DNA from: Streptomyces sp. SCUT-3
GTDB taxonomy: Bacteria > Actinomycetota > Actinomycetes > Streptomycetales > Streptomycetaceae
Reading direction: 5' to 3'
DNA: 64,000 bases
Assembly (NCBI RefSeq): GCF_014083985.1
Contig: NZ_CP046907.1
Span: forward strand, 442,501-506,500
Shown: positions 1 through 64,000 of the stretch, one piece after another
Layout of the letters: each line of letters starts with the position of its first letter
Numbering within the stretch: position 1 is the first letter of the stretch
Program-made: the position numbers and the translations under genes
The notes under the pieces: generated by a model
Databases searched by the model: none
Told to the model about the DNA's origin: nothing
Seen by the model: only the letters and a program-made list of their open reading frames with translations

Positions 1-1
1 C

Positions 2-1225
2 GACGAGCCGTACGTCCTGATCGCCCGGGACCTGGCGCCCGCGGACACCGCGCTGCTGGACCCGTCCCTGGTCCTCGGGTTCGTGACCGAGGAGGGCGGG
101 CCGACCAGCCACAGCGCCATCCTGGCGCGCGCTATGGGGGTGCCGGCGGTGGTCGCCCTCGCGGGGGCGACGGAGCTGGCCGAGGGCGTGGAGATCGCGG
201 TCGACGGCAGCAGCGGCGAGGTCTTCGTGGAACCGGGGGCGGAGCTGCGGGCACGGCTGGCCGCCGAGGCCGAGGCGCGCAGGGCCGCGCTCGCCGGGGC
301 CACGGGGCCGGGCGCGACGTCCGACGGCCACAGGATGCCGCTGCTGGCGAACATCGGGGGGCCGGCGGACGTGGCGGCGGCGGTCGAGGCCGGGGCCGAG
401 GGCGTGGGCCTGTTCCGCACCGAGTTCCTGTTCCTGGAGGACAGCGGGAGGGCCCCCTCGGTGGAGACGCAGGTGGCGGCCTACCGGGAGGTGCTGGAGG
501 CCTTCCCCCGGGGGCGGGTCGTGGTGCGGGTCCTGGACGCGGGGGCCGACAAGCCGCTGGACTTCCTGACCCCGGGCGACGAGCCGAACCCGGCGCTGGG
601 AGTGCGGGGCCTGCGGTCGCTGCTGAAGCACCCCGAGGTCCTGCGGGACCAGTTGAGGGCGCTGGCGCAGGCGTCCGCGGGACTGCCGGTCCACCTCGAG
701 GTGATGGCTCCGATGGTGGCGGACCGCGCGGACGCGCGGGCCTTCGCGGAGGCGTGCCGCGAGGCCGGGCTGGCGGCGAAGTTCGGCGTGATGGTGGAGG
801 TGCCCTCGGCGGCGCTGCGGGCGCGGTCGATCCTCCAGGAGGTCGGGTTCCTGTCGTTGGGCACCAACGACCTGGCGCAGTACACGTTCGCGGCGGACCG
901 GCAGGTGGGTGCGCTCTCGCGGCTGCAGAACCCCTGGCACCCCGCGCTGCTGGACCTGGTGGCGATGTCGGCCGAGGCCGCCGCGGCGGACAGCAAGAGC
1001 TGCGGCGTGTGCGGTGAGGCGGCCTCGGACCCGCTGCTGGCGTGTGTGCTGACCGGGCTGGGGGTGACGAGCCTGTCGATGGGCGCGGCGGCGATCCCGT
1101 ACGTGCGGGCGGCGCTGGCCAAGCACACCCTGGCGCAGTGCGAGCGGGCCGCGGCGGCGGCCCGGGCCACGGACTCCGCGGAGGAGGCCCGGCGCGCGGC
1201 GCAGGCGGTGCTCTCCGGCGAGTGA
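2..1225 (+). CDS. ptsI: PTS enzyme I (phosphoenolpyruvate-protein phosphotransferase), 5' truncated by window edge
   Basis: This protein takes phosphate from PEP onto its own histidine and passes it to HPr, the first step of sugar uptake by the PTS. The frame is open from base 2, so the N-terminal HPr-binding part (about 150 residues of a usual ~560) lies outside the window. The swivelling-domain active site GGPTSHSAILAR holds the phosphorylated His, at about residue 37 of the visible part. The C-terminal PEP-binding barrel shows SLGTNDLAQY and the catalytic cysteine region CGVCGEAASDP. The gene ends just before a strong hairpin, so it is the last gene of its transcript. No HPr or EII gene is visible. 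Family assignment is secure. Confidence 0.95.
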   Translation, partial: DEPYVLIARDLAPADTALLDPSLVLGFVTEEGGPTSHSAILARAMGVPAVVALAGATELAEGVEIAVDGSSGEVFVEPGAELRARLAAEAEARRAALAGATGPGATSDGHRMPLLANIGGPADVAAAVEAGAEGVGLFRTEFLFLEDSGRAPSVETQVAAYREVLEAFPRGRVVVRVLDAGADKPLDFLTPGDEPNPALGVRGLRSLLKHPEVLRDQLRALAQASAGLPVHLEVMAPMVADRADARAFAEACREAGLAAKFGVMVEVPSAALRARSILQEVGFLSLGTNDLAQYTFAADRQVGALSRLQNPWHPALLDLVAMSAEAAAADSKSCGVCGEAASDPLLACVLTGLGVTSLSMGAAAIPYVRAALAKHTLAQCERAAAAARATDSAEEARRAAQAVLSGE

Positions 1226-1257
1226 GGCCCGTGCCGCCGCCGGGGATCCGGCCGCGG

Positions 1258-1294
1258 CGCCCGTGCCGCGGCCGGGACGGCTGCGGCACGGGCG
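1258..1294 (+). terminator. Terminator hairpin after ptsI
   Basis: Perfect 12-bp arms (CGCCCGTGCCGC and GCGGCACGGGCG) enclose a 13-nt loop 33 bases after the ptsI stop, followed by TTTCGA. It lies between ptsI and a convergent gene, so it may stop transcription from both sides. Confidence 0.7.
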
Positions 1295-1367
1295 TTTCGA
1301 CGGCGGGCCGGAGCAGTGCTGCCGGTCAGGGGCGGGGCTGGACGGGCAGGGAAGGGCAGGGGGCGGG

Positions 1368-2243
1368 TCAGTCGGGCGGGGCGAGGGGGATGCCCGCCCG
1401 GTGGTCCACGCCCGGTTCGGGGGCGACGGGTTCTCCGGTGGCGGCGTCCGTGCAGTAGGCGTTGAAGACCTCGGCCTCGGTGAGGGGGCGCAGCCAGCCG
1501 TCGTGCAGGGCCCATCCGCGGACGGTGTCCCGGGCGCCGGGGCGGATGCTGCGCATGACGACGCCTCCGGGGGCGCCGGTGGCGAGGCCCGCGGCGAGGA
1601 CGGTGGTGAGGACGAGGGCGTCGGCCTCGCCGAGGCGCAGCTCCTCGTCCCGGGAGTTGTCGATGTGCAGGGCCGAGGTGAGGGGTGCCCCGTCGGTGGT
1701 GACGCTGCAGACGAGGTGGTGGGTTCCCGGGCCCGCCGCCTCCAGGAGGCGGGCCAGGGCGAGGGTGGCGCGGTGGAAGGCGGAGGCCCCCGGGTCCTCC
1801 CTGGTGGAGCAGTGTGCGCAGGCGGCGGCCTCGGCGAGGAGCGCTCCGGCGCTCTCCCAGGTGGCCCGGCGGTGGGCGGAGGCCAGGAGCAGGGGCGCGA
1901 TCTCGCTCAGGGGCTGTCCGTGGTAGTGGACGAGGGGGCCGGTGGCCGCGACCTCGGCGGTGTAGCGGGCGCGGGCGGAGGGGGCGTCGGGGTCCAGTCC
2001 CTCGTCGGCGCAGTAGACGGTGAACTCCTCGGGGTCGAAGAGCGCGAGGACGACGTGGGTGCCCTGGGCCGCGAGGACGCGCAGGAGTCCTTCGGTCTGG
2101 GCGAGGTAGTGGTGGTGGTCGTCGAAGACGAAGGTGCTGTGGCGGCGCATGGCCGCGAAGTCCTGCTCGGTGGCCAGGAGCGCGACCGTGCAGGGTGCTT
2201 CTCGGCGCAGGGCGGTTCGGGCGTGCGGTCCGGCGGTGTGCAT
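1368..2243 (-). CDS. Conserved actinobacterial protein of unknown function
   Basis: A 291-residue soluble protein that I cannot assign. It has no signal peptide or membrane segment. The N-terminal half has a regular alpha/beta pattern (TVALLATEQDF, HVVLALFDPEEF). The middle carries a cysteine/histidine cluster (AAACAHCSTRE), and there is an HHH run near residue 43. The ATG is preceded by GGGGGA at good spacing. It lies downstream of the acetoacetyl-CoA synthetase gene on the same strand, across an 82-base gap containing a large inverted repeat, so it may be a separate unit. Codon use matches its neighbours, so it is very probably a real gene. Confidence 0.75.
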   Translation of the reverse strand: MHTAGPHARTALRREAPCTVALLATEQDFAAMRRHSTFVFDDHHHYLAQTEGLLRVLAAQGTHVVLALFDPEEFTVYCADEGLDPDAPSARARYTAEVAATGPLVHYHGQPLSEIAPLLLASAHRRATWESAGALLAEAAACAHCSTREDPGASAFHRATLALARLLEAAGPGTHHLVCSVTTDGAPLTSALHIDNSRDEELRLGEADALVLTTVLAAGLATGAPGGVVMRSIRPGARDTVRGWALHDGWLRPLTEAEVFNAYCTDAATGEPVAPEPGVDHRAGIPLAPPD

Positions 2244-2268
2244 GGGTCCCCCTGGTGCGGCGTCCGAC

Positions 2269-2310
2269 GATGCTCACAGACAGTAGTCCCGGCCACTGAC
2301 AGTGAGCATC
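2269..2310. promoter_or_regulatory. 16-bp inverted repeat between two minus-strand genes
   Basis: The outer arms GATGCTCAC / GTGAGCATC are perfect and extend inward to 16 bases per arm with two mismatches, around a 10-nt loop. The repeat starts 26 bases upstream of the ATG at 2243 and 15 bases after the synthetase stop. There is no T-run. It could be a terminator for the synthetase or an operator for the gene that follows. The moderate GC content of the arms favours an operator. Confidence 0.5.
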
Positions 2311-2325
2311 GCCGGGGTGCCGCGG

Positions 2326-4341
2326 TCAGGAGGAGCGCTTGCGGGCGAGCGCCTCGTAGAAGGCGAGCAGGGTGATGTCGTCGACCGACCCGGGGTTGAC
2401 GGCCTTCTCCATCGGGGTGCCCTGGAGGAGTCTCTTGACGGGGACCTCGATGCGCTTGCCGGTGAGGGTGTGCGGGACGGCGGGGACCTCGATGACCTCG
2501 TCGGGGACGTGGCGCGGGGAGAGCTGCTCGCGCAGGGTGCGCCTGATGCGGTCGCGCAGGGCGTCGTCGAGGACCGCTCCCTCGGCGAGCTGGACGAACA
2601 GTGGCATCCAGTAGCCGCCGTCGGGCTGTTCGACGCCGATGACGAGGGACTCGCGGATCTCCGGGAGGCGTTCGACAGCCTCGTAGATGTCGGAGGAGCC
2701 CATGCGGACGCCGCCGCGGTTGAGGGTGGAGTCGGAGCGGCCGTGGATGACGACGGTGCCGCGGGAGGTGAGGGTGACCCAGTCGCCGTGCCGCCACACG
2801 CCGGGGTACACGTCGAAGTAGCTGTCGTGGTAGCGGGTGCCGTCGGGGTCGTTCCAGAAGCGGACCGGCATGGAGGGCATGGGGTTGGTGACGACGAGTT
2901 CGCCGACCTCGTCGGTCAGCGGCCGGCCCTGCGGGTCCCAGGACTGCAGGTCGGTGCCGAGGCAGGGGGCCTGGAGCTCGCCGATGTGCACGGGGAGGGT
3001 GGGGACGCCGCCGGCGAAGCAGCTGCACACGTCGGTGCCGCCGCTGACGGAGGCGATCCACAGGTCGGCGGCGACCTCGTCGTGGATCCAGCGGAAGCCG
3101 TCGGGCGGGAGCGGGGAGCCGGTGGTGGCGACGCACTTCAGCCGGGACAGGTCGAGGTCGCGGCCGGGGTGGACGCCCGCCTTGGAGCAGGCCATGACGT
3201 AGGCGGCGGAGGTGCCGAAGACGGTGGTGCCGGTGAGTTCGGCGATCCGCCACTGGGCGTCGACGGCCGGGTGGCCGGGGCTGCCGTCGTAGAGGACGAC
3301 GGTGGCTCCCGCGAGGAGGCCGGAGACGAGGAAGTTCCACATCATCCAGCCGGTGGAGGTGTACCAGAAGAACCGGTCGTCGGGGCCGAGGTCGAGGTGC
3401 AGGCCGGTCTGCTTGAGGTGTTCGAGCAGGATGCCGCCCTGGGACTGGACGATGGCCTTGGGCAGGCCGGTGGTGCCGGAGGAGTAGAGCACCCACAGGG
3501 GGTGGTCGAAGGGGACCTGTTCGTAGGCGGGCCGGGGGTCGGAGGCGACCAGGTCGTCCCAGGCGAGGGCGCCCTCGGGGGCGGGGGTGCCGAGCAGGGG
3601 GATGTGCACGGTGGCGCGCAGGGAGGGCAGTTCGCCGCGCAGTTCGGCGACGGTGGCGGTGCGGTCGTGCTGCTTTCCGCCGTAGGTGTAGCCGTCGACG
3701 GTGAACAGGACGACGGGTTCGACCTGCCGGAAGCGGTCCAGGACGCTGCGGGCGCCGAAGTCGGGGGCGCAGGAGGTCCAGACGGCGCCGACGGCGGCGG
3801 TGGCCAGGAGGGCGGTGACGGCCTGGGGGATGTTGGGCAGGTAGCCGCTGACCCGGTCGCCGGGGCGCACGCCGAGGCGGCGCAGTTCTTCGGCGAGGGA
3901 GGCGGTCTGCCGTCGCAGTTCGGCCCAGGTGGTGGTGGCCGGCTCCTGGCGTTCGTCGAGGTGGATCAGGGCGGGTTCGCCGGCGCGGGCGGGGTCGTCG
4001 GCGGTGCGCAGCAGGTGCTGGGCGTAGTTGAGGGTGGCGCCGGGGAACCAGGTGGCGCCGGGCATGGAGGCGTCGGCGAGGACGGCGTCCGGTTCGGTGG
4101 TGAAGCGGACGTCGAACCAGTCGACGACGGCCTGCCAGAAGGCCTCGTTGTGCTCGACGGACCACCGGTGGAGGGCGTGGTAGGAGGCCGCGGGGTCTCC
4201 GGCGACGGGGGCGGGGGCGCCGTGCTCGTCCGCGGCCCGGCGGTGGAAGCGGGTGATGCGGGCGTTCTCGACCCGGTCGGGTCCCGGGGTCCACAGGGGT
4301 TCGGGCTGTGCGGGCGGGGTCTGCGGCGATGCGGTGGTCAT
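2326..4341 (-). CDS. Acetoacetyl-CoA synthetase
   Basis: An adenylate-forming ligase joining acetoacetate and CoA with ATP, used in ketone-body or polyhydroxybutyrate-derived carbon recovery. Its 671 residues are the normal length for acetoacetyl-CoA synthetases. The N-terminus has the ACS-type leader (LWTPGPDRVENARITRF). The ATP-binding loop YSSGTTGLPKAIV is near residue 285, YTSTGWMMWN follows, and GGTDVCSCFAGG and HGRSDSTLNRGGVRMG lie in the adenylate and hinge region. TLTGKRIEVPVK near the C-terminus holds the catalytic lysine. The chosen ATG has GGGAG upstream. The acetoacetyl-type spacing and C-terminus favour this over plain acetyl-CoA synthetase. Confidence 0.93.
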   Translation of the reverse strand: MTTASPQTPPAQPEPLWTPGPDRVENARITRFHRRAADEHGAPAPVAGDPAASYHALHRWSVEHNEAFWQAVVDWFDVRFTTEPDAVLADASMPGATWFPGATLNYAQHLLRTADDPARAGEPALIHLDERQEPATTTWAELRRQTASLAEELRRLGVRPGDRVSGYLPNIPQAVTALLATAAVGAVWTSCAPDFGARSVLDRFRQVEPVVLFTVDGYTYGGKQHDRTATVAELRGELPSLRATVHIPLLGTPAPEGALAWDDLVASDPRPAYEQVPFDHPLWVLYSSGTTGLPKAIVQSQGGILLEHLKQTGLHLDLGPDDRFFWYTSTGWMMWNFLVSGLLAGATVVLYDGSPGHPAVDAQWRIAELTGTTVFGTSAAYVMACSKAGVHPGRDLDLSRLKCVATTGSPLPPDGFRWIHDEVAADLWIASVSGGTDVCSCFAGGVPTLPVHIGELQAPCLGTDLQSWDPQGRPLTDEVGELVVTNPMPSMPVRFWNDPDGTRYHDSYFDVYPGVWRHGDWVTLTSRGTVVIHGRSDSTLNRGGVRMGSSDIYEAVERLPEIRESLVIGVEQPDGGYWMPLFVQLAEGAVLDDALRDRIRRTLREQLSPRHVPDEVIEVPAVPHTLTGKRIEVPVKRLLQGTPMEKAVNPGSVDDITLLAFYEALARKRSS

Positions 4342-4381
4342 GGGTGCGGCTCCCGGACGGTACGACGCTTGTGGGCGTGGC

Positions 4382-4405
4382 CCCGTACCCGGCGCGTGGT
4401 ACGGG
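4382..4405. promoter_or_regulatory. Inverted repeat in the divergent promoter region of the synthetase and GH31-like gene
   Basis: CCCGTACC and GGTACGGG form perfect 8-bp arms around an 8-nt spacer in the 240-base gap between two divergent genes. It lies 41 bases upstream of the synthetase start. The position suits a repressor operator. No other element could be recognised in this gap. Confidence 0.4.
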
Positions 4406-4581
4406 TACCGGACACGGACGTTCGAGACGATGCCATGTGATCGACTCCGCCGCCAGGGTGGTGGTCCGGTGGCCGGGGCGGGGAGGTCCGGGCGGGCGGT
4501 CGGGGGCGACTCGCGCAAGCGCAGGTGAACGGAGGTTGAACCCCCTTCGCACGGAGCGGTGCAGGTGGGAGTGTGTGCGCC

Positions 4582-7017
4582 ATGGATGTGCGGGGCCTGG
4601 TGCGGGCCGCCCGGTGGGCGGGGCCCGTTGACGGGGTGCGGGTGTGGTCGGCGTCGTGGCGCAGGCATCGTTCGGACGTGCGTGATCTTCCTCCCGGGGG
4701 GCCCGCCAGGGCCCGGGTCCCGGGCGGGGCACTGGGCGCGGAGCCGGGGCCGGGGGGCGGGACGGTGCGGTTCGCGCGGTCCCGGCTGCTGGTGCGGGTG
4801 TTCGTGGGCGGCGCGGTGTTCTGCGGGTGGGACGGCGCGGAGCCCGGGCCGTCGTACGCGCTGGGCGGGGAGCTGCCCGAGGCCGACGTGCGGGCGGTGC
4901 TGGAGCCGGACCAGGACGGCTGGCGGCTGGTCTCGGAGCGGACGACCGTGCTGGTCTCCCGGCAGGGGGCGGTGGAGTTCCGCACCCCGGGCGGGGTGCT
5001 GCTGCGGCGCGACCTGCCGCCCCGCTGGTGGGACCGGGCGGGATCCGGGGCCGGGGACGCGCGGTGGGTGCAGCGGTCGGAGCTGCCCGCGGACGCGCGG
5101 TTCTTCGGGCTGGGCGGCCGGGCCCGGGGGGCGGGGCTGCCGGCCGGCGCGTACCGGTTGTGGAGCACCGGCCGGGGCGGGTGGCCGTCCTCCGGGGAGC
5201 GGCCCCTGCCCGGGGGCGAGCCCGGGCACCCGGCGGTGCCGGTGCACACGGTGGTCTCGGACGCCGGGTGCCACATGGTCCTCCACGACTGCTCGCGGGA
5301 GGGGCTGCTGACGCTGCACGACGGGGCCGAGGGGGCCGGGTCGGGGCACGACAGGCCGGCGGGGTGCGAGCTGGCCGCGGACGGCGGGCCGCTGCGGTAC
5401 TGGGTGCTGACAGGTCCCCCGGCGCGGCTGACCCGGGGGTGGGTGGCGCTGACCGGGGCCCCCGCGCTGCCCCCGCTGTGGGCCCTGGGCCACCACCACC
5501 GGCGGCGGGGCGCCCGCGACATGCGGGAGGTGATCGGGACGGTGGAGGGCCACCGGGGGCACGGGCTCCCCCTGGCCGCGGTGCACCTGGGCCCTGAGCA
5601 CCTCGAGGGGGGCCGGGCGTTCACGGTGGACGGGAAGCGGTTCCCCGGCCTCCGCGGGTTCGGCGCCGGGACCGGCGGGGCGGCCGGGGAGGGCGTGCGG
5701 CTGGTGTCGGCGGTCGTGCCCGCGGTGCGTGCCGGGGCGGGGTGCGCGGCGTACGAGGAGGGCTCGGCGGCGGACGCCTTCGTGCGGGACGCGCGGGGCG
5801 CGGTGGTGCGGGGTGCCGCGCCCCCCGGGGGGACGGGGCGGCGGGGCGGCGGCGTGGTGTGGCCGGACTTCACGGACGCCGCGGTGCGGCACTGGTGGGG
5901 CGGGCTGTACGGGGGGCTCCTGGAGCAGGGGTTCTCCGGGGTGTGGCACGAGGGGGACGAGCCCTGGGCGGCCGGCGCCTTCGGGGAGCGGACGCTGCCC
6001 CGCTCGGCCCGGCACTCGCTGGAGGGGCGCGGCGGGGACCACCGCGAGGCGCACAACGTCTACGGGCTGCAGATGGCGCGGGCCGCCCACCGGGGTCTGC
6101 GCGGGCTGCGTCCCGGCGTCCGGCCGTTCCTGGTGCCCGGGGCCGGCTGGGCGGGGGTCCACCGGTACGGCCCGGTGCGGGTCGGGGGCGCGGGGGCGGA
6201 CTGGGAGGGGCTCCGCGGTTCGCTGTCCGCGCTGCTGGGGCTGGGGCTGTCGGGGGTTCCGCTGGCGGGTGCGGACGTCCCCGCCCTGCCGGAGCGCGGG
6301 GATGCGGAGCTGTTCGTGCGCTGGATGCAGTTGGGCTCGCTGCTGCCGTTCCTGCGGACCTGCTCGGGTGCGGACGCGGCGGATCCGTGGCGTCCGGGGG
6401 CGGAGCCGTGGCGTTTCGGGGCGGGGGCGCTGGCCGCGGTGCGGGAGGCGTTCGCGCGGCGGGAGGAGCTGATGCCGTACCTGTACACGGTGGCGCACAC
6501 CGCGCACCGCGCCGGCGTGCCGTGGGTGCGGCCGGTGTGGTGGCACGAGCCGGAGGACCGGGCGCTGCGGGAGGTGGGGGACGCCTTCCTGGTGGGCGGC
6601 TCGCTGCTGGTGGCGCCGGTGACGGAGCCGGGAGCGGTGTCGCGGGAGGTGCGGCTGCCGCGCGGGCGGTGGTACGACCGGGCGACCGGTGCGGTGTACC
6701 GGGGGCCGGGTCGGGTGGTGGTGCGCACCCCGCTGTCGCGGCTCCCGGTGCTGGTGCGCGCGGGGGCGGTGCTGCCGGTGGCCGCGGCCGGCGGCGGGGT
6801 GGAGCTGGAGGTGTGGGCGCCGGAGCCGGGGCGCAGGGGCATGGGACTGCTGGTCCGCGACGGGGGCGACGGCTGGGACGCCCCGGTGGTGGAGCGGTTC
6901 ACCAGCCGCCTGGTGGACGGCCGGGTGCTGGTGGTGCGCGAGGGCGCGGACGGGGAGGACGGGGCGGCCGGGGCGGGCTACCCGGTACGGGTGTGCGGCG
7001 CGCCGCTCCCGGAGTAG
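4582..7017 (+). CDS. GH31 family glycoside hydrolase-like protein with degraded active site
   Basis: About 811 residues with the GH31 alpha-glucosidase layout: N-terminal beta domain, (beta/alpha)8 barrel and C-terminal beta domain (WWHEPEDRALREVGDAFLVGG, LLVAPVTEPG). The three conserved active-site stretches are all altered. The usual LDIDYM pocket reads LGPEHL near residue 337. The nucleophile motif W-x-D-M-N-E-P reads WHEGDEP near residue 455. The acid/base GDN motif reads GAG near residue 535. The structural SGVPLAGAD segment is kept. It is probably not a standard hydrolase and may be a pseudoenzyme. The ATG has GGTGGGAG 10 bases upstream; a GTG at 4573 is too close to it. The 3' end overlaps the convergent Nudix gene by 40 bases. 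Confidence 0.8.
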   Translation: MDVRGLVRAARWAGPVDGVRVWSASWRRHRSDVRDLPPGGPARARVPGGALGAEPGPGGGTVRFARSRLLVRVFVGGAVFCGWDGAEPGPSYALGGELPEADVRAVLEPDQDGWRLVSERTTVLVSRQGAVEFRTPGGVLLRRDLPPRWWDRAGSGAGDARWVQRSELPADARFFGLGGRARGAGLPAGAYRLWSTGRGGWPSSGERPLPGGEPGHPAVPVHTVVSDAGCHMVLHDCSREGLLTLHDGAEGAGSGHDRPAGCELAADGGPLRYWVLTGPPARLTRGWVALTGAPALPPLWALGHHHRRRGARDMREVIGTVEGHRGHGLPLAAVHLGPEHLEGGRAFTVDGKRFPGLRGFGAGTGGAAGEGVRLVSAVVPAVRAGAGCAAYEEGSAADAFVRDARGAVVRGAAPPGGTGRRGGGVVWPDFTDAAVRHWWGGLYGGLLEQGFSGVWHEGDEPWAAGAFGERTLPRSARHSLEGRGGDHREAHNVYGLQMARAAHRGLRGLRPGVRPFLVPGAGWAGVHRYGPVRVGGAGADWEGLRGSLSALLGLGLSGVPLAGADVPALPERGDAELFVRWMQLGSLLPFLRTCSGADAADPWRPGAEPWRFGAGALAAVREAFARREELMPYLYTVAHTAHRAGVPWVRPVWWHEPEDRALREVGDAFLVGGSLLVAPVTEPGAVSREVRLPRGRWYDRATGAVYRGPGRVVVRTPLSRLPVLVRAGAVLPVAAAGGGVELEVWAPEPGRRGMGLLVRDGGDGWDAPVVERFTSRLVDGRVLVVREGADGEDGAAGAGYPVRVCGAPLPE

Positions 7018-7580
7018 CCGTCGGCGAACCAGGTGGCGGCGGCGCGGGTGTGGAGGGGGAAGGCGAGTTCGGCGGGGGCGGGCAGGATCTGCCAGCCCCC
7101 GGTCTCGTCGGTGGGGGCGGACGGCGGCAGGGTGCCGGCGTCGCGGGCCGGGAGGAGGCCGAAGAGCAGCAGGTGGCCGCCGGGCGAGCTGAGGGCGTCG
7201 GCGAGCCGCACGTCGTCGGCGGGGGCCCGGATCCCGGTCTCCTCCTCCAGTTCGCGCACGACGGCCTGCTGCCAGGACTCGTCGTGGTCGACGAAGCCGC
7301 CGGGCAGGGCGAGCAGGCCGCGCCGGGGCTCGATGGTGCGCCGGACGACGACCAGGCCGGTGGCGGAGCCCGGGCCGGAACCGGAGCCCGGGCCGGAACC
7401 GGAGCCCGGGCCGGAACCGGAGCCGGGGGCGGACCGCACGGGCAGCAGGGCCACGGCGACCGGCAGGGGGTTCCGGTAGGCGGTGTGCCCGCAGGCCGGG
7501 CAGGTGCGCGGCCAGCCGGCCCCCGGGAGGTGGGCGGCGCCGCAGGACGAGCAGTGCGAGTTCTCGCGGGGAGGAGCCAC
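6978..7580 (-). CDS. Nudix hydrolase with N-terminal zinc ribbon
   Basis: A predicted nucleoside-diphosphate-X hydrolase of about 200 residues. The N-terminus is a zinc ribbon (CSSCG then CPACG), as in NudC-type and related actinobacterial proteins. The Nudix box runs from GGFVDHDESW to RELEEETGI, with the expected metal-binding glutamates. Between them lies a low-complexity Gly-Ser-Pro linker coded by an 18-bp tandem repeat. The GTG start at 7580 is chosen because the zinc ribbon begins 10 residues later; it has no clear ribosome site, and the frame stays open upstream. The substrate is not predictable. Confidence 0.85.
   Translation of the reverse strand: MAPPRENSHCSSCGAAHLPGAGWPRTCPACGHTAYRNPLPVAVALLPVRSAPGSGSGPGSGSGPGSGSGPGSATGLVVVRRTIEPRRGLLALPGGFVDHDESWQQAVVRELEEETGIRAPADDVRLADALSSPGGHLLLFGLLPARDAGTLPPSAPTDETGGWQILPAPAELAFPLHTRAAATWFADGYSGSGAPHTRTG
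7365..7424. repeat. 18-bp tandem repeat inside the Nudix gene
   Basis: Three perfect copies of GGAGCCCGGGCCGGAACC (7365-7418) plus part of a fourth. The unit is a multiple of three, so copy-number change would only lengthen the Gly-Ser-Pro linker between zinc ribbon and Nudix fold. Slippage is the likely origin. Confidence 0.85.
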
Positions 7581-7663
7581 GTCAGGGACTGTAGTGGGCG
7601 GGGCGGCGGTGCGGGTGGCGTTCCGCGCGGCGGGGCGACGGAGCGGGTGGCGAGTGCTATGAA

Positions 7664-8536
7664 ATGAGCATGACGATTCCTTCGGGTGCGGGACGGGACG
7701 GGCGGCCGGGACGGGCACGGCGGGGCGGCCGGCGGCTGCGGGCCGCGGCGGTGGTGCTGGCGGTGGTGACGGCGGTGACGGGCGCCGGGCAGGCGACCGC
7801 GACCGCGGGCCGGACGGAGGCGGGCCCCGGTCCGTCGGCGCCGCCGGAGTTCGTGTCCCTGCGGTCGGTGGACCCCACGATCCTGCAGGACATCCGGTAC
7901 CGCACCGCGCACAACTTCACCGGGCGCCCGGTGGAGGGGTACGAGCAGCCGCTGTGCGTCCTGACCCGCCCCGCGGCCGAGGCCCTGCACCGGGTGCAGG
8001 TGCGGCTGCTGCGGGAGGGGTACTCGCTGAAGGTGTACGACTGCTACCGGCCGCAGCGGGCCGTGGACTCCTTCGTGGAGTGGGCGCAGGACCCCGACGA
8101 CGAACTGGCCAAGGAGGAGTTCTACCCGGACGTGGACAAGTCCCGCCTGTTCGAGGACGGTTACATCGCGGAGCGCTCCGGGCACAGCCGCGGCTCCACG
8201 GTGGACCTGACGCTGGTGGAGCTGCCTGCGAAGCGCACCCGTGCCTACCGTCCCGGGGAGCCCCTGGTGCCCTGCCACGCCCCGCAGGAGGAGCGTTTCC
8301 CGGACAACTCGGTGGACATGGGCACCGGTTACGACTGCTTCGACACCCTCTCCCACACCTTCGACCCCCGGGTCACCGGCGAGCAGCGGGCCAACCGGCT
8401 GAGGCTGCGGGAGGCCCTGGGGCGGGAGGGGTTCGCCCCGTACGACCTGGAGTGGTGGCACTTCACGCACAGGCCGGAGACGTTCCCCGACACGTACTTC
8501 GACTTCCCCGTGGCCCGGCGCCCGCTGGCGCCGTGA
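7664..8536 (+). CDS. Secreted D-alanyl-D-alanine dipeptidase (VanX/DdpX family)
   Basis: A zinc dipeptidase that cleaves D-Ala-D-Ala, exported for cell-wall turnover. Residues about 20-48 form a signal peptide: an arginine-rich stretch (RARRGGRRLR), a hydrophobic core (AAAVVLAVVTAVTGAG) and an Ala-x-Ala type site. The zinc ligands lie in SGHSRGSTVDLTL near residue 172 (His and Asp) and LEWWHF near residue 262 (catalytic Glu and His). The conserved VYDCYRPQRAV segment is present. There is no vanHA or VanR/S next to it, so a housekeeping role is more likely than glycopeptide resistance. ATG codons at 7664 and 7670 are both possible; neither has a strong ribosome site. Confidence 0.9.
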   Translation: MSMTIPSGAGRDGRPGRARRGGRRLRAAAVVLAVVTAVTGAGQATATAGRTEAGPGPSAPPEFVSLRSVDPTILQDIRYRTAHNFTGRPVEGYEQPLCVLTRPAAEALHRVQVRLLREGYSLKVYDCYRPQRAVDSFVEWAQDPDDELAKEEFYPDVDKSRLFEDGYIAERSGHSRGSTVDLTLVELPAKRTRAYRPGEPLVPCHAPQEERFPDNSVDMGTGYDCFDTLSHTFDPRVTGEQRANRLRLREALGREGFAPYDLEWWHFTHRPETFPDTYFDFPVARRPLAP

Positions 8537-8594
8537 CCGCCGGGGCGGATCCGTTCCGCCCGCCTGCCGCCGGGCGCACCGGCGGGCCCCGCAC

Positions 8595-8632
8595 GCACCG
8601 GCGGGCCCTGCGCATGCAGGGCCCGCCGGTGC
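8595..8632. terminator. Bidirectional terminator between dipeptidase and conservon
   Basis: Perfect 17-bp arms (GCACCGGCGGGCCCTGC and its complement) around a 4-nt loop GCAT, 58 bases after the dipeptidase stop and 10 bases after the convergent cvnD stop. The perfect symmetry fits termination of both transcripts. Confidence 0.85.
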
Positions 8633-8642
8633 TCGGAGCGGG

Positions 8643-9254
8643 TCAGCCGACGGCCGGGGCCGCCTCCTCCTCGGGGGTGGTGGCCATGGCGTGCTCGACC
8701 ACGGCGATCAGGACCTCCTTGACCGTCTGCCGGTCGCGCGCGTCGCAGAGCACGACCGGGGTGGACGGGTCGAGGTCGAGCGCGTCGCGGATGGTGTCCG
8801 GCGGGTAGAAGTCGGCTCCCTCGAAGCAGTTGACCGCGACCGTGAACGGGATGCCGCGGCGCTCGAAGTAGTCGATGGCCCCGAAGCAGTCCTCCAGCCG
8901 GCGGGTGTCCGCCAGCACGACCGCGCCCAGGGCCCCCTGGGCCAGTTCGTCCCACAGGAACCAGAAGCGGTCCTGTCCGGGCGTGCCGAACAGGTACAGC
9001 ACCAGGTCCTCGCGCAGGGTGATCCGGCCGAAGTCCATCGCCACCGTGGTGGTGTGCTTCGACTCCACCCCGCTGATGTCGTCCACCGGCCGGCCGGCCT
9101 CGCTGAGCGCCTCCTCGGTGCGCAGCGGTTTGATCTCGCTGACCGCGCCGACCAGGGTGGTTTTGCCCACCCCGAATCCGCCGGCCACGAGGATCTTGAG
9201 AGCCACCGGCTCGACGTCCGGCCGGTGACGCTTGTCAGAGCGCCCGAAGACCAT
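8643..9254 (-). CDS. cvnD: Conservon small GTPase CvnD
   Basis: A 203-residue Ras-like GTPase, the last gene of a four-gene conservon that forms a membrane-associated, GPCR-like signalling complex in actinomycetes. The P-loop is GGFGVGKTT near residue 25, the switch region TTTVAMDFGRI, the G3 motif LFGTPGQDRFWF. Specificity relies on NCFEGADF, not a strict NKxD, as is usual for CvnD proteins. The start overlaps the cvnC end by 20 bases, which implies translational coupling. It ends beside the bidirectional terminator. Confidence 0.93.
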   Translation of the reverse strand: MVFGRSDKRHRPDVEPVALKILVAGGFGVGKTTLVGAVSEIKPLRTEEALSEAGRPVDDISGVESKHTTTVAMDFGRITLREDLVLYLFGTPGQDRFWFLWDELAQGALGAVVLADTRRLEDCFGAIDYFERRGIPFTVAVNCFEGADFYPPDTIRDALDLDPSTPVVLCDARDRQTVKEVLIAVVEHAMATTPEEEAAPAVG

Positions 9255-9642
9255 TGATCACCTCGCGCAGAATTCTTTCGTCCGGCAGCTGTGCCGGCGG
9301 TACGGGTCGGCTGACGCGGACCAGCTCCGCGTCCAGCAGGTCACCCAGCAGCACCCGGACCACACCAACCGGCAGGTCGAGTTCTGCGGCGATCTCCGCG
9401 ACGGACATCGGTTCGGCCCGGCACAGTTCGACGATGTCGACGTGCTCGGGAGAGAGGGTGTGCGGGAAGACGGCGTCCTCGAGCCCGTCGTCCTCCCCCT
9501 CGGAGCGGTCCTCGGCGACGACCAGGGCGATCAGGTCGAGCTTCTCCTCGGAGGAGCTGCGGGTGCGGCCGCGGGTCATCGCGTACGGCCGCACCACCGG
9601 TCCGGCCGCGTCGTCGAACCAGCCTTCCGGGTCAGACGTCAT
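9235..9642 (-). CDS. cvnC: Conservon DUF742 protein CvnC
   Basis: A 135-residue DUF742 protein. It has the typical VVRPYAMTRGRTR segment and a winged-helix-like C-terminal half (MSVAEIAAELDLPVGVVRVL, then DAELVRVSRP). In conservons it binds CvnA and CvnB and is thought to link the kinase-like protein to the GTPase. ATG overlaps the cvnB stop in ATGA, and its own 3' end overlaps cvnD, so the three genes are surely co-translated. Confidence 0.93.
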   Translation of the reverse strand: MTSDPEGWFDDAAGPVVRPYAMTRGRTRSSSEEKLDLIALVVAEDRSEGEDDGLEDAVFPHTLSPEHVDIVELCRAEPMSVAEIAAELDLPVGVVRVLLGDLLDAELVRVSRPVPPAQLPDERILREVINGLRAL

Positions 9643-10115
9643 GACGTGCTGTCACCTGTCCCTCCACCTGTGCCCCTGCGGTTAACACCCTGGCCGCTTC
9701 GGATGCCACTATCCCTCTGCGGTTCGCGGTGCGGCCCCAGGTGGACCCCCACCCTCTTGACGAGCAGCGTCATCTCGTAGGCGACCTGCCCGACGTCGGA
9801 GTCGGAGTCGGCCATGACGGCCAGGCAGCTGCCGTCGCCGGCGGCCGTGACGAACAGGAAGGCCTCGTCCATCTCCACCATGGTCTGGCGGACCTCGCCG
9901 ACGGAGAAGTGGCGGCCCACGCCCTTGGCCAGGCTGTGGAAGCCGGAGGCCACGGCCGCGAGGTGCTCGGAGTCCTCGCGCGTCAGGTTCTGCGACGAGC
10001 CCGTGGCCAGGCCGTCGCCGGAGAGCACCAGCGCTTTGCGGATGCTGCCCACCCGGGCCACCAGGTCGTCAAGGAGCCAGCTCAGCTCGCCCGTCGGATT
10101 GGTCGGTGCGGTCAT
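9639..10115 (-). CDS. cvnB: Conservon roadblock/LC7 protein CvnB
   Basis: A 158-residue roadblock/LC7 protein, the family acting as activators or scaffolds for small GTPases. The core runs from LSWLLDDLVARVGSIRKALV to VAYEMTLLVKRVG, followed by a disordered tail. The ATG at 10115 has AAGGGGA upstream and overlaps the restored cvnA stop as ATGA. It is preserved intact although cvnA just upstream carries frameshifts. Confidence 0.92.
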   Translation of the reverse strand: MTAPTNPTGELSWLLDDLVARVGSIRKALVLSGDGLATGSSQNLTREDSEHLAAVASGFHSLAKGVGRHFSVGEVRQTMVEMDEAFLFVTAAGDGSCLAVMADSDSDVGQVAYEMTLLVKRVGVHLGPHREPQRDSGIRSGQGVNRRGTGGGTGDSTS

Positions 10116-13016
10116 CGACCGTCCCCTTCTCGAGTCATTCGTGGTGCGGTGGTGCCCGGCCCCTGCGAGGGGCCCTGGGCACCGGAGTCTTCGGTGTCGG
10201 CCTCGGTGCGGCCGCGCTGCCATCCCCTCTGCAGGGACGCCATGCGGGCGCGGACCTCGTCGGCCGAGCGCTCGCGGGCCGCGGACTCCCGGGAGGAGTC
10301 CGCCCGCCCGCCGGCTCCCCCGCGCGTCGCGGCGGAGGCGCGCAACTGGGGCGCGAGGCTGGCCTGCTTGACGCGGCGCGGCAGGCCGCCCGGGCCCGCC
10401 GGGCGCGGGCGCGCCGCCGCCTCCGGGGCCGGAGCCGGGGTGGCCGCCGGGGCCGGGGCGGCCTCCGGGGCCGGGGCGGCCGCCGGAGCCGGGGTGGCCG
10501 CCGGGGCCGGGGCGGGGGTGCCGGAGGACACGCCGGACGGCTCCGGCGCCGCCTCCCGCTCCTCGGCGGGGGGCGGGTTGGCGCCCTCGGGGTCGGTGGA
10601 GCCGACCGCGCCGCCCGCCAGGGTCGCCTGGCGGCGCCGCCGCGCAGGGCGGGCGGACCGCCCGGGGCACCGTCGCCGGTGACCAGGCGCGGGGCGCGGC
10701 GGCGGGGCAGGCCCGTCCCGGTGCGGTCCCCGGCCGGCGGGGGGCCGGCGGGGCGGTCGTCCGCGGACCGGTCGCCCCGGTCGTCGGCGGGGTGGTCCCG
10801 GGGCTCGTCCCCGGCGGCCGGGCCGTCGGGGATGCCCCACTGGCGGAAGGCCTGCGAGTGCGCGGAGTCGGTGTCGCCCCGGCCGGGCCGCTCGTCCTGC
10901 CGGGCGGCCGGCGCCGCGGACCTCCCCGGCCCCGGCCCCGCTCGCGCTCGGCGTCGAGCAGTGCGCGCAGCCCGGGACCCGACGAGGAGGCGGAGTCGCC
11001 GCCGGAGCGGTCCTCGGAGCCTTCGGGACGCTCCTCCCCGGCGGCGGGGACGGCGGCCAGGCCGACCGGCGCGGGGGCGGAGGCCTTCGGCGCCCGCTGC
11101 TCGCCGGTCCGCGAGGACTCGGCGTCCTCGCTGAGCAGGCCGGAGGGGATCAGGACGACCGCGCTGGTGCCGCCGTAGGGCGAGGGGCGCAGCGAGACCC
11201 GCACGTTCTGCCGGCGGGCCAGGCGGCTGACCACGAACAGGCCCAGCCGGTCGGTGTCGGACAGCTCGAACTCGGGGGTCTCGGCGAGCCGCAGGTTGGC
11301 CTCCAGCAGGCCGTCGGGCGTCATGCCCAGTCCGCGGTCGTCGATCTCGAGGACGAAGCCGTTGGCGACCGCCTCGCCGTGCACCTGCACGGTGGTCTGC
11401 GGAGGGGAGAACACCGTGGCGTTCTCGATCAGTTCGGCGATCAGATGGGTGAGGTCGGCGACCGCGGGGCCGTTGACCGCCAGGCGGGGCAGGCGGCGGA
11501 CCTCGACGCGCTCGTAGTCCTCCACCGCGGCAATCGCGGCCCGGACCACGTCGATCAGCTGCACGGGCTTGCGCCACTGCCGGGAGGGGGCCGCCCCGGA
11601 GAGGATGACCAGGCCCTCGGCGTGCCGCCGCATGCGGGTGGCCATGTGGTCCAGACGGAAGAGGTCGGCGAGCTCCGCGGCGTCCTCGGTGCGCCGTTCC
11701 ATCGTGTCGAGCAGGGTGAGCTGACGGTGCACGAGGGCCTGGCTGCGGCGGGCGAGGTTGACGAAGACCTCCGAGACCCCGCGGCGCATCCGCGCCTGCT
11801 TGACCGCGGCCTCGACCGCCGCCGTCTGCAGGGTGCCGAGGGCCTGGCCGACCTGGCCGATCTCGTCGTCGCCGTACTCGTGCTCCGGCACCTCGGCGGC
11901 GACGTCGACGTCCTCGCCGGCGGCGAGGCGGCGCATCACGCGCGGCAGGCGGGTGCCGGAGGCCTCTAGGGCCTCCTTGCGCAGCTCGGACAGGTCGTGG
12001 GCGATCTCGCGGCCGATCCGGAAGGAGACGACGACGGAGGCGACGACGGCGATCAGGCCGAGACCCCCGGCGATGCCGGCCTTGAGGAGGACCGAGCGGG
12101 CGAAGGGCTCGACGTTGCCCTGGAAGTCCTCGACCGTCCGCCGGTGCAGCACGGCGAGGTCGTCGAGCGCGGTGGCGGTCAGGCCGCCCCACTCCTGGGC
12201 CCCGACCGCGGTGGGCGCCCCGGAGACGCCGGCCGCGACGATCCGCTCCTCTGCGGCCCGCAGCTTCCTGCCGGTGCCCCCGTGCCAGTAGTCGGAGTAC
12301 GAGCGGCGGGCCGCCTCCGAGACGGTGCCGGGGCTGTTGCCGAAGAGCATCCGCTGCTCGGCCACGGAGTCGGAGAAGGCGCGCATCTCGGCGGTGCTGG
12401 TGCGGCCCGAGGCGGCGGCGGCCGCGTACAGGGCGTCCTCGCGGGCGATGCCCTCGCGGGCCCGGGCCAGTTCGGTGAGGACGCGGGCCTGGCGGTCCAG
12501 GTCGCCGTTGTTGAGCGGGTTGACGGTGCCGAAGAAGTCGTGGGCGGCGTCGATCAGGCGGGTGTAGCTGCGGTAGGCCTCGATGCGGGTGGTCTTCGTC
12601 TCGCTGATGCCGGTGCGCAGCTCGCCGATGTCGCCGAGCCGGTCGACCACGGTGTCCATCCGCGTGAGCGAGGACTGCCGCAGGGCGGAGCGCAGGTTCT
12701 CCTCCGCCGCGACCTCGCGGAACGCCTCGACGGCCTCGTCGGTGGCGTCCTGGCTGCGTTCCAGGTCCGCCCGCGCGGTGGAGCGCCGCGGGTCGGCGAG
12801 GTAGACGAGGGCTTCGCGACGTTCGTGCTGAAGGGTTTCGACCACCTCGTCCAAGGGGTAGCCAATGCCCTGGGTGATCCTCTCCACACCGAGGAGGCCC
12901 ACGACGTCGCGGCCGGTGACCACCGAGGCGAAACCCCAGATGCCGATGAGGGACACCAGCGGCACCATGAGCAACGCCACGATCTTCCGGCGGATCGATT
13001 TCCCGGAGCCGCGCAT
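10112..13016 (-). CDS. cvnA: Conservon sensor kinase-like protein CvnA, interrupted by two frameshifts
   Basis: A membrane histidine-kinase-like protein. It has a transmembrane helix near the N-terminus (ALLMVPLVSLIGIWGFASVV), a nitrate-sensor-like helical ectodomain (~290 residues), a second helix (GIAGGLGLIAVVASVVVSF), a HAMP-like linker, and an HATPase region (ELIENATVF, then DRGLGMTPDGL). After the ATPase the proline/alanine linker shifts frame twice, near 10,900-10,945 and near 10,625-10,650. The typical CvnA end (RRVKQASLAPQLR, ARMASLQRGWQRGR) then appears and stops in an ATGA overlap with cvnB. Both shifts sit in G/C runs, so sequencing error is likely. The start is uncertain: ATG 13016 has GGGGAGG too close, and ATG 13121 has none. 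Confidence 0.85.
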
Positions 13017-13263
13017 ACCCTCCCCAACGCCAGTCCCGCGAACGGGTGGTGGTCCGTCAAACGGCGCGAGCTTACTACTGACGGAGGACCCCTTCGAAGC
13101 CACGTGCGGCCGTTTGTCCATGTCAGAACGGCAGAGCCATCCGGAATTGTCCCTTCTTCTTCGGACATCACGGCAACCCTTTCGACCGTTTTTGACACCT
13201 TGTCAAGAACCTGCCGCCGGAGGCGACTGCATAGTTCCGCACCCCACGGGCAACAGGACCATC

Positions 13264-13668
13264 ATGGAAACGGTGGACGACCCGCAGCCTCTCTGGACCG
13301 AGGAGCCTGTGGGAACACCCCGGATGCCCGACCCGGTGCGCAACGCCGCGGTACGGGCCGTGATCTCGGTATCGGTCACCCTGGTGGCGACGATGGTCGC
13401 GGTGCTCGGCGCGCTCGCCCGGGCCTGGATGGCCGCCCCGTCGGTGCTGCTGGCCATAGCCTGCACGATCGCCGCCACCTGGGCGGTCCTGGACGTGTGG
13501 GTGACCCGGCAGGTGTGGAACCAGCGGCACGGGGTGCTCTCCAGCCCCAGCAGCGCCGCCCGCCGACTCCGGCGGGAGCGCCGCCGCGCCCGCCGGGCCG
13601 GGCGGGCACGGGGGGCCGGGCGCACCGCCCGGCCCGAGGCCCGCAGGGACCTCCTCTTCCGGGCCTGA
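13264..13668 (+). CDS. Small two-helix membrane protein, unknown function
   Basis: 134 residues. An acidic N-terminus is followed by two predicted membrane helices (VISVSVTLVATMVAVLGALA and VLLAIACTIAATWAVLDVWV) and a very basic cytoplasmic tail rich in arginine (about residues 98-134). The ATG has AGGA upstream. It is transcribed away from the conservon. The short C-terminal basic tail could bind nucleic acid or lipid, but no function can be assigned. Confidence 0.75.
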   Translation: METVDDPQPLWTEEPVGTPRMPDPVRNAAVRAVISVSVTLVATMVAVLGALARAWMAAPSVLLAIACTIAATWAVLDVWVTRQVWNQRHGVLSSPSSAARRLRRERRRARRAGRARGAGRTARPEARRDLLFRA

Positions 13669-13677
13669 GCGCAGCAC

Positions 13678-13724
13678 GGCGGCGGGCGCGGCCGGACGGT
13701 GACCGTCCGGCCGCGCCCGCCGCC
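13678..13724. terminator. Perfect 23-bp terminator stem
   Basis: Two 23-base arms (13678-13700 and 13702-13724) are exact complements with a single central base, so the real loop is the innermost few bases. TTTCA follows. It starts 10 bases after the small membrane protein stop. Confidence 0.85.
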
Positions 13725-13728
13725 GTTT

Positions 13729-13817
13729 CACGCACGTGTGCGCGTGCGTGTGCGTGTGTGTGCGTGTGCATGCAGGCGCGTGCGCGTTCGTGCGTGCGCG
13801 CATGCGTGTGCGCGCGC
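13729..13817. repeat. Alternating purine-pyrimidine tract (potential Z-DNA)
   Basis: Strict alternation of purine and pyrimidine over 13729-13774 (46 nt), 13776-13787 and 13789-13817, mostly TG and CG steps, with only a few breaks. Such tracts readily adopt left-handed Z-DNA under negative supercoiling. It sits between a convergent pair of genes, directly after the terminator and 30 bases from the stop of the SMC-like gene. Confidence 0.85.
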
Positions 13818-13846
13818 CGTTCCTTAACGCCCCGGGAGCGCCCGGG

Positions 13847-16800
13847 TCACTCCTGCTCGTGCTGCGGGCCGCGCCGGAAGATGCGGGTGGCGGTGACCTC
13901 CCCCACGGTCCGGTCGTCCGGGCGCGGGGCGGGGATGCCGCGGCGCAGGTGCTCCTCGACCGAGATGAACTTCTGCCCCATCCTCAGGTCCGCGTCGTTG
14001 CGCAGCCGCACCACCAGCGGGAACTCGGCCAGCGCGGTGGTGTCGAACAGGCCGGTGGTGTAGAGCAGCTGCACTCCGAGCGCGTCGGCGACCGCCCGCT
14101 GGAGCTCCAGCAGGTAGGTGGCGTTGGCGCGGCCGATGGGGTTGTCCAGGAACAGGGTGCCCGCGTGGCGGCGGCGCGAGCGGCCGCGGTCGTTGCTGCG
14201 CAGCGCGGCCATCGTGCAGTACAGGGCGATGGCGGCGGTCAGCAGCTGGCCGCCGGAGAAGACGTCGCCCATCTGCCCGACGGGGACGCGCTCGGCCCGC
14301 AGCACCGCGTCGGGCTTGAGGATCTCCACCGAGACGCCCTTGGGCCGCAGGGCCGCGTGGACCGAGCGCAGCAGCAGGGTCATGCCGTCGCGGCGGCCGA
14401 AGTCCTGCCGGGACGCGGTGCCGTCCTTGCGCAGGGAGGCGCGGGTGGCCTCGTCGACCACCTCCCCCAGGCGTTCGGTGAGCGTGGCCTGGTCCGGGTC
14501 CTCGAAGCGGATGCGCAGGAACTCCTGGCCCGACCACTCCCCCAGCCCCTCGGGGAGCCGGGAGAGGCGCTGCGCGGAGCGCAGGGTGGCCAGTGACGCC
14601 TCGACCAGTCCGCGCAGCCGGTCCACGATGCTGCCGCGGTTGCGCTCCAGCTGCTCGAGTTCGTCGGTGAGCACCCGCAGGCGCGGGGCGAACGCGGCGG
14701 CCCAGGCGGCGGCGTGCTCGGGCAGGGAGGACGCGGGCAGTTCGCGGATCTGCCGGCGGGCGGGGGTGCGCACCTGCTCGTAGCGGGCGGAGTTGGCGTG
14801 CCGGACCAGGACGTCGCACGCCTCGCGCACCCGGGACTCGGCGGCCGACAGGTCCGCCGCGCAGCCGCGCAGCGAGCGGCGGGCCTCGGCCGCGGCGGTG
14901 CGGGCAGCCTCCAGGGTCCCGTCGAAGGGGGACGCCCCGGGGCCGTCGGCCTGCTCGTCGTCGGCGGCCGGGCCGTCGCGCAGGAGGTCGCGCAGGAGGG
15001 CGGCGATCTCGTCGAAGCCGGCGGCGGAGTCCTCGGCGGCCCGGTGGGCGCGGACCAGTTCGGCGTGCCGGGCGCGGGCGGACTCCAGGGCGTCGGTGCG
15101 GGAGGCGAGTTCGGCGCCGACCGAGCGCAGCAGGGACTGGGCGTGGGCGACGCCGTCGGGGACGAGCTCCTCGGGCAGCTCGGTGTGCGCGGTGCCGTCC
15201 GCGGGGGCGTGCCGCTCGGCCTCGCCCCTCAGGCGGCCGAGCTGCTCGCTGGCGGCCGCGGAGCGGGACTCCAGGGTGTGCACCAGGGTCTCGGCGCGGG
15301 CGGCGGCGGCCTGCCGGGAGGGGCCGTCCGCGCCGTCGGTGTCCTCCAGCAGCGCCGCGGCGCGGGTGCGGACCTTGTTGGTCAGCCGGTCGAGTTCGGC
15401 GAGCGCGGCGCTCTCGGCGCTCTCGGCGCGGGCCTGTTCGGCGCGCAGGTCGGTTCCGACGCCGACCTGCTCGTACACCTGGGAGGCGGCCCGGTACGCC
15501 TCGCGCAGGGCCGGCAGGGAGGCGCGGGGCGCCTCCTGCGGGAGTTCCCCGGGCCCCTCCTCGGGGAGGTCGTCGGGGGCTCCGGCGATGTCGGCGCGTT
15601 CGGCGCGCAGGGTGCGGGCGGTGCGGCGGGCGTCGTCGGCGGCCCGCTGGGCGGCCCGGCGGTCCTCGTCGGCGGTGCGGGCGCGGGCCAGGAACTCCTG
15701 GGCGCGCTCTCCGCCTCGGCGGCCTCGTCCGCCAGTTCGCGGGCCCTGCGCTGCCAGGCGGGGCGCTCGCGCAGGCGGAAGGCGAGGCCGGACAGGGCGT
15801 CGGCGCGGCGGCGGGCCCGCTGCGCCGCCTCCTGCCGCTCGTCGCGCAGGCGGGCGGCCTCGGCGGCGGCCTCGTCGGCCTCCGCGCGGGCCTCCCGGGC
15901 CGCGGTCAGGCGCCGTTCGGCCGCCGCGGCCCGCTCGCGGGCCTCGGCCGCGGCGGCGGCCAGCTCGGCGAGGCGCCCTCCGGGCAGCCGGCGCGCCAGG
16001 AGGCCAGCCGGGCGGCGAGGGAGCGGTCGTGGGTGAGCCGGGCGGCCAGGGAGCGGATCTCCTGGTCGCGGGCGACGGCGCGCTCGCGCAGGGCGCGGCG
16101 TTCGCCGTCGGCCGCGTTCTCGTCGTGCATCGCCGGGTTCGGCGGCACGAGGAAGACGTCGGGCTCCGCCTCCGCGGAGGGGGCGGGGGCGAGCAGGGCG
16201 GCGGCGGTCCCGACGGCGACGGTGGAGCGCGGCAGCAGGGACGCCTCGGCGAGGACCTCGCGGGCGCGCAGGTAGCTGTCGGGGTCGGTGACGACCACGC
16301 CGTCGACCAGTTCGGGGCGCGCGGCCAGGACGGCCGCGTGGTCGGCGGGGTCCACGGACTGGGCGAGGTAGCGCCAGCCGGGCAGCGCCGGGACGCCGTG
16401 CTCGCCGAGGTGCTCGACGGTGGCCAGGACGTCGGGGCCGGGGGGCAGCAGTCCCCCGTCGCCGAGCGCGGCCAGGATCCGGGAGTCGTCGGCGGCGGCG
16501 GTGCGCAGGTCGAACAGCTGGCGCTCGGCGGAGGCGACGGCGGTGTCGAGCAGTTCGCGCAGCGTCTGCGCGCAGACGTCGAGCACCTCGACGGTCAGGG
16601 CGTCGCCCTCGCGGAGGCGGCGGGCGGCGTCCCGGGCCGCCCGGACGGCGCCGTCCGGGCGCGCGGCGCCGGGGTCCTGCGCGGGTTCCGCGGGCCCTGC
16701 GGACTCCGCGGACTCCTCGGATTCCGAGGGGGCCCGGGCCGGGCGAGGGGGGAGGCTGAGGAGTTCGGCCAGGCGCTCCTCTCCCGCGAGGGACTCCGCG

Positions 16801-18580
16801 GCCCGGTACTCGGCCGCGTGGGCGGCCTCCTCCTTGTCCGCGGTCGGCCGCGCGGGCGGCGGCGAGGTCGGCGCGGGCCTCCTCGGCGGCCGCGTCCCTG
16901 GCCCGGTCGGCGGCCGCGCGGGCGGCGTCGCGGGCCTGCTCCCAGGCCGTCCCGGCGGCACCGGCGTGCTCGCCCGCCTCCAGGGCGGCGCGCGCCGGGT
17001 CGGACTCGGGGGCGCCGGCGTCGATCCAGCCGGCCCGCACCGCCTGTTCGGTCTCCTGCTCGACCTCGGCCAGCCGCTGGCGCAGGTGCTCGGCCTCGCT
17101 GCGGGCCTTCTGCACGGCGGTGGCGGCGGCGGTGGCGTCCCGGTGGGCGGCCTCGCCCTCCTCCTGCAGGGCGGCGGCGCGCTCCTCCAGTTCGTCGGCG
17201 TGCCGCTCGGCCTGGGCGGCCGCCGACTGCAGGGCGCGCACCAGGTCGGCGGCGGCGCGGGCGCGGGCGGCCAGCGCGGGGGCGGCGTCGCGTTCGGCCT
17301 CGCGGATGGCGGCGGCCACCCGGGCGGCGCGGTCGGCCGCGGCGCGGTGGCGCAGGACGACCTCGGTGGCCTGCCAGGCGGAGTGCAGGTGCGGGCGTCG
17401 TTGAGTTCGCGGCGCAGGCGGCGGGCGTCCTTCTCGGCCGCGGCCAGGCTGAGCGAGGCGTGGCGGTGGGCGAGTTCGGCGGCGATCAGGGGCGCTGCGG
17501 CCCCGGGCGCGGTCGGCGTCGGCGGCCGCGGCGGACGCGTCGTCGACGGCCTCGGCGAGCTCGGCGGCGCGTCCGCGTTCCTCGGTCCCCCGCAGGGACA
17601 GGCGCCTGGCCAGGACGCGGGCCCGCGCTCGGCCCGGCGTGGACGCCGCGGGCGCCCTCCCGGGCGGCGGTGGCCTCCACGATGCGGCCCAGCAGGTCGA
17701 CGGAGCCGGCGGTGAAGTTCGTTCGGCGGTCAGTTCGGCGCGGCGGCCGAGCTTGCCGGCGAAGCCGTGGACGAGGTCGGCCAGTCCGTCGGTGTCGCGG
17801 GTGTCGGTGACGGCGCGCAGCAGCAGGTCGGTGAAGTCGGAGTCGTTCTTGACCGCGAACAGGCCGGCGGCCTCGCCCTCGTCGGCGTTCATCTCCCTCT
17901 GGTAACGGAAGAGTTCGGGGTCCAGGCCGAGTTCGCCAAGGTGCTCGTTCCAGCGCTCGTGGACCTCCTCCCAGACCACGTCCAGGTGGGGGTACGCCTT
18001 GCCGGCCTCCATGAGGGCGTCGCGGAAGCCCTTCATGGTGCGGCGGCGGCCGGTGGCGCCGGAGGCCCCCTCGGCGGCGGGGCGCACCGCGTTGCCCTCG
18101 GCGACGGGCAGGTTGTCCAGGGACAGCCCGGGCCGGGGCGGAAGGTACCAGGCCTCGGCGAACTTGCGGGGTCGGAGGAGACCTGGCGGCCGCGCCACTC
18201 GCTGACCTTGCCGACGACGACCGGCTCGCCGGTGACGGTGTGCTGCCACTCCAGGGCGACGTGGCCGCAGTCGTCGGCGAGGAGGAACTTGCGCAGCACG
18301 CCGGAGCTGGCGCCGCCGAGGGTGTTGCGGTGGCCGGGCAGCATGACCGAGAAGATCAGCTTGAGCAGGACGGACTTGCCGCCGCCGTTCTCCAGGAAGA
18401 GGACGCCGGCGGGGGCGGGGCGGCGGGGCGGTCCCGCCGGCTCCTCGCCGAACAGCTCGGCCTGGGTGGGCGCCGGCTCGGGGACGAGGTCGCCGACGCC
18501 GCGCAGGTCCAGGACGGTGTCGGCGTAGCGCGCACCGGCGGCCCGATGGAGTACAGGCGGACCCGGGACAGCTCGTACAT
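13847..18580 (-). pseudogene. SMC/MukB-like ATPase (JetC-like) with many frameshifts
   Basis: A condensin-type ATPase of about 1,570 residues if repaired. It starts MYELSRVRLYSIGP. The Walker A is LENGGGKSVLLKL near residue 75. Long alanine/glutamate/arginine coiled coils flank a hinge-like centre (DVFLVPPNPAMHDENAADGERR). The C-terminal head has the signature FSGGQLLTAA and Walker B LFLDNPIGRANATYL. The reading frame changes at least eight times (near 18,545, 18,175, 17,730, 17,640, 17,500, 17,400, 16,860, 15,975 and 15,720), each time between segments that join naturally. GGAAAG precedes the ATG. It is most like MukB/MksB/JetC in domain order. Whether it is a genuine pseudogene or a consensus artefact is open. 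Confidence 0.75.
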
Positions 18581-18643
18581 GGTGCGGACTTTCCGTGTGA
18601 ACGTGTGTGGGGCGGTGCGGGGTGCGGAGGGGACGGGCCGCCG

Positions 18644-19505
18644 TCAGCCGTGGAAGGGCAGGCCGGCCCCGGGGCGAGGCCGTCGTCCTCGTCCGGGGGC
18701 AGGAGCGTGGGGGTGCCGTCGCCCACCACCACCACTCCCAGGTCGAGCAGTTCGGCCATGGCGGCGCCGCCGGCCAGGTCCCGGACCTGGAGCTGGTAGC
18801 GGGCGGTGGTGCGTAGTGCCGCCGGCCTCGTCGCCGGTGCGCTGGAGGAAGCCGGAGTCGACGAGGAAGGCCACGGCCTTGCCGACGATGCCGATCGTGG
18901 ATCCGGCCAGGCGGCGGGCGTCCTTGGTGGCGCCGGTGGCGCTGCGGCGGGTGTAGACCCGCCAGGCGGCCTCCAGGCCGGGCGCGTCGGTGGCCGGGTC
19001 GGTGACCTCGCCCTGCTCGGCGGCCCGCTCCTCCAGGCGGCGGCAGGCCTGGCGGACGAAGGAGTCCACGCCGTTGACGGTGATCCGCCCGACGTAGCCG
19101 TCGTCGGCGAGGTCCTCGGGCGGGGGAAGGCCATGGCGGCGACGGCCAGGTGGGCCAGGCCGTGCAGGAAGCGGTCGGTGGAGTCGGCGGCGGCCCGGCG
19201 CGAGTAGTCGCCGGTGCGGACGGCGAAGACGGAGTCCTCCGCGGCGGCGACGGCCATGCCGGCGCGGGCGGAGACCTCCAGCACCACCAGGCCGAGTCCG
19301 GTGCGACGGCGTCGGCCAGCCGGGCGAAGGCGGGGTCGTCGCGGTGGCGGCGGACCAGTTCGGCGTACCAGGTCGCGGGCCGGCAGGAGCTTGGGCTGGA
19401 GGCCGAAGGAGACCAGCCGCGCGGCGTCGGCCACGTCGGCGGGGGTGACGGGTCCCGCCCCTCGCGCGGGGCCGGCTCGGTGCCGTCGTCGAACTCGTCG
19501 CTCAC
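18644..19505 (-). pseudogene. MukE/JetB-like small subunit, frameshifted
   Basis: A restored protein of about 285 residues, from MSDEFDDGTEPAP to AGLPFHG. Coherent pieces lie in different frames: TPADVADAARLVSFGLQPKL, WYAELVRRHRDDPAFARLAD, LEVSARAGMAVAAAEDSVF, DSFVRQACRRLEERAAEQGE and YQLQVRDLAGGAAMAELLDL. At least five single-base shifts occur in 860 bases; the last is in a GGGG run near 18,670. The mixed helical/winged-helix character and its place between the kleisin-like and SMC-like genes suggest the MukE/JetB role; sequence identity to those families was not tested. The GTG start has GGAG 8 bases upstream. Confidence 0.6.
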
Positions 19506-19608
19506 GGGTGGTGCTCCAGGTGGTGGTGGGACTGCAGGGGCGGGCGGGGGGCGTGGTGCGGCATGGTGTGTGGTGCGGGCACGGCGGGGCCACCGGCCGG
19601 TCGGGCGG

Positions 19609-21194
19609 TCAGGCGGTCGGCCGGGGCCGGGGACGGGAGTGCGTCGGGCGGTCCTGCCTCTCAGGTTCCTGGCGCTCGGCCGACATCCCGGCGGCGTCCA
19701 GCAGCGCCGAGCCGACGATCAGGTCCGCCCCGCCGAACTCGGGTCGTCCAGCTCGGTGCCGTCGTCCACGGCGAACAGCAGCCGCTCCTCCCCCTGCCGG
19801 TAGGCGGTGCCCACCGGCGGGCTGGCCGCGTGCACGGCCATCAGGGCGACCAGGTAGGGCAGTTCGGGGTCACGGCGGCGGGCCTCGGCCAGCAGCCGGG
19901 GCACGGCGCGGCGCGGGCGTCGGCGGTCGAGCAGTTCGCCGGCCGCCTCCAGCTGCGCGGCGGTGAACCGGCTGGTGTCGGGGGTGGCGACGAGGTCCGG
20001 CTCGGGCATCCGCTCGCCCAGGTGCTCGCGCTCCACCGGCGGGGTCAGCAGCACTTCGACCAGGTCGGCCACCCGCACGGCGGCCGGGGTGCGCAGCCCG
20101 GTGCCGCGGGCGAAGAAGGCGTCGGTGACGCGGGACGCCTGCTCCACGGGCAGCGGCAGCACCGGGTGCAGCAGTTGCCCGTACAGGTCCAGTCCGGCGC
20201 GGGCGGGCGGCGCGGCGAAGGCCTGCCGGTCCTGCTCGGCCCGGAAGACCGGGCCCGCCTCGAGGAGCCGGGACTGCAGCTGGGTGTGGCGGCGGATGCA
20301 GTCCTTGACGATGTCGACGAGCTCCGCGGCGCGGCGCTTGTGCTCCCCGGAGCGGGGGTCGTCGGCGTCGGCGTCGTCGCGGACGCGGCGGATGTTGGTG
20401 AGGATGGCGTTCTCGTGCCGGTAGCGGTCGGCGACGTGGTCGAGGGCCTCCGCTATCAAGTCGGGCACGGCCTGCAGCCAGTCCACGGCCCGGACGTTGC
20501 GGCGGGTGGCGTCCAACGCCTTGCGCAGGGACTCGGCGTACTGGACGGTGCGGTAGCGGGCCTGCTCGGCGGCGAGCTGCGCGTCGGCCAGGCGCCCGCG
20601 CCGCACCAGGACCTCCAGTTTGACCTCGGCGGCGATCTGGGCGCTGGTGACGTCGGTGTCCAGGGCGCCGACCAGGACGTTGACGGCCTCGTCGGTGGTG
20701 CGCAGGTAGACCCCGCCGTCCGGGCCGGGGACCTCCTCGACGAGCTTGAAGTCGTAGTCGCGGCGGACATAGGAGCCGTCGGTGTCGAAGGTGCCGTAGA
20801 CGGCGCGGAAGCCGCGGTCGACGCTGCCGACGTTGACCAGGTTCTCCAGGACCCAGCGGGCCACCCGCTCGTGCTCGGCGGCGGGGCGGCCGGGGGCCTG
20901 GGCGGCGGCGCGGGGCACCAGGCGGGCGACTATCGCCTGCGGGTCCGCGCCGGTGTCGAAGTCCATCTGGAGGGTGACCAGGTCGATGGCGGCCAGGGCC
21001 AGCTCGGCCATCGCGTACACGGAGTACTCGCCGGCCAGGTTGGCCTTGCGCACGTCCAGGTCGTGCAGCGGGGCGGTGCAGGCGAGCGCCTTGAGCCGCC
21101 GGGCCAGGCCCTCGTCGGCGGCCGGTCCGGGGGCGGGGCGCGGGGCGCCGGCCGCGTTCTGCTGCGGGACGGTCGCCAGGTCGTGCACAGTCAC
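19609..21194 (-). CDS. MukF/JetA-like subunit of SMC-like operon, one frameshift near 3' end
   Basis: About 528 residues, first gene of the SMC-like operon. An N-terminal winged-helix-like part (LARRLKALACTAPLHDLDVRKANLAGEYSVY) is followed by a helical middle and DTDGSYVRRDYDFKLVEEV. The position and size fit the kleisin-type MukF/JetA subunit. The frame as written stops at 19719, but one added base near 19,740 restores DDPEFGGADLIVGSALLDAA and a stop at 19609-19611. The GTG at 21194 lies 7 bases after a TAATCT box, so the message may be leaderless. The assignment rests on operon logic more than on recognised domains. Confidence 0.6.
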
Positions 21195-21201
21195 GTCGCA
21201 C

Positions 21202-21207
21202 AGATTA
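21202..21207 (-). promoter_or_regulatory. -10 box of a leaderless promoter for the SMC-like operon
   Basis: TAATCT (minus strand) matches the actinobacterial TANNNT box. It ends 7 bases before the GTG at 21194, so transcription should start at or next to the start codon. No ribosome site is present at normal spacing, which agrees. Confidence 0.5.
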
Positions 21208-21411
21208 GGCGCTCCGGCCGACAGGTACCGAAACGCCACGGGCCGCGGGGCTGCCCCGGGCCCGCCCCCGGACGGCCGGGCGCCACCGGCCTTGTAGGGT
21301 TGCCCGACGATCTCCTACCGTAGGTGTCGCAGCGGGCCGGTCCGGCTCTCCCCCGCGAGGAAGGCCCCCGGCGGCCGGCGGCACCGTCCCGCACCAAGGA
21401 GCCGCAGCGCC

Positions 21412-22176
21412 ATGAGCCTCCCGGTGATCGACCTCAACGCCGACCTCGGCGAGGGCTTCGGCCGGTGGCAGCTCACCGACGACGAGGCCCTGCTGTCCGT
21501 GGTCACCAGCGCCAACGTCGCCTGCGGCTTCCACGCCGCGGACCCGTCGACCATGCGGCGCGTGTGCGCCCTGGCCGCCGAGCGCGGGGTCCGCATCGGC
21601 GCCCAGGTCTCCTACCGGGACCTGGCCGGCTTCGGGCGGCGCGCCATGGACGTGCCCCCGGAGGAGCTGGCCGACGAGATCGCCTACCAGATCGGGGCGC
21701 TGGAGGTCTTCGCCCGGGCCGCGGGCGCCGAGGTCGCCTACGTCAAGCCGCACGGCGCGCTGTACAACCGCACCGTGCACGACGAGGAGCAGGCCGGCGC
21801 GGTCGTGGAGGGCATCCGGCTCACCGGGGCGCAGGTCCCCGTCCTCGGCCTGCCCGGTTCGCTGCTGCACGCCGCCGCGCGGCGCGCGGGGCTGCCGGTC
21901 GTGGCCGAGGCGTTCGCCGACCGCGCCTACACCGCCGCCGGCACCCTGGTGCCCCGGCGCGAGCCCGGGTCGGTGGTCACCGACCCGGACGCCGTCACCG
22001 AGCGGGCGCTGCGGTTCGCCCGCGACGGCGAGGTCACCGCGCTCACCGGCGAGCTGGTCGCGGTGCGCGCCCGCTCTCTGTGCCTGCACGGCGACACCCC
22101 CGGGGCCGCGGACCTGGCCCGGCGGGTGCGGGCCTTCCTGGAGGAGGCCGGGGTGAAGGTGGAGGCCTTCGCGTGA
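21412..22176 (+). CDS. pxpA: 5-oxoprolinase subunit A (LamB/YcsF family)
   Basis: One of three subunits of the ATP-dependent 5-oxoprolinase that opens pyroglutamate to glutamate, a metabolite-damage repair step. The 254-residue protein starts with the family hallmark IDLNADLGEGFG and has ANVACGFHAADPSTM, VKPHGALYN and AEAFADRAY, the conserved metal/substrate residues of the YcsF barrel. It leads a tightly packed pxpABC operon and overlaps pxpB by GTGA. Confidence 0.95.
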   Translation: MSLPVIDLNADLGEGFGRWQLTDDEALLSVVTSANVACGFHAADPSTMRRVCALAAERGVRIGAQVSYRDLAGFGRRAMDVPPEELADEIAYQIGALEVFARAAGAEVAYVKPHGALYNRTVHDEEQAGAVVEGIRLTGAQVPVLGLPGSLLHAAARRAGLPVVAEAFADRAYTAAGTLVPRREPGSVVTDPDAVTERALRFARDGEVTALTGELVAVRARSLCLHGDTPGAADLARRVRAFLEEAGVKVEAFA

Positions 22177-22829
22177 GGGTCCTGCCGGTCGGGGAGCACG
22201 CCCTGCTCCTCGAGGCGGACACCGGCGAGGAGGCCGCGGCCTGGCACGCCGAACTGCTGCGCCGCCGGGAGGCCGGGACACTGCCGCCGGTCCGCGAGAT
22301 CGTGCCGGCCGCCCGCACCGTCCTGCTCGACGGGCTCGACGGGCCCGATGCCGTCCGGCGCCTGGCCGCCGGCCTGGCGGGCCTGCGCCCGCAGACCGCG
22401 CCGGGGCCGGCCCGCGCCGCGGTCGAGATCCCGGTGCGCTACGACGGGCCGGACCTGGCCGAGGTCGCCCGGATGTGGGGGGTGGCCCCCGGGGAGGTCG
22501 CCGCCGTCCACTCGGCCGTGGAGTTCCGGGTCGCCTTCTGCGGTTTCGCGCCGGGCTTCGGCTACCTGGCGGGGCTGCCGGAGCGCTACGGCGTGCCCCG
22601 GCGGGCCACCCCGCGCGCCTCGGTGCCGGCCGGCGCGGTCGCCCTGGCCGGCACCTGGACCGGCGTCTACCCCCGTCCCTCGCCGGGCGGCTGGCAGCTG
22701 ATCGGCACCACGGACACCGTCCTGTGGGACACCGCCCGCACCCCCGCCGCCCTGCTCTCCCCGGGCGTCCGGGTGCGCTTCGTCCCGGTCGTCCCGGTCG
22801 CCCCGGTCGCCCCGGAGCCGGCCGGATGA
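22173..22829 (+). CDS. pxpB: 5-oxoprolinase subunit B (KipI/allophanate hydrolase subunit 1 family)
   Basis: A 218-residue protein of the KipI family that works with PxpA and PxpC. The hallmark segments are FRVAFCGFAPGFGYLAGLP and SVPAGAVALAGTWTGVYPRP, with GGWQLIGTT near the end. It starts with GTG inside the pxpA stop (GTGA) and ends in ATGA with pxpC, so the three subunits are translationally coupled. A short Val-Pro-Val run caps the C-terminus. Confidence 0.94.
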   Translation: MRVLPVGEHALLLEADTGEEAAAWHAELLRRREAGTLPPVREIVPAARTVLLDGLDGPDAVRRLAAGLAGLRPQTAPGPARAAVEIPVRYDGPDLAEVARMWGVAPGEVAAVHSAVEFRVAFCGFAPGFGYLAGLPERYGVPRRATPRASVPAGAVALAGTWTGVYPRPSPGGWQLIGTTDTVLWDTARTPAALLSPGVRVRFVPVVPVAPVAPEPAG

Positions 22830-23782
22830 GCGCCGCGGGGCCCGACGGGGCGCGCGAGGCCGAGGTCGAGGTCGTGCGGGCCGGAGCGCTGACCACGGTG
22901 CAGGACCTGGGGCGGCCCGGCCACGCCCACCTGGGCGTGCCGCGTTCGGGGGCGCTGGACGAGCCCGCGCACCGGCTGGCCAACCGGCTGGTCGGCAACC
23001 GCGCGCACGCCGCGACCCTGGAGACCACCCTCACCGGCTGCGCGGTGCGGGTGCGCCGCGCGGTCACGGTCGCGGTGACGGGGGCGCCGTCCCCGGTGAC
23101 CGTCGGCGGGCGGCCCGCGGCCTGGGGCGCCGCCGTGCACGTCCCGGCCGGGGCGGTGGTGGAGGTGGGCCGGGCGGCCGCCGGGCTGCGCGCCTACCTG
23201 GCGTTCGCGGGCGGGATCGAGGTCGAGCCGGTGCTCGGCAGCCGGGCCACCGACCTGCTCTCCGGCCTCGGCCCGCCCCCGCTCGCCGACGGCGCGGTGC
23301 TCCCGGTGGGCGCGCCGCACGGCCGCCCCGCCGACGCGGACACGGCCGTGTGGCGGGGACCGGCCCGGGAGCTGGTGCTGCCGGTGGCGCTGGGGCCGCG
23401 CGACGACTGGTTCACCGCGGCCGCCCTGCACACCCTGGCCACCGGCCGGTTCACCGTGTCCCCGGCCGGCAACCGCATCGGTCTGCGCACGCACGGGCCG
23501 GCCCTGGAGCGGGCCCGCGGCGGCGAACTGCCCAGCGAGGGCATGGTGCTGGGGGCGGTCCAGGTGCCGCCGGACGGGCGGCCCGTGGTGTTCCTGGCGG
23601 ACCACCCGACCACCGGCGGCTACCCGGTGGTCGGCGTCGTCCCCGCCCGGGCCCTGGCGGCCGCGGCGCAGGCGGTGCCGGGCACGCCGGTGCGGTTCGT
23701 GCCGTTCCGCCCGCGGACGGCCGCGGTCCGGCACCCCGTGGTCCCGGACGGCACGCGCCCGCCCGGCGGGTACGGGGGATGA
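22826..23782 (+). CDS. pxpC: 5-oxoprolinase subunit C (KipA/biotin-dependent carboxyltransferase-like family)
   Basis: A 318-residue cyclophilin-fold protein of the KipA family. The hallmarks are ALTTVQDLGRPGHAHLGVPR, SGALDEPAHRLANRLVGN, LRAYLAFAGGIEVEPVLGS and EGMVLGAVQVPPDGRP, then LADHPTTGGYPVVG. Subunits B and C are fused in some species but separate here. It is the last gene of the operon; about 140 bases separate its end from the next, convergent gene. Confidence 0.95.
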   Translation: MSAAGPDGAREAEVEVVRAGALTTVQDLGRPGHAHLGVPRSGALDEPAHRLANRLVGNRAHAATLETTLTGCAVRVRRAVTVAVTGAPSPVTVGGRPAAWGAAVHVPAGAVVEVGRAAAGLRAYLAFAGGIEVEPVLGSRATDLLSGLGPPPLADGAVLPVGAPHGRPADADTAVWRGPARELVLPVALGPRDDWFTAAALHTLATGRFTVSPAGNRIGLRTHGPALERARGGELPSEGMVLGAVQVPPDGRPVVFLADHPTTGGYPVVGVVPARALAAAAQAVPGTPVRFVPFRPRTAAVRHPVVPDGTRPPGGYGG

Positions 23783-23921
23783 ACCGCCGGGCGGGCTGAG
23801 ACGACGCATACCCCCTCCCCGCCGCGCCATGCGCACCCCGCAGGGGTTTCCGGCCCCGGGCGGGGCCCCGGGCCGGCGGGGCCTCCGGGCAGGCGGGGCC
23901 TCCGCGCCGGCGGCAAGGCGG

Positions 23922-25322
23922 TCAGCGGGGGCCGTGCAGGCGTCCGCGCACGGCGCTCTGGACCTCGGCCTCCTCGGCCGGGTCGGCGGCCAGGCGGCGG
24001 AGCCGGGCGAGCACCCGGACGTCGCCGATGGCGGCGTGGGCAGCGGCCAGGGAGCGGGTGGACTCCTCGCAGTCCCACAGGCACTCGACGGCGAAGCCGG
24101 AGGCGAAGGCGGGGTCGGTGACGGCCAGTGCCCGGGCCGCCCGGCCGCGCAGCTGCGAGGAGGCGGTCTCGCGGTAGACGTGGCGCAGCAGGGGTGCCGC
24201 GCAGGTGACGGCCAGCCGGCCGGCGCCGTCGACCAGCGGGCCCAGTCCCGCGGCGTCGGCGCCCTCGCGGCGGACCAGGTTCCGCAGGGCGGCCAGGACG
24301 CGGGGGGCGTCCGCCCCGCCGCCGCGTGCGGCCAGCAGCCGGGCGGCCGCGGCGCCCAGGGCGTCGTCGCGTGCGGACCACAGGCGGGCGCGTTCCAGGG
24401 ACCGGGTGTCGCGCATGCGCTCGAAGGAGCACAGGGCGGCGTCCGCGACCCGCCGTTCGGGGGCGCCGGCCGCGGCCTCGATCAGCTCCAGGGTTGCGGG
24501 GTCCTCCTTGCCCGCCAGGTGGCGCAGGGCGGCGGCGCGCGCGGTGGCGGGGCCGAAGCGGGCTGCCGCGAGGAGTTCGGGACGGTCCTCGGGGCCGGCG
24601 ACGGCGTCCAGGCAGCGGGCCGCGGCGGCGTCGCGGTGCCCGTCGGAGCCGGCGGGGCCGGGCTGCTCGGCCCATTCCAGGACCGCGCCGACGCTCCACC
24701 CGGGGGTCGGGCCGGCGGGGGCGAGCTGACGCTGCCAGCGGTGGAAGGAGGCGTCGTCGAACGCCCGGCGCACCCGCTCGTGCTCCTCGGCCCACAGGTG
24801 CCACGGGCGCGGCTCGTAGGCGTCGCGCACGGCCGCGGCCAGCTGTGCGTCGCCCTCCGGCCCCGCGGGGAACCGGGCGAGCACGGCGGGCCCGAGCCGG
24901 CGGAGGGAGGCGTCGTCGTCGCGCACGGCGAGTTCGTCCAGGGCCCACTGCCAGGAGGTGCCGGCGGCGGCGTAGCGGCGCAGCAGGCCGGTCGCGTCGC
25001 GCCTGCCGTAACCGGCGAGGCGTCCCAGCACCGACAGTGCCAGGCCGGTGCGGTGCTCGTCGGTGTCGACCAGGTCGTCCGGGTGGAAGAGGTGCTGCTC
25101 GATCCCGTCGAGTCCCGCCTCGAGCTCGCTGTACAGGCGCGCGTAGTAGAGGGAGCGGGACTCCAGCTGCCAGTCGCCGCGCGGGTCGCGCAGCACGCAT
25201 GCCTCCAACGCGGCGAGCGCCTCGCCCGGCTGCGCCGCGAGGGCGTGCAGCGTGCCGTCCCCGCGGCCTCGCTGGAGGAGACCGAGAAGGGAACCACTGG
25301 GCGCTATGTCTGGGTCGAACAT
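23922..25322 (-). CDS. HEAT-repeat protein of unknown function
   Basis: A 466-residue all-helical protein. It begins MFDPDIAPSGSLLGLLQRGRGDGTLHAL, typical of a family conserved in actinomycetes. The second half is a series of HEAT-like repeats (for example ATARAAALRHLAGKEDPATLELIEAA and RVADAALCSFERMRDTRSLERAR) likely to act as a protein-binding scaffold. No enzyme motif is visible. The start is chosen from the conserved N-terminus; no clear ribosome site precedes it. Confidence 0.8.
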   Translation of the reverse strand: MFDPDIAPSGSLLGLLQRGRGDGTLHALAAQPGEALAALEACVLRDPRGDWQLESRSLYYARLYSELEAGLDGIEQHLFHPDDLVDTDEHRTGLALSVLGRLAGYGRRDATGLLRRYAAAGTSWQWALDELAVRDDDASLRRLGPAVLARFPAGPEGDAQLAAAVRDAYEPRPWHLWAEEHERVRRAFDDASFHRWQRQLAPAGPTPGWSVGAVLEWAEQPGPAGSDGHRDAAAARCLDAVAGPEDRPELLAAARFGPATARAAALRHLAGKEDPATLELIEAAAGAPERRVADAALCSFERMRDTRSLERARLWSARDDALGAAAARLLAARGGGADAPRVLAALRNLVRREGADAAGLGPLVDGAGRLAVTCAAPLLRHVYRETASSQLRGRAARALAVTDPAFASGFAVECLWDCEESTRSLAAAHAAIGDVRVLARLRRLAADPAEEAEVQSAVRGRLHGPR

Positions 25323-25333
25323 GAGGTCAGCAT

Positions 25334-25360
25334 CCGTTGCGGGGTCTTTCCTGGCAACGG
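25334..25360. promoter_or_regulatory. Inverted repeat upstream of HEAT-repeat gene
   Basis: CCGTTGC and GCAACGG are perfect 7-bp arms 13 bases apart, 12 bases upstream of the ATG at 25322. Just beyond, TGCCGGTCACC occurs twice as direct repeats. Either could be an operator or a leader hairpin. Confidence 0.35.
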
Positions 25361-25478
25361 GATTTCCGCTGCCGGTCACCCGTACCTGCCGGTCACCGCG
25401 GTGTTCCACCCCCTGTGCGGGCCGCCGGGGCACGGCCGGGCAGCGCCGTAGCTTACCCGGAGATCGGCCCCCGGGCCC

Positions 25479-25934
25479 GTGCCGGAGCGGACCTCCTTCC
25501 CGGAGAGCACGGTGCGCGCCGCGGCACCGCCCCGGCCGGTCGGGGCGAAACCCTTACGATCACCCCCACCCTGTGCCAAAGTCAGCACTGCCCCTCCCCC
25601 TCCGCCCCGTGCGGCCGCCGCCTCCCGGTCCGGCCCCCTCTCCCTCGACGAGCTGCCCTCGTGGCTGTGCGCCGAGGACCGGCAGGCCCTGACCGCGGCG
25701 GTCGCCGCCGGCCCGGTGGACGGCCGGCCGGTCGACGGCAGGTTCCGCATCGTGCGCCCGGACGGTGCGGTCCGCGCCGTCCACGTGGCGGGCGAGCCGG
25801 TGCTCGACGCCGACGGCGGCGCACTGTCCCTGCGGGTGGTGGTGCGGGACCTCGGCGACCGGCCCCCGCGCCGGGAGGGAGCCGGACCGGGAGACGGGGA
25901 GGCGCGGGGCGAGGGCCGGGAGGCGCGGGGGTGA
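25479..25934 (+). CDS. Short protein with a single PAS-like segment
   Basis: About 151 residues. A disordered, proline-rich N-terminus leads into LSLDELPSWLCAEDRQAL and then the core FRIVRPDGAVRAVHVAGEPVLDADGGAL, which reads like the second half of a PAS_3 fold. The tail is Gly/Glu/Arg-rich. There is no output domain, so it may be a free-standing sensor or a remnant of a larger PAS protein. The GTG at 25479 lacks a good ribosome site; a GTG at 25512 with GGAGAG upstream is an alternative. Confidence 0.5.
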   Translation: MPERTSFPESTVRAAAPPRPVGAKPLRSPPPCAKVSTAPPPPPRAAAASRSGPLSLDELPSWLCAEDRQALTAAVAAGPVDGRPVDGRFRIVRPDGAVRAVHVAGEPVLDADGGALSLRVVVRDLGDRPPRREGAGPGDGEARGEGREARG

Positions 25935-25976
25935 GCGCCCTTCGCGTGCCCGTCCCCGCGCTCCCGCCCCTCCCCC

Positions 25977-27435
25977 TCAGACGCCGCGGAGCCCGGCGCG
26001 CGGGGGCGCCGTCTCCTCGATCTCGGCCCGCAGTTCACGGATGCCCGCGTCGTCCGCGTAGCGGCCGGTGAGCCGGTACATCTCCCGCAGCCGGTCCCAG
26101 GTGCGGTGCGAGGACGTCTGCCCGATGCTGACCAGCGCCAGCCGGGCGTAGCGGTCGGCCTGCTCGGGGTCGCCGCCGATGAAGCAGGCGGAGGCCAGGG
26201 ACAGGTAGTCGAAGATCTTCGACCGCTCCCGGCCGTCGGCCCGCAGGTCCAGCGCCCTGCCCGCGTGGTGCTGGGCGAGGGCCGCGGCCGAGGGCTCGTG
26301 CTCGGCCAGGGTGCGGTAGGACAGCGCCTGCATGCCGTGCAGGTCCGCCTCGTCGAACATCTGCATCCAGCTCGGCGGGGGGGACGTCGGAGCGGTCGGA
26401 GACGAAGAGCTCCTCGGCCTCGCCCAGGGTGCGGCGCACGGCCTGGCCCCTGCCCAGCGAGGCCTGTGCCCAGGCCTCGATCGTCAGCAGCATGGCGCGG
26501 GTGCGCGGCAGGGTCTCCTCGCCGGACCCGGACTTGGCCAGCTGCATCAGGTCCAGGGCCTCGTCGGGGCGTCCCAGGTGCACCATCTGGCGCGCGGCGC
26601 GCGAGAGCGCCTCACCGGCCCGGGGGCGGTCGCCCCCCTCGCGGGCCGCGTGCGCGGCGATGACGAAGTACTTCTGGGCGGTGGGTTCCAGGCCCACGTC
26701 GTGGGACATCCAGCCGGCGAGCACCGCCAGGTTCGCCGCCACCCCCCACAGCCGGCGCTGCAGGTGCGGGGGGTGCCGGTAGGCGAGCATGCCGCCCACC
26801 TCGTTGAGCTGGCCCACGACCGCCTTGCGCTGGAGACCCCCGCCGCGGGAGGCGTCCCACGCGCGGAAGACCTCCACCGAACGTTCCAGGGCGTCCACTT
26901 CCTCGGACCCCACCGGGGCCGCCTCGTAGCGGTCGAAGGAGACGTGGCCCGCGCGGCCGGGCCCGCCCGCGCCGGCCTGTGCCTGTGGGGGGGCGTCGTG
27001 CAGCCAGTCGCGCATGGCGGCGGTCAGCGCCGATCCTGCGGTGAGTGCCGCGCCGGCACCCACCAGTCCGCGTCGGTTGAGCATGAGGTCCATTCCCGTG
27101 AATTCGGTGAGGACCGCGGCTGTTCGTTCCGGTGCCCAGGGCAGGCCGTCGACGGTTTGCCTACTGCCGGTGCGCCGATGCCGGTCGAACCCGAGATCCT
27201 CGATGGTCACGACACGGCCGAGGCGCTCGGTGAACAGGGAGGCCAACACCTTGGGCACGGGATCTCGCGGCTTCTCGCCGGTCTCGATCCAACGCCTCAC
27301 ACGGGACGTGTCGGTCGACAGCTGCTGGTGGCCGCAGGCCGCCGCGTGCCGGTTGACCAGCCGTGCGAGTTCGCCCTTCGACCAGCCCGTCAGGGCGAAC
27401 AGGTCGGACAGGCGGGTGTTGGGTTCCTTGGTCAC
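25977..27435 (-). CDS. nsdA: NsdA-type regulator (helix-turn-helix plus TPR), one frameshift
   Basis: This resembles NsdA, a negative regulator of sporulation and antibiotic production in Streptomyces. The N-terminus carries SGWSKGELARLVN-type DNA-binding sequence (TGWSKGELARLVNRHAAACG) and the diagnostic STDTSRVRRWIETGEKP. A TPR-like helical region follows (WGVAANLAVLAGWMSHDVG, EALSRAARQMVHLGRPDEAL). A run of seven C near 26,376 shifts the frame. Removing one base joins SDVPP to the correct MQMFDEADLHGMQALSYRT and a stop at 25977. The GTG start has CTGGGGGC upstream. The family match is good; the frameshift is probably a consensus error. Confidence 0.85.
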
Positions 27436-27799
27436 GTCAAGCCCCCAGGTTCCTCGGCACGGTCGACAGTAGTGGCCGTGCCCACCCCCCGGGAGCATTC
27501 GCCAGGGTTCGCCAGGGTGCGCCACGTGGTCTGCCACCCGCGCGCGGGTGTGGTGTGGGTGACGCGCTCCCCGGACCGGCTCCGGCCGGTTCCAGCACGG
27601 CGGTGCGGTCGGGACGAACCGGCCGCGCAGCCGTACCGCCGGGAGCTCCGGGCGTCCGGTCGGCGGCTCCCTGCCCGGTCCCGGGCCCGCATTCCCCAGG
27701 GTGCGGGTCCGGGACCGGGCGGGAGGCCCCGGCCGCCCGGTCCGCCCGGACAGGTGCGCAGCCCGCCGTCGGCCGAAGGAAGGGAACCCTCTCCCGCTC
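27436..27799. other. 364-base promoter region between nsdA and the APH-like gene, with direct repeats
   Basis: No gene is supported here. Near the nsdA side, TTCGCCAGGG occurs twice in a row and is followed by the variant TGCGCCACG (about 27,498-27,525), spaced at 10 bases. This phasing would place repeated sites on one face of the helix. The rest is GC-rich sequence without a recognised element. Confidence 0.45.
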
Positions 27800-28960
27800 A
27801 TGATGTACTCGGCATCGTCCTCCGTGTCCGCCCCGCCCCGGCCCGTACGTCCGCGCGACGGGGACGGCGCGCCGCCGGCGCGCCCCCTGCCGCCGGCCCG
27901 GGTCGTCGCCCCGGCCCGCGCCTCGTTCCGCGGCCTGCCGCCCGGCATCCTGGACGAAGCCGCCCGGCGCGGCCGGCCGGCGGCCCCCGGGGACCGCGCC
28001 CGGTCCGACGGCCGTCCCGGTCCGGGCACCCCTCTCGGCGAGGAGCTGCGGGCCGCGGTCGCCTCCGTCCGGCGGGTCTGCCCCGAGTTCACCGCCGTGC
28101 AGGTGCTGCGGCGCAGCGGCCGGTCGGCGCTGGTCGCCGGAACCGTCGGCCGGGTGCCCGCCGTGGCCAAGTGCCTGATCGACCACTCCCCCGCGTGGGT
28201 GGACCGGTTCCGCCACGAAATAGGGGCCTACCGCACGTTCGTCCGCCATCGCCCGCCGGCCGGGGCCCCGCGGCTGATCGCCGCCGACCCCGGCAGCTGC
28301 GTGCTGCTGCTGGAGCGGATCCCCGGGCGGACCGCCGCCCTGCAGCGGCACCCGGCCGGCGCCGTCCCCGCGGCGGACGCGCAGTCGGTCCTGGCCGCGT
28401 TCTGCCGGGTCAACCTGTGGCAGCCGCCGGCCGGTTCCTTCGAGCCGTGCATCGACTACCCGGGGCAGATCGCCCGGTACCACGAGACGGGCCTGCTCAC
28501 CGACCGGGACCTGGGGGACCTGCAGAAACTGCTGCACGGCCTCGGCCACCCCCAGTGGCAGTTCTGCCACGGCGACGCGCTGCTGTCGAACGTGGTGCTC
28601 TCCCCGGCCGGCCCGGTGCTGCTGGACTGGGAGCACGCCGGCTGGTACCTGCCCGGCTACGACCTGGCTGTGCTGTGGTCGGTGCTGGGCCGCGACCCGG
28701 CCTCGCGCCGCCGGATCAGCCGGCTCGCGCAGGCGGCGGGGCCGTCCTCCCGGGACGCGTTCCTGGTGAACCTGATGCTCGTGCTGACCCGCGAGATCCG
28801 CCGCTGCGAGACGGTCGTGCAGCGCGCCATGCGCAGCAGCGTCCCCCCGGCCCCTGGACAGGCCGAGGCCGACGAGGAGCAGCGGCTGCTGCTGCGCCGC
28901 CTGCACGACGACTGCGGCAGGGTGCGCCGGGCGGTGCGGGCCGCCGTCGGGACGCGTTGA
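27800..28960 (+). CDS. Aminoglycoside phosphotransferase (APH)-like kinase
   Basis: A 386-residue protein with the APH/choline-kinase fold. After a disordered N-terminus come [21 protein letters not shown] (nucleotide-binding strand with the lysine) and the catalytic loop [12 protein letters not shown] near residue 257. The metal-binding motif is [19 protein letters not shown] near 274, with DWE in place of the usual DFD/DWE type. No antibiotic cluster is nearby, so the substrate could be any small hydroxyl compound. ATG codons at 27800 and 27803 are both possible. Confidence 0.75.
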
Positions 28961-28968
28961 CCCCTTGG

Positions 28969-29022
28969 CCCCGGCCGGGTCCGTGCCCGCCGGGCAGGCG
29001 CGGGCATGCGGCGCGGCCGGGG
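28969..29022. terminator. Nested hairpin terminator between convergent genes
   Basis: Outer arms CCCCGGCC (28969-28976) and GGCCGGGG (29015-29022) enclose an inner hairpin TGCCCGC / GCGGGCA (28984-28990, 29000-29006). It lies directly between two convergent stop codons. Confidence 0.6.
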
Positions 29023-29029
29023 ACGCGGG

Positions 29030-29524
29030 TCAGGACCGGAACATCTCCGCAGGCAGCGGCTTGAGCAGCCGGTACAGGTCGTCGGTGATCGGGCGGTCCC
29101 AGGTGGCGATCGTCACCAGGACGCCGTCGCTCCGGTCGAACTGGGCGCAGGCGATGCGTCCTTCGGAGCACTTGATCCGCCGCACGATCAGCAGGCTGTC
29201 GTCGTGCATGACGGGGGTGTCCTCGCGCTCCACGACGTGCACCGGCTCGTCGTTGCCCAGGGCAGCGAGCAGTTGGGCGACCTCGAAGGGGACCTCGTCG
29301 TCCGCGGTCTCCCGCGCCGGGGAGCCCTCGGGGAGGTTGCCGATCAGCATGGCCGGGCCGCGCCCGCCGAACAGGTCGTAGCGCAGGAAGATCCCCTGGC
29401 AGCTGCCGTCGGGGCCGGGCAGCAGGGCCGCCCCCAGGTTGCCCGGCCAGTCGCCGGGGTCCATGGCGAGGACGTCGAAGTCCGGGCCGGTGGGCGTGGC
29501 GGAGCGGCGGCGCAGAAAGGACAT
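29030..29524 (-). CDS. Conserved actinobacterial protein of unknown function
   Basis: 164 residues. The sequence MSFLRRRSATPTGPDFDVLAMDPGDWPGNLGAALLP, then GRGPAMLIGNLPEG, is well ordered and looks like a compact alpha/beta domain without membrane segments. No enzyme motif is recognised. The ATG at 29524 has no ribosome site but lies 6 bases after TACGAT, which suggests a leaderless message. An in-frame ATG nine codons upstream is an alternative. Confidence 0.75.
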   Translation of the reverse strand: MSFLRRRSATPTGPDFDVLAMDPGDWPGNLGAALLPGPDGSCQGIFLRYDLFGGRGPAMLIGNLPEGSPARETADDEVPFEVAQLLAALGNDEPVHVVEREDTPVMHDDSLLIVRRIKCSEGRIACAQFDRSDGVLVTIATWDRPITDDLYRLLKPLPAEMFRS

Positions 29525-29530
29525 GGGGTC

Positions 29531-29565
29531 ATCGTACGTGGGGCGGCGCACCGCACCGGTACGGT
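29531..29565 (-). promoter_or_regulatory. Leaderless promoter and overlapping palindrome
   Basis: TACGAT (minus strand, 29531-29536) is a good -10 box placed 6 bases before the ATG at 29524. A 16-base near-palindrome with one mismatched pair, ACCGCACCGGTACGGT, at 29550-29565 covers the expected -35 position, where a regulator could block or activate transcription. Confidence 0.45.
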
Positions 29566-29686
29566 GTGGCGCCGTTCCCGGGACGAGGCGGGACAGGGCG
29601 GGACAGGGCGGGGCGGAACGGCGCGGGGGCGGGCCCGGACGGCCCTCCGGGAGCGGCCTCGGCTCCGGACGCGGCCCCGGGAGCGG

Positions 29687-32655
29687 TCAGGGCTCCAGGG
29701 CCCGGGACAGGCCGGCCCGGTCGGTGCCGGTCTTGGCGAAGACCGCCGAGAGCAGGCGGACGACGGTCTGCTCCCGGAGGCGCAGCTCCCGTGCGATCCC
29801 GGCGTTGTCCGTGCCCCGGGCGGCGCGCACGGCGACCGCCCGCTCGGCCTCGGTCAGGTCCGCGTCCTGCGGGGTGCGCAGCCGCCGCGGGCGCAGGCCC
29901 GCCGCCGTCAGTTCGCCGCGGGCGCGCCGGACCAGCCCGTCCGCCCCGCAGGCGGCCGCGGCCTCCATGCCCCGGTAGAGCTGCTCGGCCGCCTCGTGGA
30001 CGCAACCGACGCGGCGCAGCGCCGTCCCGTGGTCGACGAGCGCCACGGCCAGTTCGTGGGCGGCCGGGGACTGCTCGAGCCGGGCGACGGCCTCGTCGAG
30101 GAGCCGGACCGCCTCGGCGGGCGGTGCGACGGCGGCCGCGGCGCGCAGCGCCTGGCCGATGCCGCCGGCGGTGCCGAAGGCACGGGCCCGGCGCACGGCG
30201 TCGGCCGCCACGTCGCGTGCCCGGTCCGGGTGGTCCGGGGCGAGCGCGAGGGCGTGGTCGAGCTGCCAGCGGCACCAGGCGGGATTGCGCATGCCCCGGG
30301 CCTCGAGCCTGCGGCCGACCTCCTCCAGGTGGCGTGCCGCGTCGCGGTGCCGGCCCAGGGCGAGCAGGAGTTCGCCGTGGACGGCCTGGGCGTCGGGGAA
30401 GGTGACGGCGGCCGGGAACGGGGCGCGCAGCCGTGCTCGCGGGCGAGTTCGTGCGCCTCCTCGGTGCGGCCGCGGGCCAGCAGGACGACGACGAGCGTGC
30501 CCACGGCGTACCACTCGACGGGGAGGCGGCCCGTGCCCATCCGTTCGGCGATCTCCAGCCCGGTGCGGGCGAAGTCCTCGGCCTCGGCCAGGCGTCCGCG
30601 GCGGTACTTGAGGTAGCCGAGCAGGGTGTAGCCGGAGGCGAGGTGGCCGCCGCGCCAACCGCGGCGCTCGAACGCGGCGATCCCGTCGAGGAACTGCTCC
30701 TCGCTGCGGCCGGGCCGGTCGCAGTACATGAAGGTGGAGGCCACCAGCAGGGGGACTTCGTAGCCCCAGTCGTCGCAGGCCCAGTCCAGGCCGTCGCCGA
30801 GGGCGCGCTCGGCGAAGTGCAGGGCGGTGTCCGCCGGTTCGCCCCGGACGACGGCGTCCCAGGCGCGCAGTCCGAGGATGTGCCGGTGGGCGCGGGTGCG
30901 GCCGGTGATCCGGTCGGCGAGGCGGGCCAGGCGCCGGGAGCGCGCCGGGGCGTCCTCCTCGTCGGCGCTGAAGGCGCTCCACATGAACTGCTCGGCCCGC
31001 ATGCGCAGGCGTCCCGGTGCGTCGGTGGCGTGCCGGGCCGCGTCGGCGACGGTGGCGACCGCCTCGGCCATCCGGTCGGTGTGGGCGAGTGCCTGGGCCA
31101 GGCGGGAGGCGACCGTCTCGCGCAGCGCGGGAGCGAGCAGGGGCTCCTCCAGGGCGGCCCGCAGGTGGTTGATGGTCGTGGCGGGCTCGTGCAGGAGTGA
31201 GGCGCAGCCCAGTTCGAGGAGGACGGCGCCGCGGTCCTCGGGTGCCGGGGGTTCGCGCAGGGCGCGGGCCAGGCAGCGGCGGGCGGCCTCGGGGGCCCCG
31301 GAGCCCATGTGCTCGCGGGCGGCCTCGCGGAGCCGGCGCACGACCCACGGGTCGCCCTCGGGGTGCATCTCCAGCAGGTGGCGGGCCGCGGCGGTGGCGC
31401 CGAGTCCCGCGTCGAGCACCTCCACCGCGGCCTGCCCGTGCATGGCGACGCGGAAGCCGTGGGGTACGGAGCGGTAGACGGCGCCGGCGATCAGCGGGTG
31501 GACGAACTCCAGCTTCCCCCCGCCGTCGGGCGCGGGGAGGGGCCCGTCGTCGGGGACGGCCCGCAGCCGGGCGGCGGGCGCGGGCGCGCGGGGGCGGTCC
31601 GCGTCGGGCACGGGGGTCAGGATCCGGGCGCCGCGCAGCTGTTCGACCGCGTGGGCGGCCTCGGTGGGGCCCAGGCCGGCCAGGCCGGCCGCGGCCGCCG
31701 GGGAGACCTCGGGGGCGAGGACGGCGGCGGCCCAGGCGAACCGCTTGGCGGCCCCGCCGAGCCGCTCCAGCCTGTCCAGCAGCCCGGCGCCCTTGACCTG
31801 GGAGGCCAGGTCGGGCAGCGCGGCGGTGTTCCCGGCCCGCGGTTCGACCCCCTTCTCCCGCACCTTCTCGGCGAGTTCGACGGTCTCGAAGGGGTTGCCG
31901 CCGGTGACCGCCCACAGTTGGCGGCAGAACTCCTCGTCGGCGTCCTCCCCCAGTGCCTCGCGCACCAGGGCGCGGACGCCCGCCGGGGTGAGGGGTCCGA
32001 GCACGTGCGGGCGGGTGCCGCCCGGGCCCGTCATGGCCCGGAAGGCGGCCGGGTGGGAGGGCTGTTCGTCGGGGCGGTGGGCGAGCACCACGAGCATGGG
32101 CAGCTCCGCGGCGCGCGGCGCGTACCCCGCCAGCCAGTCCAGGGACTCGGCGTCGGCCCAGTGCGCGTCGTCCAGGACGAGGACGACCGGGCGCCGTCGC
32201 ACGCCCAGGTGCGTGACGACCCAGTCCAGGCCGTCCCGCACGCCGGTGGGGTCGGGTGCGGTCCCCTCCTGCGCCGCCATCAGTCCCATGGCGGGTCCGA
32301 GGATGCCGTACCAGTCGCCCAGCAGTTCGCGCCGGCCGTCCTCGCCGGCCGCGGCGAGGACGGGCTGGAGCAGTTGGCGGACGACGTGGAACGGGGTGTG
32401 CTGCTCCTGTTCGGCGCCGCGGGCGAAGAGGACGGTGCAGCCGCGGGCCGCGGCCGAGCGCCGCACCTCGGCGAGCAGGGTGGTCTTCCCCGTGCCGGCG
32501 GGGCCGGCGAAGACGAGCAGGCCTCCGCGTCCGGCGGCGGCCCCCTCCGCCGCGTCCCCCTCCGGGCCGCACAGGTCGGTCAACGCCCCGGTGACGGCTG
32601 CTGTCTGGCTCTCGCGCTCGAGCACCCGGCGGCCCGGCCGCCGTCCGTCCTGCAT
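29687..32655 (-). CDS. Large ATP-binding LuxR-type (LAL) transcriptional regulator, one frameshift
   Basis: About 988 residues when repaired. The N-terminal AAA-type ATPase has Walker A GPAGTGKTTLLAEV at residues 51-64 and Walker B VVLVLDDAHWAD near 162. A long TPR-like helical region follows, and the C-terminal helix-turn-helix (LTEAERAVAVRAARGTDNAG, then LREQTVVRLLSAVFAKTG) is of LuxR type, though without the usual NKEIA wording. One missing base near 30,430 separates LAREHG from LRAPFPAAVTFPDA. Such regulators often control secondary metabolism or sugar use, but no biosynthetic cluster is next to it. The 162-base stretch after its stop holds short GGGACAGGGC tandem repeats. Confidence 0.85.
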
Positions 32656-32844
32656 CTCCCTCGCCCCTTCAGCAGGTCGGGCAGGTTCCGCCGAGACTAC
32701 GCCCGCGCGGGCGGCCGGGGGCGCCTTCCGGCGTCATCGGCCGCCGCCGGGCGGCCGTTGTTCGCGCGGAGCGTACGCCCGGCGCGCGGCCGCCCCCCGG
32801 CGCCGGGTGCGCCGGGCGAGCCGGACGCACCGGGTGAGTGCCGG

Positions 32845-33090
32845 TCAGTTCAGGTCGAACTCCCCGTCACGGGCGCCCAGGACGAAAGCGCGCCACTCCC
32901 CCGGGGTGAAGATCAGGGCGGGCCCGTCGGGGTTGCGGCCGTCGCGCATGGCGATGTGGCCGTCGACGAAGGCGATCTGCACGTCCCCGACCCCCTGGCT
33001 GCTGGAGAGCCACTCCGCCCCGCTCAGGTCCAGGTCGGGCTTGGCCCCGCCCTGCGGCTGCTGTTGCTGCTCCGCGGTGGTGTCCCCCAC
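32845..33090 (-). CDS. DUF397 protein
   Basis: 81 residues with the DUF397 core LSGAEWLSSS, VQIAFVDGHIAMRDGRNPDGPALIFTPGEWRAF. In actinomycetes DUF397 proteins usually pair with a neighbouring XRE-family regulator as an antitoxin-like or antagonist partner, as in WhiJ loci. No such regulator adjoins this copy. The GTG start has GGGAGGAG at ideal spacing. A glutamine run (QQQQPQ) marks the disordered N-terminus. Confidence 0.85.
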   Translation of the reverse strand: MGDTTAEQQQQPQGGAKPDLDLSGAEWLSSSQGVGDVQIAFVDGHIAMRDGRNPDGPALIFTPGEWRAFVLGARDGEFDLN

Positions 33091-33236
33091 GTCGTGCTCC
33101 TCCCAGTGTGGTCGTACGCACCCACAGTAGCGATCCCTGCGCGCCGCGCGCACGCCCGTGTCCCGGATTCCCGTTCCCGGCCGCCCCGTTCGGGCCTTCG
33201 GGCCGGCACGTCCGCCCCGCCGCCGGCGGCGGAACG

Positions 33237-33274
33237 CGCGCGGCCCCGGACCTGGGGAGGTCCGGGGCCGCGCG
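33237..33274. terminator. Terminator after the first UspA gene
   Basis: Perfect 17-bp arms (CGCGCGGCCCCGGACCT and its complement) around GGGG, 20 bases downstream of the UspA stop on the minus strand. Confidence 0.8.
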
Positions 33275-33293
33275 TCCGTGGCTCGGGGCTGGA

Positions 33294-34166
33294 TCAGTCG
33301 TGCGGAACGACCGCGACGGGGCAGCTCGCGTGGTGCAGGACCGCGTGGGCGACCGAGCCCAGGCGGGGGCCGACGGGGGCGGCGCGGTGGCGGCGGCCGA
33401 CGATCACGAGGTCCGCGGTGTTGGCGCGCTGCAGCAGCTGCTCCGAGGCCGGGCCGGAGACGACCTCCGGGGTGATCTGCACCCCGGGGAACCTCTCGCG
33501 CCACGGCGCCAGGACCTCGGTGAGCGCCTGGGTCTGGGCGCGCTCCAGGTCTCCCCTGAGGTCGGTCTCGATGCTCATCCCGTAGCCGTAGGCGTAGGCG
33601 TACACCGCCGGGAAGTTCCAGGTGTGCACGATCCTCAGGGGCGCCGAGCGGCGGGCCGCCTCGTCGAAGGCGAACTCGAGCAGCGCCTCCCCGGCCTGCT
33701 CGACGTCGATGCCGAGGACGATCTCGCCGTACCCGGCGCCCTCCTCGGGCAGGCTCCCGGCGCGCACCGAGACCACCGGGCAGTCCGAGCGCGCGGCGAC
33801 CGCAAGCCCGACCGAGCCCAGCAGGAAGCCGCTCACGGTGCCCAGCCCGCGGGAACCGAGCACCAGCATCCGCGAGTTGCCGGAGGCGCCCAGGAGCGCC
33901 GGCACGGGGAGGGAGGGGAGCAGGTCGGTGGAGACGGGCAGGCCAGGGTGGCTGCCGCGCACCTCCTCGGCCGCCCCGCTCAGCAGCTTCTCGGCCCATC
34001 CGTGCATGTCGGTGAGCAGGTCGGCCCACTCCGGCTGGGACCTCCGCTCCCATGCGTGCACCACCCGCAGAGGCAGGTCGCGCAGGGTCGCCTCCCGCGC
34101 GGCCCACCGCGTGGCGGCGAGGCTTTCGTCCGAGCCGTCCACACCCACGGTGATCGGTTCCAGCAT
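33294..34166 (-). CDS. Tandem-domain universal stress protein
   Basis: 290 residues made of two UspA domains. Each starts with a short strand ending in an aspartate (ITVGVDGSDES; EIVLGIDVEQAG) and ends with the ATP-binding G-x-R-x-x-x pattern (GSRGLGTVSGFLLGSVGLAV; GRRHRAAPVGPRLGSVAHAV). This two-domain type is what DosR induces in mycobacteria. The ATG at 34166 has GGAGG 7 bases upstream. It lies next to a DevR-like gene, and a DosR-box-like palindrome lies in its promoter region. Confidence 0.92.
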   Translation of the reverse strand: MLEPITVGVDGSDESLAATRWAAREATLRDLPLRVVHAWERRSQPEWADLLTDMHGWAEKLLSGAAEEVRGSHPGLPVSTDLLPSLPVPALLGASGNSRMLVLGSRGLGTVSGFLLGSVGLAVAARSDCPVVSVRAGSLPEEGAGYGEIVLGIDVEQAGEALLEFAFDEAARRSAPLRIVHTWNFPAVYAYAYGYGMSIETDLRGDLERAQTQALTEVLAPWRERFPGVQITPEVVSGPASEQLLQRANTADLVIVGRRHRAAPVGPRLGSVAHAVLHHASCPVAVVPHD

Positions 34167-34274
34167 GGGAGCACCTCCATGTGCCGTTCGTCGTACCGGC
34201 CGCGGGTGTCCGCCGCCGGTGTCCACCCTGCCGCTTCCGGCGGGGTGCCGTGCAGGGCCGCAGGTCCCCTTGCG

Positions 34275-34288
34275 GGGCCGGACGTCCC
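34275..34288. promoter_or_regulatory. DosR-box-like palindrome upstream of UspA gene
   Basis: GGGCC-GGAC-GTCCC keeps the 5-4-5 geometry of the mycobacterial DosR site core GGGAC-N4-GTCCC with one half-site change. It lies 109 bases upstream of the UspA ATG. It is one of several such sites in this island. Confidence 0.4.
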
Positions 34289-34318
34289 TGGCCCGTCCGG
34301 CTCCGTGGGGGCCGGCCG

Positions 34319-34340
34319 GGACCCGCCTCCGGGCGGGTCC
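34319..34340. terminator. Hairpin terminator after the DevR-like gene
   Basis: GGACCCGCC and GGCGGGTCC (9-bp perfect arms, TCCG loop) lie 28 bases after the regulator stop on the minus strand. Confidence 0.55.
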
Positions 34341-34368
34341 GCGCCGTGCCCGCCGGAGCGGGTGGCGT

Positions 34369-35205
34369 TCACCGCGAGGATACGGCTTCGGCCCGTGCGG
34401 GCTGCGGGCGGGCGGGGCGGCCGCCGCGCGACCGCGGTGCCGCCACAGCGCCGCCGCGGTGACGCTGCGGTGACGCTGCGGTGACGTCAGAGGTGGTGGC
34501 CGCCCCGGTCGTGGGGTCGGAGGGCTTGAGCCCCTGGGTGCGCGAGGCGATGACGGCGGCCTGGACCCGCCGCTCGACGCCGAGCTTGGCCAGCAGGCGC
34601 GAGATGTGGTTCTTGACGGTCTTCTCCGCCAGGAAGAGCCGCTCGCCGATCTGCCGGTTCGTCAGCCCCTCGCCGATCAGGGCGAGGATCTCCCGTTCGC
34701 GGCCGGTCAGGTCCGGCAGGGTGTCCGGGCCGGGCTCAGGATCGGCGGCCTCGGCGCCGCGCAGCCGCGCCATGAGGCGGGCGGTGGCGCTCGCGTCCAG
34801 CAGGGACTGCCCGGAGGCCACGGTGCGCACCGCGGAGACCAGGTCCGAGCCCCGGATCTGCTTGAGGACGTAACCGGAGGCACCGGCCATGATCGCGTCC
34901 AGCAGCGCCTCCTCGTCGTCGAAGGAGGTCAGCATCAGACAGGCGAGCCCGGGCATGCGCGAACGCAGCTCCCGGCACACGCTCACCCCGTCGCCGTCGG
35001 GCAGGCGGACGTCGAGGACGGCCACGTCCGGGCGCAGCGCGGGGACCCTGACCAGGGCCTGCTCGGCCGTGGCGGCCTCCCCGACCACGGTCAGGTCGGG
35101 CTCGGAGTCGAGCAGGTCGTGCACGCCTCTCCTGACCACCTCGTGGTCGTCCAGCAGGAACACCCTGATCGGGGCGTCCGGGGTGGGCTGTTCGCTGTCC
35201 GACAT
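34369..35205 (-). CDS. DevR/DosR-like NarL-family response regulator
   Basis: 278 residues. Receiver domain: acidic pair D19-D20 (LLDDHEVV), phospho-acceptor near D65 ([10 protein letters not shown]) and the lysine in GYVLKQIRG. The LuxR-type helix-turn-helix is [20 protein letters not shown], then [19 protein letters not shown], close in wording to DevR/DosR. A ~45-residue low-complexity C-terminal tail is unusual for DevR (about 217 residues). Its neighbours (UspA, Acg-like, flavohemoglobin, GAF kinase) are the classic DosR targets and partner, so control of a hypoxia/NO response is likely. GGAG precedes the ATG. Confidence 0.85.
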
Positions 35206-35325
35206 GCCTGCTCCTACCTCCTGCGTCGTGGCGGTGCGGGGCCCTGTGCCGGCCGCCCGCCGTCGTCCTGCCCGGGCTCCGGCGGGCTCCGGCGGGCTCC
35301 GGCCGGTGCGGGACGGCCGGACCGC

Positions 35326-35343
35326 GGACCGCCGCGGCGGTCC
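35326..35343. terminator. 18-base perfect palindrome after the nitroreductase-like gene
   Basis: GGACCGCCGCGGCGGTCC is fully self-complementary, directly downstream of the Acg-like stop on the minus strand. It may terminate that transcript ahead of the DevR-like gene. Upstream of it, CGGGCTCCGG-type units repeat three times (about 35,275-35,305). Confidence 0.5.
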
Positions 35344-35345
35344 GG

Positions 35346-36482
35346 TCAGGTGCGGGCCGGACCGGGGGTCCCGGCCGGCGCCCGCGGCCCGGCCCGTGTG
35401 CCCGCACCGGGGCTGCGCGGGGCGGGCCCCTCGGGCCCGTAGCCTATGCGCACCAGCGCCTGGGGGCTGCCCGGGCCGCCGGACGGGCCGTGCACACGCC
35501 GCCGCAGGTCCTCCCACTCGAGCGCCCGGTGGAGCACCGAGGCGCGCAGTCCGCGGACGGTGAGCAGCAGCAGTACGCGCTGCAGCGCCTGCCCGGCCAG
35601 CAGCCGGTCGGCGGGACGGTCGTGACGGGTGCCCAGCAGGAGCAGGCGGGGGTGCTCCTCGAACCGCAGCCCGGGCGGTCGGCGGTCCGGGTCCGGGGGC
35701 GGGGCGGGGGCGTTCCCGCCCCGGGCCCGGCCGTCCCGGGGGACGGTCGCGCACGGGCCGCCCCGGCCGCCCCGGCCGCCGCTCCCCGTACTGCCGCCGC
35801 CGGGGAGGCCGATGCCGGGGAGGCCGATGCCGGGGAGGCGGCCGGCAGGGAGGCGGCCGGCGGCGTCCCGGTGCTCGGCCTCGGCGGCCAGGTCCAGCAG
35901 CCGTCCGGTCTCCTCCGTTCCCGGCAGGGCCGGCACGGCGCCCTCGGCCCGTGCCGCCGAGGCCAGTTCGGCGAGGATCCCGTCGGGCACCGGGTGGTCG
36001 CCGAAGGGCAGGCGGCTGCTGTGGCGGCGCCAGATGGCGTCGTACAGGCCCCGGTCCGGGCCGCACCGGCCCGCCTCCGGCCCGGTGCGCGGAGAGCCGG
36101 CCAGCCGCACCGCGGCCAGCAGCCCCGGGTCGGCGGGGTCGGGCAGGACCCGCGTCACCGGCTCCCACCCCAGGTGCCGGGCGGCCACCCGCAGATTGAG
36201 GACGGCAGCGCCCGCCGACACGTACGGGCCCCGTCCGTCCCACCCCGCTCCGGGCGGGGAGGGACGGACGCCGGCGCGGATCCCGTCGGCGCGGATCCCG
36301 TCGGCGCGGGCCCCGCCGGTGCGGAGCCCGTCCGTCCACGTCCCGTCGGCCCGGACCTCGACGGTGCGGGTGTACGGCAGGAAGCGCAGGCGCCACGGCC
36401 GGACGTCGCACAGGGACGGCGCGGCGACCGCGGCGGAGACCAGGGTCTCCAGCGCGGCGGCGTTCAGGACCGGCTCCTGCAC
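35346..36482 (-). CDS. Acg-like nitroreductase-family protein
   Basis: About 378 residues resembling Acg (Rv2032), a DosR-regulated member of the nitroreductase fold. The visible features are an N-terminal substrate/FMN stretch ([20 protein letters not shown]), [30 protein letters not shown] and [26 protein letters not shown]. Mycobacterial Acg sequesters FMN rather than reducing nitro compounds. Two low-complexity inserts ([25 protein letters not shown]) come from short tandem repeats. The GTG at 36482 with GAGGAG upstream is preferred to more distal starts. Confidence 0.75.
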
Positions 36483-36621
36483 GGCGGTCTCCTCGGCGGT
36501 GGGCGGGGCCTCGGCGTCGGCCTCCCGTCCCGTCCCAGGTTTCGCCGCGTCCGGGCGGCCCGGCAGGGCCCCAAGGGCGCCCGCGCGCACGCCGTGCGTC
36601 CCTGCCCGCACGGGGTCCCGG

Positions 36622-36685
36622 GGGACCTTCGTCCCTTCTTCGTGGGCCGGTGGCCCCGTGCTGCCGCAGTGGGGCCGCCGGGCCC
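36622..36685. promoter_or_regulatory. Three DosR-box-like palindromes between the Acg-like and flavohemoglobin genes
   Basis: GGGAC-CTTC-GTCCC at 36622-36635 matches the DosR core exactly. GGGCC-GGTG-GCCCC at 36644-36657 and GGGCC-GCCG-GGCCC at 36672-36685 keep the 5-4-5 geometry. Start-to-start spacings are 22 and 28 bases. They lie between divergent genes and could serve both promoters. Confidence 0.5.
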
Positions 36686-36772
36686 GGTCCGGGGCCTCTT
36701 CCGGCTGCTATACCGGTTCCGGCCGTAGACGCCGCGGCCCGCTCCTCCTCCCCCCGACACCCGGAGTCCGCC

Positions 36773-37975
36773 ATGCTCTCCACCGATTCGGCCGCCGTGG
36801 TCCGAGCCACCCTGCCGGTCGTCGCCGAGGCGCTCGACGAGATCACCGCCCGCTTCTACGCCACCATGCTGGGCGAGCACCCCGAGCTGCTGGACGGGAT
36901 GTTCAACCGGGGCAACCAGGCCAGCGGCGCCCAGCGCCGGGCCCTGGCCGGCTCGATCGCCGCCTTCGCGCAGGCCCTGCTCTCCGACCCCGACACCCGC
37001 CCGGACGCGCTGCTGGCCCGCATAGCCCACAAGCACGCGTCCCTGGGCGTCACCGACGACCAGTACACGATCGTCCACAAGTACCTGTTCCGCGCCATCG
37101 CCGAGGTCCTGGGCGAGGCGGTGACCCCCGAGGTGGCCGCGGCCTGGGACGAGGTCTACTGGCTGATGGCCGGCGCCCTGATCTCCCTGGAGGCCCGCCT
37201 GTACGACCGGGCGCGGGTCGAGCCCGGGCAGGTCTGGCGCCGGTGGACGGTGGTGGGGCGCCGCGAGGAGACCCGCGACGCGGCCTCCTTCCTGCTGCGC
37301 CCGGCCGACGGCGCCCCCGCCCCGGAGGCCCGGGCCGGCCAGTACGTGAGCGTGCGGGTGCAGGCCGCCGACGGGGTGCACCAGCTGCGCCAGTACTCCC
37401 TGTCGTCCGACCCGGACAACGAGCTGCGCCGCATCACCGTCAAGCGGGTCCGCGGCGCCGACGTCCCCGACGGCGAGGTGTCGAACCTGCTGCACGAGCA
37501 GGTGCGCGCCGGCGACGAGCTGACCCTGTCCGCCCCCTTCGGCGACGTCGCCCTGGACGAGGCGGACACCCCGCTGGTGCTGGTCTCCGCCGGGATCGGC
37601 TGCACCCCGATGACCGGCATGCTCGGCCACCTGGCGTCCACCGGCTCCAAGCGCCCGGTCCTGGTCCTGCACGCGGACCGCTCCCCCGCCGACCACGCGC
37701 TGCGTGCCGAGACGCGCGAGCTGGTAGGGGACCTGCCCGACGCCCGCGCCGTCTTCTGGTACGAGCGTCCCGGGGCCGAGGAGCCGGACGCCCGGGCCGG
37801 CCTGATGGACCTGGCCGGGGTCGCCGTCCCCAAGGACTCCACGGTGTACCTGTGCGGCCCGCTGCCCTTCATGCGCACCGTGCGCGGCGACCTGCTGCGC
37901 GCCGGGGTCCCCGCCCGCGACATCCACTACGAGGTCTTCGGCCCCGACCTGTGGATCCCCGGCGACGCCGCCTGA
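36773..37975 (+). CDS. hmp: Flavohemoglobin (nitric oxide dioxygenase)
   Basis: 400 residues: an N-terminal globin domain (1-140), then FAD- and NAD-binding ferredoxin-reductase domains. It converts NO and O2 to nitrate with NAD(P)H. Haem-pocket residues are visible: Tyr29 (RFYATML), the distal Gln in FNRGNQASG and proximal His88 in [10 protein letters not shown], with Tyr98 behind it. FAD motif RQYSLSSDP and nucleotide motif [13 protein letters not shown] are intact, and the C-terminal YLCGPLPFM and YEVFGPD complete the reductase. GGAG lies 7 bases before the ATG. DosR-like sites lie upstream. Confidence 0.96.
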
Positions 37976-38092
37976 TCCGCCCCTCCCCGCGGGGGCGGGG
38001 GCGGCCCGCTCCGGAACCGCGTCCTGCGGTCCGGCGCGGGCCGTCCCCGCCGCGGGAAGCGGCCTCCGTGCGTACCGAGGGCCCCGAACGGC

Positions 38093-38098
38093 TACGGT
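38093..38098 (+). promoter_or_regulatory. -10 box near the start of the DevS-like gene
   Basis: TACGGT fits TANNNT and ends 6 bases before a GTG at 38105 that is in frame with the kinase. This would give a leaderless message with 14 extra residues, an alternative to the ATG at 38147. Confidence 0.35.
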
Positions 38099-38146
38099 GA
38101 CAGGGTGGGACGGGCCGGACGCGGCCCGGACGGACTGCGGAGGGTA

Positions 38147-39868
38147 ATGCGGGTGGAAGGCACCGAGGGCGGCCGAATGCGGCTGCCTCAGCTGAGGCTG
38201 GACGATCTGCTCACCGAACTCCAGGCCCACCTGGACTCGGCGCGCGGCACCCGCGACCGGGTGCACAGCCTGCTGGAGGCGGTGCTCGCGGTCGGCCGCG
38301 AACTCGAGCTGGAGCAGGTGCTGCGGCACATCGTCGAGTCGGCCGTGGCCCTGGTCGACGCCCGCTACGGCGCGCTGGGCGTGATCGGCCCGGACGGGGA
38401 GCAGCTGTCGGAGTTCCTGACCGTCGGGGTGAGCGAGGAGGAGACCGCCGCCATCGGCCCGTACCCGCGCGGGCACGGCATCCTCGGCGAGCTGATCCGC
38501 CACCCCGAGCCCCTGCGCCTGCCCAAGCTGTCCGAGCACCCCTCCTCGTACGGCTTCCCGCCCAACCACCCGCCGATGAACTCCTTCCTGGGCGTGCCGA
38601 TCCGGGTGCGCGACCAGGTGTTCGGCAACCTCTACATGACGGAGAAGCAGGGCTCGGCGGAGTTCGACGCCGAGGACGAGGCGGTGCTGTCCACCCTGGC
38701 CGTGGCGGCCGGCGTGGCGATCGACAACGCCCGCCTGTACGAGGAGACCCGGCGGCGCGAGCTGTGGCTGCGGGCGAACGCCGAGATCACCCACGGCCTG
38801 CTGTCCGGCGGCCCGCGCAGCGAGGTGATCGGCCTGATAGCCGAGCGCGCGCTGGCCAACACCTCGTCCTCGCTGGCCGTGATCGCCGTGCCCATGGCGG
38901 ACACCTCGGCGCTGACCGTGGAGCTGGCGGTCGGCCGGGGCGCCGAGAGGTTCCGCGGCCTGGTGCTGCCGGCCGAGGGCACCCTGATCGGCGCGGCGCT
39001 GACCGCCGGCGGTCCGGTGACCAGCGCCGACTCCTCGGCCGACCCGCGGATCCTCGTCGGGCCGTCGCGGTTCACGGGCCTGGGCCCGGCCGTCGCGGTG
39101 CCCATCGGCACCGGCTCGGGGGTGCGCGCGGTCCTGCTCCTGGCCCGCGACCGGGGGGCGCCGGTGTTCACCGGCACCGAGACCTCCCCGCTGCTGAACT
39201 TCGCCGGGCAGGCCGCGCTGGCCATGGAACTGTCCGAGCGGAGGCGCGACGCCGAGCAGATCGCGCTGCTGGAGGACCGCGACCGGATCGCCCGCGACCT
39301 GCACGACCTGGCGATCCAGCGGCTGTTCGCGACCGGGATGACGCTGCAGAGCGCGGAGCGCTTCATCAGCCACCCCCAGGCGTCCGAGCGGGTCCTGCGG
39401 GCCGTCGGGGACCTGGACGAGACCATCAAGATCATCCGGTCCACGATCTTCGGGCTGCGGGCCCACGAGAGCGGCGGCGGCCAGAACCTGCGGGCCCGCA
39501 CCGTGCGGGCGGTCAGTGAGGCGGCCCAGGTGCTGGGCTTCGCGCCGAGCCTGCGCATGGAGGGCCTGCTGGACACCCACGTCTCCCGGGAGGCCGCCGA
39601 GGCGCTGGCCGCGGTGCTCGGCGAGTCCCTGACGAACGTCGCCCGCCACGCCCGGGCCAAACGGGTGGACGTGGCCCTGGAGACCGACGGCCGGGAGGTC
39701 GTGCTCACCGTCACCGACGACGGCGTGGGCATCGCCCCCGGCGGCCGGCGCAGCGGGCTGCGCAACCTGGCCGAGCGGGCGGAGCGGCTCGGCGGCACCC
39801 TGGAGCTGTCCGCCCCGCCGTCCGGCGGCACGGTGCTGACCTGGCGCGCCCCCTGCCGGGAGGACTGA
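38147..39868 (+). CDS. DevS/DosS-like two-GAF sensor histidine kinase
   Basis: About 573 residues: two GAF domains, then HisKA_3 and HATPase_c. GAF1 holds NHPPMNSFLGVPIRVRDQVF, very close to the DosS segment that carries the haem-ligand histidine, which suggests haem-based O2/NO sensing. The phospho-acceptor is in RDLHDLAIQRLFATGM, near residue 385. The ATPase shows ESLTNVARHARAK, DDGVGI and SGLRNLAERAERLGG. It is the likely partner of the DevR-like regulator 3 kb away. Starts at 38105, 38147 (GGAGGG close by) and 38177 are possible. The protein is soluble. Confidence 0.9.
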   Translation: MRVEGTEGGRMRLPQLRLDDLLTELQAHLDSARGTRDRVHSLLEAVLAVGRELELEQVLRHIVESAVALVDARYGALGVIGPDGEQLSEFLTVGVSEEETAAIGPYPRGHGILGELIRHPEPLRLPKLSEHPSSYGFPPNHPPMNSFLGVPIRVRDQVFGNLYMTEKQGSAEFDAEDEAVLSTLAVAAGVAIDNARLYEETRRRELWLRANAEITHGLLSGGPRSEVIGLIAERALANTSSSLAVIAVPMADTSALTVELAVGRGAERFRGLVLPAEGTLIGAALTAGGPVTSADSSADPRILVGPSRFTGLGPAVAVPIGTGSGVRAVLLLARDRGAPVFTGTETSPLLNFAGQAALAMELSERRRDAEQIALLEDRDRIARDLHDLAIQRLFATGMTLQSAERFISHPQASERVLRAVGDLDETIKIIRSTIFGLRAHESGGGQNLRARTVRAVSEAAQVLGFAPSLRMEGLLDTHVSREAAEALAAVLGESLTNVARHARAKRVDVALETDGREVVLTVTDDGVGIAPGGRRSGLRNLAERAERLGGTLELSAPPSGGTVLTWRAPCRED

Positions 39869-39925
39869 CCCCGGCCGGGAGGACCCGCCGTGCCGACGGT
39901 GCGGGCGAGGACCGGCCGGCGCGCA

Positions 39926-39985
39926 GCCCGGACGCCAGGGGAGCCCGGACGCCAGGGGAGCCCGGAGGATCAGGAGGCCCGGACG
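39926..39985. repeat. Short tandem repeats between convergent genes
   Basis: AGCCCGGACGCCAGGGG occurs twice in tandem, followed by two copies of a related TCAGGAGGCCCGGACGG unit that runs into the stop of the next gene. The units share CCCGGACG, so they probably arose by slippage from one another. Confidence 0.6.
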
Positions 39986-39986
39986 G

Positions 39987-40412
39987 TCAGGAGGCCCGGG
40001 CCGTCGCGGCCGCCAGCACGCGGCCGGACACCAGTTCGGGGGCGATCCGGACGAAGACCTGCTCGGCGGCCGGCACCCACGGGTGCGAGCCGGTGGCACG
40101 CAGCCGGGCCGACTCCTCCGGGTCGGTCACCACGGAGGCCCTGCCCGTCACCGTCACGCTCCAGCCGGTGCCCTCCGGCTCGTCGAAGCGGTCCGCCTGG
40201 AAGGCCACCACGTGCCCGTCCGTCGCGCGGACCAGGCGGGACCGGGCGGAGGTGCACAGCAGCACACCCCGGTCCTCGTCCAGCTGGAAGGTGACCGGGA
40301 CGACGGCGGGCAGGGCGTCCAGGGTGCACACCACGCGCCCGATCGACACCGATGCCAGTAGCCGGAGGCATTCCTGCCTGCCGGCCTCGCGAGAACCGTC
40401 GTGTCCGTGCAT
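39987..40412 (-). CDS. FMN-binding split-barrel (pyridoxamine 5'-phosphate oxidase-like) protein
   Basis: 141 residues. LLASVSIGRVVCTLDALPAVVPVTFQLDEDRG is the usual start of the split barrel, followed by LLCTSARSRLVRAT and WSVTVTGRASVVTDPEE. Members near DosR genes are flavin or F420 reductases of unknown substrate. The ATG at 40412 has GGAGG 8 bases upstream. Its promoter faces that of the second UspA gene, with a DosR-like half-matching site between them. Confidence 0.8.
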   Translation of the reverse strand: MHGHDGSREAGRQECLRLLASVSIGRVVCTLDALPAVVPVTFQLDEDRGVLLCTSARSRLVRATDGHVVAFQADRFDEPEGTGWSVTVTGRASVVTDPEESARLRATGSHPWVPAAEQVFVRIAPELVSGRVLAAATARAS

Positions 40413-40448
40413 GTGCCAATCCTCCGTGCCGGCGGGGACCGCGCGGTA

Positions 40449-40462
40449 GGGCCGGTGGTCCT
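40449..40462. promoter_or_regulatory. Weak DosR-box-like site
   Basis: GGGCC-GGTG-GTCCT keeps the 5-4-5 layout with one mismatch in each half. It lies 37 bases upstream of the split-barrel protein start. The evidence is weaker than for the other sites. Confidence 0.3.
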
Positions 40463-40691
40463 TGCTTGTCACCGCCGAGCAGCCCGGCGGGAGGGGGCCG
40501 CACCCCCGAAGGGCCTCCCCGGGGCGCCGGACCGCCGGGAGGCGGGCATGGTGGAAGGAGCCCGTCCGGCCCCGCCCGACCGCGGGAGGCCCGCCCGGGA
40601 CCGGTCACGCTCCCGGCGGCGCCCGGCCGGCGCACCGCGCGCCGGGCAGGGGGCGCGGTCGCAGGGCGCATCGTGCAGTTGTGGAGGAGAC

Positions 40692-41573
40692 ATGGCACCG
40701 GCACCCGACCGCCGCCCCGTCGTGGCCGGCGTGGACTCCGTCCTCCCCAATCCGGCGGCCCTGGTGTGGGCCGCCGACGAGGCGCACCGGCGCGAGGCGC
40801 CGCTGTGCCTGGTGCACGCCCTGGCGCCGCCGCCCCGGGGCCGCCACCACCCCGGTGCGGAGGCCCACCACCAGTCCCTGAGGGAGCAGGGGCGGCAGGC
40901 GCTGGAACGCGGCGCCGCCCTGGCCCACGAGCGGTACCCGGACCTGGAGGTGTCCTCGTCGGTCGAGGAGGGACCGCCGGCCCTGGTCCTGTGCCGGCAG
41001 GCGGCGCACGCGGAGACGGTCGTCCTGGGCTCGCGCGGGCTCTCCCGCGCCGCGCAGGTGGTCAGCGCCGGCTCGGTGACGGTCCCGGTGAGCGCCCAGG
41101 CCTCGTGCCCGGTGGTGGTGGTCCGGGAGCCGGAGCAGTCCGCGCGCCCGCAGCAGCCGCCGCTGGTGGTCGTCGGGGTCGACGGCAGCCTCCCCTCCGC
41201 GGCCGCGCTGGAGTACGCCTACGAGGCGGCGGCCCTGCGCGGCGCGGTGCTGCGGGCGGTGTGGGCGTGGCGCCCCCCGCGGTTCGTGCCGACGGACGAG
41301 GAGTCCGCGGAGGACGAGCGCCGGCGGCGGCTGGCGCAGTCTCTGGCCGTGTCCGGCGCCGGGTTCCCCGGGGTCGGGACCGAGCAGGAGGTGGTCCGCG
41401 GCCATCCGGTGGAGGAGCTGGTCCGGGTGTCCGGGCGGGCCGCGCTCCTGGTGGTGGGCAGGCGGGGCCGCGGCGGGTTCACCGGGATGCGGCTCGGCTC
41501 CGTCGCCCACGGCGTCCTGCGCCACGCACAGTGCCCGGTCGCCGTCGTGCCCGCGCCGGAGGGCGAGGGCTGA
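40692..41573 (+). CDS. Tandem-domain universal stress protein
   Basis: 293 residues, two UspA domains. Domain 1 (VVAGVDSVLPNPAALVWA to CPVVVV) has a less typical nucleotide loop, GSRGLSRAAQVVSAGSVTV. Domain 2 (VVVGVDGSLPSAAALEYA to CPVAVV) has the full GRRGRGGFTGMRLGSVAHGV. One domain may therefore bind ATP better than the other. GGAGGA lies just before the ATG. It heads a same-strand run with the membrane protein, SRPBCC and MEDS genes. Confidence 0.9.
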   Translation: MAPAPDRRPVVAGVDSVLPNPAALVWAADEAHRREAPLCLVHALAPPPRGRHHPGAEAHHQSLREQGRQALERGAALAHERYPDLEVSSSVEEGPPALVLCRQAAHAETVVLGSRGLSRAAQVVSAGSVTVPVSAQASCPVVVVREPEQSARPQQPPLVVVGVDGSLPSAAALEYAYEAAALRGAVLRAVWAWRPPRFVPTDEESAEDERRRRLAQSLAVSGAGFPGVGTEQEVVRGHPVEELVRVSGRAALLVVGRRGRGGFTGMRLGSVAHGVLRHAQCPVAVVPAPEGEG

Positions 41574-41623
41574 GCGGGGCGTCCCGGGCGCCGCGTCGTA
41601 CCAGTCGTGAAGGAGGCGGTCGG

Positions 41624-42367
41624 ATGCCGTCCGTGCCCCGTTCCCCCGTGCCGTCCTTCCCCGTCCTGCTGGACGGGGAGCCGGACCGCGGGCTGTCCCG
41701 CTGGCTGTGGCTGGTGAAGTGGCTGCTGGCGCTCCCCCACGTCGTCGTCCTGTTCTTCCTGTGGACGGCCTTCGCGGTGCTGAGCGTCGTGGCGTTCTTC
41801 TCGGTCCTGGCCACCGGCCGCTATCCGCGTGCGGTCTTCGAGTTCAACGTCGGGGTGCTGCGCTGGCACTGGCGCGTGGCCTACTACGCCTACGCCGTCC
41901 TGGGCACCGACCGCTACCCGCCCTTCACCCTGGCCGACGTGCCCGGCTACCCGGCCCGGCTGGAGGTGGTGCCTCCCGGGCGCCTGTCCCGGGGCCTGGT
42001 GCTGGTCAAGTGGTGGCTGCTGGCCCTGCCCCACTACCTGGTCGTCGGCCTGTTCCTCGGCACGGCGCCCGGGCCGGAGGAGGCGGGCCGCGCCGGCCTG
42101 ATCGGGCTGCTCGCCCTGTTCGCCGTCGTCGGCCTGGCCGCCACCGGCCGCTACCCGTCAGGCCTGTTCGACCTGCTGATGGGGCTCAACCGGTGGGTGG
42201 TGCGGGTGGCCGTCTACGCAGCCCTGATGACCGACTCCTACCCGCCGTTCCGGCTGGACGCGGGCGGGGCCGACCCGGCACGGCACGGGGCCGGGTCCCC
42301 CGGCGCGGGGACGGGGGACGCGGGCCCCGGCGGGGCGGGACCCGGCGGGGCCGGGAGGGCGCCGTGA
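41624..42367 (+). CDS. DUF4389 membrane protein
   Basis: 247 residues with four membrane helices in two similar halves. Each half starts with a Leu-Ser-Arg-Trp/Gly-Leu motif (GLSRWLWLVKWLLALPHVVV; RLSRGLVLVKWWLLALPHYL) and ends TGRYPRAVFEFNVGVLRWHWRVAYYAYA or TGRYPSGLFDLLMGLNRWVVRVAVYAAL, followed by YPPF. The internal duplication is plain. Function is unknown. GAAGGAGG precedes the ATG, and the stop overlaps the next gene as GTGA. Confidence 0.88.
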   Translation: MPSVPRSPVPSFPVLLDGEPDRGLSRWLWLVKWLLALPHVVVLFFLWTAFAVLSVVAFFSVLATGRYPRAVFEFNVGVLRWHWRVAYYAYAVLGTDRYPPFTLADVPGYPARLEVVPPGRLSRGLVLVKWWLLALPHYLVVGLFLGTAPGPEEAGRAGLIGLLALFAVVGLAATGRYPSGLFDLLMGLNRWVVRVAVYAALMTDSYPPFRLDAGGADPARHGAGSPGAGTGDAGPGGAGPGGAGRAP

Positions 42368-43278
42368 ACCCCGCGCCGTTCCCCTCCTCCTGTTCCTCCG
42401 GTTCCTTCCGCGCGCCGGGACGCGTGCCGCCCGGCACACGTCCCGCGCGGCTCCCGGTGGCGGGCGCAGCGGCGGCCGTCCTGTACGCCGTGCTCGTCCG
42501 CCCCCGGCTGCTGCGCTGCGGCGCCACCCGCGAGGAAGCCGGGCGCGCCCTCCCCGGCGACGGCCTGGTCCCCGGGGCCCGCAGCCGCACCACCATGGCC
42601 GCGACGCTGCCCGCCCCGCCGGTCCGGGTGTGGCCCTGGCTGGCGCAGATGGGCTGCGACCGGGGCGGCTGGTACAGCTGGGACCGGCTCGACAACGGCG
42701 GGCGGCCCAGCGCCAGGACCCTCGTGCCGCGATGGCAGGACCTCGCCGAGGGCGACCGCCTGCACTCGGTGCCCGGCGGCCGCGCGTGGTTCACCGCCGC
42801 CGTGGTGGACCCGCCGCGGACACTGGTCCTGCACACGTGCCTGTCCCTGCCCTCGGGCGTCCCGTTCGATCCCGCCGGCCCGCGGCCGCGGGCGTGGACC
42901 GAGGGCGTGTGGGGTTTCCACCTGGAGCCCCTCCCGGGCGGGCGGACCCGCCTGCTGGTGCGCACGGTCGGGCGCGACGAGCCGCGCCTGCCGATGCGGC
43001 CGGTCTCCGTGCTGTTCGGCGAGCCGGCCCATCTGGTCATGCAGAGGCGTCAGTTCCGCAACCTGCGGGCGCGGGTGGAGCCGGCGCGGACTGACGGGGC
43101 CGCCGTCCTGGGCTACCTGCGGTACGTGCCGGTCGGGCGGCATCCGGGGGTCCTCGCGCGGACACTTCGGGCGGGCGTCGGAGCACGGACCAAAGGGTTG
43201 TACGGTGGACAACCGGCGCACGCGCCCCGCCCCCCTTGCCCGACCCCGCACCGCCCCTGGAGGTGGCCAGCACCGTGA
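42364..43278 (+). CDS. SRPBCC-fold protein with N-terminal hydrophobic segment
   Basis: 304 residues. After a short hydrophobic stretch (LPVAGAAAAVLYAVLV) comes an SRPBCC/START-like domain: MAATLPAPPVRVWPWLAQMGCDRGGWYSWDRLDNGG, PRTLVLHTC, then GVWGFHLEPLPGGRTRLLVRTVGR and a long C-terminal helix. Such proteins bind hydrophobic ligands in a deep cavity. The tail after residue ~245 looks unstructured and runs into the next start codon. Overlaps at both ends (GTGA) tie it to a four-gene operon. Confidence 0.78.
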   Translation: MNPAPFPSSCSSGSFRAPGRVPPGTRPARLPVAGAAAAVLYAVLVRPRLLRCGATREEAGRALPGDGLVPGARSRTTMAATLPAPPVRVWPWLAQMGCDRGGWYSWDRLDNGGRPSARTLVPRWQDLAEGDRLHSVPGGRAWFTAAVVDPPRTLVLHTCLSLPSGVPFDPAGPRPRAWTEGVWGFHLEPLPGGRTRLLVRTVGRDEPRLPMRPVSVLFGEPAHLVMQRRQFRNLRARVEPARTDGAAVLGYLRYVPVGRHPGVLARTLRAGVGARTKGLYGGQPAHAPRPPCPTPHRPWRWPAP

Positions 43279-44235
43279 CCACCGTCCCGGACCCCCTGCC
43301 GACGGCGAGTGAGCCCTTCATACACCCGGCCCTGTTCTACCGGGCTTGGAGGACTACCTGACCGGGGTCGGCGGCTTCGTCGAGGCCGCGCTCGCGGCGG
43401 GCGAGCCCGTCCTCGTCGCCGTGCCCGGGCCCCGGCTCGCCGCGCTGCGCGACCGCCTCGGCCCCGCCCGCGACGGCCTGGCCCTCGTGGACATGACCGA
43501 GCTGGGCCGCAACCCCGGCCGCATCCTCGCCGCCCTGCGCGACTTCGCCGACCGCCACCCGGGCCGCGCAGCGCGGATCGTGGGGGAGCCGATCTGGCCC
43601 GGCCGTTCCCGGGCCGAGACCACGGAGGCGACGCGGCACGAGGCCCTGATCAACCTCGCCTTCGCCGGCCGCACCGCGACCGTCCTGTGCCCCTACGACG
43701 CGAACGGTCTGCCCGCCCGGGTCCTGGCCGACGCCCGCCGCACCCATCCGGTGGTCGTCGAGGACGGCCGCGAGCGCCCCAGCCCCCACTACGCCGACCC
43801 CGCGGACGTCGGGGCCGGCTGCGACACCCCCCTGCCCGACCCTCCCGGCGACGGCACCGTGGCCGTCGACTTCTCCGCGGGCCTGCTGTCGGCGGCGCGC
43901 CACCGGGCGGACGTCTGGGCGGCCGAGGCGGGCCTGGACGCCCGGCGCCGGACCGACTTCGTCCTCGCGGTCGGCGAGGCCACCACGAACTCCGTCGCCC
44001 ACGGCGGCGGGTACGGCACCCTGCGCCTGTGGACCGACCGCGGCGTGCACACCGCGGAGGTCCGCGACCGGGGCCGGCTGGCCGATCCGCTGGCCGGCCG
44101 CCGCCGCCCCTCCCGGAGTCGGCCGACGGCGGCCGGGGGCTGTGGATGATCCACCAGCTGTGCGACCTGGTCGAGACCCGCGCCGGTTCGGGCGGCCTGG
44201 TCCTGCGCATGCACATGGCCGCCGGCGGCTCCTGA
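43275..44235 (+). CDS. MEDS-domain and anti-sigma-type ATPase regulator, two frameshifts
   Basis: About 320 residues when repaired. The N-terminus (HPALFYRGLEDYLTGVGGFV after adding one base near 43,345) is the MEDS sensory domain. The C-terminal half is an HATPase_c_2 domain of RsbW type: LAVGEATTNSVAHGG, then ESADGGRGLWMIHQLCDLVE after a second one-base repair near 44,108. Such proteins are anti-sigma or anti-anti-sigma switch kinases. The GTG has GGAGGTGG upstream and overlaps the SRPBCC stop. Both shifts are in short G/C runs. Confidence 0.82.
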
Positions 44236-44302
44236 ACGGCGGGCACCGCCGAGGGGTCGCAGCGGGCGCCTCGGAGGGACCTGGTGCGGGCGGCCGACGA
44301 AT

Positions 44303-44322
44303 GTCAATATAGAAACATGTCG
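44303..44322 (+). promoter_or_regulatory. ArsR-type operator/promoter at arsR start
   Basis: GTCAATATAGAAACATGTCG covers the arsR ATG at 44317. An almost identical 20-mer recurs at 46251-46270. CAATAT would serve as a -10 box 6 bases before the ATG, giving a leaderless, self-repressed message. Confidence 0.55.
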
Positions 44323-44691
44323 AATTCCACGGCCGCGGAGAGACCGGTGCAGGCACCCCCGGAGGCGGAGCCCGCGGTGCCGTGCTGCCCCCCGCTGACC
44401 TCGGCGGAGCTGTCCGAGGCGGACGCGCGGACCATGGCGGCGATGTTCAAGGCGCTGTCCGACCCCGTCCGGCTGCGCCTGTTCTCCCGGGTGGCCTCGC
44501 ACCCCGGCGGCGAGGCGTGCGTGTGCGACATCCAGGACGTCGGCGTCTCCCAGCCCACCGTGAGCCACCACCTGAAGAAGCTGCGCGAGGCGGGCCTGCT
44601 CACCTCCGAGCGGCGCGGCACCTGGGTGTACTACCGGGTGGCCCCGGAGGTGCTGGCCGCCATGGCGGCCATGCTCACCCGGCACTCCTGA
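44317..44691 (+). CDS. arsR: ArsR-family repressor (arsenic-responsive type)
   Basis: 124 residues, winged helix. The recognition helix is VSQPTVSHHLKKLREAGLL; the alpha-3 cysteine pair is ACVCDIQD, the classic As(III) site of E. coli-type ArsR. An extra N-terminal CC pair (AVPCCPPL) could provide a third ligand. The ATG lies inside a candidate operator, so autorepression is likely. It is convergent with the flavoprotein gene and ends at a strong hairpin. Confidence 0.9.
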   Translation: MSNSTAAERPVQAPPEAEPAVPCCPPLTSAELSEADARTMAAMFKALSDPVRLRLFSRVASHPGGEACVCDIQDVGVSQPTVSHHLKKLREAGLLTSERRGTWVYYRVAPEVLAAMAAMLTRHS

Positions 44692-44701
44692 CGCCCCGGC
44701 C

Positions 44702-44741
44702 GCACGTCGCCCCGCGTCCGGCCGGACGCGGGGCGGCGTGC
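44702..44741. terminator. Bidirectional terminator between arsR and flavoprotein gene
   Basis: An 18-bp stem with one T-G wobble: core arms CGCCCCGCGTCC and GGACGCGGGGCG with a GGCC loop, extended by GCACG / CGTGC. It lies 11 bases after arsR and 23 bases after the convergent stop. Confidence 0.8.
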
Positions 44742-44763
44742 GCGAGCGGGACCCTCCCGACGC

Positions 44764-46128
44764 TCAGCAGCCGCCGGCGGGGGCGGGGCCGCCGATCTGC
44801 AGGACGGCCGGGGCCGCGCAGCAGCCGCCGTCGGCGGCCCCGTCGGCCTCCTCGGCCTCGGGCCGGTCGAACAGGCCCGCCCCGCCGCACACTCCGGTCT
44901 CGGGGAGGGTCAGTTCGACGCGCTCGGCGGCCTCGCGGTCGCCGGCCAGGGCGGCGGCGACCGAGCGCACCTGCTCGTAGCCGGTCATGGCCAGGAACGT
45001 CGGGGCGCGGCCGTAGGACTTCATCCCCACCAGGTACACGCCCTGCTCGGGGTGGGAGAGCTCCTTGACGCCGTGCGGGTAGACGGTGCCGCAGGAGTGC
45101 TGGTTGGGGTCGATCAGCGGGGCGAGCGCGACGGGGGCCTGGAGGCGCTCGTCCAGGCCGAGGCGGACCTCGGAGAGGAAGGACAGGTCGGGGCGGAAGC
45201 CGGTGAGGACGACGACCTCGTCGACCGGGTCGGTGCGGCGGCCGTCCTCGGCCACCAGCACCGGGCGCCCGTCGTCGTCGCGCTCGACGGCGGCGGTGCG
45301 GAAGCCGGTGACCGCCGAGGCGTGGCCGGCCTCGACTGCGGCCTTGGCCGCGAGCCCGAGGGCGCCGCGGGCGGGGAGCTGGTCGGCCTCGCCGCCGCCG
45401 AAGGTGTTGTCGCCGATGTCGCGGCGCAGGATCCACAGCGCGTGCGTTCCCGCCTCCTCCTCCGCCAGGCGGGCCAGGGCCGCGAGGGCGGTGAAGGCGG
45501 AGGCTCCGGAGCCGACCACCGCGGTGCGCCGGCCGGCGAAGCGGGCGCGGACCGCCGGGTCGTCGAGGTCCGGCATGCGGTAGGAGATGCGGTCGGCCGC
45601 GGCCTTCTCCCCGATGGCGGGCAGGCCGTCGCCGCCGAGGGGGGCGGGGGTCGTCCAGGTGCCGGAGGCGTCGACGACCGCGCGTGCGGTGATCCGTTCC
45701 TCGCCGCCGTCGGCGGTGGTGAGGTGGACGGTGAAGGGCTGCCCGTCGCGGCCGGAGTCGACGACGCGGTCCCGTCCGGCGCGGGCCACGCCGGTGACGG
45801 TGGCGTTGTAGCGGACCCTGCCGCCCAGTGCGTCGGCGAGCGGCTGGAGGTACCGCTCCGCCCAGTCGCCGCCGGTGGGACAGGCGGATCCGTCGGGGCG
45901 GACCCAGCCGGTGGGGGCCAGCAGCTTCTCCGCCGCCGGGTCGACGACCTCGTCCCAGGTGGAGAACAGCGGCACGTGGCTCCACTCGCGCACGGAGGCG
46001 GCGGCCGAGGCACCGGCCTCCAGGACCAGCGGCTCGAGACCGCGCTCGACCAGGCGGGCGGCGGCGGCCAGGCCCACGGGGCCGGCCCCGATCACGACGA
46101 CGGGCGGTTCGGCGGTGGGTGCGCTCAT
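44764..46128 (-). CDS. FAD-dependent oxidoreductase of the arsenic locus
   Basis: 454 residues with a flavin-monooxygenase/thioredoxin-reductase-like layout. The FAD loop is VVVIGAGPVGLAAAARL at the N-terminus, the NAD(P)H loop AVVGSGASAFTALAAL near residue 197, and the closing motif is VVLTGFRPDLSFL. The C-terminus ends in a cysteine-rich tail (VCGGAGLF, GGCCAAPAVLQIGG), which suggests thiol or arsenical chemistry. Actinobacterial ars loci often carry this protein; its reaction is not settled. AAGGAC lies upstream of the ATG. Its promoter faces the second flavoprotein gene through shared ArsR-like sites. Confidence 0.8.
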   Translation of the reverse strand: MSAPTAEPPVVVIGAGPVGLAAAARLVERGLEPLVLEAGASAAASVREWSHVPLFSTWDEVVDPAAEKLLAPTGWVRPDGSACPTGGDWAERYLQPLADALGGRVRYNATVTGVARAGRDRVVDSGRDGQPFTVHLTTADGGEERITARAVVDASGTWTTPAPLGGDGLPAIGEKAAADRISYRMPDLDDPAVRARFAGRRTAVVGSGASAFTALAALARLAEEEAGTHALWILRRDIGDNTFGGGEADQLPARGALGLAAKAAVEAGHASAVTGFRTAAVERDDDGRPVLVAEDGRRTDPVDEVVVLTGFRPDLSFLSEVRLGLDERLQAPVALAPLIDPNQHSCGTVYPHGVKELSHPEQGVYLVGMKSYGRAPTFLAMTGYEQVRSVAAALAGDREAAERVELTLPETGVCGGAGLFDRPEAEEADGAADGGCCAAPAVLQIGGPAPAGGC

Positions 46129-46193
46129 GGCAGGCGTGTCCTTACGTCCTCGTGCGGCCGGTGCAGCAGGGAAGGCCCGGTCGGCCGCTCGCT

Positions 46194-46270
46194 TCGATGT
46201 GCGTCGATGTGCGTCTATGTGAAGGAGCTTGCCACTCCGCATCGACAGACGTCAACATAGACGCATGTCG
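46194..46270. promoter_or_regulatory. Divergent ArsR-like operators
   Basis: Plus-strand GTCAACATAGACGCATGTCG (46251-46270) matches the arsR site at 17 of 20 bases. On the minus strand, CATAGACGCACATCG (46205-46219) shares 13 of 15 with it. TC(G/T)ATGTGCG-type units repeat three times at exact 10-base steps (46194-46220). The layout fits joint control of the two divergent flavoprotein genes by the ArsR at 44317. Confidence 0.55.
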
Positions 46271-46441
46271 AAATTGAATGCGAAGAGCTTACGAAGCCCC
46301 TGGAGAGGCCCCCGAGCCGGCCTTCCGGCCCCGGGGGCTCCCGGAGAACCGCCGCACACGACCGCGGTCCGACACCGACCGGCACCGCCGGCGCCGTCCG
46401 GCACCCCCGGCACCGACCCGCCCCCGAAGGAGCGCCCTCCG

Positions 46442-47479
46442 GTGGAACACGCCGACCTCGCCGTCATCGGCGCAGGCCAGGCCGGGCTCGCCACCGCGGC
46501 CGCCGCGCCCGCCCACGGCTTCACCCCGCTCGTCCTCGAGGCGGCCGACGCCCCGGGAGGGGCCTGGCCGCACTACTACGACAGCCTCACCCTCTTCTCC
46601 CCGGCGAGGTACTCGGCGCTTCCCGGCCGCCCCTTCCCCGGCGACCCCGACCGCTGTCCGGGCCGGGACGAGGTGGTGGCCTACCTGCGCGACTACGCCG
46701 CCGCGCTGGACGCCGACATCCGCACCCGCACCCGGGTGACCTCCCTGCGCCGCGAGGACGGCGCCTGGACCGTCACCGCCGAGGACGGCAGGACGTGGTC
46801 GGCACGGGCCGTGGTCTGCGCGACCGGTGACTACACCACTCCCCACCGGCCCGACCTGCCCGGCCGGGACGGCTTCACCGGCACCCTGCTGCACGCGGCC
46901 GACTACCGCCGCCCCGACGGCTTCGCCGGCCGGCGGGTCGTGGTGGTGGGCGGCGGGAACTCCGCGGTGCAGATCGCCGCCGAGCTCGGCGCCGTCGCCG
47001 ACACCACCCTGGCCACCCGCCGCCCCCTCGCCTGGACACCGCAGCGCCCGCTCGGCCGCGACCTGCACCGGTGGCTGAAGCACACCCGCCTGGACACCGC
47101 CCCTCTCACCCGGCTGTGGCAGAGGCTGCCGGTCTCCGTCCTCGACGACGGCCGGTACCGCGCGGCCCTGGAGGCCGGCGGCGTGGACCGCCGCGAGATG
47201 TTCACCCGCTTCGAGGACGACGGCGTCGCCTGGGCCGACGGCACGCGCGAGAAGGTCGACGCGGTGGTGCTGGCCACCGGCTACCGCCCCGCGTTCCCCC
47301 ACCTCGCAGGCACCGGGGCCCTGGACGCCGGAGGCAGGCCCCTGCACCGCGGCGGCCTCTCCACCACCGTGCCGGGCCTGGGCTACGTCGGCATGGAGTT
47401 CCAGCGCGGCTTCTCCTCCAAGACCCTGCGCGGCGTCGGCCGGGACGCCGCGCACGTCCTGAGGCACCTGCGGAGTTGA
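46442..47479 (+). CDS. ArsO-like flavin-dependent monooxygenase
   Basis: 345 residues. The FAD motif LAVIGAGQAGLATAA opens the protein, the FMO-identifying motif is FTGTLLHAADYRRP (F-x-G-x3-H-x3-Y), and the NADPH motif VVVVGGGNSAVQIA is near residue 165. VVLATGYRPAFPHL closes the fold. ArsO-type enzymes sit in actinobacterial ars operons and are thought to oxidise arsenic species or supply reduced flavin. The GTG has AAGGAG upstream. An in-frame ATG at 46265, inside the operator, would add 59 low-complexity residues by leaderless translation. Confidence 0.83.
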   Translation: MEHADLAVIGAGQAGLATAAAAPAHGFTPLVLEAADAPGGAWPHYYDSLTLFSPARYSALPGRPFPGDPDRCPGRDEVVAYLRDYAAALDADIRTRTRVTSLRREDGAWTVTAEDGRTWSARAVVCATGDYTTPHRPDLPGRDGFTGTLLHAADYRRPDGFAGRRVVVVGGGNSAVQIAAELGAVADTTLATRRPLAWTPQRPLGRDLHRWLKHTRLDTAPLTRLWQRLPVSVLDDGRYRAALEAGGVDRREMFTRFEDDGVAWADGTREKVDAVVLATGYRPAFPHLAGTGALDAGGRPLHRGGLSTTVPGLGYVGMEFQRGFSSKTLRGVGRDAAHVLRHLRS

Positions 47480-47775
47480 CTCCCTGCCGCCCCGGAAGGC
47501 GGCCTCGGTCCCCGGACACCCGTCGGACTTCGCGTCCTGTGGCCGCCGAACGCGTGCGACGGCGGAACCACCGGCCGGGGGCGCCTTCCGGGCCACGAGG
47601 CTCCGGCGCCTCCGGGTGCCGCGGCTGCCGCCCACCGGCTGAAGACGGACTCCCCGCGCCGCATTCAGGTGGTCGCGGTCGACGCGTGCTGCCCGGCCCC
47701 GGAAGGGTCACGAGGAATCCGCCACCGTCCGGCATCCGCCACGACGGAACCGGGAACCCCTGAACGCCCGCCGGT
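47480..47775. other. 296-base gap between convergent flavoprotein genes, no feature recognised
   Basis: GC-rich sequence without a supported gene, repeat or obvious hairpin. It separates two convergent flavin-monooxygenase genes. Confidence 0.4.
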
Positions 47776-48858
47776 TCACACGTCCGGGCTCGCCGGGGAC
47801 CGGCCGAGCAGGGCGGCGATCTCGCGGGCGGCGTCGCGGGCGGGGCGGCCGACGCCGATCAGGGTGGCCGAGGCCGGGCCGGTCCAGTCGCCGTAGCCGA
47901 GCAGGTGCAGCCTCGGTTCGCCGACGGCCCGGGTGCCGTCGGTGGGGATGCGGCCGCGGGCGCCGCGCAGACCGAGCGGGGCGAGGTGGGCCAGCGCCGG
48001 GCGGAAGCCGGTGCACCAGATCACCGCGTCCGCCTCCGCGCGCGTGCCGTCGGTCCACTCCACGCCGTCCTCGGTGAGGCGGGTGAACATCGGCTGGGCC
48101 TTGAGCAGGCCCGCGTCGCGGGCCGCGCGGACCGGCGGCACGGCGACGACGTCACCGAGGGAGGCGACGCCGCCGGTGTCGGCGCGGCCTGCCTCCAGGG
48201 CGCGGCGGCGGGCGGTGGCCACGTCGAACAGGGCGCGGCCGTCGATGTCGTCGGGCAGGAAGCGGGGCGGGCGCAGGGTCGCCCAGGTGAGGTCGATGCC
48301 GGCCGGGGCGAGGTCGGCGGCGATCTGCGCGCCGGAGTTCCCGCCGCCGACCACGACGACCCGCTGCCCGGCGAAGTCGGCGGGGCGGCGGTAGTCCACG
48401 GTGTGCAGCTGCCGTCCGGCGAAGGCCTCCCGGCCGGGGACGGCGGGGACGAACGGGCGCCACCAGGTGCCCGTCGCGGAGACCACCGCGCGGGCCGACC
48501 AGGTGCCCGCGTCGGTCTCCACGCGCAGCCGGGCGCTGTCGCGGCGGACGGCGCCGACCCGCACGGGACGGTGGACGGGCAGGCCGTAGCGGCGCTCGTA
48601 GTCGGTGAGGTACTCCGCCACGTGCCGGGCGTCCGGGTACTCCTGGCCGGCCTGTGCGGGCATGGGCCGACCGGGCAGCGAGGAGTGGGCGGCCGGGGAG
48701 AACAGGTGGAGGGAGTCCCACGCGTGCCGCCACGCCCCGCCGGGCTCGGCCTGCGCGTCGAGGACGGCGAAGCCGACCCCGAGGCGGCGCAGGTGGTAGC
48801 CGGCGGCGAGCCCTGCCTGGCCGCCGCCGACCACCACCACGTCCACCGCGTGCGTCAC
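47776..48858 (-). CDS. arsO: ArsO-like flavin-dependent monooxygenase (acr3 operon)
   Basis: 360 residues. It has FAD motif VVVVGGGQAGLAAGYHL, GGAWRHAWDSLHLFSPAAHSSLPG (the substrate-side segment shared with the gene at 46442), FMO-like motif FAGRQLHTVDYRRP, NADPH motif VVVVGGGNSGAQIA and closing motif WCTGFRPAL. It starts with GTG inside the acr3 stop (GTGA), so it is co-translated with the arsenite pump. It is a paralogue of the gene at 46442, about 300 bases away and convergent. Confidence 0.88.
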   Translation of the reverse strand: MTHAVDVVVVGGGQAGLAAGYHLRRLGVGFAVLDAQAEPGGAWRHAWDSLHLFSPAAHSSLPGRPMPAQAGQEYPDARHVAEYLTDYERRYGLPVHRPVRVGAVRRDSARLRVETDAGTWSARAVVSATGTWWRPFVPAVPGREAFAGRQLHTVDYRRPADFAGQRVVVVGGGNSGAQIAADLAPAGIDLTWATLRPPRFLPDDIDGRALFDVATARRRALEAGRADTGGVASLGDVVAVPPVRAARDAGLLKAQPMFTRLTEDGVEWTDGTRAEADAVIWCTGFRPALAHLAPLGLRGARGRIPTDGTRAVGEPRLHLLGYGDWTGPASATLIGVGRPARDAAREIAALLGRSPASPDV

Positions 48859-49964
48859 GGGGCCGTCGTCACGGCGTCGGTGCCGAACTTCTTGCGCCAG
48901 GCCAGGGCGACGTAGACCAGTCCGACGAGGACGGGGACCTCGATCAGCGGCCCGACGACGCCGGACAGCGCCTGGCCGGAGGTGACGCCGAAGGTGGCGA
49001 TGGCGACCGCGATGGCCAGTTCGAAGTTGTTGCCGGCGGCGGTGAAGGCCAGGGTGGCGGTGCGGTCGTAGGCCAGGCCGATCGCCTTGCCCAGGACGAA
49101 GCTGCCGAAGAACATGATCGCGAAGTAGGCCAGCAGGGGCAGCGCGATCCGGGCGACGTCCCACGGCTTGGAGGTGATGGTCTCCCCCTGCAGGGCGAAG
49201 AGGATCACGATGGTGAACAGCAGGCCGTACAGCGCCCACGGGCCGATCCTCGGCAGGAACCTGCTCTCGTACGACTCGCGGCCCATCCTCCTCTCCCCGA
49301 TGCGGCGGGTGAGGAACCCGGCCAGCAGCGGCACGCCGAGGAAGATGACGACGTTGAGCGCGATCTCCCACATCGAGACGTCCAGGCCGGTGCCGTCGCC
49401 CAGGCCGAGCCAGCCGGGGAGCAGGTCGAGGTAGAACCAGCCGAGCAGGCCGAAGGCGAGGACCTGGAAGACGGAGTTGAGGGCGACGAGGACGGCGGCG
49501 GCCTCGCGGTCTCCGCAGGCCAGGTCGTTCCAGATGATGACCATCGCGATGCAGCGGGCGAGTCCGACGACGATCAGCCCGGTGCGGTACTCGGGCAGGT
49601 CGGGCAGGAAGGTCCAGGCGAGGGCGAACATCACCGCCGGCCCGACGACCCAGTTGACCACCAGCGAGGAGGCCATCAGCTTCTTGTCGCCGGTGACGGT
49701 GTCGAGCCGGTCGTAGCGGACCTTGGCCAGCACCGGGTACATCATGACCAGCAGGCCGAGCGCGATCGGCAGCGAGATCCCGCCGATCTCGACGGCGGCC
49801 AGGGCGTCGCCCATGCCGGGGACGACGCGGCCGAGGCCGAGGCCGACCGCCATGGCGAGCAGGATCCACACCGCCAGGTAGCGGTCGAGGGTGGAGAGCC
49901 CGGCGGTGACCGCCTGCTCCCCGGTGGCGGCCCGCGGGGCGGTCGCGGGTTCGGTGCTGGTCAC
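48855..49964 (-). CDS. acr3: Arsenite efflux permease Acr3 family
   Basis: 369 residues, ten predicted membrane helices, the BART/Acr3 fold. It exports arsenite using the proton gradient. The conserved cysteine lies in GLARCIAMVIIWNDLACGDRE; TAAGNNFELAIAVAIATFG near the C-terminus is the second family hallmark, and ALGLLVMMYPVLAKVRYD the N-terminal one. GTG start coupled to arsR by a GTGA overlap; its own stop overlaps arsO. The order arsR-acr3-arsO forms one operon. Confidence 0.96.
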   Translation of the reverse strand: MTSTEPATAPRAATGEQAVTAGLSTLDRYLAVWILLAMAVGLGLGRVVPGMGDALAAVEIGGISLPIALGLLVMMYPVLAKVRYDRLDTVTGDKKLMASSLVVNWVVGPAVMFALAWTFLPDLPEYRTGLIVVGLARCIAMVIIWNDLACGDREAAAVLVALNSVFQVLAFGLLGWFYLDLLPGWLGLGDGTGLDVSMWEIALNVVIFLGVPLLAGFLTRRIGERRMGRESYESRFLPRIGPWALYGLLFTIVILFALQGETITSKPWDVARIALPLLAYFAIMFFGSFVLGKAIGLAYDRTATLAFTAAGNNFELAIAVAIATFGVTSGQALSGVVGPLIEVPVLVGLVYVALAWRKKFGTDAVTTAP

Positions 49965-50275
49965 GGGCAGGACCTCTTCGTATCGGCGGCAAGGGTGGTG
50001 CGGGCGGCGGCGGCGAGGTCGGCGAAGGCTCCGGCCAGGGCGTCGAGGACCTCGGGGCGCAGCCGGTAGTAGGTGAAGCGCCCGCACGGCTCGGTCTCGA
50101 CGACGCCGGCCTCGCGCAGCACCCGCAGGTGGTTGGACAGGTTGGTCTGCTTCGCCCCGGTCTCGTCCACCAGGTGGGTGGTGCACAGGGTCTCTCGGGC
50201 GAGCAGCTGCACGATCCGGAACCTGAGCGGGTCGGCCAGGACCCGGATCACTTCAGCGTCGACTGACGTCATCAT
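49961..50275 (-). CDS. arsR: ArsR-family repressor of the acr3 operon
   Basis: 104 residues. The recognition helix is KQTNLSNHLRVLREAGVV. The cysteine in RETLCTTHL and the one in TEPCGRFTYY, plus the C-terminal SCP, suit the distinct As(III) sites of actinobacterial (CgArsR-type) repressors rather than the CVC type seen at 44317. It is divergent from arsC across a compact operator. Starts at 50275 or 50272 (consecutive ATGs). Confidence 0.92.
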   Translation of the reverse strand: MMTSVDAEVIRVLADPLRFRIVQLLARETLCTTHLVDETGAKQTNLSNHLRVLREAGVVETEPCGRFTYYRLRPEVLDALAGAFADLAAAARTTLAADTKRSCP

Positions 50276-50276
50276 G

Positions 50277-50298
50277 CACTGATACTCTCACATCAGTG
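50277..50298. promoter_or_regulatory. Operator between arsR-acr3-arsO and arsC
   Basis: CACTGAT and ATCAGTG form perfect 7-bp arms around 8 bases, directly before the arsR ATG and 72 bases before the arsC start. A two-fold site here fits a dimeric ArsR controlling both directions. It is unrelated to the CATAGACGCA-type sites of the other arsR. Confidence 0.65.
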
Positions 50299-50369
50299 GT
50301 GGCTGACACCACCGAGCGCTGATGTCCTGTGCCGTCGGCGCACGCCCGTCGCGAGATGAGAGACCCGCC

Positions 50370-50783
50370 GTGTCCGACAAGCCCTCCGTGCTGTTCGTCT
50401 GCGTCCACAACGCCGGCCGCTCCCAGATGGCCGCCGCCTGGCTCACCCACCTGGCCGGGGACCGCGTCGAGGTCCGCTCCGCCGGCTCCGCGCCCGCCGA
50501 CGCGGTCAACCCGGCCGCCGTCGAGGCGATGCGCGAGGTCGGCATCGACATGTCCGCCGAGGTGCCGAAGGTCCTGACCGTGGACGCCGTGCGGGCCTCG
50601 GACGTGTGCGTCACCATGGGCTGCGGTGACACCTGCCCCGTCTTCCCCGGCAAGCGCTACCTGGACTGGAAACTGGAGGACCCGGCCGGGCAGGGCGTCG
50701 AGACCGTCCGGACCGTCCGCGACGAGATCAAGACCCTGGTCGAGGGCCTGATCGCCGAGATCGCCCCGGAGAGGACCGCCTGA
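50370..50783 (+). CDS. arsC: Arsenate reductase (low-molecular-weight phosphatase type)
   Basis: 137 residues. The catalytic P-loop is FVCVHNAGRSQMA (C-x5-R). The resolving cysteines lie in VTMGCGDTCPVFPGKRY, and LDWKLEDPAGQG is the conserved acid loop. It reduces arsenate to arsenite for export by Acr3, in actinomycetes usually with thioredoxin or mycothiol. The GTG at 50370 begins VSDKPSVLF; an ATG at 50322 would add 16 residues of low similarity. Confidence 0.93.
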   Translation: MSDKPSVLFVCVHNAGRSQMAAAWLTHLAGDRVEVRSAGSAPADAVNPAAVEAMREVGIDMSAEVPKVLTVDAVRASDVCVTMGCGDTCPVFPGKRYLDWKLEDPAGQGVETVRTVRDEIKTLVEGLIAEIAPERTA

Positions 50784-50826
50784 GCGGGCGCCGGCCCCAG
50801 TACCGTTCCTGCTGACACCAGCGCCC

Positions 50827-51203
50827 GTGACGTGGTTGTCAAGCCCGAACCGGCGGGCTCACACCGCCACCCTCCACATCGCTCACGCCTCCCTGGCCTC
50901 CGAAGGCATAGTCACCGCCGATGACACGCTGACGAGCACTACCGAGACGGAGGATTTCCTTCGCCTCCACAACGGCATCCTGGGCCCTGAGCTGATGGAC
51001 AAGATGCGTAGCCAGGCCGAGCACTTCAGTGCTGAACCGGTCTCCGGCGACGTCTTAGCCGTCGATCTCACCGGTGAGACCAAGAATGCCACCTACTCGA
51101 CCGATGCCATCCACCGCGACGAGGCCGTCATCGTCGCGGCACCGACCTCCCCACCCTCCTGGACGCCGGATGCCGCCTCGCTGCCCTCGTCAACAGCAAG
51201 TGA
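50827..51203 (+). pseudogene. Thioredoxin reductase (arsT/trxB-type) remnant
   Basis: The readable piece GILGPELMDKMRSQAEHFSAE, then VLAVDLTGETKNATYSTD and AVIVAAP, is recognisable as the first third of an actinobacterial thioredoxin reductase. The preceding ATLHIAHASLASEGIVTADD corresponds to the end of its FAD domain start. In another frame the 3' end reads DAGCRLAALVNSK and a stop at 51201, like the reductase C-terminus. The FAD G-x-G-x-x-G loop, the CxxC site and the NADPH domain are gone. It sits where arsT follows arsC in related clusters. A deletion remnant is the best reading. Confidence 0.65.
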
Positions 51204-51364
51204 CCGATAAACCCGACAAAACCACGGCACTCTTCTGAACGGAACGGACTGTTCAGCCCGTCCGTCACTGGTCCCTGCCGATGGGTCTGCAGGGGCCGTC
51301 TGTTGTCACCTCACCGTTCTCCGCACCGGCCGGGTCCAACAATCATGGCGTCCGTGCGACCCGA
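51204..51364. other. Spacer region before CRISPR array 1, with an inverted repeat
   Basis: No gene is supported. CTGAAC (51235-51240) and GTTCAG (51251-51256) form a small inverted repeat, overlapped by ACGGAC / GTCCGT. As the array reads away from its leader toward this side, the hairpin could end the array transcript. Confidence 0.4.
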
Positions 51365-52611
51365 TCGCCGCCCCCGCAGATGCGGGGACGACGCGGCCGG
51401 CGTGTGGACGGTCCAGTCCGACGTCGAACTACCCCCGCGGGTGCGGGGACGACACCAGTTCCCCGTCCTGCTTAACCCAGTACGAGGAACTACCCCCGCG
51501 GGTGCGGGGACGACTCCCAGCCCATCGACGTGATGGAGAACCGCAGGGAACTACCCCCGCGGGTGCGGGGACGACGCCCTCTGCGCGCAGGCAGACCCCG
51601 AACTGTGGGAACTACCCCCGCGGGTGCGGGGACGACCACACCACCGAGTCCCTCGCCGTCGACCGGCTGGAACTACCCCCGCGGGTGCAGGGACGACAAG
51701 GAGTCCATGGAGAAGCCGCGGGGGTCGACCGAACTACCCCCGCGGGTGCGGGGACGACCCATGGGTCCTTGCCGTCCCCGAGGTTCTCGCAGAACTACCC
51801 CCGCGGGTGCGGGGACGACCTGCATTCGTACAAGGAAGGGAACCGGATTCTCGAACTACCCCCGCGGGTGCGGGGACGACGTCCCCCAGTCGCGTGACCG
51901 CGCCTACTGGGCGGAACTACCCCCGCGGGTGCGGGGACGACGTCGGCTCGGGGACGGTGGGGGGTGCGAAGGGGGAACTACCCCCGCGGGTGCGGGGACG
52001 ACATGTCGACCCAGGCGCCGTCGGCCTCGTAGGACGAACTACCCCCGCGGGTGCGGGGACGACTCCTGCAGCTCGGGGGGCAGCTCGGTGTCGGCCGAAC
52101 TACCCCCGCGGGTGCGGGGACGACGCAGCAGGCCGAGGCCGGTGCCGGCCATCGCGAGAACTACCCCCGCGGGTGCGGGGACGACGCGGTTGCCGTACAC
52201 CGGGTGCCGCACCCGGCCGAACTACCCCCGCGGGTGCGGGGACGACCCTGAATGACGATACCGGTAGGTGCCGCAATGGGAACTACCCCCGCGGGTGCGG
52301 GGACGACGTCCGCCGCGCCAACGGCGGGCCCTCGACGCATGAACTACCCCCGCGGGTGCGGGGACGACCCGATACCGATGCATGGCGTGCGGAGTGTGAC
52401 CGAACTACCCCGCGGGTGCGGGGACGACGGACGAGGCCGCCTGAGACGGCATTAACCGCGGGAACTACCCCCGCGGGTGCGGGGACGACGTCGCCTATGG
52501 CCCCTCGTGTCGCTTGATGACAGAACTACCCCCGCGGGTGCGGGGACGACTCCCCCGGGCCCAGCGGCGGTGCCGGGTCCGGGGAACTACCCCCGCGGGT
52601 GCGGGGACGAC
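51365..52611 (-). CRISPR. Type I-E CRISPR array 1 (21 repeats, 20 spacers)
   Basis: 28-bp repeats at a strict 61-base period with 33-bp spacers. In the transcribed (minus) orientation the repeat starts GTCGTCCCCGC, has loop ACCC, stem GCGGGG and ends GTAGTTC. Twenty units are good. The unit farthest from cas2 (51365-51392) is degenerate in its first six plus-strand bases and centre, marking the old end. Unit 51670-51697 has one substitution, and unit 52402-52428 lacks one C. The leader side is at 52612, next to cas2. The degenerate unit at the far end confirms this polarity. Confidence 0.97.
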
Positions 52612-52636
52612 CCTTACTGACCTGGGGTGTTGTCAC
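52612..52636 (-). promoter_or_regulatory. CRISPR array 1 leader-end motif, overlapping the cas2 stop
   Basis: Next to the first repeat the minus strand reads GACAACACCCC then CAGGTCAGTAAGG. Both elements recur in the leader of array 2. The cas2 stop codon (52633-52635) falls in the first element, so only 21 bases separate cas2 from the array and much of the leader must overlap the cas2 coding end. Confidence 0.65.
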
Positions 52637-52980
52637 GTGATCATGCCGTTTTTCTTTACTTCGTTCGATGCCCTCCAAGGCTGTCCGGAGTTCCCTCGTG
52701 GCCTGGACATCAAGGTGAGTCCGTCGAAGTCCGTGGGGGTCCAGCGTTCCTGGCCGGCTGTGCGGACGGTCCATCCCTGCTCCGTCCGGGCCGGCTCGAT
52801 CATGACGGCTTGGCCGTCGCGGATACGGTCGGCCAGGACTTTCCACAGTCCGTCACGGATCCGAGCATTCGGGCTACCGACGAATACGCCGGGGGCCACC
52901 TCGATGAACCAACGGGTCAGGTGCCCTCGGAGCCCCGGAGGGGCCGCGATGAGGACCACCACTGTCGTTGCGGCGCTCAT
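52633..52980 (-). CDS. cas2: CRISPR-associated Cas2e
   Basis: 115 residues, ferredoxin-like fold of the type I-E (CasE-family) Cas2. Features: VVVLIAAPPGLRGHLTRWFIEVAPGVFVG and RIRDGLWKVLADRIRDGQAVMI, then GLTLMSRPRGNSG. It bridges two Cas1 dimers during spacer insertion. The ATG overlaps the cas1 stop (ATGA). Its 3' end doubles as part of the array 1 leader. Confidence 0.96.
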   Translation of the reverse strand: MSAATTVVVLIAAPPGLRGHLTRWFIEVAPGVFVGSPNARIRDGLWKVLADRIRDGQAVMIEPARTEQGWTVRTAGQERWTPTDFDGLTLMSRPRGNSGQPWRASNEVKKNGMIT

Positions 52981-53963
52981 GTGGCCGTGTCTCCGACCGG
53001 GTCCGGGATGATGTCGAGGTGGCTGTCCGGGTCGAAGACGTAGGTGCCCCAGTTACGTCCCCCGCCGACCACGCCGTCCCCGTCGTCCCACAGGCCTCCC
53101 GAGTCCTCTTCCAGCAGGGTGGTGCCCTTCGGGACCAGCAGGTCTCTGATGTCCGCAACGATCCGGGGCAGTAGTTTTCCCTGGACCACGGAATCCCGGA
53201 GAGCTGTGCGTGCGTCCCGTTCCGATGTCAGTCCCTTGGCCGCGAGGTCGAAGGCGAGCGGGATGGTGAACTCGGCCTTGTAGAGGTCGGCGATGTCCAG
53301 GACGAAGGACAGTGCGGAGCCGGTGTGGACGAAGCCCAGGGCCGGGCTGGCCCCGATACCGGTGATGACGGCGTGGCAGATGCCGTACAGAGCCGAGTTC
53401 GCTGCGGACAGGAGCCGGTTGACGTCGTCGCCTGCTGCGAATGCGTCTCCGGGCTTGTAGTCCCGCTTGGTCCATGTCACCCCGGTGCGTTCGGAGTGCT
53501 TGGCGTAGAGGCGGCGTACGCGCGTACCCTCACGCCCCCGTAGCTGCTGGAGAGTCAGCCCGGACGTGTCCTCGTCGGGGAAGCGCAGCTCGTACATGCG
53601 GCGGGCAACTGCAACGCGTTCCTTGGGGCGGGTGGCCAGCCATGCCTGCCGCAGTTGGAGCTGGGAGCCACGGGCGACCCCGTGGCCCGAGGCGTACAGG
53701 CGGACGCCCTGCTCGCCGACCCAGCACATGGATGTGCCGGAGTCGGCGAGCAGCGCGACCGCCCCGTGGGTGATGCGGCTTCCTGGACCGATCAGGAGGA
53801 CGGCGAGCCAGGCCGCCGGTACATGGACCACTCGCGCCTTGTTGATCAGGACGACCGCGTTGTCGTCCCGGTCGATGTGGCATCGTTCGACGTACAGGCT
53901 GGATACCCGGTCCTCCAGTCTGTGCACCTCCTGCGGCCCGGCCCGCCACCACGGCTCAGCCAT
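52977..53963 (-). CDS. cas1: CRISPR-associated integrase Cas1e
   Basis: 328 residues; the integrase that inserts new spacers. The N-terminal beta domain (SSLYVERCHIDRDDNAVVLI) is followed by the helical catalytic domain with the metal ligands Glu in QQLRGREGTRVRRLY, His in LGFVHTGSALSFVLDIADLYK and the Asp residues after it. ATG 53963 overlaps the cas6e end by 8 bases. A ~30-residue glycine/aspartate-rich C-terminal tail extends past the core. Confidence 0.97.
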   Translation of the reverse strand: MAEPWWRAGPQEVHRLEDRVSSLYVERCHIDRDDNAVVLINKARVVHVPAAWLAVLLIGPGSRITHGAVALLADSGTSMCWVGEQGVRLYASGHGVARGSQLQLRQAWLATRPKERVAVARRMYELRFPDEDTSGLTLQQLRGREGTRVRRLYAKHSERTGVTWTKRDYKPGDAFAAGDDVNRLLSAANSALYGICHAVITGIGASPALGFVHTGSALSFVLDIADLYKAEFTIPLAFDLAAKGLTSERDARTALRDSVVQGKLLPRIVADIRDLLVPKGTTLLEEDSGGLWDDGDGVVGGGRNWGTYVFDPDSHLDIIPDPVGDTAT

Positions 53964-54747
53964 TGGCCGTCGCCTTCGCGCGTACCGGCGCCAGGGTGAG
54001 GAGTCCCTGCCCGTACCCCTTGGCCGGTCCGATGCCTCCCAGCAGTGTCGACCGCAGCGCGTCCGGGTCCGTCACTCTCAGCCGCCCCTCGAAGGTGGCT
54101 GTGGACAGGGTGACGCGCGGGCCGTCCCGGTGCTTGCTGAAGCGCAGGATGTCGCGGCTGACGATGGACACGGCAGGCCCCGGCCCGATCGGGCCGTCCT
54201 CGTCGAGTCCGGGGGCCGGCGCGTCGGCCGAGGCTTCGGGAATGGTGAAGCCGTGGCGTTCCGCCCTGTCGATGAGCCAGGCGAGCTGCTGGGCGACCGT
54301 CCGGTGGGCCACGCGGAAGCCGCGGGGGCGGCGGTCGGCGTCGGGCCGCTCGGTGCGGGTCTTCAGGCGCTCGTTCTGCTGCTCGCTCGGTTTGGCGGGC
54401 CTCGGCACGCTCTGGACCGGGTTGGCGGTCAGGCGGAATCCGAATTCCCTTCCTCGCGCAATGCGTTCGAGCAGTGGCGTGTAGTCGGCGATGAGCGGTT
54501 CACCGCCGTCCGCGCCGGGCCAGCCGGCTTCGTCCACCAGGTGCTGCCAGGAGGGGCGGCTCCCGGTGAGGACGAGGATCTCGGCGCGGTGGGCGGTGTT
54601 GTTCTCCAGCCGCCACAGCACACGTTCGGTGACGGGCTGTACGGCGAGGCCCGCAAGGATTGCCGCGTGCAGCCGGTGCGGGTTAGACAGCAGGGAGACC
54701 GCCTTGCGGCGGCGCGGGTTCAGGGCGATTTTCGACAAGTACGGCAT
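53956..54747 (-). CDS. cas6e: crRNA endoribonuclease Cas6e (CasE)
   Basis: 263 residues, tandem ferredoxin folds. It cleaves the repeat hairpin and stays bound as part of Cascade. The catalytic histidine is in LLSNPHRLHAAILAG near residue 26, and the glycine-rich loop is GGIGPAKGYGQGLLTL near the C-terminus. The middle (residues ~105-150) is charged and likely flexible. The start is 4 bases after the cas5e stop. Its expected substrate is the GCGGGG stem of both arrays and perhaps of the mini-array at 59846. Confidence 0.96.
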   Translation of the reverse strand: MPYLSKIALNPRRRKAVSLLSNPHRLHAAILAGLAVQPVTERVLWRLENNTAHRAEILVLTGSRPSWQHLVDEAGWPGADGGEPLIADYTPLLERIARGREFGFRLTANPVQSVPRPAKPSEQQNERLKTRTERPDADRRPRGFRVAHRTVAQQLAWLIDRAERHGFTIPEASADAPAPGLDEDGPIGPGPAVSIVSRDILRFSKHRDGPRVTLSTATFEGRLRVTDPDALRSTLLGGIGPAKGYGQGLLTLAPVRAKATANG

Positions 54748-54751
54748 CGGG

Positions 54752-55546
54752 TCACCACCCCAGGAGAGCGAACGGGTCGTGGTCGGGGTTCACCGAAGGG
54801 GATCCCCTGTCGGCAGGCTTCGTCGCCTCCTGGCCGGTCGGGACCGTGACCCACAGGTGCCGCACCGCGCGGCGGCTGAAGAAGGTGCCCGTCCTGAGGT
54901 CGTAGGTGTCGGGCACGTCGACGGCGAACTGGTCACCGGTGGGGTCTTCCACTGTGGCCTCCAGCGTCACCTCAGTCCCCTGCACCTGGGCCCGCCGGCG
55001 GGTGGACGCCTGCCAGGGCACGTCGGACAGCACGTCCGCGAGTTCGGCGCCGGATCGCAGGCCGAGGCTGACAGGTCCGGTCGGCGGGCAGGAACGGCGG
55101 CCCAGGCAGAGTGGGTGGACGGGGTGGCGCACCGCGTGCTCCAGGCGTTCCAGAAGCGGCCTCGGGCCCCGCAGCGCGGCGACGAATACGGCGTCCTGGA
55201 GGTAGAAACGCTGGGTGACGCCGGTGTGCTTGGCCGGGCTGGTCCTCGTCTGCATGCCTTTGGTGTTCACCTTGGCGGACGGCAGCGGTACGCCCCGGTG
55301 GTCGCTGAAGGTGTGGTAGTCACGCAGCAGTGAGCCCGGCTGGTCGACGCGGATGCCGAGCCGGAGATCGAGCAGGTCGGCGATCGAGGTATCGCGGGAG
55401 CGTCCTTCGGCGGCCGCGAGGAGGCCGAGGATGCCGGACTTGGTGGGCTGGGGCCGGGTTTCGCGCCGGTTGTAGCGGGAGGGACCGCCCCAGGACTGCA
55501 GGGGTGCGGCCAGCCGCATTACGAGGACGGTGTGGTCGGTCGTCAT
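54752..55546 (-). CDS. cas5e: Cascade subunit Cas5e (CasD)
   Basis: 264 residues. The N-terminus VLVMRLAAPLQSWGGPSRYNRRETRPQPTKSG, with the conserved Q-S-W-G and the lysine/serine pair, is the RAMP core that grips the 5' handle of the crRNA. GILGLLAAAEGR follows, and the C-terminal half has LCLGRRSCPP. It overlaps the cas7e stop in ATGA. Confidence 0.95.
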   Translation of the reverse strand: MTTDHTVLVMRLAAPLQSWGGPSRYNRRETRPQPTKSGILGLLAAAEGRSRDTSIADLLDLRLGIRVDQPGSLLRDYHTFSDHRGVPLPSAKVNTKGMQTRTSPAKHTGVTQRFYLQDAVFVAALRGPRPLLERLEHAVRHPVHPLCLGRRSCPPTGPVSLGLRSGAELADVLSDVPWQASTRRRAQVQGTEVTLEATVEDPTGDQFAVDVPDTYDLRTGTFFSRRAVRHLWVTVPTGQEATKPADRGSPSVNPDHDPFALLGW

Positions 55547-56703
55547 GCGTCGGCCTTCGCGATCCGGCCCTCGGCCAGCCACTTCCCGACCAGTTCGCCG
55601 AGCGAGTCGAGCAGCTCGGGGAAGGTGACGGACGGGCCGAACACTTCGGTGACCTTGTCGGCCTCGATGCTGTAGGCGGCCAGGGTGCGGGCCGGTTCGG
55701 CGCCCCAGGTCTCGGCGACGGACCTCAGTTCGTCGGCCAGTCGCACGGCGGACTCGGCCGCCAGGCCGGCGGCTCCCGCCACCGGCTCCTCGTAGGCGGA
55801 GACCAGGTTGACCGGCTGGTCGGTGCGGAGGGTGAGGAGCACCAGGTGGGGCAGGGTGCGGTGGGCGAAGGAGTTCATGTGCCCCGTGGGCATGGAGCGG
55901 GTGAAGGCGTCGACGAAACGCACGGTCGTCTCGCGTGCGGCCTCGGCGGAGGTGAGGTTGTCGCGGAGCTGGTGCACGCCGAGGACCGCGTACCGGTACA
56001 GCGTGGACGAGTTGAACTCGATGGTGCCGATCATGCCTGCGCCGTGGTCCTCGGTGTTCTCGTCGTCCACCGCGGTGTAGTAGTCGAACTCGGTGCGGAC
56101 CGCATGGGTGGACAGGGCGTGCGCGACCTGGACGGCGGCGTCGACGTTCAGCGAGGGCAGGTCGGCGACCATCCGTCCGAAGAGCGCGACCTCGGCAGGG
56201 TGCCCCTTGGTGAGTGTGGCGACGACCGGGAGTTTGGCGACCTGGGCCTTGAGCTCCCCGTCGGGCAGAGCGGCCAGTTCGGCGGCACGGCCGTTCAGCA
56301 GCTTGACGATCTCGTCGAGCTGTCGCTTGCCGAAGAAGAGGAGGTAGGCCGACTGCTCCTCCTTCTTGGACGACTTGGTGATGCCGAGGGGCTCCAGCAG
56401 CGCGGCGGTCAGGCGGTCGGCCTGGGCTGTTTCGAGTCCTGCACCGCCTTCGGCTGCCGGCCGGGTGAGCCGCTCGGCGAGGAGGGAGGCGATCCGCTTG
56501 GTCCGGGTTGCGCGGTCGGCCGGCTCGACGGCCTTGGCGAACTCGGTGCGGGTGGCCCGCTTCCACGCCTGGGAGGAGACTCGAGCGCGGCGGGCGCCGC
56601 CGTAGAGCGCCTGCTTCGGGGTTCCCGAGTCGTCCCGGTTGGCGTTGGACGGCGGCAGGCTCTGCAGGACGTGGACCTCGACGAACAGGGTGGGCTGGGG
56701 CAT
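55543..56703 (-). CDS. cas7e: Cascade backbone subunit Cas7e (CasC)
   Basis: 386 residues. Six copies normally form the helical backbone along the crRNA. Visible hallmarks: FVEVHVLQSLPPSNANRDDSG, PKQALYGGARRARVSSQAWKRATR, DEVALFGRM-like AEVALFGRMVADLP, and SMPTGHMNSFAHRTLP. The ATG at 56703 has GAGGAG 9 bases upstream; an ATG 7 codons earlier is possible. About 104 bases with a hairpin separate it from the Cse2 gene. Confidence 0.96.
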   Translation of the reverse strand: MPQPTLFVEVHVLQSLPPSNANRDDSGTPKQALYGGARRARVSSQAWKRATRTEFAKAVEPADRATRTKRIASLLAERLTRPAAEGGAGLETAQADRLTAALLEPLGITKSSKKEEQSAYLLFFGKRQLDEIVKLLNGRAAELAALPDGELKAQVAKLPVVATLTKGHPAEVALFGRMVADLPSLNVDAAVQVAHALSTHAVRTEFDYYTAVDDENTEDHGAGMIGTIEFNSSTLYRYAVLGVHQLRDNLTSAEAARETTVRFVDAFTRSMPTGHMNSFAHRTLPHLVLLTLRTDQPVNLVSAYEEPVAGAAGLAAESAVRLADELRSVAETWGAEPARTLAAYSIEADKVTEVFGPSVTFPELLDSLGELVGKWLAEGRIAKADA

Positions 56704-56728
56704 GGGCCGGCTCCTCGGTGGCATGAGA

Positions 56729-56746
56729 TGTCGCCGGACGGCGACA
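56729..56746 (-). promoter_or_regulatory. Hairpin in the cse2-cas7e gap
   Basis: TGTCGCC and GGCGACA with a GGAC loop lie in the only sizeable gap inside the Cascade operon (56704-56807). It could be an RNA processing or stability element that raises cas7e expression, since Cas7 is needed in about six copies, or a weak attenuator. Confidence 0.4.
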
Positions 56747-56807
56747 CGGGTCTGAAGACGTAAGGGGGAGGCGGTGCCGGACGGGAAACGGCCGCCCGGC
56801 CCAGGTG

Positions 56808-57959
56808 TCAGGAGTTCGTGGACATGGTCCCGACACGGAAGTCGCGGTCCCAGTGGTCACGGAAACGGCCTTGGGCGTACGGCAGTTCCGGGTCGTCCCA
56901 TGTCCGCAGGGCAGTGCGCAGCAGGTCGTAGTCGAGGCCGATGTCGGCGCGGCTGAGCATGGTGACGAATCCCCGCAGGTGCATCGCCAGCTCGCCGGTG
57001 TCGGTCGAGGTGAGCAGGGCGCCGAACCGGCGTTCCAGTGCTTCCTCACCGCTGCCGCTCCTCACCTGCAGCAGGCGTGCGGCGGTGCCGGGGCTGTTGC
57101 CGGGGACGTGCACCGCCCGGCTGCGGCCCTGCTGGTGCCGGCCGAAGAGGGTCAGTGCGGTGTGTTCGGCGACCAGGTCCCTGGTGAGGGCACCCTTGTC
57201 GCGCAGTTCCGAAGGCATACGGGTCGTGTAGTAGGGCCACATCGCGGGCACGGTGCCGGCTTCCCGCCCGGCACCGGATCTCAGTGCCGCCAACTGCCCG
57301 CCGTTCTCGGGCCGGTCCGGGTCGAACCGCGCCCAGTACGGAAGAGTTTCCGCCTGCCGGTCCGGGGCGTCCCCCGGGGCGGACGGATCACCGTACTGGA
57401 GTCCCCAGGACCGCAGCACCCGGCCCTGGTGCGGCCCTTCCCAGGTGGCCAGGTCGTGCATCAGCCGTGTGTAGTCGAGTCCGATGCCCGACTGCCGCAG
57501 CAGGGGGACGAGCCGGTACAGGTGTTGGACCAGTTCGTGGAGGTCCTGCGCGGTGGCGGCCGCGATCAGCCGCCGTTCCACGGCGCTCTCCGAGAGCGTC
57601 TCGGCTCGGCGCAGCGCCTGGCACGCCCGGCCCAGGCCCGTCCCCGGCCGGTGGACGGGCTCCGCCCCCTGCTGGTGCCTGCCGAACAGGGTGAGCGCGG
57701 CGTGTTCGGCGACGTAGGGGGCCGGTAGGCGGTCCGAGGCCCGTTCGGCGTCCGTGAGCTCCACACGGTGCGCGTACCGCATGGCCGCGACGGTGCCGGG
57801 CTCGTTCCCAATGCCGTCACGCAGGCCGCGCAGCATCCGCGTGATGTTCTCCGAGAACCCGGGCCTGCCCTCCCGTGCGCGGGTGCGCCGGTCGTCGGCC
57901 GCCTCCTCCCAGAAATAGGCACGACGGCCGGTCCGGGGCCCGCCGACTGAGGCGCTCAT
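56808..57959 (-). CDS. casB: Double-domain Cse2 (CasB) fusion, Cascade small subunit
   Basis: 383 residues, about twice the usual Cse2 length, built of two Cse2 domains in tandem. Domain 1 is roughly residues 16-186, domain 2 roughly 207-375. Paired motifs lie 180 residues apart: VAEHAALTLFGRHQQG at 83-98 and VAEHTALTLFGRHQQG at 263-278; GIGLDYTRLMHDLATW and DIGLDYDLLRTALRTW; EPGTVAAM and EAGTVPAM. Cse2 normally sits in Cascade as two copies along the backbone, so this is a covalent dimer. The domains have diverged strongly outside the shared motifs, so the duplication is old. ATG overlaps the cas8e stop (ATGA). No frame break or separate start lies between domains. Confidence 0.93.
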   Translation of the reverse strand: MSASVGGPRTGRRAYFWEEAADDRRTRAREGRPGFSENITRMLRGLRDGIGNEPGTVAAMRYAHRVELTDAERASDRLPAPYVAEHAALTLFGRHQQGAEPVHRPGTGLGRACQALRRAETLSESAVERRLIAAATAQDLHELVQHLYRLVPLLRQSGIGLDYTRLMHDLATWEGPHQGRVLRSWGLQYGDPSAPGDAPDRQAETLPYWARFDPDRPENGGQLAALRSGAGREAGTVPAMWPYYTTRMPSELRDKGALTRDLVAEHTALTLFGRHQQGRSRAVHVPGNSPGTAARLLQVRSGSGEEALERRFGALLTSTDTGELAMHLRGFVTMLSRADIGLDYDLLRTALRTWDDPELPYAQGRFRDHWDRDFRVGTMSTNS

Positions 57960-59641
57960 GTTGTTGCCTTCCCGTTGTCCGGGGATTCCTCGGTGGCCAG
58001 GGGCAGAATCTCGGCAAGTTTCTTGTAGAAGGCCCCGACGGCCTTTCCACTGCGATGGACGACGTCCTTGCCGTTCACCTTCACGACGCGCCCCACCACC
58101 GCACGCGGTGGCACTGCGGCAAGCAGCGTCTCGGCCTCCCTGACGGCCGCCGCCCGCACGGACAGCTCCCAGGCCAACTCGGCGCGCTCCAGCAGATCGT
58201 CGTCCTCGCCGACGGTGCGCAGTCCGGCGAGCAGACGGCGCATGGTTCCGTCGAGGACGTGCAGGAACCGCGAGGAAGGCCGCTGCCCCTTGTCGCGGGG
58301 CAGCGGATCACCGCCCGAGGCGCGCCTCAGGTCGTTGTCGAGGTTGTCCAGGGCACGGCCGGCCCGGTCGGCCTGGCTCGCACATTCCAGGATCACGGCG
58401 CGCAACCAGTCGTTCTCGGCGAGCAGGGAAGCCACGGGGAGCGGCAGGCTGTCACCGATGGCGTTCTCGACGACAGCGGACTGGTTGCCGTATTCGAGAC
58501 CGCAGATCTCCACCCCGAGGGGGTAGTCGGCGGGAAGGGCGTCATCGGCCCGCAGATCGCCTGCCTGCCGGAGGAGGGCGGAGGTGTACGGCCCGTCGCC
58601 CTCCACCGGCAGGGCCAGTGCGAGCAGTGTGCCGAGTCCCTGCCAGGCGGCGCGCCCCGAAACGTGGCGGCGCGGACGTCGCTGGGGTTGCCCGGCTTTC
58701 GGCTTCGCCGTGTGGGACCAGGCGGTGTGCGGGTCCCGCTCCGGTGTCCGGGCCAGCCGGTCACCTGCTGACACGATCACGCGGTGCACGCGCGGCCCTT
58801 CCTCCGTCTCGCGGGCGATCAGCCGGATCCGGCGTGACTGGAAGGTGAACAGGTCCAACAGGCCACCGGTCGGGCGCGTCGACCACTCGGGCCCGGCCGG
58901 GGACTTCCAGCCGAGCGATGCCGGACGCTCGTCCCAGGCCCATTGGGGGCGGTCCGCCGGGTCCAGACCGTCAGGCAGGATCGGCGTGTTCAACATCAGC
59001 GTCTCGAACAGGTTCCGGCCGACCGGGACGACCACCCCGAGCTGACCGAGCGGGCCGGTCGGGTTTCCAGTGGTCTTGCCGTTCTTCGCCTGCGGATCGC
59101 CCACGGCCCCGGTCTTGATGGAAGCCGTGTCCCAGCAGTGCGCGTGGAGCAGCCACAGCAGCGCCTGGCCCGGCGTCAGCAGCAGCTCGTCCGCCTCGGT
59201 GAGCGCGCTGAACAGCGGCACGTTGTTGCCGGAGGCGATCGACGGCACGAGCTGCGCGACCGACTTCGTCTCGCCGTTCAATGCCTCCAGGTCCGCAACC
59301 TGCGCGAACGGCTGCTCGCCTCCCAGGATCCGGAAACGGTCGCCGTAGCGGCGGGGGCCGAGGTAGTCGGTCAGCAGCTCGACCTCGGCGTCCGAGAAGC
59401 GGCCGTGCCCGAACCGCTCCGCCCACTCCCGCCGTGTGCGCGGCACACCGATGGCGTCCAGTACCACCGGCAGCAGAAGCTGCCGAAGCAGTGCGGGCAG
59501 CATCGTCGACGCCGGCAGTTCGAGCCGCTGTGTCGTGTGCGCATCCACCAGCACGTCCAGCAGGCCCGTCGTGCAGCTCGTACCGTCGGCATCGACCGCG
59601 CCCAGCCATGCGCCGCGGACGAGATCTCCGTCGGTCTCCAT
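57956..59641 (-). CDS. cas8e: Cascade large subunit Cas8e (Cse1/CasA)
   Basis: 561 residues, first gene of the Cascade operon. The N-terminal domain reads LLDVLVDAHTTQRLELPAST, typical of actinobacterial Cse1, then GGEQPFAQVADL and LALLWLLH-like QALLWLLHAHCWDTASIKTG. The C-terminal four-helix bundle includes DRAGRALDNLDNDLRRASGG. Cse1 recognises the PAM and recruits Cas3. ATG 59641 has AAGGGGGAG just upstream. The promoter region upstream contains a site matched by the nearby pseudo-spacer RNA. Confidence 0.95.
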   Translation of the reverse strand: METDGDLVRGAWLGAVDADGTSCTTGLLDVLVDAHTTQRLELPASTMLPALLRQLLLPVVLDAIGVPRTRREWAERFGHGRFSDAEVELLTDYLGPRRYGDRFRILGGEQPFAQVADLEALNGETKSVAQLVPSIASGNNVPLFSALTEADELLLTPGQALLWLLHAHCWDTASIKTGAVGDPQAKNGKTTGNPTGPLGQLGVVVPVGRNLFETLMLNTPILPDGLDPADRPQWAWDERPASLGWKSPAGPEWSTRPTGGLLDLFTFQSRRIRLIARETEEGPRVHRVIVSAGDRLARTPERDPHTAWSHTAKPKAGQPQRRPRRHVSGRAAWQGLGTLLALALPVEGDGPYTSALLRQAGDLRADDALPADYPLGVEICGLEYGNQSAVVENAIGDSLPLPVASLLAENDWLRAVILECASQADRAGRALDNLDNDLRRASGGDPLPRDKGQRPSSRFLHVLDGTMRRLLAGLRTVGEDDDLLERAELAWELSVRAAAVREAETLLAAVPPRAVVGRVVKVNGKDVVHRSGKAVGAFYKKLAEILPLATEESPDNGKATT

Positions 59642-59754
59642 GAGACTCCCCCTTCCAAAAATCACGTGCACACCTCACGGACGTGCGCCGGTCGGGCGGG
59701 TAGCCCGGCACTCAAGAACCGGCTTCCCGACGGCCGCCGAGAGCCTTTCAGCAC

Positions 59755-59773
59755 AAGGTTCAATTCTTCAAGC
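59755..59773. promoter_or_regulatory. Candidate Cascade self-target in the cas8e promoter
   Basis: AAG (59755-59757), a canonical type I-E PAM, is followed on the plus strand by GTTCAATTCTT (59758-59768). This matches the first 11 bases of the pseudo-spacer at 59876 except at position 6, which Cascade does not read. On the minus strand a TTGAAG element (59768-59773), 18 bases before AAGGCT, could be the cas8e -35/-10 pair, which the bound complex would cover. Confidence 0.6.
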
Positions 59774-59797
59774 CGTTCGGCAGATTCGGCGGAACTG

Positions 59798-59826
59798 TTC
59801 CGTCGGGCCACGGACCGCGATAGGAT
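59798..59826 (+). promoter_or_regulatory. Promoter for the mini-CRISPR RNA
   Basis: TAGGAT (59821-59826) is an excellent actinobacterial -10 box. TTCCGT lies 17 bases upstream as a weak -35. Transcription from about 59,833 would run into the two repeat-like units and on, antisense, toward the cas3 end. Confidence 0.5.
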
Positions 59827-59845
59827 CCTGCGGGCGCGCGGGGCG

Positions 59846-59917
59846 GTGCCCCCTCCCCGATGCGGGGGTGTTCCCGTTCAGTTCTTGGCAGTCGTCCCCG
59901 CCCTTGCGGGGTGCTCG
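59846..59917 (+). ncRNA. Mini-CRISPR (CreR/CreA-like) guide RNA candidate
   Basis: Pseudo-repeat 1 (59846-59875) has a CCCCG/CGGGG stem and an 8-base handle GTGTTCCC. Pseudo-spacer GTTCAGTTCTTGGCA is 59876-59890. Pseudo-repeat 2 (59891-59917) starts GTCGTCCCCGC, identical to the array repeat, with the same GCGGGG arm and a changed loop and tail. A short GCGCG/CGCGC hairpin at 59927-59940 may terminate it. The plus-strand orientation matches the upstream promoter. The pseudo-spacer matches the cas8e promoter at 59758. CreA (antitoxin) and CreR (cas autorepressor) RNAs have this design; no CreT toxin gene is evident, so autorepression is favoured. The hairpins could alternatively terminate cas3. 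Confidence 0.6.
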
Positions 59918-59946
59918 AAGCTCCGGGCGCGGCTCCGCGCGCTTCA

Positions 59947-62871
59947 TCAACCCTGTTCGACGATCAACCCCAGCACGTCGTCGTACGAGATCCGGTGCCC
60001 GCCCAGCACGGCTTTCCCGTCCTCTTCGAGCACCAGTGCCCGCGCGTACCGGAGCCACGGATGGCCGCTCCACCCCGGCAGCGGTGCGAGTCCCGCTTCC
60101 GTGGCCTCCGCCACCTCTGTCAGCCGTGTCGGCAACCGCACCGTGCCGCCGAGTAGCCGGTCGACCACCGTCTCGTCGACCACTTCGCCGTGGACGCCGA
60201 TCCACGTCCCGTCGTGCGCCCGGCACCCGCCGTCCGAGCGGCGGACGATCACGGTCTCCACCGATCGCCCACCGTCCCGCACCACCGCGTCGAGCTCCTC
60301 CTCCGAAGCCGCCCGGCTGCCCGCGTAGTGGAGTCCCTCCAGGGTCGGCGCCCCCCACTCGCGGGGGCGCGTCAACAAAAAACCCTCGGCGTTCCTCTCC
60401 CGTTGCTCCTGCTTCGCCCGCCACAGCTCCCGGGCTGCTGCCTCGTCCCATTCCGGCGGGCAGATCTCCGGCGTCCCGTAGCCCCTGGCAACCAGGCTCG
60501 GCACATCCGCCGGGATACTCCATCCGGCCTCCGTCGAACCCCCTCCGCCCAGCGGCCCAGCGGCCTCGGCGACCAGGGCCGCCGCCCGCAGCAGCGGCCA
60601 CTCCCCGTAGATCGCCTTCGACGCGGGCAGGAATCGCGGGCGTCCTCCCCCGCCGGCCGCCACACCCGTCACCAGGACGCGCGGCCGGGCGAGCCCCTTC
60701 GGCCGCCTGGTCCCGTCGTGCCGGTGGAGACGCCCGATGCGCTGCAGCAGCAGATCGACGGGGGCGAGATCGGTCACCAGGAGATCCGCATCCACGTCGA
60801 ACGACTGCTCGGCAAGCTGTGTGGCGACCACCACCATCCGGCCGGGCCGCCCCTCACCGGCTCCGGGTCCCAGCAGCCGCAGGCACTCCTCGGTGCGTTC
60901 CGCCCGGTGGGTCGAGCACAACCGCCCGTGCAGCAATCGCAGTTCGCCCTCGAACCCGCCCTCGACCAGTGCCCGGTGGATCGCCTGTGCGCGATCGACC
61001 TGATTGACCACCACCAACGCCACACCGCCGCCGGCGACCGCTTGCCGCACCGCCGCGGCGATCGACGCCCCGTCCCGGTCAATGCCGGGCAACCAGTCGA
61101 CCCGGGTCGGCATCGAACCACGCCAGGACGGCACGGCTTCGCGCGAGCTCACCGCCACCGGAGCCCCGTCGAGCGCGTAAGCAGCAGTGACACACGGATA
61201 GCCGGCGGCTTCAGGAACCGGACAGGCCGCATCGGCCGAGCCGAGGGCACCCGACAGATACGCGTCGGCGAAGGCCTGCCGCTGTACCGGCGGAAGCGTC
61301 GCCGAGAGCAGGACCACCGGAACCCCGGCCTGCCCGAGCCAGCGCAACGCCTCCAGAAGGAACTGCCGCATGTAGACGTCCGCGGCGTGCACCTCGTCCA
61401 CGATCACAACCTTGCCGACCAGCCCGGCGAAACGCAGCATCACATGCCGCGTACGGGTCGCCGCGTGAAGGAGATGGTCGACGGTCCCGACGGCGAACGC
61501 CGTGAGCAGTCCCCGCTTGTTGCCCAGGAACCAGCGCGCCGGACCGTCGGCCCGCTCCTCCGCGCCGCTGCTTCCCTCCGTCGACCAGGAAGGCATGCCG
61601 TACTCGGCATCCTCCTCGGTCGCACCGTAGACATCGAACGGATCAAGGTCGGCCGACTCCCCTTCCCCTGCGAACCCCCCGACCCGGTTCCGCCGCTGCC
61701 CCTCCCATATCTCGCGCCACTCCGGGTTGAACCGGCGCCTGCCGTGCAGCAGCCCGACCTGCGCCTCCAGCTCCGGATCGAACGACCGCACCCAGCTCAG
61801 CACCTGCTCGTACATCGGGTCACTCGTCGCCTGCGTCGGCATGGCCACGAACACCCCGTCCAAACCGAACCGCGCCGCCAACACCTCCGCCGCCGCCAGC
61901 GCGGCCTTCGTCTTGCCCTCCCCCATCGGCGCCTCGGCCACCATCAGCCCGGGAACGGGCATCGACCACGCCTGCTCGACCAGTTCCCGTTGCGAGGCCC
62001 GCGGAACTACCCCCAGGCGCTGTGTCAACGGAGCCAACGGCCCCTCAGGCAGCGGGAGTCCACCCCATCCGCCCCGCAGCCCGAGCCGCCGCCACGCCTC
62101 CTCGGCACGCTGCCGGGAGCCGGCCGGAGACACCTTCCGCGCATCCGCAAGTCCTTCGAACTGTTCGCTGTCACTGGCGATCCAGTCCGCCATGACGATC
62201 AGCCCGGACAGAGCCAACTGCTCCGCCTTGTTCAGCGCGCCCGCCGGCCGCACGTCAGCCAGGTCCTCGAAACCGACGGCTCGGGTGAACACGTCCACGA
62301 CGGCCTTCTGGACCTCCTCCCAAGAGGACCCACGCCCCTGCACCTCACGGTGCTTCGGCCTCAGCCCCTGAACGGACGGAAACGTCCCGTGATGGCCGGC
62401 CACCAGCGGCCACACCCACGCCGCACTGTCCGCGCTCCCCCACTCAGCGACCAGCCTCGGCCTCAGCAACGCCGCCCCCGCCACATCGTGCCGCCATCGC
62501 TGCCTCCGATCCACCGGAAGCCGCCCCCACGCCAGACCGGCCTCCTTGACCGGTGCCGCCTCGGCATCGTCCAACGCCTGAAACGCGGGGCACGCCTTTC
62601 CGCAGTCGTGGATCCCGCAGACCCACATGAACCACGTACGCCCACGCCCGCCGCTGATCTCGTCAAGCCGACGCCGGAACGCGGACGACAAGTAGTGGTC
62701 CCACATCACCCCAGCCACGGCAGCCGTGTCCAGCAAGTGTCCGAGCAACAGGTGCGTCCGCCCCCGATTCCGTGCCGCAGACTTCCCCCACAACCGCGAC
62801 ACCCTGATGACGCTCTCTTCCGACAGCCCCATCACCCGCATCAGGTCGACAACCGACCGCCCATCCTCCAC
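59947..62871 (-). CDS. cas3: CRISPR helicase-nuclease Cas3 (type I-E)
   Basis: 974 residues. The N-terminal HD nuclease has GHLLDTAAVAG with His45 and the HD pair in GIHDCGKACPAFQ (88-89), plus AGHHGTFPSVQG. The SF2 helicase has motif I APMGEGKTKAAL near residue 320, motif II VIVDEVHAADVYM near 490, motif III LLSATLPP and motif VI QRIGRLHRHD. It degrades DNA opened by Cascade. The GTG at 62871 has GGAGGGAG about 10 bases upstream. It is separated from cas8e by 305 bases that contain the mini-CRISPR, so it may have its own promoter. Confidence 0.97.
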   Translation of the reverse strand: MEDGRSVVDLMRVMGLSEESVIRVSRLWGKSAARNRGRTHLLLGHLLDTAAVAGVMWDHYLSSAFRRRLDEISGGRGRTWFMWVCGIHDCGKACPAFQALDDAEAAPVKEAGLAWGRLPVDRRQRWRHDVAGAALLRPRLVAEWGSADSAAWVWPLVAGHHGTFPSVQGLRPKHREVQGRGSSWEEVQKAVVDVFTRAVGFEDLADVRPAGALNKAEQLALSGLIVMADWIASDSEQFEGLADARKVSPAGSRQRAEEAWRRLGLRGGWGGLPLPEGPLAPLTQRLGVVPRASQRELVEQAWSMPVPGLMVAEAPMGEGKTKAALAAAEVLAARFGLDGVFVAMPTQATSDPMYEQVLSWVRSFDPELEAQVGLLHGRRRFNPEWREIWEGQRRNRVGGFAGEGESADLDPFDVYGATEEDAEYGMPSWSTEGSSGAEERADGPARWFLGNKRGLLTAFAVGTVDHLLHAATRTRHVMLRFAGLVGKVVIVDEVHAADVYMRQFLLEALRWLGQAGVPVVLLSATLPPVQRQAFADAYLSGALGSADAACPVPEAAGYPCVTAAYALDGAPVAVSSREAVPSWRGSMPTRVDWLPGIDRDGASIAAAVRQAVAGGGVALVVVNQVDRAQAIHRALVEGGFEGELRLLHGRLCSTHRAERTEECLRLLGPGAGEGRPGRMVVVATQLAEQSFDVDADLLVTDLAPVDLLLQRIGRLHRHDGTRRPKGLARPRVLVTGVAAGGGGRPRFLPASKAIYGEWPLLRAAALVAEAAGPLGGGGSTEAGWSIPADVPSLVARGYGTPEICPPEWDEAAARELWRAKQEQRERNAEGFLLTRPREWGAPTLEGLHYAGSRAASEEELDAVVRDGGRSVETVIVRRSDGGCRAHDGTWIGVHGEVVDETVVDRLLGGTVRLPTRLTEVAEATEAGLAPLPGWSGHPWLRYARALVLEEDGKAVLGGHRISYDDVLGLIVEQG

Positions 62872-63010
62872 CGGCGTGGTTCTCCCTCCGTACAGTGGAT
62901 CCGCACCATAGACCGCCCCACTGACAACACCCCTTGGTCACATGCCCAGACCGAAGACCCTGCCGAATGAAAACCGGCCCGCCTGTTAGCATCGCCGCAG
63001 GTCAAGAAGG
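62872..63010 (+). promoter_or_regulatory. Array 2 leader and divergent cas3 promoter region
   Basis: GACAACACCCC (62923-62933) and, adjoining the first repeat, CAGGTCAAGAAGG (62998-63010) recur in the array 1 leader end. TAGCAT shortly before the array could be the array -10 box. On the minus strand TATGGT lies upstream of the cas3 ribosome site. Confidence 0.55.
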
Positions 63011-64000
63011 GTCGTCCCCGCACCCGCGGGGGTAGTTCGGGGCCGCGGTCGCGCAGGATGCTCCACGAGACGTCGTCCCCGCACCCGCGGGGGTAGTTCG
63101 GTGGACCCCCGGGGGCCGGGGGTGGGCATGGGGTCGTCCCCGCACCCGCGGGGGTAGTTCGCGCGGCGCCGCCCACGACCGTCCGGAGTCCGGGTCGTCC
63201 CCGCACCCGCGGGGGTAGTTCGGCTGAGCGATGACCCCACGCTGCGGGCCGAGCGTCGTCCCCGCACCCGCGGGGGTAGTTCGCCACTGGTGGGGGGACA
63301 TCGGGGGGTAGGGAAGTCGTCCCCGCACCCGCGGGGGTAGTTCCCTGTTCCCCTGAGAGGGGGGAACGCCCGGGGAGTCGTCCCCGCACCCGCGGGGGTA
63401 GTTCGGCGATCCTGGACTTCTACGGAGCCCCGATCGGGTCGTCCCCGCACCCGCGGGGGTAGTTCGTTCCCCGGCCGCGGGTGGTGGTCCGGGCGCCCGT
63501 CGTCCCCGCACCCGCGGGGGTAGTTCCTGCTGCGCAGTCTCCGGCATCGGTCCGCCAAGGTCGTCCCCGCACCCGCGGGGGTAGTTCGATGAGCAGGTAG
63601 ACGGTCCACAGCGGGACGAGGTCGTCCCCGCACCCGCGGGGGTAGTTCGACGACCTGTGATGACGTGGCCTCCGCCGCGGCGTCGTCCCCGCACCCGCGG
63701 GGGTAGTTCCGTGATCTTCGTGCTGACCGACGGGGCCGGATCGTCGTCCCCGCACCCGCGGGGGTAGTTCGACCGGGTGGACCATCAACCAGGACGGCAG
63801 CGCGTCGTCCCCGCACCCGCGGGGGTAGTTCGCCCCGCTGGAAGTCCCGCCTCCGCTGGGACGAGTCGTCCCCGCACCCGCGGGGGTAGTTCGCTGGGCC
63901 CGGCGGCGGCGGCGATCTGCACCAGGTCGTCCCCGCACCCGCGGGGGTAGTTCGCCGATGTCCGGGCCGTTCACGTTCGACCTGATGTCGTCCCCGCACC
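63011..64000 (+). CRISPR. Type I-E CRISPR array 2 (16 full repeats and one cut by window end)
   Basis: The same 28-bp repeat as array 1, here on the plus strand, at an exact 61-base period with 16 visible 33-bp spacers. All visible repeats are identical, and the seventeenth is cut at base 64000. The base after the repeat is G in 13 of 16 cases and C in 3, as expected if it comes from an AAG-type PAM during acquisition. The array runs beyond the window, so its old end is not seen. Confidence 0.97.

Follow-up and report, generated by a model that had tools for sequence, protein, structure and literature searches.

A mini-CRISPR in the cas3-cas8e gap of a Streptomyces type I-E locus, predicted to guide Cascade to the promoter of its own operon

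The primary report on CreRs (cas-regulating RNAs), covering types I-B, I-E and V-A, is said to be that of Liu et al. 2023 in Cell Host Microbe. In the available portions of the reviews, CreRs are described as RNAs whose partial match to the cas promoter brings about autorepression in types I-B, I-E and V-A (PMC13131331, PMC12737573, PMC12948488). The CreA guides of CreTA modules are described in the I-B systems of H. hispanica and H. hubeiense and in the I-F system of Acinetobacter (PMC8501985, PMC9458426, PMC10097628). Single mutations at positions 1-5 and 7-11 of a haloarchaeal CreA are given there as abolishing repression, and those at positions 6 and 12 as leaving it intact (PMC8501985), and the pseudo-spacer of the Acinetobacter type I-F CreA as 20 nt long (PMC10097628). 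For type I-E, the excerpted text gives an 8-nt handle, a base flipped out at every sixth position, and six Cas7 subunits along 32 nt (PMC5965380). Here we describe an element which, on its sequence, reads as a well-supported case of an already published kind, the CreR; self-repression of this sort is already known, and the idea is therefore not new as a kind. As in the reviewed CreRs, a degenerate mini-CRISPR lies next to the cas genes, partial seed complementarity with a PAM is found to the inferred promoter of its own cas operon, no coupled toxin gene was seen when the leader was compared by eye, and autorepression by the system's own effector is the proposed outcome. The two degenerate repeats, the pseudo-spacer, the 1-5/7-11 seed with a PAM (as in I-B) and the repression of a promoter by Cascade, here predicted, are also shared with CreA as described in the available text; unlike CreA, the target is the cas8e promoter, and no toxin RNA gene was found under it, judging from the clade B spacing and from the clade A leader by eye. 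The Racr RNA anti-CRISPRs of phages are likewise stand-alone CRISPR-repeat-like RNA genes, but they are described as residing in viral genomes and inhibiting Cas (PMC10651486), whereas this element lies in a host cas locus and has a conserved guide. No Cse1 relatives were found in viral contigs.

The window, a stretch of 64,000 nt from Streptomyces sp. SCUT-3, has at its end a complete type I-E system, with cas3 followed by cas8e-cse2-cas7-cas5-cas6-cas1-cas2 on the minus strand (52633-59641). Two arrays, both with the repeat GTCGTCCCCGCACCCGCGGGGGTAGTTC, flank these genes (51360-52612 on the minus strand and 63011-64000 on the plus strand). The cas3-cas8e gap spans 305 nt, from the cas8e start at 59641 to the cas3 stop at 59947, and its crRNA strand is the plus strand. 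The cse2 gene is a single ORF whose two Cse2 domains share 41% mutual identity; this fusion was observed in 18/18 clade A Streptomyces loci (L002-L019), and a single Cse2 in 26/26 more distant loci. One array spacer (51759-51791, minus strand) is identical at 31 of its 33 bases to the lysin gene of Streptomyces phage Yara, with weaker matches to the lysin genes of many Streptomyces phages. At the PAM place of this best phage match either AGT or GAG is found, and since the phage matches of the array spacers are too few and imperfect, the PAM could not be fixed from them. Base 29 of the window arrays varies (G/C/T/A), like the third base of the creR PAM, which is consistent with an AAN PAM but no proof of it.

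The gap carries a two-repeat mini-CRISPR on the plus strand, in the order R1, pseudo-spacer and R2 (Table 1). The preliminary description had placed here a TAGGAT promoter element, two degenerate repeats and a 15-nt pseudo-spacer, and had stated that 18 of the array repeat's first 21 bases are kept in R2; all of these were recovered. Its naming of R1 as a repeat held for the stem-loop and the handle, but outside these parts R1 falls well short of a complete repeat. Its handle differs from that of the array itself (GTAGTTC-N), and its type, GTGTTCC-N, is common to 18/19 clade A relatives. Cas6 processing is well established in type I-E systems and is the basis on which a mature CreR of 44 nt is predicted; the predicted hairpins and the handle length would fit a Cas6-processed RNA carried by the effector, and the I-E geometry of handle, flipped bases and Cas7 subunits leads to the prediction of a 44-nt RNA carried by Cascade. 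In addition, R1-spacer-R2 is surrounded in most clade A relatives by an outer stem (59833-59943) with a length of about 12 bp or more. Because RNAalifold, applied to 17 clade A genes aligned with MAFFT, left this stem unaligned and returned no covariation term, the pairing of own and swapped arms was compared instead. The arms gave a mean of -30.5 kcal/mol with their own partner vs -25.0 kcal/mol with a swapped one, and 4/19 arms paired best with their own partner, which moderately supports the predicted outer stem. No Rfam family was found for the gap.

Table 1. Positions, in the window, of the mini-CRISPR, its target and the cas genes
Feature	Position	Strand	Remarks
Putative cas8e extended -10, TGA-AAGGCT	59742..59750	-	18 nt from -35; by conservation
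PAM AAG	59755..59757	+	AAN in 51/51 matched loci of relatives
Target protospacer GTTCAATTCTT	59758..59768	+	sole mismatch to guide at position 6
Putative cas8e -35, TTGAAG	59766..59771	-	by target-anchored conservation, 19 clade A loci
Putative -10 of creR promoter, TAGGAT	59821..59826	+	TACCCT/TACTCT/TACGCT at aligned place in relatives
Outer stem 5' arm	59833..59844	+	encloses R1-spacer-R2
R1, degenerate repeat	59848..59875	+	stem 59854-59859/59863-59868 plus 8-nt 5' handle; predicted hairpin
8-nt handle GTGTTCCC	59868-59875	+	part of R1
Pseudo-spacer GTTCAGTTCTTGGCA, 15 nt	59876..59890	+	seed positions 1-5 and 7-11; offset test in 51 relatives peaks only at the 59876-type start
R2, degenerate repeat	59891..59911	+	18/21 vs array repeat; Cas6-type hairpin kept (z -3.3); 3' handle half lost
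Predicted mature CreR RNA, 44 nt	59868..59911	+	8 handle + 15 spacer + 21; from I-E Cas6 processing
Outer stem 3' arm	59932..59943	+	just past cas3 stop
cas3	59947..62871	-	upstream of gap; TIGR01587/TIGR01596
cas8e (cse1/casA)	57956..59641	-	first gene of regulated operon (predicted); NCBIfam TIGR02547
cse2 (cas11)	56808..57959	-	tandem Cse2-Cse2 fusion, 383 aa
cas7	55543..56724	-	TIGR01869
cas5	54752..55543	-	TIGR01868
cas6	53956..54747	-	TIGR01907
cas1	52977..53963	-	PF01867
cas2	52633..52980	-	PF09707

The PAM and the site together read AAG/GTTCAnTTCTT (59755-59768), and the 6.07-Mb genome contains a single copy of this PAM-plus-seed pattern, AANGTTCANTTCTT, with no occurrence of the reversed control. 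The handle was used to set the guide start, and the target region of the window gap was subjected to 20,000 dinucleotide shuffles; one of these yielded a seed match of 10/10 with AAN. In order to follow the match in relatives, Cse1 homologues were drawn from genome collections and plasmids and their cas3-cas8e gaps were extracted. The R1 handle alone sets the first 11 guide bases, and the best match elsewhere in the gap is then scored at positions 1-5 and 7-11; the handle expression was widened once, since its first version missed handles such as ATGGCTCC, and the controls were run with the widened rule. A match of at least 9/10 seed bases with an AAN PAM was found in 51/56 distinct anchored gaps of related I-E loci, and at the same threshold in 3/11,200 shuffles and in 6/2,578 guide swaps, in which a guide was set against the gap of another locus having an unlike guide. 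Identity over the 51 loci was 94-100% at positions 1-5 and 7-11, 24% at position 6, 10% at position 12 and at background after that, and the PAM was AAC in 23 loci, AAG in 12, AAT in 12 and AAA in 4. Furthermore, when the assumed guide start was moved by 1 nt, the share of loci reaching 9/10 or more was 0.39 or 0.25, compared with 1.0 at the original start, and three of the five mismatches outside position 6 set a guide G against a protospacer A (rG-dT wobbles). The preliminary description had claimed that the first 11 pseudo-spacer bases match at 59758 except for position 6, directly preceded by AAG, that pairing ends after base 11, and that chance was an improbable explanation; the first two claims agree with the positions found here, and the others are borne out by the background identity from position 12 onward in the relatives and by the shuffles of the window and of the relatives.

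Three more loci (L007, L015 and L045) were recovered from incompletely extracted gaps. In the gap of L045 the promoter site and creR are parted by an inserted segment of about 2 kb that contains transposase-like sequence, and even so 9/10 seed bases match. In a later set examined with the same rule 30/36 loci were positive, giving 22 new distinct pairs, all with AAN and 18 of them mismatched at position 6. The mini-CRISPR layout was found in most related loci, and the loci with the matching pattern come from Streptomyces, Kitasatospora, Nonomuraea, Streptosporangium, Actinomadura, Sinosporangium, Rhizohabitans and Streptoalloteichus. None of 18 more distant loci from a class-level search (L093-L110) passed the rule, nor did L078; by eye, a 20-nt spacer and a seed match with AAT that the expression had missed were found in L102, and the pattern was not found in the other 17/18, most of these gaps lacking a second repeat. 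Instead of a mini-CRISPR, many of L093-L106 and L110 have in common, at the cas8e promoter, a block resembling GATGTACCAGgGCCCaCCGACAGTTTTC. The same mini-CRISPR gap was also seen in I-E systems on linear and circular plasmids of Streptomyces and Kitasatospora (L135-L144), where the gap has no annotated feature in those records that carry annotation. A diverged Streptomyces I-E clade (L080, L083 and many others; 33-37% Cse1 identity) has open frames that extend over both cas3 and cse1 for about 1,500-1,700 codons; these are probable gap-less Cas3-Cse1 fusions.

Among the 51 loci there are 42 different seeds, and every one of them is matched by a promoter site of its own. On the Cse1 tree, parsimony over the ten paired positions together gave 110 changes for the guide, 113 for the target and 115 for the pair; the tree has open forks, and these figures are minimum counts on one tree rather than exact events. 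As the three counts are nearly equal, nearly every change was made on both sides. At position 6 the counts were 11, 23 and 29, as for independent drift. The match and the PAM have persisted across more than 70 distinct loci, although guide and target underwent about 110 coordinated changes. The preliminary description had proposed to align this gap in related strains, and had named unrelated pseudo-spacers lacking a promoter match as the outcome that would speak against it; the opposite was found, since each differing pseudo-spacer matches its own site and the two co-vary across the 42 seeds.

A scan of the gap with the sigma-70 consensus found no promoter, and the cas8e promoter was therefore placed by conservation anchored on the target. 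In the 19 clade A loci, read on the cas8e strand, the target has a conserved TTG on its upstream side and a conserved TG-n-nAnnnT on its downstream side, the spacing of the hexamers being 18 nt; this would put the target between -35 and extended -10 elements of the cas8e promoter. The clade B seed overlies a -10-like box, TARACA, which is conserved and lies 20-30 nt before the cas8e start (loci including the whole gene). The overlap of the target with a plausible cas8e promoter, also claimed in the preliminary description, is thus consistent with a site inside a conserved promoter-like element. Many clade A leaders (e.g., the gap of L016) also contain an inverted repeat, for example CAACTTGC-N-GCAAGTTG, downstream of the cas8e promoter, which is possibly the operator of a protein regulator.

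We consider it highly likely that the gap encodes a CreR, i.e., a crRNA-like RNA with its own promoter that guides Cascade to repress its own cas8e-cas2 operon, so that the immune machinery very probably uses a guide to turn itself down. The layout, the seed and PAM match, its uniqueness in the genome, the co-variation in relatives and the promoter-like conservation are direct observations. A short RNA would be transcribed on the plus strand from its own promoter (-10 at 59821); the Cas6 of the system would probably cleave it at R1 and R2, and the product of about 44 nt would be taken up by Cascade. Its ten seed bases would then pair with the minus strand at 59758-59768, beside the AAG PAM, and the bound Cascade would block transcription of cas8e-cse2-cas7-cas5-cas6-cas1-cas2, because the site lies between the putative -35 and extended -10. 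We also infer that repression would be relieved when crRNAs or anti-CRISPRs occupy Cascade. The chromosome would be spared Cas3 cutting, because pairing that ends at base 11 is far less than Cas3 recruitment requires; with an 11-base match, binding but no cleavage would be expected, since E. coli Cascade is described as binding with as few as 5 bp and AAG, and interference as needing more than 18 bp (PMC5904413, available text). By analogy, the main counter-argument to repression by CreR comes from the same text, in which short-seed binding by E. coli Cascade left transcription unchanged and mismatches distal to the PAM make the occlusion of promoters weaker (PMC5904413). The 15-nt length of the window pseudo-spacer, the handle unlike that of the array and the placing of the promoter by conservation also count against this reading.

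An antitoxin of the CreA type, in which the guide represses a small toxin RNA (creT) encoded between the target and cas8e and thereby forms an addiction module, would share the 1-5/7-11 seed rule, and in clade A about 100 nt lie between the promoter and the cas8e start, leaving room for a small RNA. In clade B, however, the target ends 20-30 nt before the cas8e start in the loci with the whole gene, and because no room for a toxin gene is left there we regard an addiction module as very unlikely; furthermore, the clade A leader is poorly conserved save for short blocks, and no shared small ORF was seen by eye. The degenerate repeats and the handle unlike that of the array would also suit a relic mini-CRISPR, now non-functional, that matches the promoter by chance, but the match and PAM kept in the more than 70 loci and the 3/11,200 shuffles make this extremely improbable for the window; as a general account it is refuted by the match rule in relatives, the parsimony counts and the later set. 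We attach just as little probability to the two similar 11-mers being an operator pair for a protein regulator. The two copies do adjoin two divergent promoters, but their identity is bounded exactly at positions 1-11 from an 8-nt handle with position 6 exempt, AAN flanks the target copy only, and the sequence varies among relatives, which argues against a protein operator because such a site would be conserved in sequence.

The pseudo-spacers, taken as all bases lying between handle and R2 (checked by eye as far as the stem in L024, L029, L041, L062, L069, L072 and L073), are 14, 20, 26, 32 or 44 nt long (6n+2) in 52/54 loci, the exceptions being the window (15) and L079 (33). The Cse1 tree requires a minimum of 12 changes in length. 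The nearest relatives of the window have 14-nt pseudo-spacers, and the window is one base longer. In the later set the lengths were 14 (eight loci), 20 (three), 26 (three) and 32 (six, three of them by eye), and L131 (21) was off the ladder, with L123 ambiguous between 20 and 21; every deviation is of +1, as in canonical spacers of 32 or 33. Since six bases are one Cas7 footprint, the simplest reading is that these CreRs load into Cascades with 3 to 8 Cas7 subunits. On balance we favor the view that actinobacterial I-E CreR pseudo-spacers evolve in whole Cas7 footprints and form natural miniature or enlarged regulatory Cascades (3, 4, 5, 6 or 8 Cas7) beside the full-size immune complex, as a lead rather than a tested mechanism. 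In the clade of the window the ladder coincides with the fused Cse2-Cse2 small subunit. The quantised lengths seen in these relatives are apparently new: in the portions of the papers surveyed, neither the CreR nor the CreA accounts mention a 6-nt ladder.

These results indicated that the window holds a clear case, predicted from its sequence, of a CRISPR-Cas system that represses itself by means of an RNA guide. Together with its relatives it provides about 75 natural pairs of guide and target, which show by evolution which bases matter, namely ten seed bases, the AA of the PAM and a free sixth position. The ladder suggests that regulatory guides load into Cascades of differing size, and if this is true, cells could separate repression from immunity by the size of the complex. 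For work on Streptomyces, the endogenous I-E system should become active once creR or the site that it targets is deleted.
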